Shown: positions 1 through 49,299 of the stretch, one piece after another
How the letters are laid out: each line of letters begins with the position of its first letter
How positions within the stretch are numbered: position 1 is the first letter of the stretch
Assembly: GCF_013213975.1 (NCBI RefSeq)
Contig: NZ_JABSST010000012.1
Coordinates: forward strand, 1-49,299
Source of the DNA: Winogradskyella sp.
Lineage (GTDB): Bacteria > Bacteroidota > Bacteroidia > Flavobacteriales > Flavobacteriaceae
Length of the DNA: 49,299 nt
Direction of reading: 5' to 3'
The notes under the pieces: generated by a model
Seen by the model: the letters and a program-made list of their open reading frames with translations, nothing else
Database searches by the model: none
Told to the model about the DNA's origin: nothing
Program-made: the position numbers and the translations under genes

Positions 1-1109
1 CTTATGTCCGTGCTAAATTAGCATTAAAGAAGTTAGATGAGAGCCAGTATTTAATTCGTGACGAAATCAAGGAGTACTATTCTGAGTTAACCCTTGTAAT
101 TAGAAAATATTTGGATGAGAAGGTGTATGAGCGTTCTCTTGAAAGTACAACGGACGAACTTATGTCTAGACTTCAACTCTTAAAAGCGGGTAATCAATTT
201 GCCTTTTCAAAAGAGACCTTAACCAATCTTGAAACAATCCTTAAGCGTGCCGATTTGGTAAAGTTTGCTAAGTCAGCACCAGAAACTGCACTTATCGAAA
301 TGGATAGAGCAACGATTGAAAAGGAGATTGAACAAGTCAAAGCCGTTCTGCCAGAACCTTCTGAAGAAGAAAAACTTTTAGATCAACAATACAAAGAAGC
401 GCAAGAGCGAAAGAAAAAAAGAAATAAAATTATCCTTACAGTAGCCATTTCCGTGTTCTTGATTATTGCCACGTTTGTAGGCTTTGGTTTAAAATATGGT
501 TTTGAGTATGTCAAGGATACAATAATAGGGCATGAAAGCAAAGCATTACTTGAAGGAGAATGGGTAGAGAGCGCTTATGGATTTCCACCAGTATGGATAG
601 AAACTCCAAGAGTTCTTAAACGTATTAATCCACCAATTCCAGACGAGGTTAAAGACCAGTTAGAAATGACCACCTTTGTGTATGGAACTATGTTAGACGT
701 GTTTAGTATTGGAGTTAATACAACAACATTAAAGGTGCCAACACAGCAAACTAAGTCCGACGAAAATTCTGAGAATCCAAATTTTGACTTATTGCAAGTG
801 TCTGAGGAGAGTCTTAAAGGATTCGAGCAACAAGGTGCAACAGATATCACGGTCAAGAGAGATCAGTTTATAACACCAAATGCAGCAGAAGGCTTAAAAA
901 CCTATGGGACACTAAACATCAAGATTCCTAATACGTCTAAAGTTGTTAATGCAGAATATATGTTGCTTTCATTCAGTAATCAAAAAAATGTGTTGCAACA
1001 GATTATTTTAACATGGCCAGATAATGATGATTATGCAGATGAAATGGTTGAGCGCATCGTAGATTCCATTGAGTTAAATCCTGATGAACCTGAAGAAGAC
1101 GAAGAATAA
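1..1109 (+). CDS. DUF4381-like membrane protein of the bat operon, 5' end cut by the window
   Basis: The reading frame is open from base 3 with no stop, so the gene begins before the window; the TTG at 111 is an internal codon, not a start. The visible N-terminal part (Ala/Lys/Leu-rich helix, then YYSELTLVIRKYLDEK and a TTDELMSRL segment) resembles the cytoplasmic helical region of DUF4381 proteins, which sit just upstream of batA in many Bacteroidota. A second membrane segment follows a lysine-rich stretch (about nt 425-495), then about 190 residues of probable periplasmic sequence with an acidic end. Its TAA overlaps the batA ATG by one base (TAATG), so it is translationally coupled to the bat operon. 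Its role in the Bat complex is unknown; the family call is by resemblance. Confidence 0.75.
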   Translation, partial: YVRAKLALKKLDESQYLIRDEIKEYYSELTLVIRKYLDEKVYERSLESTTDELMSRLQLLKAGNQFAFSKETLTNLETILKRADLVKFAKSAPETALIEMDRATIEKEIEQVKAVLPEPSEEEKLLDQQYKEAQERKKKRNKIILTVAISVFLIIATFVGFGLKYGFEYVKDTIIGHESKALLEGEWVESAYGFPPVWIETPRVLKRINPPIPDEVKDQLEMTTFVYGTMLDVFSIGVNTTTLKVPTQQTKSDENSENPNFDLLQVSEESLKGFEQQGATDITVKRDQFITPNAAEGLKTYGTLNIKIPNTSKVVNAEYMLLSFSNQKNVLQQIILTWPDNDDYADEMVERIVDSIELNPDEPEEDEE

Positions 1110-2113
1110 TGTTTGAAAATATAGAGTTTTTTAATAAAGAATTATTTTGGTTTCTATTGCTTTTACCAATAGCGCTGCTTTGGTATGTCTTCCGGTATAA
1201 CAGACAGACTGCAGAACTTAAAATGTCAAGTACCAAGGGTTTTAAAACGACGTCTTCGTTTTGGGCAAAGTTTAGACATCTTCTCGTTGCTTTACGCTTG
1301 ATTGCTTTGGGATTATTAATTACTGCATTAGCAAGACCGAGAACTGTTGATGTTTCAACGAAGACCAAAACAACAAGAGGTATTGATATTGTAATGTCTA
1401 TAGACGTATCTGCTAGTATGTTGGCTAAAGATCTTAAGCCAAACCGATTAGAGGCATTAAAGGAGGTGGCTTCAGATTTTATTGATGGAAGACCAAACGA
1501 CAGAATAGGATTGGTCGAATATGCTGGTGAAGCCTATACAAAGACACCAATAACGAGCGACAAGTCCATTGTTCAACGTTCATTAAGAGACATAAAGTAT
1601 AATACCATTATTGAAGGTGGTACAGCTATTGGTATGGGATTGGCGACTTCTGTCAATCGATTAAAGGACAGTCGGGCAAAATCAAAGGTTATTATTCTTC
1701 TTACAGACGGTGTTAATAATTCTGGATTCATTGATCCCAAAATAGCGAGTGAGTTGGCTGTAGAGTACGGTATTAAAGTCTATACCATTGGTTTAGGGAC
1801 CAACGGAATGGCATTGTCTCCAGTGTCAATTAATCCAAATGGAACATTTAGGTATGGTAGACAGCAGGTCGAAATTGATGAGGAGCTTCTTGAAGAGATT
1901 GCCGAGGTAACGAGCGGGAAATATTTTAGAGCAACAAACAACAAAAAACTTGCTGAGATTTATAAGGAGATTAACAAACTCGAAAAAACAGAAATCGAAG
2001 AGAAGAAGTATTATAACTACGAAGAAAAATACAGACCATTGGTATTATTGGCAGGATTTCTTTTGTTAATAGAATTACTTCTCAGAAATACAATTTTTAG
2101 AAGCTTTGTTTAG
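1109..2113 (+). CDS. batA: BatA, von Willebrand factor A domain membrane protein
   Basis: A 334-aa inner-membrane protein of the aerotolerance (bat) operon known from Bacteroides fragilis. Two N-terminal membrane segments (about residues 12-28 and 57-76) precede a vWA domain (about 90-290) with an intact metal-ion-dependent adhesion site, DVSAS at 99-103, and a TDGVNNSG motif. A C-terminal membrane helix (about 312-330) is followed by a short tail. This N-TM, TM, vWA, TM layout is the usual BatA/BatB form. It overlaps the upstream gene by one base and the downstream batB by eight. The precise biochemical role of Bat proteins is unresolved; they are linked to oxidative stress tolerance and envelope integrity. 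Confidence 0.95.
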   Translation: MFENIEFFNKELFWFLLLLPIALLWYVFRYNRQTAELKMSSTKGFKTTSSFWAKFRHLLVALRLIALGLLITALARPRTVDVSTKTKTTRGIDIVMSIDVSASMLAKDLKPNRLEALKEVASDFIDGRPNDRIGLVEYAGEAYTKTPITSDKSIVQRSLRDIKYNTIIEGGTAIGMGLATSVNRLKDSRAKSKVIILLTDGVNNSGFIDPKIASELAVEYGIKVYTIGLGTNGMALSPVSINPNGTFRYGRQQVEIDEELLEEIAEVTSGKYFRATNNKKLAEIYKEINKLEKTEIEEKKYYNYEEKYRPLVLLAGFLLLIELLLRNTIFRSFV

Positions 2114-3143
2114 ATTAGACGAAAAAATATGGTTTTGGACGTTACTGGCTATTCCAGTAATTATACTCTTGTTTGTATTCTTACAATTTTGGAGACGTTC
2201 TGCGCAAAAAAAATTTGCGGACAGCAACTTGTTAAAAAGGTTGAGTCCAAACCAATCGGTATTTAAAGGGGTGTTAAAAACGCTCGTGCTTTGTGCAGCA
2301 TTCGCATGTTTGTCCTTAGCTCTAGTGAATCCTAAAATTGGAACAAAACTAGAAACCGTACGCAGTCAGGGTGTAGATATTGTTTTTGCGGTAGATGTTT
2401 CAAAAAGTATGTTAGCTGAGGATATTGCGCCAAATCGATTGGAAAAATCCAAACAATTAGTAAGAGAGATCATAAATAGTTTGGCCAGTGATAGGGTGGG
2501 TATAATTGCCTATGCAGGCAAAGCCTTCCCACAATTGCCAATAACGACAGACTACGCTTCTGCAAAAATGTTTTTACAAAACATGAATACAGATATGTTA
2601 TCCTCACAAGGAACAGCAATTCATGAAGCTATTCAGTTAGCTAAGACCTATTATGACGATGAAGAGCAAACCAATAGAATTTTAATCATTATTTCAGATG
2701 GTGAAGACCATGGTGGTGAAGCTGTAGATATTGCCGAGGAAGCAATGGAAGAAGGTATTAGAATTATAACGGTTGGCGTTGGAGATGCTAAGGGTGGTCC
2801 AATTCCAATAAAACGAAATGGAATTGTACTCAATTATAAAAAAGACAATAAAGGAGAAACGGTTATCACACGTTTAGATGAAACCACATTAAACGAAATT
2901 GCGAAAGAGACTAATGGAGTCTATGTCAATGGCAGTAACACTGGAGAAGTGGTTGATACCATAAAAGAAGTTTTAGACCAAATGGACAAAAAGGAGTTTG
3001 AATCCAAGCAAATTGCCGATTTTAAGGATCAATTTCAGTGGTTTTTAGGACTCGGAATATTACTCTTGTTCCTAGATATTTTATTTTTAGAGCGTAAAAC
3101 AGCATGGTTAAAGCGATTGAATTTATTTAATGAGAATTTTTAA
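2106..3143 (+). CDS. batB: BatB, von Willebrand factor A domain membrane protein
   Basis: A 345-aa paralogue of BatA. The chosen start is TTG at 2106, inside the end of batA: it gives MFRLDEKIW, the expected N-terminus just before the first membrane helix, and there is no suitable in-frame ATG nearby. Membrane segments lie at about 10-28 and 55-75. The vWA domain has a complete MIDAS (DVSKS, 97-101) and a SDGEDHGGEA motif, and a last membrane helix lies at about 310-328. The 8-nt overlap with batA indicates translational coupling. Downstream, 46 nt separate it from a decaying gene that interrupts the usual batB-batC junction. Confidence 0.94.
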   Translation: MFRLDEKIWFWTLLAIPVIILLFVFLQFWRRSAQKKFADSNLLKRLSPNQSVFKGVLKTLVLCAAFACLSLALVNPKIGTKLETVRSQGVDIVFAVDVSKSMLAEDIAPNRLEKSKQLVREIINSLASDRVGIIAYAGKAFPQLPITTDYASAKMFLQNMNTDMLSSQGTAIHEAIQLAKTYYDDEEQTNRILIIISDGEDHGGEAVDIAEEAMEEGIRIITVGVGDAKGGPIPIKRNGIVLNYKKDNKGETVITRLDETTLNEIAKETNGVYVNGSNTGEVVDTIKEVLDQMDKKEFESKQIADFKDQFQWFLGLGILLLFLDILFLERKTAWLKRLNLFNENF

Positions 3144-3189
3144 AACTTCTTTAACTATAAGTAAAACAGTCGTTTCCTAAATTTAAAGT

Positions 3190-3696
3190 ATGATAAGAAT
3201 AGCAGCAGTTGTGATTTTATTTGTATTGATACCCATTGTAGCTTGGGGTCAAGAGCCTAAGTTACAAGGCTTCGATAATCTTATACATAAGACTAGGACT
3301 GCAGAAGGTGAATGTCCTGATAGTTCACTGTTTAGGCAAGGAGTCGCATTGAGTTATGGTCCTAATAAAACTATAGTTATAGCTAATTCAAAAGGTTTTA
3401 CCAACAAAGATCAGACGCAATATGGCAATGGCAATCATGCAATAAGACCCGATAACGGAGTAAAAAGCAAGGGTGAATACTGGGAATTTGATATTTTTGG
3501 TGGATTTATAACTGGTGATGTAGTAGTTAGTGAAAAGGATATACATGGTCAATGTATCTCTGGTGACAATATATTTACCGACGATTGATAACATATTAAT
3601 GATACTACCTATAAGTATGCAGTTGGAAGTTATAAAGATGGTCAATGGGAGGTAATCTATCTCGAGACTGAATTTAAAAAATTAGAAAATGAGTAA
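3190..3696 (+). pseudogene. Small secreted protein gene with tandem in-frame stops, inserted in the bat operon
   Basis: An ATG at 3190 opens a 132-codon frame with a clear signal peptide (hydrophobic residues 2-17, then AWGQ) and two cysteines in the mature part. It stops at 3586-3591 with TGA directly followed by TAA. The same frame then stays open for 34 codons that read like normal protein (YAVGSYKDGQWEVIYLE) and closes with TAA at 3694-3696, overlapping the batC ATG by eight bases, as other bat junctions do. This suggests an original protein of about 167 residues that has acquired premature stops. A functional 132-aa product cannot be excluded. I do not recognise the family, and the gene is not part of the canonical bat operon. 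Confidence 0.65.
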
Positions 3697-4528
3697 GATG
3701 AAATTTTACATATTGCTATTAGCTGGAATTTTAGGATTTTCTGGTTTTGCCCAAGAAGATGATAAAGCCCAACTTAAAGCCGAAAGAAAAGCAACAGATT
3801 TGGTATATGATGCCAATACCTTACTTGGTGAAGAAAATTATGTTGAGGCAGAAATGGAATACCGTAAAGCCATTTCAAAAGCTCCAAATAAAGCAGTAGG
3901 ATCTTATAATTTAGCGCATTCTTATTATAAAAAAGGCAGTTTAAAAGAGGCCTTATATCGAAGTGAAGAAGCCGCTAAAAACGCAATTACAAAAGATGAA
4001 AAACACAGAGCCTATCATAACATAGGTAATATTCTCATGAAGAATGAATTGTGTAAAGAGGCCGTAGAAGCCTTTAAAAATGCCTTACGAAATAATCCTA
4101 ATGATGACGAAACACGCTATAATTATGCCTTAGCAAAGGAATGCGCAGAGCAGCAAAAAGACGGTGGAGGAGAAGATAATAAAGAAGACGAAAATAAGGA
4201 GGAAGAAAAGGATAAGGAAAAGGACGAAAAAAAGGAGAACGACAAAAACGAGGATCAAGATAAAAAGGACGAAGGCGACAAGGATAAAAAAGATGGAGAT
4301 AAAGAGGAAGATGAAAATGGCAAACCTAAGGATGATCAAAAAGATGGCAAAGGAGATAAAGATGAAAAGGATAAAAACCAAAAGCCAAAGCCTAAACCAG
4401 GTCAAATGTCTCCGCAACAGATAAAGAATATTCTGGAGGCGATGCAAAACCAAGAACAAAAGGTGCAACAAAAGATAAACGCTGAAAAACAGAAAGGTGC
4501 CAAAGTAAAAACGGAAAAAGACTGGTAA
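3689..4528 (+). CDS. batC: BatC, periplasmic TPR protein with charged linker
   Basis: A 279-aa exported protein. The signal peptide covers about residues 1-21 (hydrophobic core, then GFAQE). Tetratricopeptide repeats cover about 30-150, including the pair around EAEMEYRKAISKAPN and EAVEAFKNALRNNPN. Residues 157-235 are almost entirely Lys, Glu and Asp. The C-terminus (MSPQQIKNILEAM then QQKINAEKQKG) is the conserved BatC tail. TPR plus acidic/basic linker is typical of BatC, thought to bridge the vWA proteins and BatD/BatE in the periplasm. Reading frames in and opposite to the charged region are compositional shadows. Confidence 0.92.
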   Translation: MSKMKFYILLLAGILGFSGFAQEDDKAQLKAERKATDLVYDANTLLGEENYVEAEMEYRKAISKAPNKAVGSYNLAHSYYKKGSLKEALYRSEEAAKNAITKDEKHRAYHNIGNILMKNELCKEAVEAFKNALRNNPNDDETRYNYALAKECAEQQKDGGGEDNKEDENKEEEKDKEKDEKKENDKNEDQDKKDEGDKDKKDGDKEEDENGKPKDDQKDGKGDKDEKDKNQKPKPKPGQMSPQQIKNILEAMQNQEQKVQQKINAEKQKGAKVKTEKDW

Positions 4529-4570
4529 AGCCACATAACTCCTGTATGGTATTTAATAACCTATTTTAAA

Positions 4571-5377
4571 ATGAACGCAATAAAACAGATATCACTTTTA
4601 GTTTTTTTAATGGGCACTGTTGTTACTACCGCACAGGTGGTATTTAATGCAGATGCTAGTAAAACAGAAATAGGCTTAAATGAAAAGGTACAAGTTTCCT
4701 TTACAATGAATAAAGATAATGGTGAATTTACGCCTCCAGACTTTACGAATTTTGAAGTTGTCAGTGGCCCTTTAACTTCAACCAATACATCGTTTAAGGA
4801 TGGTAGACCTAGTTATGAAAAATCCATTGCTTTTACTTTAAAGCCAAAGAAAAGAGGTACATTAATTATAGAAGGGGGCACCTTAGAAATTAGCGGTAAC
4901 ACTTACAGCTCTAATAGCGTTAGCATAGAGGTGGTACGAAAAAGAAAAAAGAACTACCTCATTGATAAAGATTCTTTAGCGAACAAAATATTTTTAAAAT
5001 TGGAGTATCCAAAAGGGACATTATTTGTAAGAGATTCTATAGTCGTACAATATAAGTTATACGTTGCACAAGATATTTCTGTTAATAGTTGGAAATTACT
5101 CGAAGACAGTAAAATTAAAAACGCAGAGGTAATTGATATGTCTCCAAAGGAAATTAGTGTGGTACAGGAGGATGTAGATGGCACCATATACAGATCCGTT
5201 ATTTTAAAATCATTACGACTTAAACCAAGTAAACAAGGTAAGCTGATTATTTCACCATTAGAACTAGAGGTGTCAGTAGGTATACCGTCAGGTAGAAGGT
5301 CATTTAATGTTAAGAATATTCAAGACCCAAAGGTCATTGTTGTATCGTCAGAAAAGGTAAAAGTTGAGGTGAACTAA
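4571..5377 (+). CDS. Short BatD-like paralogue without the C-terminal membrane part
   Basis: A 268-aa protein with a signal peptide (about 1-21, ending TTAQ). It is followed by the same opening as the adjacent BatD: both begin the mature region with a V-F-x-A-x-x-S-K pattern, then an N-E-[KR] motif, FTPPDF/FVPPNF and a KPKKRGT/APKKRGT strand. It covers only the first two Ig-like domains and ends at VKVEVN, with no membrane helix or cytoplasmic helices. It lies 42 nt after batC and one nucleotide before batD, so it is part of the operon. It looks like an internal duplication of batD that was trimmed and diverged. It is probably a soluble periplasmic subunit; how it relates to full-length BatD is unknown. 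Confidence 0.88.
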   Translation: MNAIKQISLLVFLMGTVVTTAQVVFNADASKTEIGLNEKVQVSFTMNKDNGEFTPPDFTNFEVVSGPLTSTNTSFKDGRPSYEKSIAFTLKPKKRGTLIIEGGTLEISGNTYSSNSVSIEVVRKRKKNYLIDKDSLANKIFLKLEYPKGTLFVRDSIVVQYKLYVAQDISVNSWKLLEDSKIKNAEVIDMSPKEISVVQEDVDGTIYRSVILKSLRLKPSKQGKLIISPLELEVSVGIPSGRRSFNVKNIQDPKVIVVSSEKVKVEVN

Positions 5378-5378
5378 A

Positions 5379-7148
5379 ATGAGATTGATTAAAAATATAT
5401 CTATTTTGATGCTTTTGTTCACTCTAACAAGTGTTTCAGCTCAGGTAAAATTTGAAGCCAAAGTGAGCAAAAAGAAACTTGGAGTTAATGAACGCTTACG
5501 CATAGACTTTGAAATGAACAAGGATGGGGACAATTTTGTACCACCTAACTTTAAGGATTTTACTGTAGTTGGTGGTCCTAACACCTCGGTTAGTAATTCC
5601 TGGGTAAACGGTAAACGCACCTACTCTAAAACTTATAGCTATTTTTTAGCACCTAAAAAACGAGGAACATTTACCATAAAGCAAGCCACAATAGAAATAG
5701 AAGGTGAAATCTATAAAACCTTCCCCGTTACTATTAATGTTACTGCTGCAGTAAATAGGCCAAATGCACCACCTGAAGCCTCAGATATAGCCGCTGAGAA
5801 TATACATTTAGTTGCCGAAGTATCTAAAACGAATCCTTATTTAAATGAAGGCTTCACGGTTGTATATAAATTATACGTGTCTCCTGAAACTGGTGTGAGT
5901 AATTGGAGGGAGAAAGACAACCCCAGATATAATGATTTTTGGAGTCAGAATATTGAAATAAAAGGCCTCAATATTCAAAAAGGACTATACAAAGGTGAGG
6001 AATACCGCTATGTTGTTTTAAGAAAAACAGTTCTATATCCGCAAAAAACAGGAAAACTTAAAATAGAACCACTAGTATTAGATATAACTGTTGAGGTCCC
6101 TACTGGTCGTACTGATATTTTTGGAAGGCAAATCATGACCAAAGTCCCAAAAATAGTAACTGCAGGAAGTCGAACTATAAATGTGAAAGCACTTCCAGAA
6201 CAAGATAAACCAGCTGACTTTAAGGGTGCTGTTGGGGATTTTACTTTTAAACTCACAACGAGTAAAACACAATTAAATGCAACCGAGTCTTTACAGGCAA
6301 AAATTGAAGTTTCCGGAAAAGGAAATTTGAAATTGTTTGAATTACCAAAACTTAATACACCAAGTTCCCTGGAGGTTTACGAACCAGAACATAAAGAAAG
6401 TGTCAGAACCAATTTAACTGGTATGCAAGGTAGTATCTCTGACATCTATACCATAGTACCGCAATTTAGAGGAAAGTATCCAATACCGTCAGTATCGTTC
6501 TCCTATTTTGATCTGGCTACTGAGTCCTATAAACGTATTACAACAGACGAAGTGGTTATTGACGTTCTTGAAGGACCTACAGCCGTAACAGCAACCACAG
6601 AAAATAATACACCTAGTACAAAACAAGCGGTAAGACCAAATCCCAATTCCTTTGCATTTATTAAAACCAATTCAAATTGGATAAGTATTAAAAGTGAGCC
6701 ATTTTTTAAGTCTTCAGGATTTTGGGCATTGTTATTATTGCCTTTTTTAGCTATTCCGTTAGCTATTGCGGTGAGAAATCAAAGAGACAAACGCATTGCA
6801 GATATTCAAGGAAATCGCATTAGGAAAGCAGACAGGCTGGCTAAAAAATATCTGAGTGAGGCTAAGAAAAATCTTGATCAAAAGGAGACATTTTATGAGT
6901 CTTTAGAGCGAGCACTTCATAATTATCTAAAGGCCAAGCTGAATATTGAAACGATTGATTTTAATAAAGAACGCATAGATGCTTTATTAAGTGAAAGCAA
7001 GGTTCAACAACCAGTTATTTCGGATTTTATCTCCATTCTAGAAAATTGCGAGTTGGCAAGGTATACGCCAATCACTCAACTTACTATGGAAAATGATTAC
7101 GAGAAAGCGGCAAAGACCATTTCATTAATTGATAAACAGATGCGATAG
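5379..7148 (+). CDS. batD: BatD, oxygen tolerance family membrane protein
   Basis: A 589-aa protein. The signal peptide spans about 1-21, followed by repeated Ig-like beta domains (about 22-430), a single membrane helix near 450-467 (FWALLLLPFLAIPLAIAV), and a cytoplasmic helical domain with LERALHNYLKAKL. This is the full BatD/DUF11-like layout. It starts with an ATG one nucleotide after the stop of its short paralogue, and its stop is followed one nucleotide later by the batE ATG. Expected to be the large scaffold of the Bat complex, with most of its mass in the periplasm. Confidence 0.94.
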   Translation: MRLIKNISILMLLFTLTSVSAQVKFEAKVSKKKLGVNERLRIDFEMNKDGDNFVPPNFKDFTVVGGPNTSVSNSWVNGKRTYSKTYSYFLAPKKRGTFTIKQATIEIEGEIYKTFPVTINVTAAVNRPNAPPEASDIAAENIHLVAEVSKTNPYLNEGFTVVYKLYVSPETGVSNWREKDNPRYNDFWSQNIEIKGLNIQKGLYKGEEYRYVVLRKTVLYPQKTGKLKIEPLVLDITVEVPTGRTDIFGRQIMTKVPKIVTAGSRTINVKALPEQDKPADFKGAVGDFTFKLTTSKTQLNATESLQAKIEVSGKGNLKLFELPKLNTPSSLEVYEPEHKESVRTNLTGMQGSISDIYTIVPQFRGKYPIPSVSFSYFDLATESYKRITTDEVVIDVLEGPTAVTATTENNTPSTKQAVRPNPNSFAFIKTNSNWISIKSEPFFKSSGFWALLLLPFLAIPLAIAVRNQRDKRIADIQGNRIRKADRLAKKYLSEAKKNLDQKETFYESLERALHNYLKAKLNIETIDFNKERIDALLSESKVQQPVISDFISILENCELARYTPITQLTMENDYEKAAKTISLIDKQMR

Positions 7149-7149
7149 T

Positions 7150-7911
7150 ATGAAACGAACATTAAAACTAATTTTCTGCTGTATTAGTCTTCTAGGATTA
7201 TCTCAAAATGATATTGTTTTCGAAGAGGCCAATGTGCTTTATAATGATGGTAAATTCGCTGAGGCAATTGATAAGTATGAGTCTATTTTAGAAAGAGGGG
7301 AACACTCTGCTGAATTGTATTATAATCTTGGAAATGCAAATTACAAGCTCAATAATATTGCCCCGAGCATCTATTATTATGAAAAAGCTTTGCTCTTAAA
7401 TCCAACAGATGAAGATATTAAAAATAATCTAAAGGGATATGCTGAAAACATGACTATAGATGCCATAGATGAGGTGCCTCAAGTAGGGTTTTCGAGGATT
7501 ATTAATAATCTAGTCAATACCTATTCCGCAGATACTTGGTCCAAGCTGGCAATTGGTGGAGTTTTACTGTTTGTCATTTTATTTTTGGTGTATCACTTCT
7601 CTTACGCGAGTACTCGAAAACGTATAGCCTTTATTTTTAGTACACTTGGATTGCTATTGGCTTGTTTTTCAGTGGCTATGGCTTTTCAAAAACAGCACTT
7701 AGATGAAAAGGATAATCCAGCGATTGTATTTGCTCAAGAAGCTAGAGCAAGATCAGAGGCTAATAGATCCTCTGAAGAAGTTTTTAGATTACATGAGGGG
7801 ACTAAGGTTCAAGTATTGGAAAATTATGAGGATTGGTACAAAATTCAAATAACTGATAATTCTACTGGCTGGATACCTAACTCAGACGTAAAACTATTAA
7901 AGACCTTTTAG
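7150..7911 (+). CDS. batE: BatE, TPR and SH3-like membrane protein
   Basis: The start is set at ATG 7150, giving 253 residues with a proper signal peptide (MKRTLKLIFCC..LGLSQ). A longer frame from TTG 7129 lies inside batD and would spoil it. TPR units occupy about 20-95 (YYNLGNANYKL and YYYEKALLLNP are clear). Two membrane helices lie at about 135-157 and 163-182. A bacterial SH3-type domain ends the protein (GTKVQVLENYEDWYKIQI then GWIPNSDVKLL), suggesting a peptidoglycan or protein contact. It is the last gene of the bat operon; no strong terminator is visible after it. Confidence 0.93.
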   Translation: MKRTLKLIFCCISLLGLSQNDIVFEEANVLYNDGKFAEAIDKYESILERGEHSAELYYNLGNANYKLNNIAPSIYYYEKALLLNPTDEDIKNNLKGYAENMTIDAIDEVPQVGFSRIINNLVNTYSADTWSKLAIGGVLLFVILFLVYHFSYASTRKRIAFIFSTLGLLLACFSVAMAFQKQHLDEKDNPAIVFAQEARARSEANRSSEEVFRLHEGTKVQVLENYEDWYKIQITDNSTGWIPNSDVKLLKTF

Positions 7912-7944
7912 TTTATATTTAACAAAATCGTATAATGTTAATGT

Positions 7945-7952
7945 TATCTTTG
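7945..7952 (+). promoter_or_regulatory. Putative -7 box (TATCTTTG)
   Basis: An exact match to the Bacteroidota TAnnTTTG element, placing transcription start about 11 nt before the ATG at 7967. No clear upstream TTG is present at the expected distance. It suggests that the small gene and probably the SulP module have a promoter separate from the bat operon. Confidence 0.45.
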
Positions 7953-7966
7953 CTATTGTGTAACTT

Positions 7967-8260
7967 ATGATTTTGAAAAGAAACTTAGCACTTTTTTTCA
8001 TGATGTTTTTCATCTTTATAATTAGTGCACCAACCATTATTGTATCAATGGATAAGTCATTTGATACTGAAATCTTCTTTGATGTTAACGAAGAAGAAGA
8101 AAAAGGTGGTTTGAAGTTACTTTTTGAAATCACCTCTCAGGATATTGAGTCTTTTGATCTAGATGTTTTAAATGCTGATAGAGATGAATACAACTTTAAA
8201 AAGTATTCAAACCCCCATATTAACTTAATTTTCCCTCCACCGGATTCTACGCTTACTTAA
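7967..8260 (+). CDS. Small membrane-anchored acidic protein of unknown function
   Basis: 97 aa. A hydrophobic segment at about 6-27 could be a signal anchor or uncleaved signal peptide. It is followed by an acidic patch (FFDVNEEEEKGG), a mixed charged region and a proline-rich end (FPPPDSTLT). No cysteines or known catalytic motif are visible. It lies between batE and the SulP gene on the same strand, with its own -7 box, and may be co-transcribed with the transporter. I do not recognise a named family. Confidence 0.7.
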   Translation: MILKRNLALFFMMFFIFIISAPTIIVSMDKSFDTEIFFDVNEEEEKGGLKLLFEITSQDIESFDLDVLNADRDEYNFKKYSNPHINLIFPPPDSTLT

Positions 8261-8345
8261 ATAAGATCCTAAATCTAGACCAACCATTGGTCAAATTAAT
8301 AATTCAATGAAGAGTGATACACTCTTACCCTATATAAATTACATT

Positions 8346-9911
8346 ATGATTAAATATTTAAAAAATGATTTACCGGCAAGTATTGTCGTATTCTTTGTAG
8401 CCTTACCACTCTGTTTAGGTATAGCTGTTGCCAGTGATGCACCACCTTTTGCTGGATTAATTGCAGGTATCATCGGTGGTATTGTTGTTGGATTGATTTC
8501 TGGCTCTCAGGTTGGTGTTAGTGGCCCTGCAGCAGGACTAGCAGCAATTGTTTTGGCTGCTATTGCTTCTCTTGGTTATGAAGCTTTTCTTGTAGCCGTA
8601 GTTCTTGGTGGAGTGATCCAAATTTTATTTGGAGTCTTAAAGCTTGGAATAATTGGATACTATTTTCCGTCCTCTGTTATAAAAGGAATGCTAACTGGAA
8701 TTGGAATCATCATTATCTTAAAACAGATTCCGCATTTCTTCGGAATTGATAAAGATCCAGAAGGTAATTTTGTTTTGTTTGGTGGTGATAACAACGTATT
8801 TATGGATATTATTAGTATTCCACAAAATCTTGGATTAGGGTCTACGATTATCGCTGTTGTAGCTATGGGAATTTTAATTCTTTGGTCACAGGTGCTTACA
8901 AATAAACATAACATATTTAAGCTTGTTCAAGGGCCACTTGTCGCAGTTGTTGCAGGTGTTATCTTCTTTATTTTGGCCAAGGATTCATCATTAGATATTG
9001 CCCAAAGTCATTTAGTACAAGTTCCTGTACCAGACGGAATAGATAGTTTTCTTGGACAATTTACACTTCCAGATTTCAGTGTTATAGGTTCAACAGAAGT
9101 TTGGGTAACCGCTTTTACCATAGCTCTGGTAGCGAGTTTAGAAACGCTTTTATGTGTTGAGGCTACGGATAAATTAGATCCTCAAAAACGAGTTACTCCA
9201 ACAAATCGTGAGCTTTTAGCGCAAGGCTCGGGTAATATTCTTTCAGGTTTAATAGGTGGTATTCCAATTACACAGGTAATTGTTCGTAGTTCTGCTAATA
9301 TTCAATCGGGTAACAAAACCAAAGCGAGTGCTATAATCCATGGTTTCTTTTTATTAATTTCTGTGATCATAATACCTAATGTGCTTAATATGATTCCATT
9401 ATCGGTATTAGCAGCGGTATTATTCATTGTAGGATATAAACTTGCAAAACCAGCAACATTTAAAGCGATGTGGAAGTCTGGATGGAAACAGTTCTTGCCA
9501 TTCATCGTAACAGTTTTAATTATTGTTTTCAAAGATTTACTTTGGGGAATTGGAATAGGTTTAGCCATTGGAATTATGGTTACCCTATGGCACAGTTATA
9601 AAAATTCTCATTTCTTGCACATTGAAGGCGAAGATGTTGATGATGGAAAAGTTAAGATGACTTTAGCTGAAGAAGTGACCTTTTTTAATAAGGCGGCGAT
9701 TTTAAAAGAATTAGATAGTATTCCGGAAAATTCAAAATTAGAACTCGATGTTAGAAAAACGCGATTCTTGGATAATGATATTATTGAAATTTTAGAAGAT
9801 TTTGCGTTCAAAGCAAAAGAACGAAATATTGATATCAAACTTTATTCAGAACGCGGAATTGTTGAGAATCCAGATAGTTTTATAGAATTTTTTAAATTAG
9901 AAAAATTGTAA
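8346..9911 (+). CDS. SulP/SLC26 family anion (probably bicarbonate or sulfate) transporter with STAS domain
   Basis: 521 aa from ATG 8346, chosen because MIKYLKNDLPASIVVFF is the usual SulP opening; the longer frame from 8307 adds 13 atypical residues. About a dozen hydrophobic segments fill residues 12-405, including the conserved VFFVALPLCLGIA start, GSQVGVSGPAAGLAAIV, and the GLIGGIPITQVIVRSSANI region. A C-terminal cytoplasmic STAS-like domain (about 420-521) follows. SulP proteins carry sulfate, bicarbonate or dicarboxylates. The next gene looks like a carbonic-anhydrase relative, so bicarbonate uptake is the better guess (inference). Substrate cannot be read from sequence. Confidence 0.9.
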   Translation: MIKYLKNDLPASIVVFFVALPLCLGIAVASDAPPFAGLIAGIIGGIVVGLISGSQVGVSGPAAGLAAIVLAAIASLGYEAFLVAVVLGGVIQILFGVLKLGIIGYYFPSSVIKGMLTGIGIIIILKQIPHFFGIDKDPEGNFVLFGGDNNVFMDIISIPQNLGLGSTIIAVVAMGILILWSQVLTNKHNIFKLVQGPLVAVVAGVIFFILAKDSSLDIAQSHLVQVPVPDGIDSFLGQFTLPDFSVIGSTEVWVTAFTIALVASLETLLCVEATDKLDPQKRVTPTNRELLAQGSGNILSGLIGGIPITQVIVRSSANIQSGNKTKASAIIHGFFLLISVIIIPNVLNMIPLSVLAAVLFIVGYKLAKPATFKAMWKSGWKQFLPFIVTVLIIVFKDLLWGIGIGLAIGIMVTLWHSYKNSHFLHIEGEDVDDGKVKMTLAEEVTFFNKAAILKELDSIPENSKLELDVRKTRFLDNDIIEILEDFAFKAKERNIDIKLYSERGIVENPDSFIEFFKLEKL

Positions 9912-9949
9912 TAATTGAAACGAATTAAACATTAATAAATAAAAATCAG

Positions 9950-10423
9950 ATGATAACAGAACAAGAAATTTTAGACGCACAGAAAGCTTGGGGAGAAGGC
10001 ATAGTGAAAATTGGTAAAGTATTCCTAGATAATGGAGATTATATTGATACTGCTAGAAAGCATATCGAAGAATTTTATAATTACGCAGAAGGTGAAGTAT
10101 TGTTTAAGCCTACTTTAGCCTCTGAGAAACAATTTCGAACTGATTTTGAAGGGGCATTGTCTTACTTCGTTGGTAGTAATGATAACTATCCAGAAGATCA
10201 TGGATTTGCAATTAAACCTTGGTCTCATGTACGTTGGGAAAGCATAGGAACCAAAATTATTGGTAATATGGCAATAGCTATGGGTAATTATTACTTCACA
10301 ATGGTAGATGGTGGTGATGTAGTAAAAGTAGAGTATTCATTCTCCTATACTAAGAATAATGATGGTGAACTTAAGATTATTCTCCATGGCTCCCATATGC
10401 CTTATAATCCTTTAGCATCATAA
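9950..10423 (+). CDS. COG4337/iota-carbonic-anhydrase-like protein (SnoaL/CaMKII-association fold)
   Basis: 157 aa, cytoplasmic (no signal peptide). The sequence has the features I associate with the bacterial COG4337 family, often mislabelled phosphoribosyl-AMP cyclohydrolase: an N-terminal AQKAWGEGIVKIGKV helix, EGEVLFKPTLAS, ALSYFVG, DHGFAIKPW, MAIAMGNYYF, and a C-terminal I-x-L-H-x-S-x-x-P-Y strand. Iota-type carbonic anhydrases belong to this group and carry HHSS at that last position. Here it reads HGSH (146-149), keeping the first His and the following Ser but changing the other two. It lies 38 nt after the SulP gene, so it is probably co-transcribed. Activity is not proven; family assignment is from memory of motifs. 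Confidence 0.72.
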   Translation: MITEQEILDAQKAWGEGIVKIGKVFLDNGDYIDTARKHIEEFYNYAEGEVLFKPTLASEKQFRTDFEGALSYFVGSNDNYPEDHGFAIKPWSHVRWESIGTKIIGNMAIAMGNYYFTMVDGGDVVKVEYSFSYTKNNDGELKIILHGSHMPYNPLAS

Positions 10424-10441
10424 TACAAGCTTTAATAAATT

Positions 10442-10471
10442 AAAAGCCGCTATAATTAGCGGCTTTTTTTT
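10442..10471. terminator. Bidirectional rho-independent terminator
   Basis: A perfect 9-bp stem (AAAAGCCGC / GCGGCTTTT) with an 8-nt loop, A-run on the left and T-run on the right. It sits between the convergent COG4337 gene and the CvpA-like gene and can serve both. Confidence 0.9.
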
Positions 10472-10475
10472 ATAC

Positions 10476-10973
10476 TTAATCATCATCTATCTCACTCTTT
10501 ATAAGTGTAGGAAAGATCATAGGAGCTAAAGATTTTACAGGTTCATATAGTACACTTTCTTTCAAATCTTCTTTTTCCATAAAAGGTAGTGTGTTATTTA
10601 ACGTGTTAAATACAATTAATAAAATACTAAGAATAAGTCCAATTTTTAATCCGCCAAAGACACCTCCAGCAAGTTTATTAATAATGCCTAGTGAAGCAAA
10701 ATCTGCTAATTTGGTAAGTGCTTTACCCGCTATACTTATAGCTAATACAATAATAACGAATGTAACGGCAAAGGCTACAATATTGATGGTCTTTGTTGTC
10801 CAATCGACTTTAGATTCCAATAAGTCAGCAGCGAAGTAACTAAAGTGAATGGCTCCATATACTCCTAGGACTAAGGCAACAAGAGATGCGATTTCTACAA
10901 AAAGTCCTTTAAAAAGCCCTCTAATAAATCCAAATAGTAATAGAGCAGCTAATACAATATCGATTATATTCAT
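10476..10973 (-). CDS. CvpA family membrane protein
   Basis: 165 aa from ATG 10973. This start gives MNIIDIVLAALLLFGFIRG, the standard CvpA opening, while the 14 extra upstream residues of the longer frame are not family-like. Four hydrophobic segments are visible (about 4-22, 27-47, 63-85 and 100-122), with GLFKGLFVEIASL after the first, as in CvpA (colicin V production protein) relatives. The C-terminus is short and acidic (SEIDDD). In Bacteroidota the role is unclear; E. coli CvpA affects colicin V export and envelope stress. It stands alone between convergent and divergent neighbours. Confidence 0.88.
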   Translation of the reverse strand: MNIIDIVLAALLLFGFIRGLFKGLFVEIASLVALVLGVYGAIHFSYFAADLLESKVDWTTKTINIVAFAVTFVIIVLAISIAGKALTKLADFASLGIINKLAGGVFGGLKIGLILSILLIVFNTLNNTLPFMEKEDLKESVLYEPVKSLAPMIFPTLIKSEIDDD

Positions 10974-11053
10974 AGTTAGTAGCGGTTTAGACAAAAATAA
11001 TTTAATTTCTATCATTTAGAACTTATAACGTAAATCAAGACCGTTTAGTTTAC

Positions 11054-11061
11054 TAACTTTG
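11054..11061 (+). promoter_or_regulatory. Putative -7 box (TAACTTTG)
   Basis: TAnnTTTG match 28 nt before the ATG at 11090. No convincing -33 TTG. It would drive the 118-aa gene and perhaps pheS. Confidence 0.4.
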
Positions 11062-11089
11062 AAACTTGAATTAAGAATTACAATTCATA

Positions 11090-11446
11090 ATGGCTAGAGA
11101 CGAACAGTTAAAAGAACGATGGGGTTTGGTGGTAGAAAAATTGTCTAAGCAATTTGCAGATGGTGATACCTTAGATTTAGATTCTATTATTTATTTGATT
11201 GGAGTGCAGGAACTGGGTCAGATACACCGTGACTATAAAAAGGACCACAAGCTCGATTTAATGCATATCGCTATTTGTAAACTGCTAGAACCTTATGGGT
11301 TCTACGAGTTTGATTATGTCGATGAGGATGGTTGGCCGCATTACAAGGTTAAAGAACAGTTGCCATTTTTAAAAGCAGGTGAGCAAAGTGTCTTAATGAA
11401 GGAAGCTATAGTCAACTATTTTGTTGAAACTGAGTATATCGACTAA
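11090..11446 (+). CDS. Conserved hypothetical protein upstream of pheS
   Basis: 118 aa, soluble, no signal peptide. It has an N-terminal charged helix (KERWGLVVEKLSKQF), a central LIGVQELGQIHRDYKKD region, and an aromatic stretch, YGFYEFDYVDEDGWPHY. I believe it is a conserved small flavobacterial protein of unknown function but cannot name a domain. It lies 35 nt before pheS on the same strand, so it may share a transcript, although a second -7 box lies between them. Confidence 0.75.
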   Translation: MARDEQLKERWGLVVEKLSKQFADGDTLDLDSIIYLIGVQELGQIHRDYKKDHKLDLMHIAICKLLEPYGFYEFDYVDEDGWPHYKVKEQLPFLKAGEQSVLMKEAIVNYFVETEYID

Positions 11447-11453
11447 GATTTTT

Positions 11454-11461
11454 TAAATTTG
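11454..11461 (+). promoter_or_regulatory. Putative pheS -7 box (TAAATTTG)
   Basis: TAnnTTTG match 20 nt upstream of the pheS ATG, in the short gap after the previous gene. No -33 TTG at the normal distance. Confidence 0.4.
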
Positions 11462-11481
11462 CGGTCTGAAAAAATGATATC

Positions 11482-12501
11482 ATGATAGATAAGCTAAAAG
11501 AACTTATTGAAGAAGCCGAAGCGTTTACAGCACAATCTAAGGATGAAGTTGAAGCATTCAGAATTAAATACCTTGGCTCTAAAGGGTTATTGAAGCAATA
11601 CTTTGCCGAATTTAAAAACGTTGCTAACGAGCAAAAAAAGGAATTTGGGCAAACGATTAATCAGCTTAAGAAAACAGCAGAGGATAAGGTTAATGCCTTA
11701 AAGGAAGCACTTGAAAGTCAAGAAGAGGATAAAGGCATTTATGGTGATTTATCGCGTCCTGGCGAACCTATTACTATTGGTGCACGTCATCCAATTTCAA
11801 TTGTAAAAAATCAGATTATTGATATCTTTTCTCGTATTGGTTTTAATGTAAGTGAAGGCCCAGAGATTGAAGACGACTGGCATAACTTTACAGCATTAAA
11901 CTTACCAGAATATCATCCAGCAAGAGACATGCAGGATACCTTCTTTATTCAGACTAACCCAGATATCTTGTTACGCACGCATACGAGTTCTGTGCAAGTG
12001 CGTTATATGGAAAGTAATAAGCCACCAATTCGTACTATTTCACCAGGTCGCGTATATCGTAATGAAGCCATTTCAGCGCGTTCGCATTGCTTTTTTCACC
12101 AGGTAGAGGGCTTATACATTGATAAAGATGTGAGTTTCGCAGATTTAAAACAAACCCTTCAGTATTTCACTACCGAAATGTTTGGGAAGTCTAAGATTAG
12201 ATTACGTCCATCGTACTTCCCATTTACAGAACCTAGCGCTGAGGTAGATGTGTATTGGGGCCTTGAGACCGAAACGGATTATAAAATTACTAAAGGCACT
12301 GGTTGGTTAGAAATTATGGGTTGCGGAATGGTAGATCCTAACGTTCTAGAAAACTGTGGTATAGATTCTAAGGAGTACTCAGGTTTTGCCTTTGGAATGG
12401 GAATTGACCGTATTGCCATGTTGCTCAACCAAATTAGTGATATTCGCTTATTAAGTGAGAACGATGTGCGATTCTTAGAGCAGTTTAAATCGGCATTGTA
12501 A
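11482..12501 (+). CDS. pheS: Phenylalanine--tRNA ligase alpha subunit
   Basis: 339 aa, full length for the family. An N-terminal coiled-coil tRNA-binding arm (about 1-90) is followed by the class II synthetase core. Visible landmarks are GARHPIS, GFNVSEGPEIEDDWHNF, LPEYHPARDMQDTF, LRTHTSSVQVRYM, RVYRNEAISARSHCFFHQVEG, SYFPFTEPSAEVDV and GFAFGMGIDRIAML. It charges tRNA-Phe as an alpha2-beta2 enzyme; pheT is not in this window, as is common in Bacteroidota, where the two genes are separated. Confidence 0.98.
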   Translation: MIDKLKELIEEAEAFTAQSKDEVEAFRIKYLGSKGLLKQYFAEFKNVANEQKKEFGQTINQLKKTAEDKVNALKEALESQEEDKGIYGDLSRPGEPITIGARHPISIVKNQIIDIFSRIGFNVSEGPEIEDDWHNFTALNLPEYHPARDMQDTFFIQTNPDILLRTHTSSVQVRYMESNKPPIRTISPGRVYRNEAISARSHCFFHQVEGLYIDKDVSFADLKQTLQYFTTEMFGKSKIRLRPSYFPFTEPSAEVDVYWGLETETDYKITKGTGWLEIMGCGMVDPNVLENCGIDSKEYSGFAFGMGIDRIAMLLNQISDIRLLSENDVRFLEQFKSAL

Positions 12502-12525
12502 CATTTATTCGAGGTGTTTAGCACT

Positions 12526-12854
12526 TCACACAGCAAAAACAGATTTTCTAAATTCGGCAGGCGTTTTCTTATTTAAGAGTTTTAAACCAACACTTGCTTT
12601 TATGAGTTCAGTAAAGTACGTTTCTCTATCATCAAATAGCTCTTGATTAGCAAAGGTGTAATGAAGACCATATGAAATGGCTTTTTCTCGTGGTTTTTCC
12701 AGTTATTTTGAAAGTCATAGAACGGTTCATCTGCACTATCACTTGAAATTTTAATCGTTTTAATGCTTGTTGTTTTTTCATGGGATTGGTTGTAACTAAA
12801 TGCAGTAAGATTTTGAGTGAGGACGAGGATTATTAGTCTTATGACGAATTGTAT
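12526..12854 (-). pseudogene. Frameshifted remnant of a small exported protein
   Basis: The 450-nt gap after pheS contains coding-like sequence on the minus strand. From 12854 one frame reads a hydrophobic leader (IQFVIRLIILVLTQNLTAFS) then SDSADEPFYDFQNNW. After the A-run at 12698-12694 a different frame reads REKAISYGLHYTFANQELF, then VGLKLLNKKTPAEFRKSVF, and stops with TGA at 12528-12526. Adding one A to the five-A run joins the two parts into about 109 residues. The expected start codon is ATA, directly after a TAA, so initiation also seems lost. Family unrecognised. A sequencing error could explain the frameshift but not the missing start. Confidence 0.7.
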
Positions 12855-12932
12855 TTATGAGGCATTCGAAGAGTATAAAATCCCCTTTTTAATATCTTTA
12901 CATTTAAATTATAATTAACATTACAAGGAGGC

Positions 12933-12940
12933 TATATTTG
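12933..12940 (+). promoter_or_regulatory. Putative -7 box (TATATTTG)
   Basis: TAnnTTTG match 11 nt before the ATG at 12952, implying a very short leader. An AAGGAGG sequence lies just upstream (about 12924-12930), too far from the ATG to act as a ribosome site if transcription starts near 12944. Confidence 0.45.
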
Positions 12941-12951
12941 TCTGACACATT

Positions 12952-13347
12952 ATGAAAAAAGATATTGAAATCCCTAAAGTTAAGGGCGTGCATATAGCTG
13001 TTGTTCAAGAAGAGCATTTAGAATATAAAACGCTCGATTGGAATGCCTATATCATTAATAACAGCGATACAGATTTAGATACAGTGCTTATTGTGTCTCA
13101 AGGCAAATCAGAAACAAAAATGACACCTCCAATGCGTCATACCATTGCAAAACTTCCGGCGCGAAGTTATGCGAAGATTGAGTATATGCAAGAACAGGTT
13201 TTAGCACTAAACAATACTTTTAAGGTTACCTTTTTTGAGGGTAATCAAATGTTTGATAAAACATATCTTTTTAGAAAAAACACCATTAATGCAAAGGCCT
13301 TGCAACCTTTACCCTTAATGCAATTAAAAGGAATTCTGGTAAAGTAA
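12952..13347 (+). CDS. Conserved hypothetical protein (flavobacterial pheS-neighbour family)
   Basis: 131 aa, no signal peptide or membrane helix. Predicted mostly beta: alternating hydrophobic strands such as VHIAVVQEEH, LDWNAYIINNSD, TVLIVSQG and FKVTFFEGNQMFDKTYLF suggest an Ig-like or similar sandwich. It ends in basic/hydrophobic LMQLKGILVK. Members are, in my recollection, sometimes mislabelled as phenylalanyl-tRNA synthetase because of location; there is no synthetase motif here. It survives intact between two decayed small genes, which suggests it is under selection. Function unknown. Confidence 0.75.
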   Translation: MKKDIEIPKVKGVHIAVVQEEHLEYKTLDWNAYIINNSDTDLDTVLIVSQGKSETKMTPPMRHTIAKLPARSYAKIEYMQEQVLALNNTFKVTFFEGNQMFDKTYLFRKNTINAKALQPLPLMQLKGILVK

Positions 13348-13353
13348 ATTGCC

Positions 13354-13631
13354 ATGGAAGATTAAAACAAGAATTTCAAAAATTATCTGAGGACATAAGC
13401 TTAAAGAAACAGAAAATTAGTGTTGTACTTTATAAGAACACTAATAGCCATTGCTATCCTATATTTTTATAGGATTACGATTGGATCAATTGGGTAATTT
13501 ACATTTATATTCCAATTAATTTAATATCCCTTATTTCCATTTTTGGATGGAATATATCCTTGAATGAGGGCATTACAACTACGCAGCAAAAATTAGATGA
13601 TCTTATTGCCAATATGGATGAAGAGGAATAG
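13354..13631 (+). pseudogene. Multiply frameshifted gene for a small two-helix membrane protein
   Basis: ATG 13354 (MED) hits TAA after three codons. Shifting the frame gives LKQEFQKLSEDISLKKQKIS, a second shift near 13430 gives YFIRTLIAIAILYFY (a membrane helix), and a third near 13472 gives DYDWINWVIYIYIPINLISL with a second helix, a Q/K/D-rich tail and a normal TAG at 13629-13631. Joined together these form a plausible protein of about 92 residues with an N-terminal charged helix, two membrane helices and a charged C-terminus. At least three frame changes mean it is not translated as one product. It lies directly behind the intact 131-aa gene. Confidence 0.72.
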
Positions 13632-13634
13632 AAA

Positions 13635-14636
13635 TTAATCTAACTTCTCAGTCAACTTCTTAAATACCTTTTTCGGATTCTTATTTTCATAAAGAATGCT
13701 ATACACCGCATTAATAATAGGCAATCGGGTTTTCTTTACATTCTTTTCATTTAATAAATAGGCATTTTTGGTGGCATAATAACCTTCTGCAATCATGTTC
13801 ATTTCCATTTGGGCAGATTTTACAGTATATCCTTTGCCAATCATATTACCAAACATTCTATTTCTAGAAAATACAGAATAACCGGTTACTAATAAATCAC
13901 CCAAATAGGCCGAATTATTAATGTTACGTTTCATTTTGTGCATCTTTTTAATAAAACGCTTCATTTCACGGATGGCATTGCTCATTAATACACTTTGAAA
14001 GTTATCACCATAACCCAAACCATGTGCCATTCCTGCAGCGATGGCATAAATGTTTTTAAGCATGACCGCATATTCAACACCAATGATATCATCACTGATT
14101 TTAGTTTTAATATAATTACTAGATAAATTATCAGCAATGCTCTGTGCTTTTTCTTGATCGGCGCAAGAAATGGTGAGGTAAGATAAACGTTCTAAGGCTA
14201 CCTCCTCAGCGTGGCAAGGTCCAGCGATAACCGCAATATTTTCGAACGGAATTTTGTAAACATCATGAAAATGCTCACCTACCAACAAACCAGATTCTGG
14301 GATAATGCCTTTTACAGCCGAAACCACCACTTTTTCACTAATATCGCCTTTGAGTTTTTCCAACTCAGCATGCATAAAAGCCGATGGAATAACAAAAACA
14401 AGCACGTCTGCCCAGTCTGCTATTTCATTAATATCATTACTTAGTTTTAATTGCTCTAAATGGAATTCAACCGAACTTAAGTAACTCGGGTTATGCTGCT
14501 CTTTTATTATGTGTTCTTTAGTGTAAGCACTGCGCATGTACCAACCCACTTCATCAAGATTTTCACATAGCATTTTTACAATGGCAGTTGCCCAACTACC
14601 TCCGCCAAATACAGCATATTTTTTATGGTCACTCAT
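13635..14636 (-). CDS. gpsA: NAD(P)H-dependent glycerol-3-phosphate dehydrogenase
   Basis: 333 aa. The N-terminal nucleotide-binding motif is FGGGSWATAIVKML (GxGSWxTA). FVIPSAFM and IAGPCHAEEVALE follow, then the catalytic-lysine region YAVMLKNIYAIAAGMAHGLG and GDLLVTGYS. It reduces dihydroxyacetone phosphate to sn-glycerol-3-phosphate for phospholipid synthesis. The first base of the usual GAG in the binding loop is changed to give GGG, which is tolerated in Bacteroidota. It is transcribed on its own from a good promoter upstream. Confidence 0.96.
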   Translation of the reverse strand: MSDHKKYAVFGGGSWATAIVKMLCENLDEVGWYMRSAYTKEHIIKEQHNPSYLSSVEFHLEQLKLSNDINEIADWADVLVFVIPSAFMHAELEKLKGDISEKVVVSAVKGIIPESGLLVGEHFHDVYKIPFENIAVIAGPCHAEEVALERLSYLTISCADQEKAQSIADNLSSNYIKTKISDDIIGVEYAVMLKNIYAIAAGMAHGLGYGDNFQSVLMSNAIREMKRFIKKMHKMKRNINNSAYLGDLLVTGYSVFSRNRMFGNMIGKGYTVKSAQMEMNMIAEGYYATKNAYLLNEKNVKKTRLPIINAVYSILYENKNPKKVFKKLTEKLD

Positions 14637-14659
14637 ACAATAGCATCTGTTTTGATATC

Positions 14660-14689
14660 CAAAAATACATAAAATAAAAATGCCTCAAA
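14660..14689 (-). promoter_or_regulatory. Putative gpsA promoter (TTTG-N18-TATTTTTG)
   Basis: On the minus strand TTTG (14689-14686) is followed after 18 nt by TATTTTTG (14667-14660). This matches the Bacteroidota sigma-ABfr consensus in both boxes and spacing. Predicted start near 14656, about 20 nt before the gpsA ATG. Confidence 0.65.
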
Positions 14690-14769
14690 CAGCTAGTGAA
14701 GACGTAGGTTTTTCAATTTGGCATGAGATTTGAAATTATAATTATAGCAACCTTAAAAACCGTTGAATT

Positions 14770-15723
14770 ATGAAGACATTGAAATTACTATTCGGATTTG
14801 CATTAAGTGCCACGCTTTTAACGTCGTGTTACACAGAAGAAATTAATATTAACGATAATGGTCCAACCATTTCACTAAATCAGTTATTACAATCTTATGA
14901 TTTGTGGTATGTTGATATTAATAGCACACAAGGTTTCGGTGAAACCCCATTTTTACAAATTGCATTTACCCTAACGTTCGATAATGGTCGTATGTATGCT
15001 AATAATAACTTGGTTGGCTTTGGTTCTCAAGGTGGAGGTTTTGGTGTACAAATAGGAACTTATGATGCTTATAATATGATTTTAGATGTCAATCATGTTA
15101 TCGATGGATTTGATAGTTTTGATGTCTATCAAATCGATAATAATACCATAGAGTTGTATAATCCGTTTAATGATACCTCTTACTTTTTAGATGGCTATCA
15201 AAGAGCAAATTTTGATTACGACTTTATATTCTATGATAATATCCATTATTTCTTGCAGGAGTATGATGCTTGGGAAAAGGTATATACGAGTGAGTTTGGA
15301 GCTTTAAATGAGTTTGATAATGTAAATTACTTACAGTTTTTGTCTGGAGGCAATGACTCAACATTTAGAAGCTCTCAGGATGTTAATGTAAGTAACACAA
15401 ACAATATATTCTGGGATTATACAGGGGTCTATGGAGTAGGCAATGTTACAGGAAATATGTACCTAAAAACTTTAACGTTAGATTATGATTTCTTCGACAA
15501 TGAATTCTTTGAATTGAGCGTTATTAATGATGCAACGATAGAGTTATTACACCCAAGTTCGGGTACTGTATATGAGTTTGAAGGACGAGGATATATTCCT
15601 TACTATAGAAATTCTGATACAGAAGGAAAGGTGACAAAACACGAAAATACGCCTAAGAAACGTAAGCAAAAATCACTTAAGGTAGATAATCCTAGAGAGA
15701 ATACAAGAAACACTCAAGCTTAA
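14770..15723 (+). CDS. Putative surface lipoprotein with basic C-terminal tail
   Basis: 317 aa. The lipoprotein signal peptide ends in LLTSC (Cys at residue 20), followed by YTEEI, so it is exported and lipidated. The mature protein is rich in Asp, Asn, Tyr and Phe and predicted mostly beta. Two similar halves each carry an LQSYDLWYVDI or LQEYDAWEKVY start, an [FY]LQ[IF] strand and an IELYNPF or IELLHPSS end, so it is likely an internal duplication. The last 40 residues switch to a Lys/Arg-rich disordered tail. Such flavobacterial proteins have been labelled nicotinic acid mononucleotide adenylyltransferase in some annotations; nothing here supports an enzyme. Function unknown. Confidence 0.8.
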   Translation: MKTLKLLFGFALSATLLTSCYTEEININDNGPTISLNQLLQSYDLWYVDINSTQGFGETPFLQIAFTLTFDNGRMYANNNLVGFGSQGGGFGVQIGTYDAYNMILDVNHVIDGFDSFDVYQIDNNTIELYNPFNDTSYFLDGYQRANFDYDFIFYDNIHYFLQEYDAWEKVYTSEFGALNEFDNVNYLQFLSGGNDSTFRSSQDVNVSNTNNIFWDYTGVYGVGNVTGNMYLKTLTLDYDFFDNEFFELSVINDATIELLHPSSGTVYEFEGRGYIPYYRNSDTEGKVTKHENTPKKRKQKSLKVDNPRENTRNTQA

Positions 15724-15823
15724 ACTTGAAGGTTTCTATTCTATACAAATTTGAGTGTTCCGTGTGACCTCAAAAGAAATTAGAACACACACGAAACTAA
15801 ATTTTGGTTGGTTATTTAGTTTC

Positions 15824-15860
15824 AAAGCGCTCGGTCGATGCTAGTTGACTGGGCGCTTTT
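15824..15860. terminator. Strong hairpin between convergent genes
   Basis: A 13-bp stem (AAAGCGCTCGGTC at 15824-15836 with GACTGGGCGCTTT at 15847-15859, two G-T pairs) and 10-nt loop, T-run on the right. Best as terminator for the lipoprotein gene. Confidence 0.85.
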
Positions 15861-15868
15861 CTATGGTC

Positions 15869-16696
15869 CTAAAACTCAAAATGCCAAGAATGTGATTTTT
15901 TATCAAATTCAATTGAAATGTGTTGAATATAACTAACCGGAGTATTGGTTTTTATATGCTTTTTTATTCTCCATTTTTTTATTTCGGATAATAATCGAAT
16001 AGCATCTTTTTCAAATTCACTTAAAGCAGTTTTATTTGTATTCTCAACTTCTCTTGTCAGACCATTCGTTTTATCCTTTATCTGCTTTAGATTATTAGGA
16101 TGAATAATATCTATTAAATTTCCTTCTGAGTCAATCAATAGTTTGAGCCATGCGAATGATTTTTTATAATCCTTTACATTTTCTACTTTAATAATTGAAT
16201 CCAAATTTATTATAGTTTCAGTGAAACTAAAATTAAGCTCATTAGAATAAATATAGTTTTCCAATTTGAATTGGTTAGCTTTTTTTAATGTTTCCTTATC
16301 CCAATCTGAAAGAGGCCTTTTATCCAATAGTCTTGAATTTGAGCATATGCCGCTAAATGTCAAATTACCTGAATCATCTTTTTTAGCAAAGACTAACCAA
16401 GTTTGATCTTTATGTACTGACCAATCACATGAAGTCCATGTTCCAGTATATACACTTTCTGATTTGAGTTTAAAACTTATTTTTTTTGGATTACTGACAT
16501 TTTCTTTGAAATGTTCTAATATTTTGAACGTTACTTCATAAGTCAAAGAGTCTTTTGCATATTTTTTTGAACCGACAAATCCCTTAAACACATATTCGGA
16601 CTCATAAAATTCTAGAGTAGTATTCGATGTAAAACAAGTACATGCATAGATTTTAAATGAAAATAAAATTATGGCATAGAAATTAATAGCTCGCAT
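15869..16696 (-). CDS. Secreted protein: TIMP-like (NTR) domain plus TonB-C-like domain
   Basis: 275 aa. A short signal peptide (about 1-18) precedes a mature start of ACTCF. The arrangement Cys-x-Cys, then YVFKGFVG, TYEVTFKILEHFK, a TSCDW cysteine and GICSNSRLL matches tissue-inhibitor-of-metalloproteinase/netrin-like domains found in bacterial secreted proteins (about 19-125). The C-terminal 90 residues (KLLIDSEGNLIDI, then AIRLLSEIKKWRIKK and YIQHISIEF) resemble the TonB C-terminal fold used in many Bacteroidota periplasmic proteins. No protease or membrane anchor is seen. It lies 10 nt after the TlpA-like gene on the same strand, so probably in the same transcript. Domain calls are by motif resemblance. 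Confidence 0.72.
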   Translation of the reverse strand: MRAINFYAIILFSFKIYACTCFTSNTTLEFYESEYVFKGFVGSKKYAKDSLTYEVTFKILEHFKENVSNPKKISFKLKSESVYTGTWTSCDWSVHKDQTWLVFAKKDDSGNLTFSGICSNSRLLDKRPLSDWDKETLKKANQFKLENYIYSNELNFSFTETIINLDSIIKVENVKDYKKSFAWLKLLIDSEGNLIDIIHPNNLKQIKDKTNGLTREVENTNKTALSEFEKDAIRLLSEIKKWRIKKHIKTNTPVSYIQHISIEFDKKSHSWHFEF

Positions 16697-16706
16697 AAAT
16701 TAACTA

Positions 16707-18008
16707 TTACAAGTCCTTTAATACCACTTCCAAATCCTTATAGGCATAAGGCTTTGCCATAATAATCTTTGAGTCGCTTAATAAAAAGTACATTGGTGTT
16801 GCAGTGACACCATAAGTTTTTACAATAGGATTATCCCATTTCCCTAAACCAATATTATGTATAAAATTAGGATATTTTTTTATTTCTTCAGTCCATTTGC
16901 TTGGATCATTTTCTAAGCCAAATGCCACCACTTGAAGATTCTTTTTATCGGCAACCAATTCCTTAACTTTTGGTAATTCGTTTAAACAATGGCCACAACC
17001 ACTGCTCCAAAATATGATTAAGTAATATGGTGAGCCTTCCAAATCATATAAACTCGTTGTACGATCACTTGAAACAATTTCAAAGTTTGGTGCCTTTGTA
17101 CCAATCGATGTGTTTTTGTAAGAAGTCAGCATTTCAGCCAACACCTTGTTATCAGATCTGTTAGCTAATTCTAATAAATAAGTATCCGTGATGTAATTAG
17201 CGAGCTCATGGTTTTCTAATGTCACAAAGCGTTGCCATAATATTTCTAATAAATTAGTCTTTATTTCAAGGTTCTTATCGCTTATGGCTTTAGCAACTCC
17301 GTCCACTTGTTTTTTATAAGAAGAATCGCTTGGATTTGCTATCATATCAAACACATAACCTGTTACACGATCCACTAAAAACGATGAGCTCTGTAGCAAG
17401 TAATTACTAAAATCTACTTGAGATAAAAAGCTGTTATTTAAATTATTGGAATAGGTCTTAAGATCTTCGTATTCTTTTGGAATATAAGGTCTGTTGGCCG
17501 TTATAAATCCTGAAACAAGTTTACCATTTGCTGAGGTCTCGTAAGCCAATTGTGTGTCTTTTGCCACCTTAAAAATAGAATTAAAACCTGTTTTATCTGT
17601 GCCTCCCTTTGAGTAATAATTATTAATGGTTTGGTTAACCATCTCCATACTGTTGAGGTAAGAACTCCAAAGTTTATTTTCTTCAGATTCTGTAAACTCG
17701 ACTCCTTTTTCATAACTAAAATTAAAGGCTACAGTCTCCTTACCATCATAGATAAAATCAAAGTTGTTTTCTTCTGGTGGAATGGCATAAACAATCTTAT
17801 AAATTCCAGGAGCTACTGTAGAATCTAATGGAATTTCAAAGTTGCCTTCATTGTCTAGTTGTCCACGATTTATATAGTTAGCACCTTCTGGAGTGGCTTG
17901 ATACAAAAAGGCATATGAAAAATCTTCGGCCGGAGAAAAAGTACCCTTAACACTTTGTCCAAAAGCCATTAGTGGTAGGAGTAATAAAAGGAGAATGAGT
18001 CGTTTCAT
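16707..18008 (-). CDS. TlpA-like thioredoxin family protein with DUF4369-like N-terminus
   Basis: 433 aa. The signal peptide spans about 1-17 (ending AFGQ). A beta-rich N-terminal domain (about 20-110) and a helical middle region are followed by a C-terminal thioredoxin fold. The active site is CGHC at 338-341 within FWSSGCGHCLNELPKV, and the cis-proline is in GVTATPMYFLL. It is a periplasmic thiol:disulfide oxidoreductase, probably keeping exported cysteines reduced or supporting cytochrome c maturation. CGHC resembles protein disulfide isomerases rather than the CGPC of thioredoxin. The cysteine-containing TIMP-like protein directly downstream is a possible substrate (inference). Confidence 0.9.
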   Translation of the reverse strand: MKRLILLLLLLPLMAFGQSVKGTFSPAEDFSYAFLYQATPEGANYINRGQLDNEGNFEIPLDSTVAPGIYKIVYAIPPEENNFDFIYDGKETVAFNFSYEKGVEFTESEENKLWSSYLNSMEMVNQTINNYYSKGGTDKTGFNSIFKVAKDTQLAYETSANGKLVSGFITANRPYIPKEYEDLKTYSNNLNNSFLSQVDFSNYLLQSSSFLVDRVTGYVFDMIANPSDSSYKKQVDGVAKAISDKNLEIKTNLLEILWQRFVTLENHELANYITDTYLLELANRSDNKVLAEMLTSYKNTSIGTKAPNFEIVSSDRTTSLYDLEGSPYYLIIFWSSGCGHCLNELPKVKELVADKKNLQVVAFGLENDPSKWTEEIKKYPNFIHNIGLGKWDNPIVKTYGVTATPMYFLLSDSKIIMAKPYAYKDLEVVLKDL

Positions 18009-18050
18009 CTTTAAGTTTTTAACGCAGTAGTCGCTTCAATAATCAAGCCA

Positions 18051-18914
18051 TTATTTGTTTTTTGATCTAATACTTTCAATCACCACAGTAGAGAGTATTA
18101 AAGCTCCTCCAGCAAATGTATGTATAGTTGGTATTTCGTTCAAGAAAAAATAGGCAATAATAATCCCAAAAATAGGTTGACTGCTTCCAATGATACTTGC
18201 GGTACTTGCCTTGAAATATTTCAAACTATTTATAAATAAAGTGTGTCCAATAGCTGTAGTTAATAAGGCTAATAACAGCACATAAGGATATTGTGTTTTA
18301 ATATTTTCAGTGTCCATCAGGAATAATGCTGGCACTAGAAGTATGGTTAGTATCACAACCTGATAAAACATAAGCATGGTACCATTGTATTTTACCACCT
18401 TATTTTTGAGAATTAAAATTCGCAGTGCATAACAGAGAGCGGATAATAATCCTAAAAGTATGCCTTGCAATTGACTACTTTGTAAATCAAAATCAGGTGC
18501 CAGGATATATATTCCAATGAGTACAATAATGCCAAGTACAATATGAATTGGATCAAATTTCACCTTAGTAAATAAAGGTTCTAACAAAGCAATAAGAACT
18601 GGAAATGTAAATAAGGATAACATGCCTAAGGCCACATTAGATAATTTAAGTGCATAGAAATAGGTGATCCAATGTGCTCCCATAAAAATAGAAGCCAATA
18701 CAAAAGTCCAGCAATCTTTGTTGTTTTCTATTTTAAGATTGATGCCTTTGTAATAGCAAAAAAGCAGCAAGAAGACAGCAGCTAATGTAGAACGCCACCA
18801 AATTATAACAGGTGTTGGCATGTCTATATATCTCCCTAGAGCTCCAGAGGTGCTGATAAAAATGGTGGCCACCGTAAGCCACAATAAATGATTAAGATGA
18901 CTCTTATTGCTCAT
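18051..18914 (-). CDS. EamA/DMT superfamily transporter
   Basis: 287 aa with ten hydrophobic segments in two homologous halves, typical of the drug/metabolite exporter (EamA) family. Landmarks are the first helix pair with RYIDMPTPVIIWWRS and a second-half SIIGSSQPIFGIIIAYFFLNE, the conserved EamA segment. The start overlaps the end of mfd by 11 nt, so it is co-transcribed with mfd. Substrate unknown. Confidence 0.9.
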   Translation of the reverse strand: MSNKSHLNHLLWLTVATIFISTSGALGRYIDMPTPVIIWWRSTLAAVFLLLFCYYKGINLKIENNKDCWTFVLASIFMGAHWITYFYALKLSNVALGMLSLFTFPVLIALLEPLFTKVKFDPIHIVLGIIVLIGIYILAPDFDLQSSQLQGILLGLLSALCYALRILILKNKVVKYNGTMLMFYQVVILTILLVPALFLMDTENIKTQYPYVLLLALLTTAIGHTLFINSLKYFKASTASIIGSSQPIFGIIIAYFFLNEIPTIHTFAGGALILSTVVIESIRSKNK

Positions 18915-21900
18915 TGACTTTAGAAAGTGCTTTGAGTGCCTGTTTCGTAGAGGTCATGTGTTCAAAAGTGATAAGAAGACGTAAGCCATTTCGCGTCTGC
19001 TTTTCTTTCATTTTACATTTATCAGAATTCCGTTGTACAAATTGCAATACCTTGGTAAATGCAGGACTTTGGTAAAATTTGCTTTGCTGATCTTGAATAA
19101 AGTAACCAATGAGTTTCCCTTTCTTCATGATGATTTTTTCGATACCCATTTCTATGGCTATCCATTTTAATCTCACACTGTCAAAAAGATCAATAACCTG
19201 AGTTGGTAATTCTCCAAAGCGATCAACAATTTCAGACTCAAATTTATCGAGTTCTTCTTCGGTCTTTATACCATTTAATTTGGTATAAAGATTAAGACGT
19301 TCGGTAATGTTATTGACATAGTCATCAGGGAAAAGCAATTCAAAATCAGTGTCTATGGTAATATCTTTGACATACTGTTTTGGTTTACCATCGTCTTTGT
19401 ACAAGTCGGCAAATTCTGCCTCTTTAAGTTCTTCAATAGCTTCATTTAAGATTTTCTGGTAAGTATCAAAACCAATGTCATTAATAAATCCACTTTGTTC
19501 TCCTCCTAATAAATCTCCAGCACCACGAATTTCTAAATCCTTCATGGCAATATTAAAACCACTTCCTAGCTCGGTAAATTGCTCTAAAGCTTGAATACGT
19601 TTTCTGGCATCTGTGGTCATAGCAGAATACTCTGGTGTAATAAAATAACAGAAGGCTTTTTTGTTGCTACGACCAACACGACCGCGCATTTGGTGTAAAT
19701 CACTAAGTCCAAAATTATTGGCATTATTAATAAAAATGGTGTTGGCATTCGGCACATCCAAACCACTTTCAATAATGGTTGTACTCACTAAGACATCAAA
19801 TTCACCATTCATGAAAGCGAGCATTAACTGTTCTAGTTTTTTACCATCGAGTTGCCCATGACCAATGGCAATTTTAGCATCTGGCACCAAACGTTGAATC
19901 ATACCAGCCACTTCCTTAATATTTTCAATACGGTTATGAACAAAAAAGACTTGTCCACCACGTTCAATTTCATAGCTAACGGCATCTCTAATCGTAGTTT
20001 CACTAAAACGAATCACATGACTCTCTATTGGATATCGGTTTGGTGGAGGAGTATTAATGACGGATAAATCTCTTGCGGCCATTAAACTAAATTGCAATGT
20101 TCTGGGTATTGGAGTTGCAGTTAAGGTTAATACATCAACATTTTCCTTAATGGTTTTTAGTTTCTCTTTGACGGCCACACCAAATTTTTGTTCCTCATCA
20201 ACAATGAGTAAGCCTAAATCTTTAAACTTTATATTTTTATTTGCTAATTGATGAGTTCCAATGATGATATCTACACTGCCTTTTTCTAAACCTTCTAGTG
20301 TTAGCCGCTTCTCTTTAGCCGTTCTAAAACGGTTGACATAATCAATAGTAACCGGAAAGTCCTTTAAGCGCTTTTGAAAGGTGCGATAGTGTTGATAGGC
20401 CAAGATGGTAGTTGGTACTAACACTGCAACTTGCTTCCCGTTGTCTACAGCTTTAAATGCCGCTCTAATGGCCACTTCTGTTTTACCAAATCCTACATCA
20501 CCACAAACCAAACGATCCATTGGCCGCTCACTTTCCATATCAGCCTTAATATCGGCTGTGGATGCCATCTGATCTGGCGTATCTTCATAAATAAAAGAGG
20601 CTTCAAGCTCGTGTTGCATGTAGCTGTCTGGTGCGTATTGAAAGCCCTTTTTTAATTTACGCTTGGCATATAGCTTTATAAGGTTAAACGCTATTTCTTT
20701 GACACGAGATTTTGTCTTTTGCTTTAGCGTTTTCCAGGCTTTGCTTCCTAATTTGTAGATTTTTGGAGGCTTACCATCCTTACCATTAAACTTGGTAATC
20801 TTATGTAAAGCGTGAATGCTTAGATACAGCACATCGCGTTCTCCATAGACCAATTTTATGGCTTCCTGCTTTTTACCTTCGACATCAATTTTTTGCAGTC
20901 CTCCAAACTTACCGATTCCATGATCGATGTGAGTAACATAATCTCCAATTTCTAGATTGGTGAGTTCTTTAAGTGTTATGGCTTGCTTTTTAGCATAGCC
21001 ATTCTTTAAATGAAATTTATGATAACGATCAAATATTTGATGGTCTGTGTAAACGGCAATGTTATGTTCTGCATCAATAAACCCTTGGTATAGAGAAAGT
21101 ACAACGGTTTTATAGTTTACAGTAGCCTCATGGTCTTCAAAAATATCATGAAAACGTTTGGCTTGTTGCTCACTGACACAAGCAATATAGTTGCTAATGC
21201 CATTGCTATGATTTTCATTAAGGTCCTCGATGAGCAAGTTGAATTGCTTATTAAAGGAAGGCTGCGGTTTGGTATTATAGTCAATGCTGTTTTGACTTAA
21301 AACTGCTGTTGATCCGAATTCTACTAGATTGTATTCTAAAAACTGACGCTTGAGTAATTCTGAATTACAAAACAACGCGTTTGGAGACTCGTGTTTCAAT
21401 TCTGTAGAAAGATTTTTAAATGCCGCTTCTGCTTTGATGAAAAATTCATCAATCTTTGAAAATATGAGCGAAGCATTTTTACTAAAAACCACGGTTTTAT
21501 TAGAGATATACTTTAAAAAACTCTCACGCTTTTCGGCTATGGTTTTATTGGCCACATTAGGAATAATACTCACCTTCTTTATACGCTCTGTAGATAATTG
21601 TGTTTCTACATCAAAGGTTCTAATACTATCTACGTCATCACCAAAAAATTCAATACGATAAGGCTCATCATGTGAGAATGAAAAGACATCAATAATTCCA
21701 CCTCTCACAGAGAATTCGCCTGGTTCTGTAACAAAATCAACACGTTTAAACTTGTACTCAAATAAGACCTCATTCACAAAGTCGATACTTAGCTCGTTAC
21801 CAACAGAGATTTTTAAAGTATTACGTTCCAGTTCGCGTTTAGTCACCACTTTTTCAAATAGTGCATCTGGATAAGTGACTATTACAGCTGGTTTTTTACG

Positions 21901-22242
21901 AGAGTTAATTCTATTTAAAACCTCTGCTCTAAGTAGAACATTCGCGTTATTGGTTTCCTCTATTTGATAAGGTCTTCTATAGCTTCCAGGGTAGAATAAA
22001 ACGTCCTTATCATTAATGAGTTGTTCTAAATCATTCAGGTAATAAGCCGCTTCTTCTTTATCATCAAATACAAGAAGAAATGGTTTTTCTGCTGTTTTAA
22101 ATGCTTCGGCAACAACGATTGAAAATGACGACCCTACAAGACCTTTGAGATGGGTTTTAGTTTCGGTTTTGGCAATAGCAATCTGCAGATTTTGCAGTTG
22201 CAAAGTCTGTGAAAATGACTGAGAGATGGATGCTTTACTCAA
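18904..22242 (-). CDS. mfd: Transcription-repair coupling factor Mfd
   Basis: 1112 aa, normal length for Bacteroidota. The N-terminal UvrB-homology region (about 1-300) includes GGIIDVFSFSHDEPYRIEFFGD. The RNA polymerase-interacting domain includes GDYVTHIDHGIGKF. The superfamily 2 helicase core has Walker A GDVGFGKT (581-588), the DEEQ box, TATPIPRTL and SGLDVPNANTIF, and LHQMRGRVGRS. The C-terminal TRCF domain covers about 950-1060. It removes stalled RNA polymerase and recruits UvrA. It is transcribed divergently from the TerB-like gene. Confidence 0.98.
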   Translation of the reverse strand: MSKASISQSFSQTLQLQNLQIAIAKTETKTHLKGLVGSSFSIVVAEAFKTAEKPFLLVFDDKEEAAYYLNDLEQLINDKDVLFYPGSYRRPYQIEETNNANVLLRAEVLNRINSRKKPAVIVTYPDALFEKVVTKRELERNTLKISVGNELSIDFVNEVLFEYKFKRVDFVTEPGEFSVRGGIIDVFSFSHDEPYRIEFFGDDVDSIRTFDVETQLSTERIKKVSIIPNVANKTIAEKRESFLKYISNKTVVFSKNASLIFSKIDEFFIKAEAAFKNLSTELKHESPNALFCNSELLKRQFLEYNLVEFGSTAVLSQNSIDYNTKPQPSFNKQFNLLIEDLNENHSNGISNYIACVSEQQAKRFHDIFEDHEATVNYKTVVLSLYQGFIDAEHNIAVYTDHQIFDRYHKFHLKNGYAKKQAITLKELTNLEIGDYVTHIDHGIGKFGGLQKIDVEGKKQEAIKLVYGERDVLYLSIHALHKITKFNGKDGKPPKIYKLGSKAWKTLKQKTKSRVKEIAFNLIKLYAKRKLKKGFQYAPDSYMQHELEASFIYEDTPDQMASTADIKADMESERPMDRLVCGDVGFGKTEVAIRAAFKAVDNGKQVAVLVPTTILAYQHYRTFQKRLKDFPVTIDYVNRFRTAKEKRLTLEGLEKGSVDIIIGTHQLANKNIKFKDLGLLIVDEEQKFGVAVKEKLKTIKENVDVLTLTATPIPRTLQFSLMAARDLSVINTPPPNRYPIESHVIRFSETTIRDAVSYEIERGGQVFFVHNRIENIKEVAGMIQRLVPDAKIAIGHGQLDGKKLEQLMLAFMNGEFDVLVSTTIIESGLDVPNANTIFINNANNFGLSDLHQMRGRVGRSNKKAFCYFITPEYSAMTTDARKRIQALEQFTELGSGFNIAMKDLEIRGAGDLLGGEQSGFINDIGFDTYQKILNEAIEELKEAEFADLYKDDGKPKQYVKDITIDTDFELLFPDDYVNNITERLNLYTKLNGIKTEEELDKFESEIVDRFGELPTQVIDLFDSVRLKWIAIEMGIEKIIMKKGKLIGYFIQDQQSKFYQSPAFTKVLQFVQRNSDKCKMKEKQTRNGLRLLITFEHMTSTKQALKALSKVNEQ

Positions 22243-22261
22243 GTTCCAATATTTTGAGGTG

Positions 22262-22269
22262 CAAATATA
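22262..22269 (-). promoter_or_regulatory. Possible mfd -7 box (TATATTTG, minus strand)
   Basis: An exact TAnnTTTG on the minus strand about 20 nt before the mfd ATG. No -33 TTG at the right distance. It shares a 100-nt spacer with the opposite promoter of the TerB-like gene. Confidence 0.35.
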
Positions 22270-22311
22270 TAATTTTGAATGTTTAATTGTTGAAATAAGT
22301 ATTAATAGAAT

Positions 22312-22319
22312 TATATTTG
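22312..22319 (+). promoter_or_regulatory. Putative -7 box of the TerB-like gene (TATATTTG)
   Basis: TAnnTTTG match with a TTG about 20 nt upstream, in the divergent spacer with mfd. Predicted start near 22323, about 20 nt before the ATG at 22343. Confidence 0.5.
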
Positions 22320-22342
22320 CAGCACTTAAAAAAACAATATTT

Positions 22343-22774
22343 ATGTCAACTTCAGATTTTTTTGAAAGCGGATTTTTAAAACGTAATAGAGGTCATTTTG
22401 CATCGATAGTAAGAGTGGCTATGAGTGATGGGGTTATTAATGATGATGAGCAAGCATTCTTAGATCGTTTAGCAACAAAATTGGATATAGATGCAGCCGA
22501 ATATAAAGCAATTCTTAAAGACTATACGAGCCATGCGATTAATCCTCCAACCTCTTACGATGCGCGTTTAGAACGTCTTTACGATTTAGCAAGAATGGTA
22601 AGAGCTGATGATATTGAAGGCCCAAATCAAGTGTCCCTTGTAGAAAAACTATGTGTAGGTCTTGGCTTTAATCATGAAAATGTAAAATACATTGCCGATA
22701 AAGCATTAAGTTTAGTCTATTATGGAGCTGATGAAGATGAGTTTATAGAAAAGATGAAAAAAATGAATCAATAA
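22343..22774 (+). CDS. TerB-like (tellurite resistance TerB fold) cytosolic protein
   Basis: 143 aa from ATG 22343. A longer frame from 22226 runs through the promoter region and into mfd and is rejected. The all-helical TerB signature is visible: MSDGVINDDEQAFLDRLATKL (acidic residues that bind metal in TerB), then SLVEKLCVGLGF and YYGADEDEFIEKMKKM. TerB-fold proteins link membrane stress complexes; in Bacteroidota this short form is common and its role is not settled. It is monocistronic, ended by a strong hairpin. Confidence 0.85.
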   Translation: MSTSDFFESGFLKRNRGHFASIVRVAMSDGVINDDEQAFLDRLATKLDIDAAEYKAILKDYTSHAINPPTSYDARLERLYDLARMVRADDIEGPNQVSLVEKLCVGLGFNHENVKYIADKALSLVYYGADEDEFIEKMKKMNQ

Positions 22775-22794
22775 TACGATTCGTATTAATAGAG

Positions 22795-22820
22795 AAAAGC
22801 GAACTTTATTGTTCGCTTTT
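22795..22820. terminator. Bidirectional terminator between the TerB-like gene and fbp
   Basis: A perfect 10-bp stem (AAAAGCGAAC / GTTCGCTTTT) with a 6-nt loop and following T-run. It lies immediately before the fbp stop codon on the convergent strand. Confidence 0.9.
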
Positions 22821-22821
22821 T

Positions 22822-23826
22822 TTATGCTTTTAGCATAAAATCTTCTGCTTTTTCCACCATATTTTTGCTTCCACAAATAAAAGGCACGCGTTGATGTAGT
22901 TCAGTTGGTTCTATATCCATTATACGATTAAACCCATCACTGGCTTTACCATTGGCCTGTTCTGCAAGATATGCCATGGGATTACATTCGTATAACAATC
23001 GTAATTTTCCATTACTGGCTTTAGAACTTTTGGGGTACATATAGATGCCACCTTTTATCATATTTCTATGAAAATCAGATACTAAAGAGCCAATATACCT
23101 TGAGGTGTACGGACGGTCGCCCTCTTCTTTCTGGCAATACTTAATGTAGTTTTTTATGCCTTGAGGAAAATGAATATAATTCCCTTCATTTACAGAATAG
23201 ATTCTACCATCTTCTGGGAATTGCATGTTTGGATGCGATAAGTAGAAGGTGCCAATTGCAGGGTTTAAGGTAAAACCGTTAACTCCATCACCTGTGGTAT
23301 ACACCAACATGGTAGAAGTACCATAAATTATGTAACCAGCAGCGACTTGTTGATTACCTTTTTGTAAAAAATCTTCGAGCTGTACTGGTGTTCCTACTGG
23401 GGTAACTCGTCTGTAAACTGAAAAGATTGTTCCAACAGAAACATTGACATCGATATTAGAAGAGCCATCTAGGGGATCAATTAAGACCACATACTTGTTT
23501 TGATGATTTTCATCTTGACTGTTAATGGTAATAAAATCATCCTCTTCCTCACTCGCAATACCACAAACAATATTTCTGTTGGTCATGGTTTGGATAAACT
23601 TATCATTAGCATAAACATCTAACTTCTGTTGATCCTCACCTTGGATATTGGTGTCACCTGCTGCACCAATAATATCCACAAGTCCAGCTTTATTTACTTC
23701 GTGATTAACAACTTTAGCTGCTAATCGAATCGAATTAATAAGTCTTGAAAGTTCGCCAGAAGTATATTTAAATGATGATTGGTTTTCAATGATAAACTCA
23801 CCAAGAGTTTGATTGCGTTGCGACAT
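22822..23826 (-). CDS. fbp: Fructose-1,6-bisphosphatase class I
   Basis: 334 aa, usual length. The metal-binding core [12 protein letters not shown] is present, with SEEEDDF upstream and [22 protein letters not shown] and [16 protein letters not shown] downstream, all class I FBPase landmarks. It performs the committed step of gluconeogenesis in the cytoplasm. Transcribed alone, divergent from the GNAT-aspartate kinase pair. Confidence 0.97.
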
Positions 23827-23901
23827 GAAGTTTTATATTGTTTAGATGCGACAAATATCGCATTTTTTAACAAACTATAACGTTTTCGTAGTGTAAATAA
23901 A

Positions 23902-23933
23902 TTGTTTTGTCAATTGAGTTTGGAGTATATTTG
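23902..23933 (+). promoter_or_regulatory. Putative promoter of the GNAT-aspartate kinase operon
   Basis: TTG (23902-23904) or TTTTG (23905-23909) lies 21 or 16 nt before TATATTTG (23926-23933), matching the Bacteroidota consensus. Predicted start is about 16 nt upstream of the ATG at 23953. Confidence 0.6.
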
Positions 23934-23952
23934 AGTTCTTTTTTTAAATCAT

Positions 23953-24429
23953 ATGTACCAGCCAAGATTAGCCACTATAAAAGATATGCCAAGAGTATTA
24001 GAACTCATCAATGAATTGGCCATTTTTGAAAAGGAGCCAGATGCTGTTGAGGTGACTTTAGAACTCTTAGAATCTGACGGTTTTGGTGAGCATCCAAAAT
24101 TCACTTGTTTCGTGATCGAGGTTAATGGTAAAGTGGAAGGTATGGCATTAGTATACCCAAGATATTCTACTTGGAAGGGCACTGTTTTACATCTAGAAGA
24201 TCTTATTGTTAGTGAGGTATGTAGAGGATTAGGTCTAGGAACTAAACTATTGGATGCTGTTGTGCGTTATGGTAAAGGTCTAGGTGTGAAGCGCATTAGC
24301 TGGGAAGTATTGGATTGGAATGAACCTGCTATTAAGTTTTATGAAAGCAAAGGCGCCAATGTTATGCGCGACTGGGATGTGGTTCAACTGGATGAAAATG
24401 GAATTAAAAATTATTTAAAAAACATATAA
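23953..24429 (+). CDS. GNAT family N-acetyltransferase
   Basis: 158 aa, complete GNAT fold. The acetyl-CoA binding motif is seen as LEDLIVSEVCRGLGLGTKLL (the R-G-L-G-x-G loop), followed by WEVLDWNEPAIKFYESKGA. The diamine/spermidine acetyltransferase-like subgroup has the EKEPDAVEVT segment near the start, which is present here. Substrate is not certain. The stop overlaps the aspartate kinase ATG by one base (TAATG), so the two are coupled. Confidence 0.9.
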   Translation: MYQPRLATIKDMPRVLELINELAIFEKEPDAVEVTLELLESDGFGEHPKFTCFVIEVNGKVEGMALVYPRYSTWKGTVLHLEDLIVSEVCRGLGLGTKLLDAVVRYGKGLGVKRISWEVLDWNEPAIKFYESKGANVMRDWDVVQLDENGIKNYLKNI

Positions 24430-25679
24430 TGCGCGTTTTTAAATTTGGAGGTGCATCGGTTAAGGATGCTAATGGAGTAAAGAATTTGGCTTCGGTTTTA
24501 AAAGCCATAGGCCATGAAAACACATTGGTTGTAATCTCTGCAATGGGTAAAACAACAAATGCTATGGAACTTGTTATTAAGAATTATTTTGAACATAAAG
24601 ACGAATTACAAAGTTCTATTCACGAAGTCATTAAGTATCATAATGAGATTCTTTTAGACTTATTTGAGAACGAACGTCATTTAGTTTTTGAGGCAGTTAA
24701 AACCCTGTTTGATGAGATGTCACTGTTCTTTAAAAGTAACAAGTCTCCTGATTACAATTACGTGTATGATCAGACCATTGGTTTTGGTGAGTTGATTTCT
24801 ACCACTATTATGAGTCATTACTTAAATGAAATTGGATTAGAAAATCGTTGGTTGGATGTAAGAGAGTTTATTAAAACAGATAATTATTACAGACGCGCCA
24901 ATGTCGATTGGGAACAAACTCAGGAAAATATTGTTTCTAAGGTAAACACTTCAGTTTTAAATATAACACAAGGATTTCTTGGTAGTGATGCTAATAATTT
25001 CACAACCACGTTAGGAAGAGAGGGTAGTGATTATACTGCTGCAATTTTTGCTTATTGCCTAAATGCCAATAGTGTTACCATTTGGAAAGATGTACCTGGC
25101 GTATTAAATGCAGATCCACGTTATTTTGAAAATGCTCAATTACTGCACCAAATATCTTATAGAGAAGCTATAGAACTTGCTTTTTATGGTGCTTCTGTTA
25201 TTCACCCAAAAACACTTCAGCCACTGCAGCAAAAAGAGATACCACTGTTTGTAAAGTCATTTCTTAATCCAAAAGCAGATGGTACTTGCGTAAGTAAAGG
25301 AAAGGCTATAGAACCACATGTGCCATGTTTTATTGTTAAGAAGAATCAGATTTTAATTTCTTTATCATCACTTGATTTTTCTTATATCGTTGAAGAAAAT
25401 ATAAGTGAAATATTTAGTCTGCTGCATTTGTATAAAATGAAGGTAGATGTTATACAAAACTCAGCAATTAGTTTTTCTGTATGTGTTGATAATATATATG
25501 ACAATCGCGATAAGTTACTTCAGCATTTAAAGGCAAAGTTTAATGTAACATGCCACGATAATGTGAGTCTATATACCATTAGACATTATAATGATATTGC
25601 TATCAAGGAACTAGAAAAAGATAAAACTGTTTTATTAAAGCAATTAACGCAAGGAACAGTTCAAATTGTAACTAAATAA
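24429..25679 (+). CDS. Aspartate kinase
   Basis: 416 aa, monofunctional. The kinase domain opens with MRVFKFGGASVKD (KFGGxS) and includes TTLGREGSDYTAAIFAYCL and WKDVPGVLNADPR, the amino acid kinase landmarks. The C-terminal part (about 300-416) is ACT-like but divergent, so feedback regulation is uncertain. It phosphorylates aspartate, the first step to Lys, Thr, Met and diaminopimelate. It is coupled to the GNAT gene upstream; the next gene has its own promoter overlapping the 3' end. Confidence 0.93.
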   Translation: MRVFKFGGASVKDANGVKNLASVLKAIGHENTLVVISAMGKTTNAMELVIKNYFEHKDELQSSIHEVIKYHNEILLDLFENERHLVFEAVKTLFDEMSLFFKSNKSPDYNYVYDQTIGFGELISTTIMSHYLNEIGLENRWLDVREFIKTDNYYRRANVDWEQTQENIVSKVNTSVLNITQGFLGSDANNFTTTLGREGSDYTAAIFAYCLNANSVTIWKDVPGVLNADPRYFENAQLLHQISYREAIELAFYGASVIHPKTLQPLQQKEIPLFVKSFLNPKADGTCVSKGKAIEPHVPCFIVKKNQILISLSSLDFSYIVEENISEIFSLLHLYKMKVDVIQNSAISFSVCVDNIYDNRDKLLQHLKAKFNVTCHDNVSLYTIRHYNDIAIKELEKDKTVLLKQLTQGTVQIVTK

Positions 25680-25694
25680 CATTTATTACATTTG
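25666..25694 (+). promoter_or_regulatory. Promoter close to the start codon of the OlsF-like gene
   Basis: TTG (25666-25668), 18 nt, TACATTTG (25687-25694): a full consensus match. Its spacing places transcription start at or near the ATG at 25699, so the message may be leaderless. Confidence 0.6.
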
Positions 25695-25698
25695 TTTC

Positions 25699-27528
25699 AT
25701 GGGTAAATCGTCTGATACTGGATTGGTCACAGCTAGGGAAGTTGCAAAAGTAATTCATGCAGATAAATATGGATTTCTTGGAACGTTTTGTGGTTGGGTC
25801 TTGATGAAGGTTTTAAAGATTTCAACCATTAATAAAATCTACAAGCGCAATAAGCATTTATCTGAACTTCATTTTTTAAATGCTCTATTGGATGATTTTC
25901 AAATCAAGTTCGAAATTCCAGAGGAAGACTTAAAGCGTTTACCTAAAGATGGAGCTTATATAACAATCTCAAATCATCCACTCGGCGGTATTGATGGGAT
26001 TCTGCTTTTAAAGTTAATGTTAGAGCAACGCGAAGACTTTAAAATCATTGCAAACTTCTTGTTACACAGAATAGAACCATTGAAACCTTATATTATGCCA
26101 GTAAATCCTTTTGAAGACCGAAAGGATGTAAAAAGTAGTATAACAGGGTTTAAAAATGCTATTATGCATTTAAGAGATGGCCATCCGCTTGGAGTATTTC
26201 CGGCTGGAGAAGTATCAACTTATAGAGATGGAAAATTAGTGGTTGATAAGCCTTGGGAAGAAGCTGCAATGAAGCTTATCAAGAAGGCCGAGGTTCCTGT
26301 TGTGCCTATTTATTTCCATGCAAAAAATAGCCGATTGTTTTACAGGCTATCTAAGTTAAGCGACACTTTAAGAACGGCCAAATTACCATCTGAATTACTA
26401 ACGCAGAAACGCAGAATTATTAAAGTAAGAATTGGTAAGCCAATTTCTGTAAAAGACCAAAAAGAGCATGAAACGCTTCCTGATTTTTCAGATTTCTTGA
26501 GACGAAAAACTTATATGTTGTCTAAAACTTTTGAGGACAAGCCAAAGATATTGGACAATATTCAATCGCAATTAAAAGTTCCAAAGCCACCAAAACGCAT
26601 CGTTACACCAATCGACACGGAGGTGATGGTGAAAGAAGTTGAAAATCTAAGACAAAAGGACTGTCGTTTACTCATAAGTAAAAATTACGAGGTATTTTTG
26701 GTCTTAGCCGAGGACATGCCTAATATATTGAGGGAAGTTGGGCGCCTGAGAGAAATTACATTTAGAGAAGTAGGTGAGGGAACTAATGAAGCAATTGATT
26801 TAGATACCTTCGACACCTATTACCACCACATGTTTCTTTGGGATAATGAAAAACAAGTTGTTGCTGGTGCCTACAGAATGGGCTTAGGGTCCCAGATTTT
26901 TGAGCGTTTTGGTATCGACGGTTTTTATTTACAAGATCTATTTCGTTTTGAGACTGAGCTTTATAAAATGATGAGTGAGTCTATTGAAATGGGACGTGCC
27001 TTCATTATTAAAGAATACCAACAAAAACCAATGCCATTATTCCTTTTGTGGAAAGGCATTGTACACACAACTTTACGCCATCCTGAGCATAAATATTTGA
27101 TTGGTGGTGTGAGTATAAGTAATCAATTTTCAAACTTTTCTAAGAGTTTAATGATTGAGTTTATGAAGTCTCATTACTACGATCCTTATGTAGCACAATA
27201 CGTGCATCCGAAAAAAGAATTCAAGGTAAAACTTAAGGATGCCGATAAAGACTTTGTTTTTGATGCCACTGAGGCCGATTTAAATAAATTTGATAAAATT
27301 ATTGATGAGGTAGAACCAGGAGCTTTACGCTTACCTGTGCTCCTTAAAAAGTACATTAAACAAAATGCCAAATTGGTCGCATTTAATGTAGATCCATTAT
27401 TTAATAATGCAGTCGACGGTTTAATGTATATTAAAATTGCCGATCTTCCAGAAAGCACAGTTAGGCCAGTTATGGAAGAATTCCAGGCAGAATTAGAACG
27501 CAAATTCATGGATAACCATGATAAATAG
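25699..27528 (+). CDS. olsF: Bifunctional acyltransferase, OlsF-like (PlsC-type plus GNAT-type domains)
   Basis: 609 aa. The N-terminal half (about 70-290) is a lysophospholipid acyltransferase domain: SNHPLGGIDG carries the catalytic His93 and Asp of the acyltransferase box, and FPAGEVS (167-173) is the second motif. The C-terminal half (about 320-570) is a GNAT-type/hemolysin-like N-acyltransferase with REITFREVGEGTNEAIDLD and SIEMGRAFI. This two-domain order is that of OlsF, which N-acylates and then O-acylates ornithine to make phosphate-free ornithine lipids in Flavobacterium johnsoniae and Serratia. Other amino acids (glycine, serine-glycine) are possible acceptors in Bacteroidota. Membrane-associated, cytoplasmic face. 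Confidence 0.82.
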   Translation: MGKSSDTGLVTAREVAKVIHADKYGFLGTFCGWVLMKVLKISTINKIYKRNKHLSELHFLNALLDDFQIKFEIPEEDLKRLPKDGAYITISNHPLGGIDGILLLKLMLEQREDFKIIANFLLHRIEPLKPYIMPVNPFEDRKDVKSSITGFKNAIMHLRDGHPLGVFPAGEVSTYRDGKLVVDKPWEEAAMKLIKKAEVPVVPIYFHAKNSRLFYRLSKLSDTLRTAKLPSELLTQKRRIIKVRIGKPISVKDQKEHETLPDFSDFLRRKTYMLSKTFEDKPKILDNIQSQLKVPKPPKRIVTPIDTEVMVKEVENLRQKDCRLLISKNYEVFLVLAEDMPNILREVGRLREITFREVGEGTNEAIDLDTFDTYYHHMFLWDNEKQVVAGAYRMGLGSQIFERFGIDGFYLQDLFRFETELYKMMSESIEMGRAFIIKEYQQKPMPLFLLWKGIVHTTLRHPEHKYLIGGVSISNQFSNFSKSLMIEFMKSHYYDPYVAQYVHPKKEFKVKLKDADKDFVFDATEADLNKFDKIIDEVEPGALRLPVLLKKYIKQNAKLVAFNVDPLFNNAVDGLMYIKIADLPESTVRPVMEEFQAELERKFMDNHDK

Positions 27529-28528
27529 GATTTGTATTCTAGCATTTCTTCTTCCTTTTTTCTGTTTGTCTCAAACGCTCACTGGAAAAATTATTGATAA
27601 GGAGACTCAACAGCCTTTAGAGACCGTTTCCGTGTATTTTGATAATACAACAGTAGGAACAACAACTAATAGCAATGGTGATTTTTCAATAGATTATACA
27701 GATGCTATTCGATCACCATTAGTCATTTCTTATCTAGGTTATGATCGTGTAATTATAACTGATTACAGAAGTAAAAAAAATATCACTGTTGCGTTAGAAC
27801 CTGTATCGGTTTTGCTTGATGCTGTACATGTTGATAATGCTGATGGTTTAAGTCGCAGACAGAAATTAAATTTATTCAGAAGGGAATTTTTGGGGACCTC
27901 AAAATTTGGCAAATCCTGTAAAATATTAAATGAAGATGCTCTTATCCTTAAATATGATCGGCAAAGTAAAAGCTTATATGCAAGTGCATCTGTACCAATT
28001 GTCGTTGAAAATAATGACTTACAATATCAGATCTCTTATGACATCATAGATTTTGAGATTAACTTTAGCTATGTAAATATTAGAACTAGAGAATTTCTAA
28101 CCAATACGGCAACCTATATAGGTACTTCCTTTTATAAAAACCTAAAGAAATCTCATCGCAAATTTGCTATTAAGAATCGTGAGAAGGCTTACAAAGGGTC
28201 GGTGCAACATTTTATGCGTTCACTTTTTGATAAACGCTTGGACCAAGAAGGCTATTGGGTGTTTAAGAAAGGATTTAGAATTAATGCCTATGAGGCATTT
28301 ACAGTTCTAGACTTAAAAGATAATCAAGATTTTAAAAGTGTAAAACTAAATACAAAGGTGTCTATTCTATTTGACAATAATGCGCAGTCTGAAATGTTTA
28401 TTGATGTTAAAGAATTTTATGTAGACCGTTATGGAAACTACACGCCAATAAAAGGAATATTCTTCAGTGGGGCCATGGGAAATCAAAGGGTTGGTGATGC
28501 TTTGCCATTGGATTATGGATTAGAATAA
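27518..28528 (+). CDS. Carboxypeptidase-D regulatory-like domain exported protein
   Basis: 336 aa. Signal peptide about 1-19 (ending CLSQ). A CarboxypepD_reg-like Ig domain (about 20-100) carries LTGKIIDKETQQPLETVSVYF, NGDFSI and VISYLGYDRV, the pattern seen at the front of SusC/TonB receptors, but no receptor barrel follows. The remaining 230 residues are basic and beta-rich with no recognised motif. It overlaps the OlsF-like gene by 11 nt, so it belongs to the same transcript. Probably periplasmic or outer-membrane; function unknown. Confidence 0.85.
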   Translation: MINRICILAFLLPFFCLSQTLTGKIIDKETQQPLETVSVYFDNTTVGTTTNSNGDFSIDYTDAIRSPLVISYLGYDRVIITDYRSKKNITVALEPVSVLLDAVHVDNADGLSRRQKLNLFRREFLGTSKFGKSCKILNEDALILKYDRQSKSLYASASVPIVVENNDLQYQISYDIIDFEINFSYVNIRTREFLTNTATYIGTSFYKNLKKSHRKFAIKNREKAYKGSVQHFMRSLFDKRLDQEGYWVFKKGFRINAYEAFTVLDLKDNQDFKSVKLNTKVSILFDNNAQSEMFIDVKEFYVDRYGNYTPIKGIFFSGAMGNQRVGDALPLDYGLE

Positions 28529-28535
28529 ACTAAAA

Positions 28536-28559
28536 AACCCAGAAAACGAGTTCTGGGTT
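28536..28559. terminator. Hairpin between convergent genes
   Basis: A 9-bp stem AACCCAGAA / TTCTGGGTT with a 6-nt loop, preceded by an A-run. On the minus strand this gives a T-run, so it may serve mainly the LEA-like gene. Confidence 0.7.
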
Positions 28560-28581
28560 AATCATTTTAAAATGAGATGTT

Positions 28582-29061
28582 TTAAAGTCCTTTAAACCAA
28601 TCTTGGAATTGATTACCAAGTAAGAATACTGGTTTTTTCTTACCACTTAAAGCACCAATTAAACTCATAATCCACATGACAACTGGCAAAATCCAGGCGA
28701 TTAAATTAATAACTGGTATTAAACCACAGACAACACCAACTAAGACAATACCTAGCATTTGTCTAATATAAAAAGAACCTAGTTCTGTTTTATTGCTACC
28801 ATTCATAATTACGGCAATAATCCAACCAATGATAGTAATATGAGCAATAATTGCTACATTTTTTCCTTCACTTAAAACCTCTTTAGCGTCATCTGCGAAT
28901 TCCGAGGCCTTTTCTTTGGCATCTCTAGCAAACTCTTTAGCTTCATCGGCTAATTCACCTGTTTTTTGACTTATTTTTTCACCAGCTCTTTTAGCGCTAT
29001 CCTTAGCATCGCCGATCATATCGTCTAAGTCTTCTCCTAAACTTTTTTTATCGTCAGACAT
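28582..29061 (-). CDS. LEA-like helical region fused to DUF4870-like membrane domain
   Basis: 159 aa. Residues 1-70 are a charged amphipathic helix with repeating A-K-E-x-A-x-[ED]-[AF] units, as in LEA group 3 or YtxH-type proteins. Residues about 70-150 contain three hydrophobic segments and ELGSFYIRQMLGI plus LIGALSGKKKPVFLLG, matching the DUF4870/Tic20-like proteins that flavobacterial annotations call import component protein. It would be an inner-membrane protein with a helical cytoplasmic arm. The adjacent upstream gene encodes a similar helical repeat without the membrane part. Likely stress or envelope related (inference). Confidence 0.78.
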   Translation of the reverse strand: MSDDKKSLGEDLDDMIGDAKDSAKRAGEKISQKTGELADEAKEFARDAKEKASEFADDAKEVLSEGKNVAIIAHITIIGWIIAVIMNGSNKTELGSFYIRQMLGIVLVGVVCGLIPVINLIAWILPVVMWIMSLIGALSGKKKPVFLLGNQFQDWFKGL

Positions 29062-29107
29062 ATTTTATTTGATTTTTAGTTAGAACATAAAGTTAATAAA
29101 AATGCAA

Positions 29108-29605
29108 TTATGTCTTACCAAAAAATTTATTCAATAATCCTTTGGTATTTTCCTTGGCTTTTGATAGTGATTCCTTTGCATCTTCAGCAAATACATCTAA
29201 TTTATTTTCTGCAGTATCGGCAAATTCACTTAATTTTTCACTAGCCTCATTAGCAAATTCTTTCGCTTTTATCTTAGCGTCCTCATACGTTTCTTTGGCA
29301 ACCTCTTTTACCTCATCAAGTTTCTCACTGGCTTCACCAGAAAGCTCCCTGACGTTTTGCTTAGCATTGGCGTACATTTCTTTGGCGTCCTCATTAATAA
29401 ATTCTGTGGTCTTTTCTTTTACATTATCAAACACTTCCTTGGCTTCGTTTGCCAATTCATTAGCTTTTATTTTGGCAGCTTCCATTGCTTCTGAAGCGTT
29501 GTTTTTAAGTGCTTCCGCTTTGTCTGTAATACTATCTGCTTGCTCTTTAGATTGCTCTAAAGTTTGGTTTAGATCCTCTTCAGAGTTTTTGTTTTCTTCC
29601 ATCAT
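29108..29605 (-). CDS. LEA-like (11-mer repeat) helical protein
   Basis: 165 aa, almost entirely Ala, Glu, Lys, Asp and Asn, with recurring units such as AKIKANELANEAKE, AKIKAKEFANEASE and AEDAKESLSKAKE. This is an amphipathic helix of the LEA group 3/apolipoprotein kind. No signal peptide, no cysteine and no tryptophan. The C-terminus is more hydrophobic (GLLNKFFGKT). It sits 46 nt upstream of the membrane-anchored relative on the same strand and likely shares its transcript. An apparent long frame on the opposite strand is a repeat artefact. Role may be desiccation, cold or osmotic protection (inference). Confidence 0.78.
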   Translation of the reverse strand: MMEENKNSEEDLNQTLEQSKEQADSITDKAEALKNNASEAMEAAKIKANELANEAKEVFDNVKEKTTEFINEDAKEMYANAKQNVRELSGEASEKLDEVKEVAKETYEDAKIKAKEFANEASEKLSEFADTAENKLDVFAEDAKESLSKAKENTKGLLNKFFGKT

Positions 29606-29678
29606 AGTGTTGCATTAAAGTTCTATTTATATGTAGAAGAAACTTAAAATAAGTTACAGTGTTATTTAAAGGATTGAC

Positions 29679-29982
29679 CTACATACTGGCAAAGTTCAGT
29701 TTTGTTGCTGTCATTCTCTCATATCCAAACAAACTGTCTGTAATTTCTTTATGAGATAAGCCTTCTGAAATCTTTGCCAAACTTCATACTCACAATTACT
29801 TATGTCTAACCCTTTTTTATTGATATAAATACCAACAAAGAAAAATACGATAGCGATGCTATTATGGTAACCATCAACTCACCTTTTAAATCACCAGAAA
29901 TAACAGTGTATTTATAAAATTGAACTAACAGAAGTAATGCAAGGATGCGCAATCCAAAAACGAGAATAGTTTTCTTAATAAC
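29679..29982 (-). pseudogene. Decayed LuxR-type HTH regulator with membrane N-terminus
   Basis: The gap between the dehydrogenase and the LEA-like gene holds coding remains on the minus strand. One frame from 29982 gives IKKTILVFGLRILALLLLVQ, a hydrophobic helix, then a second helix (ASLSYFSLLVFISI), ending at TAG. Another frame then reads LDISNCEYEV and, after a one-T deletion, LAKISEGLSHKEITDSLFG, the LuxR helix-turn-helix signature. It ends at 29681-29679. Small flavobacterial regulators of this layout (two helices, linker, C-terminal HTH) are about 130 aa. Here the start codon, the linker and the last HTH helix are missing or altered. It abuts the dehydrogenase stop. Confidence 0.75.
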
Positions 29983-30924
29983 TTAAATTGGACAAAATTT
30001 TGCCTTGATTTTATCCACAATAGTTTGGGCTAATTTTTCTTTACTCTCAACAGTCCAACCGGCTACATGCGGAGTCAACAAAACATTATTTGCATTGGTA
30101 AGGTATTCGAAGGCTTCAGGTAAGCCAGAATTAAAAAGCGATTCAAATGATGCTTTTTCATATTCTAATACATCGAGGCCAGCACCTAAAATCTTACCAG
30201 ACTTTAAGGCACTCACTAAGTCCTCAGTCACAACGCTTTTACCTCGTGCCGTATTGATAAGCCAAAATGGTTTTCTAAAGTTATTTATGAATTCTGAGTT
30301 TACCATGTTTATGGTTAAATCTGTTTGTGGTGTGTGTAAGCTTAAAACATCTGACTTGTCTTGGAGTACTTCCAAAGATACTTGCTTACAGTTTTCATTT
30401 CCGACATGAGCTTTAATATCATAACACAATACTTCAACCTCAAATCCTCGTAGTTTTTTTGCAAAGGCCTTTCCCATATTTCCATAACCGATGAGACCAA
30501 CAGTTTTACCGTCCAGTTCTAAGCCGCGATTGGCCTCGCGTAGCCATTTTCCTTGGCGTACCTCATTGTCTGCTTTGTTGAGTTTGTTGAATAGTGATAG
30601 TAGCATACCTAAGCTATGCTCGCCAACAGCATTGCGGTTACCTTCTGGAGCTGAAATTAAATACACTCCTTTTTTTTCAGCATAATCACAATCAATATTC
30701 TCTAATCCTGCACCAACACGACCAATAAATTTTAGCTGTTTTGCAGCGTCCAAAAACTGTGGATCAATAGCAAATCGACTTCTTATAATGATTCCATCAT
30801 AATCTGAAATCTTGGTTTCAATCTCTTGTTTGGAAGCTGTATAATCTTGGTGATTAGTAAAGCCTAAATCATTGAGTTGATTTAATAAGAGCTTATGATT
30901 ACTATCTATGTGTAGTATTTTCAT
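29983..30924 (-). CDS. D-2-hydroxyacid dehydrogenase (phosphoglycerate dehydrogenase-like)
   Basis: 313 aa from ATG 30924; a TTG 6 nt earlier is less likely. It is a two-domain NAD-dependent dehydrogenase: GRVGAGLENID, the Rossmann motif VGLIGYGNMGKAFAKKL, INTARGKSV (catalytic Arg), LDVLEYE (Glu) and LTPHVAGWT (His). It lacks an ACT regulatory domain. It could act in serine synthesis or on another 2-hydroxyacid. The ATG overlaps the TGA of the cupin gene (ATGA), so they are coupled. Confidence 0.92.
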   Translation of the reverse strand: MKILHIDSNHKLLLNQLNDLGFTNHQDYTASKQEIETKISDYDGIIIRSRFAIDPQFLDAAKQLKFIGRVGAGLENIDCDYAEKKGVYLISAPEGNRNAVGEHSLGMLLSLFNKLNKADNEVRQGKWLREANRGLELDGKTVGLIGYGNMGKAFAKKLRGFEVEVLCYDIKAHVGNENCKQVSLEVLQDKSDVLSLHTPQTDLTINMVNSEFINNFRKPFWLINTARGKSVVTEDLVSALKSGKILGAGLDVLEYEKASFESLFNSGLPEAFEYLTNANNVLLTPHVAGWTVESKEKLAQTIVDKIKAKFCPI

Positions 30925-31286
30925 ATCCAAGGATATTCGGATTGCGTACGTTCATGTTTAACATCTCCGGTGTGTGCGGTATCCAGTTTTTCGAACAGTA
31001 AAAGATGCACTTCTTCATCATTTTTAGTGCATGGATTGTGTTCTACACCTTTTGGCACCACAATTAACTCACCTTCTTTAACGATTTCTGTACGGTCTCT
31101 AAACTGCATGTATAAGGTGCCTTTTATCACTTGAAAAAGTTCGTCTTCATCTTCATGACTATGCCACACAAATTCGCCTTTTATTTTTGCAAGTATCACT
31201 TGCATATCATCTACTGTGGCAATACGATGTGGATGCCATTGTTTGGAGAATAAGGAGTGCTTATCCTTAATATTGATTGCTTTCAT
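30921..31286 (-). CDS. Cupin domain protein
   Basis: 121 aa, a single cupin barrel. Metal-binding motif 1 is seen as EFVWHSHEDEDELFQVIKG (His, His, Glu), followed by GELIVVPKGVEHNP for motif 2, so a metal-dependent small-molecule or sugar-binding role is possible. The N-terminus shows a WHPHRIATVDDMQV segment typical of this flavobacterial group. It forms a coupled pair with the dehydrogenase. Confidence 0.88.
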   Translation of the reverse strand: MKAINIKDKHSLFSKQWHPHRIATVDDMQVILAKIKGEFVWHSHEDEDELFQVIKGTLYMQFRDRTEIVKEGELIVVPKGVEHNPCTKNDEEVHLLLFEKLDTAHTGDVKHERTQSEYPWI

Positions 31287-31311
31287 GCACTAAAGTTACA
31301 AAAGCAATTAA

Positions 31312-32685
31312 TTAAATCCCGAGAATTAGTTTAGCGATGAGTAAATAAATGACTATACCAAAAATATCATTACTTGTAGTAATAAATGGACCAGTGGCAA
31401 TGGCAGGATCAATACCGCGTTTGTCTAAAAAAAGCGGGATAAACGTACCTACGAGACCAGCTACAATAATTACGGCAATGAGTGATACAGAGATGGCCAA
31501 TGATAATTCAAATTTTTCGGTCCAAAGCCACAAAAACAAGAATAAGAATATTGCTAGTATCACACCATTAAGTGTGGCTAAAAGCATTTCTTTAATAAGT
31601 CTATTATTAATACTGCCCTTAACATCGTCATTAGCTAAACCTTGCACAATAATAGCACTAGATTGCACACCGACATTTCCTGCCATAGCAGCAATTAATG
31701 GCGCGAATAAGAAAAGTACTTTAAATTCTTCAGGCAGACCATTTTCAAAATTCTCAATGATAATGTAAGCTCCAACACCCCCAAGGAGACCTAAGAATAA
31801 CCAAGGTAAGCGCGCCCTTGTGAGTTCAATTATACTATCGTCAGAATCTACATCTTGAGTAATACCTGCAGCTAATTGATAATCTTTATCGGCCTCTTCT
31901 TTCAATACATCAACAATGTCATCAATGGTGATTCTACCAAGGAGGGTTTGGTCTTCATCAACTACAGGGATGGCTTCCAAATCGTATTTTGCCATGACTT
32001 TAGCCACATCTTCCGCATCATCTTTAACATTGACATAGTCAACATTTTCTTTCGCGATATCTGCTATTTTTTGATCACTTTTGGAAATGATTAAATCTTT
32101 AAGTGATAAACGACCTATGAGTTTTTCTTGCTTGTCAACGACATAAATAGAATGTACTCGCGTAACATCTTTGGCTTGCCCTCTTATACGTCTTAAGCAT
32201 CCAGCAACAGTCCATGTAGCATAAACCTTAACCAATTCTTTTGCCATCAAACCACCAGCTGTATCTTCGTCATAAGTCAGTAGCTCTTTAATTTCGGCTT
32301 TATGCTCTTCATCTTCAATTTGGGAGATAACCGCCTCTTGACGCTCTTCTGGTAATTCTGCAATGATATCTGCAGCATCATCCGTATCTAATTCCTCAAC
32401 CTCTTCAGCAATTTCTTTAACCGATAAGTTCTGAAGTACCTTTTCACGATTATCTTCATCGAGCTCCATTAAGATGTCCGATGTGGTCTCAGAATCTAAT
32501 AGTTTAATAACGTAAATGGCATCGTCTAGGTCTAGTTCATCAAGAATATCGGCAATATCCGCGTAATGATACTCATTTAAAAGGTCTTTAAGTTCGTTGT
32601 CGTTTTGGTCTTCGACAAGGACTTCAACCTTTTCAATTAGCTTATCGGTTAACTGAAATTGTATATTATCTTGAAGTTCTTCCAC
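31312..32685 (-). CDS. mgtE: Magnesium transporter MgtE
   Basis: 457 aa. The N-terminal helical MgtE_N superhelix (about 20-130, with ADIADILDELDLDDA and DDAADIIAELPEE) is followed by two CBS domains (about 135-255; AIPVVDEDQTLLGRITIDD) and a five-helix membrane domain (about 285-457). The pore region has GNVGVQSSAIIVQGLA and the final GPFITTSNDIFGI. Mg2+ channel gated by cytoplasmic Mg2+ via the acidic N and CBS domains. Confidence 0.96.
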   Translation of the reverse strand: MEELQDNIQFQLTDKLIEKVEVLVEDQNDNELKDLLNEYHYADIADILDELDLDDAIYVIKLLDSETTSDILMELDEDNREKVLQNLSVKEIAEEVEELDTDDAADIIAELPEERQEAVISQIEDEEHKAEIKELLTYDEDTAGGLMAKELVKVYATWTVAGCLRRIRGQAKDVTRVHSIYVVDKQEKLIGRLSLKDLIISKSDQKIADIAKENVDYVNVKDDAEDVAKVMAKYDLEAIPVVDEDQTLLGRITIDDIVDVLKEEADKDYQLAAGITQDVDSDDSIIELTRARLPWLFLGLLGGVGAYIIIENFENGLPEEFKVLFLFAPLIAAMAGNVGVQSSAIIVQGLANDDVKGSINNRLIKEMLLATLNGVILAIFLFLFLWLWTEKFELSLAISVSLIAVIIVAGLVGTFIPLFLDKRGIDPAIATGPFITTSNDIFGIVIYLLIAKLILGI

Positions 32686-32729
32686 GCGACGGTTGTTTGA
32701 TGTATAGCAACCAAAGGTGTTAACAAAAT

Positions 32730-33518
32730 TTATTTTTTGTCTTGTTCCATTAAGCTTGTTAATTCAATAAATTGAGTTACAGTTAATTGCTCTGGTCGCT
32801 GCCCAAAGATAGTATTTGCTTTTAAATTATTAGATAGATTAAAAGTTTTTAAACTATTACGGAGCGTTTTTCGTCGCTGCTGAAACGCTGTTTTAACCAC
32901 CTTAAAGAATAACACTTCATCACATGCTAAGCTATAGTTGGGTTTTCTTTTAAGTAGTAATACACCCGAATCTACTTTTGGTGGTGGATTAAATACCGAT
33001 GGCGGTACTGTAAATAGATAGTTTGCATCGTAAAAGGCTTGAGTTAGTACAGATAGAATACCATACACTTTAGAACCTTCTTTAGAACAAATACGTTGCG
33101 CAACTTCCTTTTGAAACATCCCAGAAAATTCAGGAATTTGATCTCTCATTTCTAAAGTTTTAAAAACGATTTGTGACGATATGTTATACGGGAAATTACC
33201 AATTATAGCAAAAGGCTTTGTTTTAAAAATCTCAATGAGATCATATTTTAAAAAATCCTTTTCATAAATTCTACTAGCTAAATTAAGGTAATTGTTTTTG
33301 AGGTATTCAACCGATTCTGTATCAATTTCAATAACATGCGTGGTGATTTCTTTTTTTAGTAAGTATTTAGTCAACACTCCCATGCCTGGGCCAATTTCTA
33401 AGACATCTTTATAGCCGTCAAGAGACAGGGTGTCTGCAATTTTTTGAGCAATATTTTCGTCTCTCAGGAAGTGTTGTCCTAAGTGTTTTTTGGCTCTAAC
33501 TTGGTTCTGATTTGACAC
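32730..33518 (-). CDS. rsmA: 16S rRNA dimethyladenosine transferase RsmA (KsgA)
   Basis: 262 aa. SAM-binding motif [16 protein letters not shown], with [18 protein letters not shown] at the N-terminus and the catalytic [14 protein letters not shown] (N-x-P-Y). The C-terminal region has [17 protein letters not shown] and [13 protein letters not shown]. It dimethylates two adjacent adenines in helix 45 of 16S rRNA. Part of a same-strand run with the 63-aa, DUF4286 and TPR genes upstream and mgtE downstream. Confidence 0.97.
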
Positions 33519-33521
33519 GCT

Positions 33522-33713
33522 TTAATTAGATTTTTTTATTGCAACACTAATTAATAGTACGCTTAAGCCAAGACCACAGAGAAACCCTCCAATGGTTTCT
33601 TGCGGTTCTATGCCATAATAGAAATACGCTAATATAATACCACTTAGAAGTAATAATAAGCCTATGCTTCTAATCTTAATGCGATGTTTATAAATACGGT
33701 TATTATGCTCCAT
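33522..33713 (-). CDS. Small two-helix membrane protein
   Basis: 63 aa. A basic N-terminus (RIYKHRIKIRS) precedes a helix IGLLLLLSGIILAYFYYG and a second helix GGFLCGLGLSVLLISVAI, ending in KKSN. Three nucleotides before rsmA and eight after the DUF4286 gene, so it is embedded in an operon. Function unknown. Confidence 0.75.
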   Translation of the reverse strand: MEHNNRIYKHRIKIRSIGLLLLLSGIILAYFYYGIEPQETIGGFLCGLGLSVLLISVAIKKSN

Positions 33714-33721
33714 GCTTATTC

Positions 33722-34045
33722 CTAATTAAAATTAACAGCATACTCATCAATGACTTCCAATTCTGTTCTAAAAGCCAGCATTTTATCGGCAAAGCGTTTT
33801 AATCCATCACCTCTTAGACGTTCGGCATCTTCTGCATAATACGCGTCTAAAGCTTCTCTGGAGTGCGCTTTGTATTGTATTGAGTAGGTAGTACCACCCA
33901 TCTCTTCCTTAACTAAAACTTTAGTAAGCTTGGCATCAACGAATTTTCCTGTGGCTAAGACTTGTGGGATGTGATTTTTAATCCATGTAAGCCATTCATC
34001 ATGAACAGAATCGTCTATATTGACCGTAACGTTATAAATGATCAT
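33722..34045 (-). CDS. DUF4286 family protein
   Basis: 107 aa, soluble. MIIYNVTVNIDDSVHDEWLTW opens the DUF4286 domain; QYKAHSREALDAYYAEDAERL and the following Lys/Phe-rich stretch agree with the family. It is a ferredoxin-like small domain of unknown function, and is often found beside rsmA in Flavobacteriia (recollection). Confidence 0.85.
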   Translation of the reverse strand: MIIYNVTVNIDDSVHDEWLTWIKNHIPQVLATGKFVDAKLTKVLVKEEMGGTTYSIQYKAHSREALDAYYAEDAERLRGDGLKRFADKMLAFRTELEVIDEYAVNFN

Positions 34046-34085
34046 TGTAAATTAATTTCAATGATGCAAAAATACATATTAGCTA

Positions 34086-35873
34086 CTAGTTAATACTATC
34101 ACCCCTTAACATTCGGAACTTTTTACGTGCCTCTATAAAATAAATACTGTCTTCAAACTCAAAAATGATTTTTTCATAGAGATGTTTAGCCTCTTCAGGT
34201 TTTGCTAAATGGGTGTTGTACAATTCTGCCAAATGATAGTGCGCATCGTCTGCAAGAATATCCTCCTTCCAATCCGAAATAATTTTTAGGTAATTAGCTT
34301 CTGCCTTGTTGTATAATTTTTTTCTTTCAAACAGTTTCGCTTGCTGAAACAAGGCTTGATCGGTAATGCTTTCTCCTTTGTGTTCGTCTAATATTTTATC
34401 TAGTAAGGTAATAGCACTATCAGTTTTATTTTGAAAAGCAAGCAAATCCGCTTTAGCATAATACGTAAGTGCTGTTTGTAAGCTATCCTCAAATTTGTTG
34501 TCTGAAATCAACAATTTTAAATCCAGTGCATCATTGGCAATGAGCTGTGAGGTCGATGATTTTAAAATTTTAAGCTGTGATTCTGCCCAGTCAAAATCTC
34601 CTTTGTAATAGCTGGTCTTTGCTACTTTATAACGTGCCTCTTGTGAAATAGTACTATTTTTTAGACTTAATTGAATTTGAGAATAAAAAATTAAAGCTTC
34701 ATTAAAACGTTCTTGAAGCACTAATATATCGGCTAGTAATAATTTTACTTTAGCTTCTTGGAACTCAGAAATGTTAAGCCTCATACTTTGTCTTAAGAAT
34801 GCAGTAGCACTGTCAGTATCCTTTTTATGGAAAGCCAAGAACTCACCATAAGACAATTGTAATGGTAAGGTGAGCTCTGATTTACCATAACTTTCAAACA
34901 AGTTCAGATAGGCGTTATTAATTCTGTTTAGTTCTTTTTCAGAATCCGAGTTTTTGGTGTCAATTTCAAGAATATATTGATGTGATGTTAATGCCGTACT
35001 TGCATCTTGAGTGGTTTCTAAGATGTAATTAAAAATGGATTTAGACGTTTCATCATCGTTATCATTTAGAGCCGTTATGGCAAGCTCAATGATCCGGTCT
35101 AAACTTTCAGGATTTCTTTTGTAAAGTGCTTTTTCTTGAATGAAAGATTTGTTATAGGCTTTTTCTTGAACATACAGCCAACTTAACAAATCATACCAAT
35201 ATGCACTTGGTTCTTGCTGAATTTTAATTAATAATAAGCGCCTAAGATAGGTGTTGTTTTCGTTTGATTTATTTTCAGAAATAAAATCACTAACGGCACG
35301 CTTAATATTGTTGAGATAATTAGGTCTAAACGCCACATACTCGATATAATTTTCAAACATTTTCTCAATGTCTCCTTGATCTCCATAAATTCTTGCCAAT
35401 TGAATATTATAATTTTTATCTGGAGTTAGAATTTTACCTTTATCATAAACACGAATGGCTTGATCTAGTAACGAATGGTCTTCAAACTTTTTGGCTATGC
35501 TATAAATGTAATTTGGCTGAGCATCCACATAGGCAATAGCTTCTTCATATAACAGCTCAGCCTGATTAATACTATCCTTTAATTGGTAGTTATAACCTAA
35601 TTCAACCAGTAAGGTTGGATTTCGCCGTTGGGTTAAACGTTGAGTAAGAAGACGTTCAGCGTCATCAAATTGTTCAAGTTGTTGATGGGTTTCTACAAGT
35701 TTATAAATGTATTTATAACTATAAGGTTTTTCGCGATTTAGATTCTCGTAAATAACGAGTGCTTTTTTAAATTCTCCTTTTTTATAGTAGCTGTCGGCGA
35801 GGACTTCACTATTCTGAGCATACCCAGAATAGAATCCAATTAAAACCGAAGCTATGAGGAGAATTTTTTTCAT
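34086..35873 (-). CDS. Exported tetratricopeptide repeat protein
   Basis: 595 aa from ATG 35873, chosen because it gives a signal peptide (KKILLIASVLIGFYSGYAQ); 25 extra residues of the longer frame are not signal-like. The rest is TPR and TPR-like helical repeats throughout, for example YYKKGEFKKALVIYENL and ALIFYSQIQLSLKNS, with a last set of TolA/YbgF-like repeats (ADDAHYHLAELYN, EEAKHLYEKIIFEF). Probable periplasmic scaffold, first gene of the TPR-DUF4286-63 aa-rsmA run. Function unknown. Confidence 0.88.
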   Translation of the reverse strand: MKKILLIASVLIGFYSGYAQNSEVLADSYYKKGEFKKALVIYENLNREKPYSYKYIYKLVETHQQLEQFDDAERLLTQRLTQRRNPTLLVELGYNYQLKDSINQAELLYEEAIAYVDAQPNYIYSIAKKFEDHSLLDQAIRVYDKGKILTPDKNYNIQLARIYGDQGDIEKMFENYIEYVAFRPNYLNNIKRAVSDFISENKSNENNTYLRRLLLIKIQQEPSAYWYDLLSWLYVQEKAYNKSFIQEKALYKRNPESLDRIIELAITALNDNDDETSKSIFNYILETTQDASTALTSHQYILEIDTKNSDSEKELNRINNAYLNLFESYGKSELTLPLQLSYGEFLAFHKKDTDSATAFLRQSMRLNISEFQEAKVKLLLADILVLQERFNEALIFYSQIQLSLKNSTISQEARYKVAKTSYYKGDFDWAESQLKILKSSTSQLIANDALDLKLLISDNKFEDSLQTALTYYAKADLLAFQNKTDSAITLLDKILDEHKGESITDQALFQQAKLFERKKLYNKAEANYLKIISDWKEDILADDAHYHLAELYNTHLAKPEEAKHLYEKIIFEFEDSIYFIEARKKFRMLRGDSIN

Positions 35874-35934
35874 ACAAGCATTTTTGTAAAGATAACAAAT
35901 GACAATTCTAGATAGTGTAAATGTTTTTATAAAA

Positions 35935-35963
35935 AAATGCCTAAACAAGGCGTTTAGGCATTT
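35935..35963 (-). terminator. Hairpin with T-run on the minus strand
   Basis: A perfect 12-bp stem (AAATGCCTAAAC / GTTTAGGCATTT) with a 5-nt loop. On the minus strand it is followed by seven T. It would end transcripts arriving from the micro-ORF region, upstream of the TPR gene. The 393-nt gap 35874-36266 holds this hairpin and the micro-ORF and otherwise shows nothing recognisable. Confidence 0.85.
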
Positions 35964-36066
35964 AGACCAGCAAAATAAATGTGCTATTAACCATTATTTG
36001 TCAAAAAAATATGATTCAATTACTTTGTCGTGGTTTCCTTACGTTTTTACGATTACTAGATCAAAA

Positions 36067-36135
36067 CTAAAATAAAACCTTGCTTACCATAACAACCAAT
36101 GTAATGAGTACTACAATGCGTTTTAAATTTTTCAT
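36067..36135 (-). CDS. Candidate 22-codon hydrophobic micro-ORF
   Basis: ATG at 36135 reads MKNLKRIVVLITLVVMVSKV-LF then TAG: a basic start followed by a single hydrophobic helix, too short for standard gene calls. About 100 nt downstream lies a strong hairpin with a T-run in the same direction, consistent with a short monocistronic or non-coding transcript. No good promoter is visible and no homologue is known to me. It may be a membrane micropeptide, a leader, or chance. Confidence 0.35.
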   Translation of the reverse strand: MKNLKRIVVLITLVVMVSKVLF

Positions 36136-36266
36136 AATTTAGTTAGTTCTATTTTGGGACGTTAAATTGCTTAAAAATAGAAAAAATAAACGAAGAAATA
36201 CAATTAAAATCGATAAAAAACACGATTTTTTAACAAATAGGTCAGAATATACGAATGATACCTGAC

Positions 36267-37538
36267 TTAAGAAATCATATCAAAACCTGTATATGGTACT
36301 AAAATTTCAGGTATTTTAATACCATTTTCGGTTTGGCAATTCTCTAATATTCCAGCGAGAACACGCGGTAGCGCTAATGAACTACCATTTAAAGTGTGAC
36401 AAAGTTCATTTTTACCGTCACTATTTTTAAATCGTAATTTTAAACGATTGGCTTGGAAAGTTTCAAAATTAGAAACCGAAGAAATTTCTAGCCAACGATC
36501 TTGTGCTGTTGAGAATACTTCAAAATCATAAGTTAAAGCCGAGGCAAATGTAACGTCACCACCACAGAGTTTTAATATTCTGTAAGGCAATTTTAACTCA
36601 TTAAGAATACCTTTGACGTGCGTAATCATGCTTTCAAAAGCTTCATAAGAATTATCTGGATGTTCAACTCTAATTATTTCAACTTTATCAAATTGATGTA
36701 ATCGATTAAGGCCTCTAACATGGGCTCCATAACTTCCCGCTTCTCTTCTAAAACAAGGGGTATAACCAGTAACACCTATTGGAAGATCACTTTCATTTAG
36801 AAGTGTATTTCTGAACAAATTAGTACCAGGAACTTCTGCTGTTGGTATGAGATATAAGTTATCTGCAGTGACATGATACATCTGTCCTTCTTTATCTGGT
36901 AATTGGCCAGTTCCAATCCCAGAGGCTTCATTTACTAAATGTGGTAATTGATATTCTGTATATCCTGCAGCCGTATTTTTATCTAAAAAAAAGGCAATCA
37001 AGGCACGCTGTAATTTTGCACCTTTACCTTTATATACTGGAAAGCCTGCACCTGTAATTTTATTACCTAATTCAAAATCAATAATATCGTATTTCTTAGC
37101 TAATTCCCAATGTGGTAAAGCGCCGTTATGAAGTTTTGGGATTTCACCTTCTCGATAGATTTCTTGGTTATCCTCATCTGAATTTCCTTCAGGCACAGAT
37201 TCATGAGGAACATTAGGAATTTTATATAAAAGTTCTGTCAACGCATCCGCCTTTTCATGTAGCGCTTGTTCCAAGTTCTTAACACCTTCTTTAAGCTGCG
37301 TAGTTTTTTCTTTAAGTAAATTGGCTTTTTGCGCTTCTCCAGATTTATATAAGTTACCTATGGCTTTGGATAAGGTATTGGATTCTGCTTTTAAAGAGTC
37401 TAGTTCTGTTTGAAGTGCTCTGCGTTCTTCATCTAGGGTAATGGCGTCATTAACCATTTGCTCAGCGTTAATGTTCCGCTTAGCAAGACCTTTAATTACG
37501 TCTTCTTTGTATTCTCTAATAAAAGCAACTTGTAACAT
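36267..37538 (-). CDS. serS: Serine--tRNA ligase
   Basis: 423 aa, usual length. An N-terminal long coiled-coil arm (about 30-105, EERRALQTELDSLKAESNTL) binds the tRNA-Ser extra arm. The class II core follows: GAGFPVYKGKGAKLQRAL, LIPTAEVPGTNLF, TPCFRREAGSYGAHVRGLNR and LCHTLNGSSLALPRVLAGILE. It charges tRNA-Ser and tRNA-Sec. Stands alone; a -7 box lies about 50 nt upstream. Confidence 0.98.
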   Translation of the reverse strand: MLQVAFIREYKEDVIKGLAKRNINAEQMVNDAITLDEERRALQTELDSLKAESNTLSKAIGNLYKSGEAQKANLLKEKTTQLKEGVKNLEQALHEKADALTELLYKIPNVPHESVPEGNSDEDNQEIYREGEIPKLHNGALPHWELAKKYDIIDFELGNKITGAGFPVYKGKGAKLQRALIAFFLDKNTAAGYTEYQLPHLVNEASGIGTGQLPDKEGQMYHVTADNLYLIPTAEVPGTNLFRNTLLNESDLPIGVTGYTPCFRREAGSYGAHVRGLNRLHQFDKVEIIRVEHPDNSYEAFESMITHVKGILNELKLPYRILKLCGGDVTFASALTYDFEVFSTAQDRWLEISSVSNFETFQANRLKLRFKNSDGKNELCHTLNGSSLALPRVLAGILENCQTENGIKIPEILVPYTGFDMIS

Positions 37539-37584
37539 ATCTCTGTTTTTGAATTAACGCCTACAAACGTTAAAAAAGAAGCCA

Positions 37585-37592
37585 CAAAAGTA
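37585..37592 (-). promoter_or_regulatory. Possible serS -7 box (TACTTTTG, minus strand)
   Basis: TAnnTTTG match about 50 nt before the serS ATG. No clear -33 box. Confidence 0.4.
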
Positions 37593-37615
37593 AAAAGAAT
37601 TTGAGCAGATAAAAA

Positions 37616-38923
37616 CTATTTTGAAGGCAATATCCAATCGTGATGTTTAAAATGATGCCATTCTTCATGGGCAAGGTCAACTTTAGGATCAATAAGTTGT
37701 TTTGAGCGCTTACCATTTACGCTTACGTAAGCACGAACAAAAACTTGAATAGCCTTTCCTTTTTCTTCGAAATCTTGCTTCAGATGCTGAGCAAATTGCC
37801 AAATTACATCTGGTTTTGTACTGGCTCCACGTTGTTGTTTCTTGGTTAAATAATCGTCAAGTTTTATAGGAATGAGTTCATTGGTGGCTTGGTCAATTAC
37901 ACGATAGCTTACACGACCACTTTTGGCACGTAGCATCATGCGCCAAGACAAACGATGACCTTCTTCTGTCCATAGGACGTTATCTTTAATAAAATGATGA
38001 CGTAAGGGCAAGGCAATGTGAATTAAAAAATATATTGAAAATAACCCTACGAAGAGGTTTTTGTAAGTCGGAATAATAATTTCATCCTGAGTGTAATATG
38101 TTTTTTGCTTTAGAAATAAATCTCTAATGGTTTTAGGCTCAAAAAAGAATAGGCTAAATGCTAAAGATAAATAAGGAAAAATACCAATTTGAAAGACTAT
38201 AGAATTAAATAAATGAAAGAAAATAGAGGCAAAAAAGGCAATCTTTCGAGTTGGCTTAAATAGTAGTAAGGGAATAATTAAGCCATCAAAAATAATACCT
38301 CCATAGGCAATGAAATAGTGAATAGACTTGTGCTGCAATAGTTCTCCAATTAAAGGGTAGTTGGCTTTACCTTTCATAAGAAGCGCAACAACAGAGGTAT
38401 CTAACCAATCGGGATAAAGCTTCGCAATAGAAGCATAAGTGTAGAGTATAAAAAGTTGAATAACGAATACCCACTTACACCAGCTCGGCATGGAAATTTG
38501 TTTTAAAGATGGATTTCGTTTTACATCTACAGAAGCATAGCGATTAGCAGGTAAAAATACCATTAGATAGCTCAGAATAAATAAGAGGTAATAATGGTTA
38601 TTGTAAGATGATTTCTGCATTAAATAAGTGGCTGTCCACATGGAAGCAAACATGAACATGCTAAAACGGTATTTATAACCAACCATTATGAGTAATCCAA
38701 AGATTCCCATGACGATATAATACACATACATCCAATCGCCAGGTAAGGGTTGAAGCCATTCAAATCCAATAAATGTAAAAGTAAATTCTGGTTCAATCAA
38801 AGTGCGTCGTACCCAACCCGTAAATACGGCACCAACAGATTCTAAAAAACATAACAGCCCGAAGATTATTCTGAAAACAATAAGACCTGAATTGTCAATA
38901 TGTTTAAATAAGAAGTTAGTCAT
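37616..38923 (-). CDS. HTTM domain membrane protein (vitamin K gamma-carboxylase-like)
   Basis: 435 aa from ATG 38923, which overlaps the end of ribF by 8 nt. The longer frame to 39010 runs inside ribF and lacks family features. It has many hydrophobic segments across residues 1-330 with the HTTM pattern: FRIIFGLLCFLES at the start, KSSYNNHYYLLFILSYLMVFLP, YASIAKLYPDWL and IGIFPYLSLAFSLFFFEP. A soluble C-terminal part follows (LRHHFIKDNVLWTEEGHRLSW). Flavobacterial HTTM proteins are relatives of gamma-glutamyl carboxylases; activity here is unproven. Confidence 0.85.
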   Translation of the reverse strand: MTNFLFKHIDNSGLIVFRIIFGLLCFLESVGAVFTGWVRRTLIEPEFTFTFIGFEWLQPLPGDWMYVYYIVMGIFGLLIMVGYKYRFSMFMFASMWTATYLMQKSSYNNHYYLLFILSYLMVFLPANRYASVDVKRNPSLKQISMPSWCKWVFVIQLFILYTYASIAKLYPDWLDTSVVALLMKGKANYPLIGELLQHKSIHYFIAYGGIIFDGLIIPLLLFKPTRKIAFFASIFFHLFNSIVFQIGIFPYLSLAFSLFFFEPKTIRDLFLKQKTYYTQDEIIIPTYKNLFVGLFSIYFLIHIALPLRHHFIKDNVLWTEEGHRLSWRMMLRAKSGRVSYRVIDQATNELIPIKLDDYLTKKQQRGASTKPDVIWQFAQHLKQDFEEKGKAIQVFVRAYVSVNGKRSKQLIDPKVDLAHEEWHHFKHHDWILPSK

Positions 38924-39824
38924 TAAGTGCTTCAATATAGTCGAGGGCTGCAGTCCTATCGTTTTTAAGTTGAGCCTTAAGTGCATCGACACTGTCAAAT
39001 TTTTGCTCACTTCTAAGTCGATTTAAAAACGCTATTCTAATGGTTTTGCCATACAAATCCTCATTAAAATCAAAAAAATGCACTTCTACAGATCTTGATT
39101 TACCATCAACCGTTGGGTTAGTTCCAATATTCATCATTCCGTAAACAAGCTCGTTATTATACGTTGAGCTCACCACATAAACGCCATCCCTTGGAATTAA
39201 TTTGTAAGTTTCTTTAATATGTATGTTTGCTGTTGGAAATGCGATTGTTCTTCCAAGGCCTTTTCCCTTAATTACTGTCCCAGAAATGAAGAAATTATAA
39301 CCCAGATATGAATTAGCTAATTCAACATTTCCATCATGTAATGCAGTTCTTATTTTAGTGGAACTTACAGTAACATCTTTAATGTCTTGTGCAGAAATCT
39401 CTTCGACTTTAAAATTAAATTCAGAAGCAAAATGTTTTAAATCGGTAATATTGGCTGTTCTGTTTTTACCAAAATGATGATCGTAACCAATGACAATGTG
39501 TGACAGATTAAGCTCATCAACCAATACTGATTTAACATAATCTCTGGCAGATAAATTCGCAAACTCTTGTGTAAATTCTTTAACAATAACTTCTTCTATA
39601 CCTTGGTTTTTTAGAAGCTCAACACGTTCTTCTATAGTATTTAGAAGTTTGACATCATGGTCCTTTCCTAGGACCATTCTTGGGTGTGGAAATAAGGTGA
39701 GAACCGATGGGATACATTTATTATCTTGGGCAATTTTTACAACCTTACCCAGGATTTTCTGATGTCCAAAATGGACGCCGTCAAAGGTTCCTATGGTGAT
39801 AATTTTTGATAAATTCTTAGTCAA
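38916..39824 (-). CDS. ribF: Bifunctional riboflavin kinase/FAD synthetase
   Basis: 302 aa. The FAD synthetase domain has ITIGTFDGVHFGHQKIL and VIGYDHHFGKNR with a HPRMVLG loop. The C-terminal riboflavin kinase domain has GKGLGRTIAFPTANIHI and NIGTNPTVDG, then VEVHFFDFNEDLYGKTI. It makes FMN and FAD from riboflavin and ATP. The HTTM gene begins inside its 3' end, so both are co-transcribed. Confidence 0.97.
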   Translation of the reverse strand: MTKNLSKIITIGTFDGVHFGHQKILGKVVKIAQDNKCIPSVLTLFPHPRMVLGKDHDVKLLNTIEERVELLKNQGIEEVIVKEFTQEFANLSARDYVKSVLVDELNLSHIVIGYDHHFGKNRTANITDLKHFASEFNFKVEEISAQDIKDVTVSSTKIRTALHDGNVELANSYLGYNFFISGTVIKGKGLGRTIAFPTANIHIKETYKLIPRDGVYVVSSTYNNELVYGMMNIGTNPTVDGKSRSVEVHFFDFNEDLYGKTIRIAFLNRLRSEQKFDSVDALKAQLKNDRTAALDYIEALND

Positions 39825-39927
39825 GCATTAAATTTTAAGGAAATTCTTGAATTTTTTAGTAATTCTATTACGCTTTGTTAAAAAAATCTTAAATTCGGGG
39901 AATTTTAATTTTCTACACAAAATACTT

Positions 39928-42900
39928 ATGAAAACAAAGCTACATTTTGTTTTGTCATTATCCATGTTTTTATCTGTGTTTTCTGTCTTTGCTCAACAGG
40001 GTTACTGGCAGAAATCGGATAAATCTACCTTAAATGGCAATAGCGAAAAGACACTTAATGAAAAATTTTATCAAACGTATCAATTAGATTTAGATGCGTT
40101 TAAAGCACAACTTGTAAACGCTCCTATGCGTTCTGCAACAATAACTAACTCTAATACGAACGTTTTCCTTCCTAATATCAAAGGAGAATTAGAGCAGTTT
40201 AGAGTAGTAGAAGCACCGGTTCTTTCTCAAGAATTATCAGAACTATACCCAGAAATTAAAACCTATCTAGGTTTTAGTACTGATCAACCAGGGGTAAGAG
40301 CACGATTTAGCGTCACTCCGCAAGGATTACAAACCATGGTGACGTATCCTGATGGTCCAATGAATTTTACGGTGCCATTAAGTAAAACAGACAACACCTC
40401 TTATATTGTATATACGAGAGAAGCGCGATCTGAAGTTGAAAAGACATTCGACTGTTCGGTAGAAGATGAGTTCTTGCGTATCGATACAAATGATCTGGGT
40501 AATAGAGATGCTGATGATCAGATTTTAAGAACATTCCGAATAGCTATTTCAACTAATGGAGAATATACAGAGTTCTGGGATGATGGAGATAACACCAACG
40601 GCGATGCACAAGCGGATGCTTTAGCGCAAGTGGTTTCTACTTTAAACCGAAGTAATGAAGTATTTGAAGTGGATATGGCCGTAACCTTTACATTGGTTAC
40701 AGGAACCGAAATAATTTATCCAGATCCAGCTTCAGATCCATATACGGGTGGATTTAATGCGCAGTTACAAGCTACACTAACATCAGTAGTTGGTGAATCC
40801 AATTACGATATTGGCCATTTATTTGCTTATGGTGGTAACAATGGAAATGCGGGATGCATTGGATGTGTATGTGTTGATGGACAAAAAGGTAGTGGATTTT
40901 CGTCGCATTCGTTCTTAGATAATGATGGTGGTCCATACATGTCAGACTTCTTTGATATTGATTATGTACCACATGAAATTGGGCACCAGATGGGTGGTAA
41001 TCACACTTGGTCATTTGGAAGTGAAGGCACAGGCGTAAATGCAGAGCCTGGCAGTGGTACCACTATTATGGGTTATGCAGGTATTACCGGTGCAGATGAT
41101 GTACAAGATCACTCGGACCCTTATTTCCACTACTATAGTATTTTACAAATACTTACTAATTTAGAAACAAGAACATGTTGGGATGGCACGGCCATCACAA
41201 ATAACCCACCAGTTGCTGATGCAGGATCTGATTATACAATTCCGACTGGCACAGCATTTGTTCTTAGAGGTACCTCCACAGATGCCGATGGTGGTGATAT
41301 CCATACTTATACTTGGGAACAAATTGACGATGGGGTTACGGGCTCAGGTAACTTTGGTCCAAATAAAGTAACTGGTCCAGTTTGGAGATCGAGACCTCCG
41401 AGTACCTCTCCGGATCGTTACATGCCAATAATAGAGCGTGTTGTGGCAGGACAATTATCAGAATCTAATCCAGTAGAAACGGTTGATAATTCGTCCTGGG
41501 AAACTGTTTCTGATGTTGGAAGAGCTTTAAACTTTGCCTTAACTGTAAGAGACCGTAGTGAAGCTAATGGTGTTGGACAAACTCCTCAAAGCGATTACGA
41601 TACCATGACCGTTAATGTGGAAGGTTCGGCAGGACCATTTGTAGTGACGTCACAAACAACGAATGTTACCTGGGATGCAGGGTCAACGCAAACTGTAACT
41701 TGGGATGTTGCAGGTACAGATGGCGGAGCTGTAAATACACCTACCGTAAACATCTTACTCTCAATAGATGGTGGATTTACATATCCTTTTGTAATGGCAA
41801 CAGATGTGCCTAATGATGGGTCGCACAATGTCACAGTGCCAATTACAGGAGGGGATTCTACCACTGCAAGGGTTAAAGTTGAAGGGAATAACAATATTTT
41901 CTATGCGATTAATTCAACAAACTTTTCACTTCAAGAGTCAGAGTTTGTTTTAAATGTTGCTGATACTTCTATTGATGTATGTACGCCAGATGATGTTGTT
42001 TACAATTTTACTTATAATACATTTTTAGGATTTACAGATGTCACTAATTTTAGTGCAACAGGTTTACCAGCAGGAACTACGGCTACCTTCTCCCCAACTT
42101 CAGCTTCGGCAGATGGTACAGATGTAACAGTTACAGTTTCTGGAACAGGAAGTTTGGCAGTTGGTAACTACCCATTTACCTTGGTAGGAACATCAGGTGC
42201 TTTAACACAGACCGTTGATGTAGATTTTAACGTCTATGATACAAATCTGGCAACCCTAAATTTGGTGTTTCCTGCGGATGGGGCTGTTGATGTAGATGCC
42301 ACTTCAATAACATTTACTTGGGATGCCGATTCTAATGCAACGGCATATGAAATAGATATCGCAACAGATTCTGGTTTTACAGCTATTGTTGCAGGCGCTG
42401 TGGTTAACGATCCTAGTTTTACAACAGCTAGTTTAGATGTTGTAACAGAATATTTCTGGAGAGTTAGAGGTGTCAATGATTGTGGTTCGGGTGCTTATTC
42501 AGAGGCAAGCTTTACTACAGCCAACATTATTTGTGGTAATTATGATTCAACAGATGGACCTATAGATATTCCAGATGCGAATACCTTTGGAATTAATTCC
42601 GTTATCAATGTGCCAACAACGGCCATTATAACAGATATTAATGTTACAGTTAATATAACACATCCTTGGACTGAAGATGTTACTATAAAACTTATTGCTC
42701 CTGATGGAACAGAGCTATTATTATCGGCTGGGAACGGTGCAGATGGTGACAACTATACAGATACAGTCTTTGATAGTGATGCCGGTACTCCAATCGGTGC
42801 AGGAACTGCTCCGTTTACTGGAAGTTTCCAACCAGAAGAAGACCTTGGCGCACTTAATGGAAGTTTTTCGGGAGGTGACTGGACGCTTAACGTTTCAGAT

Positions 42901-44871
42901 ACCTTAGCATTTATTACGGGTACCTTAGATAGTTGGTCTATGGAAATCTGTGGCGTTCCACAATTGGATAATGATAATGATGGTATTCCAAACGATTCAG
43001 ACAACTGCCCTGATATCGCTAATTTTGATCAAGAAGATTTAGACGGTGATAATATTGGTGACGTTTGTGATGACGATATGGATGGGGATGGTATTCCAAA
43101 TGATACAGATAACTGTCCAATGATTGCAAATGCTGATCAAGCGGATTCCAATGGAAATGGTATTGGTGACGTTTGTGATACCTTATGTGATACATTTAGT
43201 GCAGCTGATACTCCTGTTAGTATTCCTGATAATACTGCTGCTGGTATAGATTCTAATATTGATTTTTCAAGTGCTTTCTTAATTACAGATGTCAATGTTA
43301 CAGTTAATATTACTCACACGTTTGATGGTGATTTAACGCTCACCTTAACAAGTCCATCAGGAACATCCATAGTCTTATCCGACCAAAACGGTGGTGGAGG
43401 TAATAACTATACAGGCACCTTATTCGATGACGATGCAGATAACGCTATTCAAGGAGGAGCACCACCATTTACAGGTGCATTTATTCCAGAGCAACCATTG
43501 TCTACCTTCAATGGTGAGCTTTCAGGTGGTGTATGGACACTTAATGTTGCCGATAGTGCAGGTGCAGATGTTGGAACTATAGACAGTTGGACTATTGAAG
43601 TCTGTGGATTCGAACAAGAAGATTTAGATGATGATGGTATTCCAAATGACGAGGATAACTGTCCTAATATTGCCAATACAGATCAAGCTGATTTAGATGG
43701 TGACGGAATCGGTGATGTTTGTGACGACGATATTGATGGTGATGGTATTCCTAATGCTGATGATAATTGTCCTGAAAATGCTAATCCAGATCAAACGGAT
43801 TTTGATGGAGATGGTATAGGCGATGAGTGTGATGAAGAATGTACTAACGAAACGTCTTTAGATACACCAATAGTAATTGCAGATTCTGGTGCCAACGCTG
43901 ATTATTTTGCAACGATAGAAATTGTTGAGAGCTTAATTATTAGCGATGTTAATGTGTCGGTTAACATAGAACACGATTGGGATTCGGATTTAAATATTTC
44001 TATTACTAGTCCAGATGGTGTTACTGTTGATTTATCATCTGGTAACGGTGGTAGTGGCGATGACTATATTGATACTATTTTTGATGACGATGCAACCTCG
44101 CCGATTACAGGAGGTGCACCTCCATTTACAGGATCGTTTCAACCAGAAGGTGACCTGAATGATTTTAATGGGGATCTCTCTAATGGAACTTGGGTCATAA
44201 CCGTATCAGATACATTTGGTGCCTTAGACGGAGGTATAATTAATGCATTATCAATAGAGGTCTGTGGAACTAGAGATCCTAATGATTTTGATGGAGATAC
44301 CATTTTTAATGATGAAGACAACTGCCCTGTAAATGCTAATACAGATCAGTCGGATATTGATGGAGATGGTATTGGTGATGTTTGTGATGACGATATGGAT
44401 GGTGATGGAATCTTAAACGTCAATGATAACTGTCCAACAATTGCTAATGCAGATCAAGCTGATAATGATCTTGACGGTATTGGTGATGTTTGTGATGACG
44501 ATGACGACGATGATGGAGTGCTAGATGTAGACGATAACTGTCCATTAGAACCAAACTCAGATCAATCCGATTTAGATGGTGACGGTCAAGGTGATGTTTG
44601 TGATGATATGATTGCCAATGATGTTTTAACACCAAATGGCGATGGTATTAACGATACATGGATTATTATTAATGCAGAGCGTTTCCCAAGCGCAAACATA
44701 AAGGTTTACAATAGATGGGGTAAAGAGGTATTTAGTACTAAGGGCTATAACAATGATTGGAATGGGTCTTACAATGGCGATACTTTACCAACGGGATCGT
44801 ATTATTATAGTATTGATCAAAACGGTGATGGTACGGTTGTACTAACAGGATGGCTATACTTAACCCTTTAA
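39928..44871 (+). CDS. T9SS type B secreted reprolysin-like zinc metalloprotease with P-domains and TSP3 repeats
   Basis: 1647 aa from ATG 39928; this gives a clean signal peptide (ending SVFAQQ), and an earlier TTG at 39847 is rejected. A propeptide (about 25-190) leads to an M12B-like metalloprotease domain with HEIGHQMGGNH at 349-359 (zinc ligands His349, His353, His359). A PKD/REJ-like region (about 427-560), Ig/FN3-like modules (about 570-868) and three proprotein-convertase P-domains (about 871-1011, 1088-1229 and 1306-1449) follow. These are separated by Cys/Asp-rich thrombospondin type 3 repeats (D-x-D-x-DGIPND..DNCP). The last 80 residues are the gliding-motility/CHU-type C-terminal domain (NGDGINDTW, VYNRWGKEVF, GSYYYSID). 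Expected on the cell surface or secreted. Confidence 0.92.
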   Translation: MKTKLHFVLSLSMFLSVFSVFAQQGYWQKSDKSTLNGNSEKTLNEKFYQTYQLDLDAFKAQLVNAPMRSATITNSNTNVFLPNIKGELEQFRVVEAPVLSQELSELYPEIKTYLGFSTDQPGVRARFSVTPQGLQTMVTYPDGPMNFTVPLSKTDNTSYIVYTREARSEVEKTFDCSVEDEFLRIDTNDLGNRDADDQILRTFRIAISTNGEYTEFWDDGDNTNGDAQADALAQVVSTLNRSNEVFEVDMAVTFTLVTGTEIIYPDPASDPYTGGFNAQLQATLTSVVGESNYDIGHLFAYGGNNGNAGCIGCVCVDGQKGSGFSSHSFLDNDGGPYMSDFFDIDYVPHEIGHQMGGNHTWSFGSEGTGVNAEPGSGTTIMGYAGITGADDVQDHSDPYFHYYSILQILTNLETRTCWDGTAITNNPPVADAGSDYTIPTGTAFVLRGTSTDADGGDIHTYTWEQIDDGVTGSGNFGPNKVTGPVWRSRPPSTSPDRYMPIIERVVAGQLSESNPVETVDNSSWETVSDVGRALNFALTVRDRSEANGVGQTPQSDYDTMTVNVEGSAGPFVVTSQTTNVTWDAGSTQTVTWDVAGTDGGAVNTPTVNILLSIDGGFTYPFVMATDVPNDGSHNVTVPITGGDSTTARVKVEGNNNIFYAINSTNFSLQESEFVLNVADTSIDVCTPDDVVYNFTYNTFLGFTDVTNFSATGLPAGTTATFSPTSASADGTDVTVTVSGTGSLAVGNYPFTLVGTSGALTQTVDVDFNVYDTNLATLNLVFPADGAVDVDATSITFTWDADSNATAYEIDIATDSGFTAIVAGAVVNDPSFTTASLDVVTEYFWRVRGVNDCGSGAYSEASFTTANIICGNYDSTDGPIDIPDANTFGINSVINVPTTAIITDINVTVNITHPWTEDVTIKLIAPDGTELLLSAGNGADGDNYTDTVFDSDAGTPIGAGTAPFTGSFQPEEDLGALNGSFSGGDWTLNVSDTLAFITGTLDSWSMEICGVPQLDNDNDGIPNDSDNCPDIANFDQEDLDGDNIGDVCDDDMDGDGIPNDTDNCPMIANADQADSNGNGIGDVCDTLCDTFSAADTPVSIPDNTAAGIDSNIDFSSAFLITDVNVTVNITHTFDGDLTLTLTSPSGTSIVLSDQNGGGGNNYTGTLFDDDADNAIQGGAPPFTGAFIPEQPLSTFNGELSGGVWTLNVADSAGADVGTIDSWTIEVCGFEQEDLDDDGIPNDEDNCPNIANTDQADLDGDGIGDVCDDDIDGDGIPNADDNCPENANPDQTDFDGDGIGDECDEECTNETSLDTPIVIADSGANADYFATIEIVESLIISDVNVSVNIEHDWDSDLNISITSPDGVTVDLSSGNGGSGDDYIDTIFDDDATSPITGGAPPFTGSFQPEGDLNDFNGDLSNGTWVITVSDTFGALDGGIINALSIEVCGTRDPNDFDGDTIFNDEDNCPVNANTDQSDIDGDGIGDVCDDDMDGDGILNVNDNCPTIANADQADNDLDGIGDVCDDDDDDDGVLDVDDNCPLEPNSDQSDLDGDGQGDVCDDMIANDVLTPNGDGINDTWIIINAERFPSANIKVYNRWGKEVFSTKGYNNDWNGSYNGDTLPTGSYYYSIDQNGDGTVVLTGWLYLTL
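42538..44610 (+). repeat. Three internal P-domain plus TSP3 repeat units
   Basis: Within the metalloprotease gene, three copies of a unit are recognisable by recurring phrases: DVNVTVNITH or DVNVSVNIEH, FTG[SA]F[QI]PE, W[TV][LI][NT]V[SA]D, and [DS]xW[ST][IM]E[IV]CG. Each is followed by an Asp/Asn/Cys-rich stretch with D-x-D-x-DGIxN[DAV] and DNCP. The TSP3 parts lie at about 42963-43180, 43615-43840 and 44276-44610. Unit length is about 650-770 nt. Confidence 0.85.
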
Positions 44872-44891
44872 TTGCATATAACTTAAATAAA

Positions 44892-45803
44892 ATGAAAACA
44901 ATGAATTTTTATAAAAACACCGTATTAATAGTTGCGATTCTTTTGTTTGGGTCTGTATATGCTCAACAAGAACCAAATTATTCATTATATCGCTATATGA
45001 TGAATGTAATTAATCCAGCATATGCTGGAGCCGATGGTAATACTAGCTTGACGTCTAATTTTAGAAGTCAGTGGCTTAGTATCCAAGGAGCTCCTGAAAC
45101 ACAGAGTTTTTTCTATACACAGCCTATTGGAGATAAAATAGGCATTGGAATTTCTTTAGTCAGTGACCAAGTCTTTATTGAAAACCAAACAAGTATCAAT
45201 ATTGATTTTTCATATAGATTACAAATCTCTGAAGCTACCAATCTATATTTAGGATTAAAAGCTGGTGGAGGTACCTATGATATTGAACGCAATAATCTGG
45301 CAAACTTAGGATTTCAGTCAGATCCAGCTTTGAATAATCTCGATACTGGATTTAGACCAAATTTTGGTGCAGGAGCTTACTTAAAGCATGATAAATATTT
45401 TCTGTCCTTATCCGTACCAAGTATTCTTTCTAGCGAGCGAATTGATGAGTCCGAAGGGCGTGTTACTCAAGCTACAGAGGAGGCTCATGTTTATTTATCT
45501 GGTGGTTATAACTTTGCAATTAGCGAAAATACAGCGTTTAGACCGTCGGCTATGCTAAGGTATGTCAGCGGCTCCCCTTTATCTGCCGATATCACGGCAG
45601 CATTTAGATTCTACGATAGATTTGAATTTGGTGCAGCTTACAGAACAGATGAAGCTTTTGCTGGTTTAATGATGATAAATTTGGCCGATTGGATGGATGT
45701 AGGTTATGCTTATGAAAGCTCAACAAGAGATGAAATCTCAAATTTGAGTAATGGTACTCATGAAGTATTTATTAAGTTTAATTTTAAGAAAAAGTCTAAT
45801 TAA
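44892..45803 (+). CDS. PorP/SprF family type IX secretion membrane protein
   Basis: 303 aa from ATG 44892 (the earlier frame overlaps the protease end). Signal peptide about 1-23 (SVYAQQEP), then the PorP/SprF core: PNYSLYRYMMNVINPAYAGA, SFRSQWLSIQGAPETQSF-like segment, PIGDKIGIGISLV and beta-barrel strands to the C-terminus ending FKFNFKKK-like. It lies 20 nt after the protease gene, so it is co-transcribed with it. SprF-like partners serve type B CTD cargo proteins, probably as the outer-membrane anchor or release partner. Confidence 0.93.
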   Translation: MKTMNFYKNTVLIVAILLFGSVYAQQEPNYSLYRYMMNVINPAYAGADGNTSLTSNFRSQWLSIQGAPETQSFFYTQPIGDKIGIGISLVSDQVFIENQTSINIDFSYRLQISEATNLYLGLKAGGGTYDIERNNLANLGFQSDPALNNLDTGFRPNFGAGAYLKHDKYFLSLSVPSILSSERIDESEGRVTQATEEAHVYLSGGYNFAISENTAFRPSAMLRYVSGSPLSADITAAFRFYDRFEFGAAYRTDEAFAGLMMINLADWMDVGYAYESSTRDEISNLSNGTHEVFIKFNFKKKSN

Positions 45804-45829
45804 TAGACCTCACCCCCTGGATAACAAAA

Positions 45830-45855
45830 AAAAGGACTGCTTTTGCAGTCCTTTT
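45830..45855. terminator. Bidirectional terminator between porP-like gene and pth
   Basis: A perfect 11-bp stem (AAAAGGACTGC / GCAGTCCTTTT) with a TTTT loop and A/T-runs on both sides, touching the pth stop codon. Confidence 0.92.
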
Positions 45856-46487
45856 TATTTTCCATTATATTGATTCATGGTATTATTAACTCCTGCAAAA
45901 GCAAAGGACTTTATGAGTTCTGAAGATACTTTTAAACGTTCATCTAATAAAGCCGATTCCTCTTCATTCCATTTACCGAGCACATAATCTACTTGTCGAC
46001 CTTTGCTAAAAGCGTTACTGATTCCAAATCTAAAGCGATTGTATTTAGTGGTTTGTAGTTTGTCTTGGATATCCTTTAATCCATTATGACCTCCATCACT
46101 ACCTTTTGTTTTTAAACGTAGGGTGCCAAATGGTAAATTGAGATCATCTGTAATTACGAGTAAGTTGGTTAGTGGAATCTTCTCCTTATCTAACCAATAT
46201 TTTACGGCTTTTCCACTAAGATTCATAAAGGTACTCGGCTTTAATAATAACAGTGAGCGACCTTTAACGTTCATAGTGGTTAATGCGCCGAGTTTTGCAG
46301 ATTTAAAACTTATGGCTTCTTGCTCAGCGATATAATCGAGTACTTTAAACCCAATATTATGTCGGGTGTCACTATATTCTGTACCTATATTTCCAAGTCC
46401 TACAATTAAGAATTTTTTCATTCTGTCGTCTTCATTAAGATAGGGTTTATTACTAATACCCAGCCAAGTTGTTATACGCCTAAACAT
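45855..46487 (-). CDS. pth: Peptidyl-tRNA hydrolase
   Basis: 210 aa. MKKFLIVGLGNIG (residues 23-35) begins the Pth fold; TRHNIGFKVLDYI contains the catalytic His, LKPSTFMNLSG and DDLNLPFGTLRLKTKGSDGGHNGLK follow. The first 22 residues (RRITTWLGISNKPYLNEDD) precede the usual start; such extensions occur in flavobacterial Pth, but the true start could be ATG 46421. It recycles peptidyl-tRNA. Same strand as rplY, separated by a terminator. Confidence 0.96.
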   Translation of the reverse strand: MFRRITTWLGISNKPYLNEDDRMKKFLIVGLGNIGTEYSDTRHNIGFKVLDYIAEQEAISFKSAKLGALTTMNVKGRSLLLLKPSTFMNLSGKAVKYWLDKEKIPLTNLLVITDDLNLPFGTLRLKTKGSDGGHNGLKDIQDKLQTTKYNRFRFGISNAFSKGRQVDYVLGKWNEEESALLDERLKVSSELIKSFAFAGVNNTMNQYNGK

Positions 46488-46504
46488 TCTAATGTAAAAA
46501 TAAA

Positions 46505-46531
46505 AAAAGCATTCTGGTTAAGAATGCTTTT
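46505..46531 (-). terminator. Hairpin downstream of rplY
   Basis: An 11-bp perfect stem (AAAAGCATTCT / AGAATGCTTTT) with a 5-nt loop and a T-run on the minus strand. It ends rplY transcripts or attenuates read-through into pth. Confidence 0.88.
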
Positions 46532-46553
46532 AATTATCTCAATTAAAATTGAT

Positions 46554-47183
46554 TTATTCTTGAGCTGCTTCAGCCGCTGGTGCAGCATCTGCTGTTGTTT
46601 CGTCATCCTCATCTTCATCATCTTCAACAGACATTGATGCTCTAGATCGTCTAACCTGACATACTACTGTATTATCTGGATGTAAGAATTGGTAATCTTC
46701 ATTTTCTAACTCAGTAATGTAAAGCTTGTTTCCAATTTTTAACGGAGTAATATCTACTTCAATAAAATCTGGTAATTTAGAAGGAATAGCTTTAACTTTA
46801 AGTTTACGGTAAGGTCTTCTTAAAACACCACCGTTTAATACACCTTTAGACGTTCCTACGATTTGCACAGGAATCTCCATAGTGATTTCTTTGTTTTCGA
46901 AAGTTTGATAGAAATCGACGTGTAAGATTCTATCGGTTACTGGATGAAACTGAATGTCTTGCATGATTGCATTGTAAGTTTCACCATTATCTAAGGCAAT
47001 CACAACTGTATGCGCGTTTGGTGTGTATACAAGTTTAGAGAATGCCAACTCTGGTGCAGAGAAATGTAATGGCTTGTCTCCTCCGTATATAACGCAAGGA
47101 ACCTGACCAGCATTACGTAAGGCTTTCGTTGCCGACTTACCTACGCTTTCTCTTTGAGATCCATTGATTGTAATTGATTTCAT
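46554..47183 (-). CDS. rplY: 50S ribosomal protein L25 (general stress protein Ctc type)
   Basis: 209 aa, the long two-domain form. The N-terminal L25 domain (about 1-90, [28 protein letters not shown]) binds 5S rRNA; the C-terminal TL5/CTC beta domain (about 95-180) is followed by an acidic Ala/Glu/Asp-rich tail. Confidence 0.97.
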
Positions 47184-47230
47184 TTTAGAAATTGTTTAAT
47201 TTAAATTTAATTACCTCATTTTGAGGGCTG

Positions 47231-47238
47231 CAAATGTA
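47231..47238 (-). promoter_or_regulatory. Putative rplY -7 box (TACATTTG, minus strand)
   Basis: TAnnTTTG match about 50 nt before the rplY ATG; no clear -33 TTG. Confidence 0.45.
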
Positions 47239-47349
47239 AACATATAATAGAGAAATACTAGTGTTTTTCTTGGATTTTTTAACGCTGAACGTTTTGATAG
47301 CATCTCAAGCCATCATTAATGACAACACAGTAGGCTTTAAACCCTGCAA

Positions 47350-48291
47350 TTAGATTACAAATTTGCTACTGATCGATTGGTTGTGGTGTACATTGTACAT
47401 CACTTCAGCAAACAAATCGGCACAACTCAAGACTTTCAGTTTTTTGCTCTTTTGCTTTAAAGGGATAGAGTTGGTAACAATTAACTCCTCAAGTTTAGAA
47501 TTTTCAAGGCGTTCATAAGCACTACCTGATAATACAGGATGCGTACAAATAGCTCTAACACTCTTAGCACCGCGTTCCATCATTAGGTCTGCTGCTTTTG
47601 TTAATGTACCTGCTGTGTCTACCATATCATCCACCAAAACAACATTTTTGCCTGTAACATCACCAATAAGTTCCATATGTGAAATTACATTGGCTTTAGC
47701 CCGTTGCTTGTAACAAATGACAACGTCACTTTTTAAAGCTTTAGAATACGCATACGCACGCTTAGAACCTCCCATGTCAGGAGAAGCGATGGTGAGATTA
47801 TCTAAATTAAGACTTCTCAGATATGGCAAAAAGATGGTTGACGCAAATAAATGATCTACGGGTTTTTCAAAGAACCCTTGAATCTGGTCAGCATGAAGAT
47901 CCATAGTAATGATACGCGTTGCACCAGCCGCTTCCAGCATTTTTGCGATCAGTTTCGCAGCAATCGGCACTCTTGGTTTATCCTTTCTATCCTGTCTAGC
48001 CCAACCAAAATATGGCATAACGGCAGTGATATGTCTTGCAGATGCGCGCTTTGCTGCATCTATCATTAAGAGCATTTCCATGAGGTTACGCGGCTCAGGA
48101 TGGGTAGAACCAATAATAAAAATACGAGTTCCCCTTATAGATTCCTCGTAAGACGGCTGAAATTCTCCGTCGCTATACGTTGAGGTGATAACATTGCCTA
48201 ATTTTACGCCATAAGCAGCGGCAATTTCTTCTGCTAATTCTGTGCTTTGTGTACAAGTAAAAACCTTAGCTTCTGTAATATTGTTAGGCAT
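47350..48291 (-). CDS. prs: Ribose-phosphate pyrophosphokinase
   Basis: 313 aa. The N-terminal segment SDGEFQPSYEESIRGTRIFIIGST is the Prs start. MPYFGWARQDRKDKPR is the ATP-binding flexible loop, TMDLHADQIQGFF contains the metal-binding His, and VVLVDDMVDTAGTL is the PRPP-binding loop. It makes PRPP from ribose-5-phosphate and ATP for nucleotide, His and Trp synthesis. Confidence 0.98.
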   Translation of the reverse strand: MPNNITEAKVFTCTQSTELAEEIAAAYGVKLGNVITSTYSDGEFQPSYEESIRGTRIFIIGSTHPEPRNLMEMLLMIDAAKRASARHITAVMPYFGWARQDRKDKPRVPIAAKLIAKMLEAAGATRIITMDLHADQIQGFFEKPVDHLFASTIFLPYLRSLNLDNLTIASPDMGGSKRAYAYSKALKSDVVICYKQRAKANVISHMELIGDVTGKNVVLVDDMVDTAGTLTKAADLMMERGAKSVRAICTHPVLSGSAYERLENSKLEELIVTNSIPLKQKSKKLKVLSCADLFAEVMYNVHHNQSISSKFVI

Positions 48292-48339
48292 CGGAGTAAG
48301 TAATTAATAAGGGTTGTTAGTTACGTTTTTAGATGGTGT

Positions 48340-48366
48340 CAAATTTAGAAAATAATTTAGTCTCAA
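48340..48366 (-). promoter_or_regulatory. Putative prs promoter (TTG-N16-TAAATTTG, minus strand)
   Basis: TTG (48366-48364), 16 nt, TAAATTTG (48347-48340) on the minus strand, about 50 nt before the prs ATG. Confidence 0.5.
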
Positions 48367-48391
48367 TAGTATAAAAGGGACGTATTTTTAG

Positions 48392-48421
48392 TTGATGAGC
48401 TAAAATAATTTTCTATTTTTG
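48392..48421 (+). promoter_or_regulatory. Promoter of tRNA-Leu (TTG-N19-TATTTTTG)
   Basis: TTG (48392-48394) and TATTTTTG (48414-48421) 19 nt apart, the best consensus match in the window, ending 12 nt before the tRNA. Confidence 0.75.
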
Positions 48422-48433
48422 CTGTCCATTATT

Positions 48434-48515
48434 GCTCAAGTGGCGGAATTGGTAGACGCGCTGGATTCAAAATCCAGTTTCCTCGGAAGTGTGGGTTCGA
48501 TTCCCACCTTGAGTA
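48434..48515 (+). tRNA. tRNA-Leu, anticodon CAA
   Basis: 82 nt, class II. The acceptor stem GCTCAAG pairs with CTTGAGT (one G-T pair at the end), discriminator A at 48515, no encoded CCA. The anticodon stem CTGGA/TCCAG holds loop TTCAAAA, so the anticodon is CAA (reads UUG). A short variable arm (about TTTCCTCGGAAG) and a T-arm GTGGGTTCGATTCCCAC are clear. Confidence 0.97.
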
Positions 48516-48525
48516 CGAATAAATC

Positions 48526-48558
48526 AAAAAGCAAGCAAAACCATAAAGCTTGCTTTTT
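48526..48558 (+). terminator. Terminator after tRNA-Leu
   Basis: An 11-bp stem AAAAAGCAAGC / GCTTGCTTTTT with an 11-nt loop and trailing T. Together with the promoter it makes the tRNA a stand-alone unit. Confidence 0.9.
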
Positions 48559-48693
48559 TGTTTTTGTGTAGTCTAGATATAGTTTTATTGGTGTTTTAGA
48601 TTTTAATACGACAAATCGTTTCATAATATAGTCTATGTGGCTGCCATAAATGCTAATGATGAAAGGAAATAAAATTAATTTTACTTACTCATA

Positions 48694-49053
48694 ATGAAAA
48701 TTGTCAAAAAATATTTCCCTTTAATAATCGCTGGCGTAGCATTAGTCATTTATTTTAGTTTGAGAACAAAAAAAGACTCCGATTTAGATAATTATTCCAT
48801 TAAATCTGTGGCAAAGGTTTATAAACTACTCAGAGATACTTATGTGTATTCCCAATATAGATATGAGTTTTTTTATAAAGGAAAAAGATACACTGCTCAG
48901 AGAGGTTTAGGTGAGTTCGATGCTAAAACTGTTATTAATAACTTTTATGAAGTTGAATTTTTGCCAGAAAACCCGGAAACTATTAGAATTAATTTAAACC
49001 TTAGGGTAAATGATTCGCAAAGGATATTAAATGCTGGTTTTAAAAAAGAATAA
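48694..49053 (+). CDS. Small membrane-anchored hypothetical protein
   Basis: 119 aa. An N-terminal helix (YFPLIIAGVALVIYFSL) is followed by a charged TKKDSD linker and a compact domain (YRYEFFYKGKRYTA, VEFLPENPETIRINL). Similar small flavobacterial proteins have a beta-rich domain after one helix, orientation unknown. No catalytic motif. Function unknown. Confidence 0.75.
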   Translation: MKIVKKYFPLIIAGVALVIYFSLRTKKDSDLDNYSIKSVAKVYKLLRDTYVYSQYRYEFFYKGKRYTAQRGLGEFDAKTVINNFYEVEFLPENPETIRINLNLRVNDSQRILNAGFKKE

Positions 49054-49191
49054 AATAGACGCAATATTTAGTTTCTATTTTTATGACCTACTTTTAATTA
49101 ATATTATTTTTTGGTAACTGTTAGTTTTACAGATCCTTGGTATATTTTTTGTGGCATTTTAGAGGTTAATACACTACAAATCAATGCTATT

Positions 49192-49299
49192 ATGACTCAA
49201 AAATTTTTTTTCATTGGCTGCTTTTTTTTATTAGGTATAGCCCAGGGTAATTCTCAAGCAAATCTAGATTGTAAAACTAAATTGTCCTTATTTCATCCC
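49192..49299 (+). CDS. Exported protein, 3' end cut by the window
   Basis: ATG 49192 opens a frame to the window end (36 codons). A hydrophobic signal peptide (FFFIGCFFLLGIAQGNS) is followed by QANLDCKTKLSLFHP. The single cysteine just after the signal resembles exported flavobacterial proteins with paired cysteines, but the visible part is too short to name the family. Confidence 0.65.
   Translation, partial: MTQKFFFIGCFFLLGIAQGNSQANLDCKTKLSLFHP

Follow-up and report, generated by a model that had tools for sequence, protein, structure and literature searches.

An iota-type carbonic anhydrase-like gene with an HGSH motif in the beta-carbonic anhydrase position of a SulP locus in Winogradskyella

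The SulP locus and its COG4337 protein

The window, i.e., the whole stretch of 49,299 nucleotides from Winogradskyella sp. that was analyzed here, contains a gene of COG4337, the family of iota-type carbonic anhydrases (CAs), which directly follows a gene for a SulP-family anion transporter in the same orientation and at a spacing of 38 bases (Table 1). The SulP protein scores 153.9 bits with the NCBIfam model for BicA (NF050096), below the cut-off of 880. The left flank contains genes which we take to encode BatD-like and TPR proteins, and the CA gene converges with a CvpA-like gene on the right; hairpins like the one between these two genes are found downstream of the beta-CA gene in three relatives (L115, L116, L120).

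Table 1. Coordinates of the genes, codons and signals at the SulP-COG4337 locus of the window.
Feature	Position	Strand	Basis or remark
BatD-like genes, TPR gene and small ORF (left flank)	4571..8260	+	syntenic in compared relatives
SulP-family anion transporter, directly upstream	8307..9911	+	PF00916, E 1.8e-65
COG4337 (iota-type carbonic anhydrase) gene, HxSH subclade	9950..10423	+	157 aa
T55 codon (catalytic Thr106 of all2909)	10112..10114	+	alignment; role from PMC8132391
Y72 codon (catalytic Tyr124 of all2909)	10163..10165	+	alignment; role from PMC8132391
K102 codon (position 154 of all2909), third clade-specific position	10253..10255	+	alignment
HGSH motif H146 G147 S148 H149 (H197 H198 S199 S200 of all2909)	10385..10396	+	sequence and alignment
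Terminator-like inverted repeat and T run, between convergent CA and CvpA genes	10445..10471	.	by eye
CvpA-like gene (right flank)	10476..11015	-	syntenic in compared relatives

The start of the CA gene coincides with the start of the COG4337 domain and the whole open frame comprises 164 aa, so that the protein has no room for a signal peptide. In lacking a leader it differs from most bacterial COG4337 members, which are predicted to be periplasmic or extracellular according to Hirakawa et al. (PMC8132391). Its C-terminal end reads ...LKIILHGSHMPYNPLAS (translation of ORF 9950-10423, +). By phmmer, residues 2-153 align end to end with all2909 of Anabaena (E 4.1e-31) and with the three domains of Bn86287 of Bigelowiella (E 3.9e-103), the two crystallised enzymes, with 44-50% identity over the full length. 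In both alignments the C-terminal strand is free of gaps and HGSH is set directly opposite HHSS. A search of PDB chains with E values up to 1 matched two distinct sequences, both iota-CAs, namely Bn86287 (7c5x/y) and all2909 (7c5v/w). The best NCBIfam model was MetIndCarbAnhdr (NF047901, E 7.5e-38), whose profile positions 51-204 of 205 were matched with 130 bits, below the curated equivalog cut-off of 350 bits. In Pfam, a sub-threshold match to DUF4440 stood alone at E values up to 1, and the Pro_CA model (PF00484) gave no match in the protein within the same limit.

The AlphaFold model of the protein has a pLDDT of 93.5, with residues 141-149 forming one strand, and is predicted to adopt the cone-shaped alpha+beta NTF2-like fold. 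VIA-align of this model gave Z values of 24.2 (7c5x), 24.1 (7c5y) and 24.1 (7c5v), with the next row at 14.3. The NTF2-like fold and the strand motif region are also common to the iota-CAs of COG4875, such as LCIP63 of Thalassiosira and BteCA-iota of Burkholderia, which are reported as Mn or speculated to be Zn enzymes; their relative 3h51, compared by fold, reached Z 14.2 at 22% identity. In place of the canonical C-terminal HHSS the window protein has HGSH, and it was therefore filed as an iota-CA-like variant subclade and not as a canonical member.

The CA gene does not stand out from its neighbours in GC or GC3, and the composition thus gives no hint of a recent transfer. A phage origin was rejected: phage records gave no relative, and in viral contigs a single pattern match to the CA stayed unconfirmed and no relative of the SulP gene was found. 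Plasmid relatives of the CA all lie under 60% identity (27/27). Among the matches listed, 10 of 25 plasmid records annotate the COG4337 relative as phosphoribosyl-AMP cyclohydrolase, a label that looks like a naming error.

Pocket residues, strand motif and the HxSH clade

In all2909 the residues Thr106, Tyr124, Lys180, His197 and Ser199 were mutated, and each of the five mutants except that of Lys180 is described as having abolished activity, with full loss in the Ala mutants of His197 and Ser199, while in domain 3 of Bn86287 the His and Ser mutants were reduced 4- and 8-fold (Hirakawa et al., 2021; PMC8132391). Counted from Thr106 on the alignment, HHSS represents residues 197-200 of all2909, so that the catalytic residues of the strand are its first His and the first of its two Ser. 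All four mutation-proven positions are kept in the window protein (T55, Y72, H146, S148), and Phe138 has its equivalent in F86. The changed residues are the equivalents of 198 and 200 (G147, H149), and an altered active site was rejected on this ground. Of the first-pass interpretation, the presence of HGSH at the C-terminal strand, the assignment to COG4337 and the equivalence of the strand to HHSS were borne out, whereas the proposed variant active site or loss of activity found no support.

In a paper on the Thalassiosira enzyme the sheet face bearing HHHSS is described as embedded in the interface of a beta-sandwich dimer, and the modelling places the pair of second His residues (His257 in Bn86287) less than 4.5 Å apart in this interface, with the first His and Ser facing the core (PMC8395977). 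Position 198 and, by alternation, position 200 would therefore be interface positions in the relatives. Residues 147 and 149 of the window protein probably face the partner subunit, which is in line with the predicted structure.

The distribution of the motif was followed in an alignment of 107 domains, i.e., the window, 103 domains extracted from retrieved loci and three references taken from the PDB-chain alignment. Broken or cut-off loci (L053, L054, L041, L158), duplicates (L159, L165) and copies of the window itself (L001, L085, L126) were left out before the motifs were counted; L041 and L053 carry HDSH. In the order-level search loci were taken for the best 30 matches, with weaker matches staying outside the tree. 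HDSH occurs in 47 rows, HHSS in 33, HGSH in 15 including the window, HKSS and HQSS in three each, HKSA in two, and HSSH, HSST, HNSA and HHRS in one each, proportions that describe a sample drawn by similarity to the window and not population frequencies. HGSH is thus not an isolated mutation. T55, Y72, F86 and H146 are identical in 107/107 rows and S148 in 106/107; positions 147 and 149 vary. The sole row without an equivalent of Ser199 is that with HHRS (L133), a gene that may be decaying in a genome with two beta-CA matches (G400). A tandem pair of COG4337 genes is found in L161 (G545), with the motifs HSST and HNSA.

The 63 HxSH rows form one side of a single branch with a support of 100/97. 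In a tree calculated without the four motif columns the HxSH branch was supported with 92/97, and one change sufficed in 93% of the bootstrap trees. The alignment check proposed in the first-pass annotation showed that HGSH does not define a flavobacterial clade: the named records of the single HxSH clade carry the labels Bacteroidota, Planctomycetota, Calditrichota, Balneolota, Armatimonadota and Bacillota, labels that may err as most of these records are metagenome assemblies. Inside this clade at least nine changes among D, G and S are needed at position 147, which favors a view of HGSH as a trivial product of neutral drift without structural significance. However, H149 is present in 63/63 HxSH rows, the residue at 147 then being D, G or S throughout, and the other 44 rows carry S, A or T at 149, combined in 42 of them with H, K or Q at 147, making neutral drift an unlikely explanation. 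The strongest other clade-specific position is 102, which is K, R, Q or N in HxSH and mostly I, V, Y or F elsewhere. Moreover, 31 columns, which include pocket residues, are invariant in the clade; the last three may be occupied in a small number of rows. For a partner compensating the D/G switch at 147, weak signals at most were seen.

The two rows closest to the window are L008 and L010. Judged by eye, some HxSH genes, e.g., L012 and L018, have lipoprotein-like leaders, which are absent in the window gene and in most HxSH records of the Planctomycetota. The order family f11 (L004, L005, L163-L186) is made up of small genomes, often with the HDSH form. In three loci labelled as Acidobacteriota (L046, L050, L051) one gene family is located directly upstream of the COG4337 gene; a fusion in L046 was considered and dropped, the long open frame having an internal start just before the domain.

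Exchange at the SulP locus and beta-carbonic anhydrases in the genus

In four relatives of the genus (L115, L116, L120 and L123, from G060, G067, G021 and G017) the shared genes follow the order BatD-TPR-sORF-SulP-betaCA-CvpA(-)-orf-PheS. The window keeps this order with the COG4337 gene in the position of the beta-CA, and blastn similarity to the relatives covers the SulP end, is lacking across the CA gene and resumes at the terminator/CvpA side. The beta-CA of L115 (5842-6471) belongs to PF00484 and, although it shares the slot between SulP and CvpA, is unrelated to the COG4337 protein of the window. Beta-CAs are zinc enzymes. Three further genomes (L117-L119, from G074, G024 and G027) have the beta-CA locus with a second SulP. 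The additional gene follows the beta-CA in L117 but precedes it in L118 and L119, and two different kinds of SulP are represented.

In G036 and G480 the SulP gene directly adjoins CvpA, and a COG4337 gene with HKSS is located elsewhere beside another SulP. These HKSS genes and that of G017 resemble the window in placing COG4337 beside SulP within the genus, but they belong to the other clade and to another locus, with the CA gene preceding a STAS-bearing SulP (STAS tested in the G036 copy). In a Flavobacterium record with 80% identity (L008), an HGSH gene is found in the Bat-CvpA locus beside another SulP, which suggests that this locus exchanges CO2/bicarbonate genes. Besides the HGSH CA gene, the segment L008:4517-8721 comprises genes for a DUF2490 protein and for a SulP of the STAS type, and a relative of this DUF2490 gene adjoins the COG4337 fragment of G481 (L200).

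A general pairing of HxSH genes with SulP was dropped. SulP is near the CA gene in 5/54 first loci, i.e., on the CA-gene strand in L001 (a copy of the window itself), L002, L003 and L008 and on the opposite strand in L041, and near the COG4337 gene in 1/24 phylum loci (L143), counts in which neighbours may be missed as many of these loci extend at most 1.5 kb beyond the gene on a side. Among conserved neighbours of COG4337 genes in 47 loci no group exceeded five loci.

In the genome of the window (G000; 97% complete in 164 pieces) a search for beta-CA (PF00484) and alpha-CA (PF00194), two models that were positive in nine and one of 14 control genomes, respectively, gave no match; the search was confined to these two families. 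The genus set comprises 68 genomes, of which 59 have a completeness of 90% or more and a contamination of 5% or less. Three genomes lack beta-CA, namely G000 and G036 in one search (58/60 positive) and G480 in another (7/8 positive). COG4337 genes were found in G000, G036, G480, G017 and G070 and a fragment in G481, i.e., in 3/3 genomes without beta-CA vs 2/65 others, or 3/65 with the fragment (Fisher 2.0e-4, or 4.0e-4 with the fragment, computed after the pattern had been seen and ignoring kinship). In a genus tree of 10 of the 68 genomes based on four proteins, the absence of beta-CA needs three changes, also if only well-supported branches are considered; a history in which G017 regained a beta-CA after an earlier loss would fit as well. 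The nearest row to the window in this tree, G067, has a beta-CA, so that the swap looks recent. In the phylum sample beta-CA was found in 13/22 COG4337 carriers vs 227/373 others (p = 1.0; E up to 0.001), and a phylum-wide exclusion was thus not found and the genus pattern is not general. Of the five HxSH carriers checked, beta-CA was absent from G000, G046, G058 and G271, which include both f11 genomes examined (G046, G058), and present in G158.

These data also bear on a coincidence, in which loss of the beta-CA and insertion of the COG4337 gene at one locus had unrelated causes, the cell relying on another CA (of gamma-type, of COG4875 or unassembled). The restriction of the CA search of G000 to the beta and alpha families, the SulP genes of G036 and G480 that stand at the locus without a CA, and the lack of exclusion in the phylum sample are in favor of it. 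Nevertheless, the COG4337 gene has taken the identical slot and orientation, 38 bases past SulP, the Bat-CvpA locus of L008 is also filled by a COG4337 gene, and the other two species without beta-CA carry one as well, which renders a coincidence unlikely.

Proposed function and relation to known carbonic anhydrases

The retained pocket residues, the fold and the occupied beta-CA slot are best explained by a working CA. We infer, with a probability of roughly three in four, that a working cytosolic, probably metal-independent CA has replaced the beta-CA in the SulP-CA operon. An alternative is that the HxSH clade consists of NTF2-like proteins which have lost activity or acquired another function, e.g., as a bicarbonate- or anion-binding partner of SulP, in which case the loss-of-function reading would hold. 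Some relatives do adjoin other anion transporters, and in the openly licensed literature we found neither an activity test of an HxSH protein nor a proven HxSH enzyme. Against this, all four mutation-proven residues are kept, the gene fills the beta-CA slot of a genome in which no beta- or alpha-CA was found, and the invariant columns of the clade include pocket residues; an inactive or re-purposed protein is therefore unlikely.

A working CA would hydrate CO2 as proposed for all2909 and Bn86287, with which the window protein has in common the full-length homology, the fold and the four catalytic residues and from which it differs by HGSH for HHSS and by the SulP operon setting (PMC8132391). 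Thr55 and Tyr72 together with Ser148 would activate the water, Tyr72 would hand on the proton, and His146 would line the deep end of the pocket. HGSH alters 147 and 149 alone, which would be on the opposite side of the strand, the side that in the relatives packs in the interface of the beta-sandwich dimer, and the interface His would be shifted by two residues along one strand face, giving H149 a presumptive role there. The enzyme may supply HCO3- to carboxylases and, provided that bicarbonate is the substrate of SulP, balance the pH together with the transporter. A one-way enzyme from CO2 to bicarbonate would suit the bicarbonate need of a heterotroph. Hirakawa et al. report hydration activity with very low dehydration (PMC8132391). 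Furthermore, bicarbonate can be transported by members of the SulP family, and in the case of Thiomicrospira pelophila SulP-CS is described to rescue an E. coli CA mutant, with another SulP of the same species failing to do so (PMC12628692).

A more far-reaching view, which we regard as speculative and rather improbable, is that the HxSH proteins constitute a metal-independent CA type of their own, with a dimer interface rebuilt (D/G147-H149, K102) to form a new two-fold site that may serve a proton, an anion, a metal ion or docking on SulP, and that in some bacteria this type has become the sole CA and a zinc-free substitute for the housekeeping beta-CA in the SulP-CA unit. In the openly licensed literature, a limited basis for a negative, we found no description of the HxSH clade or of a beta-to-iota swap in a SulP operon.

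According to the literature found, export is predicted for most bacterial iota-type CAs, and little is known of their role in the cell. With a probably zinc-free CA in the beta-CA slot of a genome in which no beta- or alpha-CA was found, the role of a COG4337 protein becomes simply testable in vivo. Moreover, the data suggest that HHSS is too restrictive as a signature. What is conserved is HxS, and searches with HHSS would miss the HxSH clade. Finally, an iota-type CA is also listed as carboxysomal for Thiomicrospira pelophila (PMC12628692).
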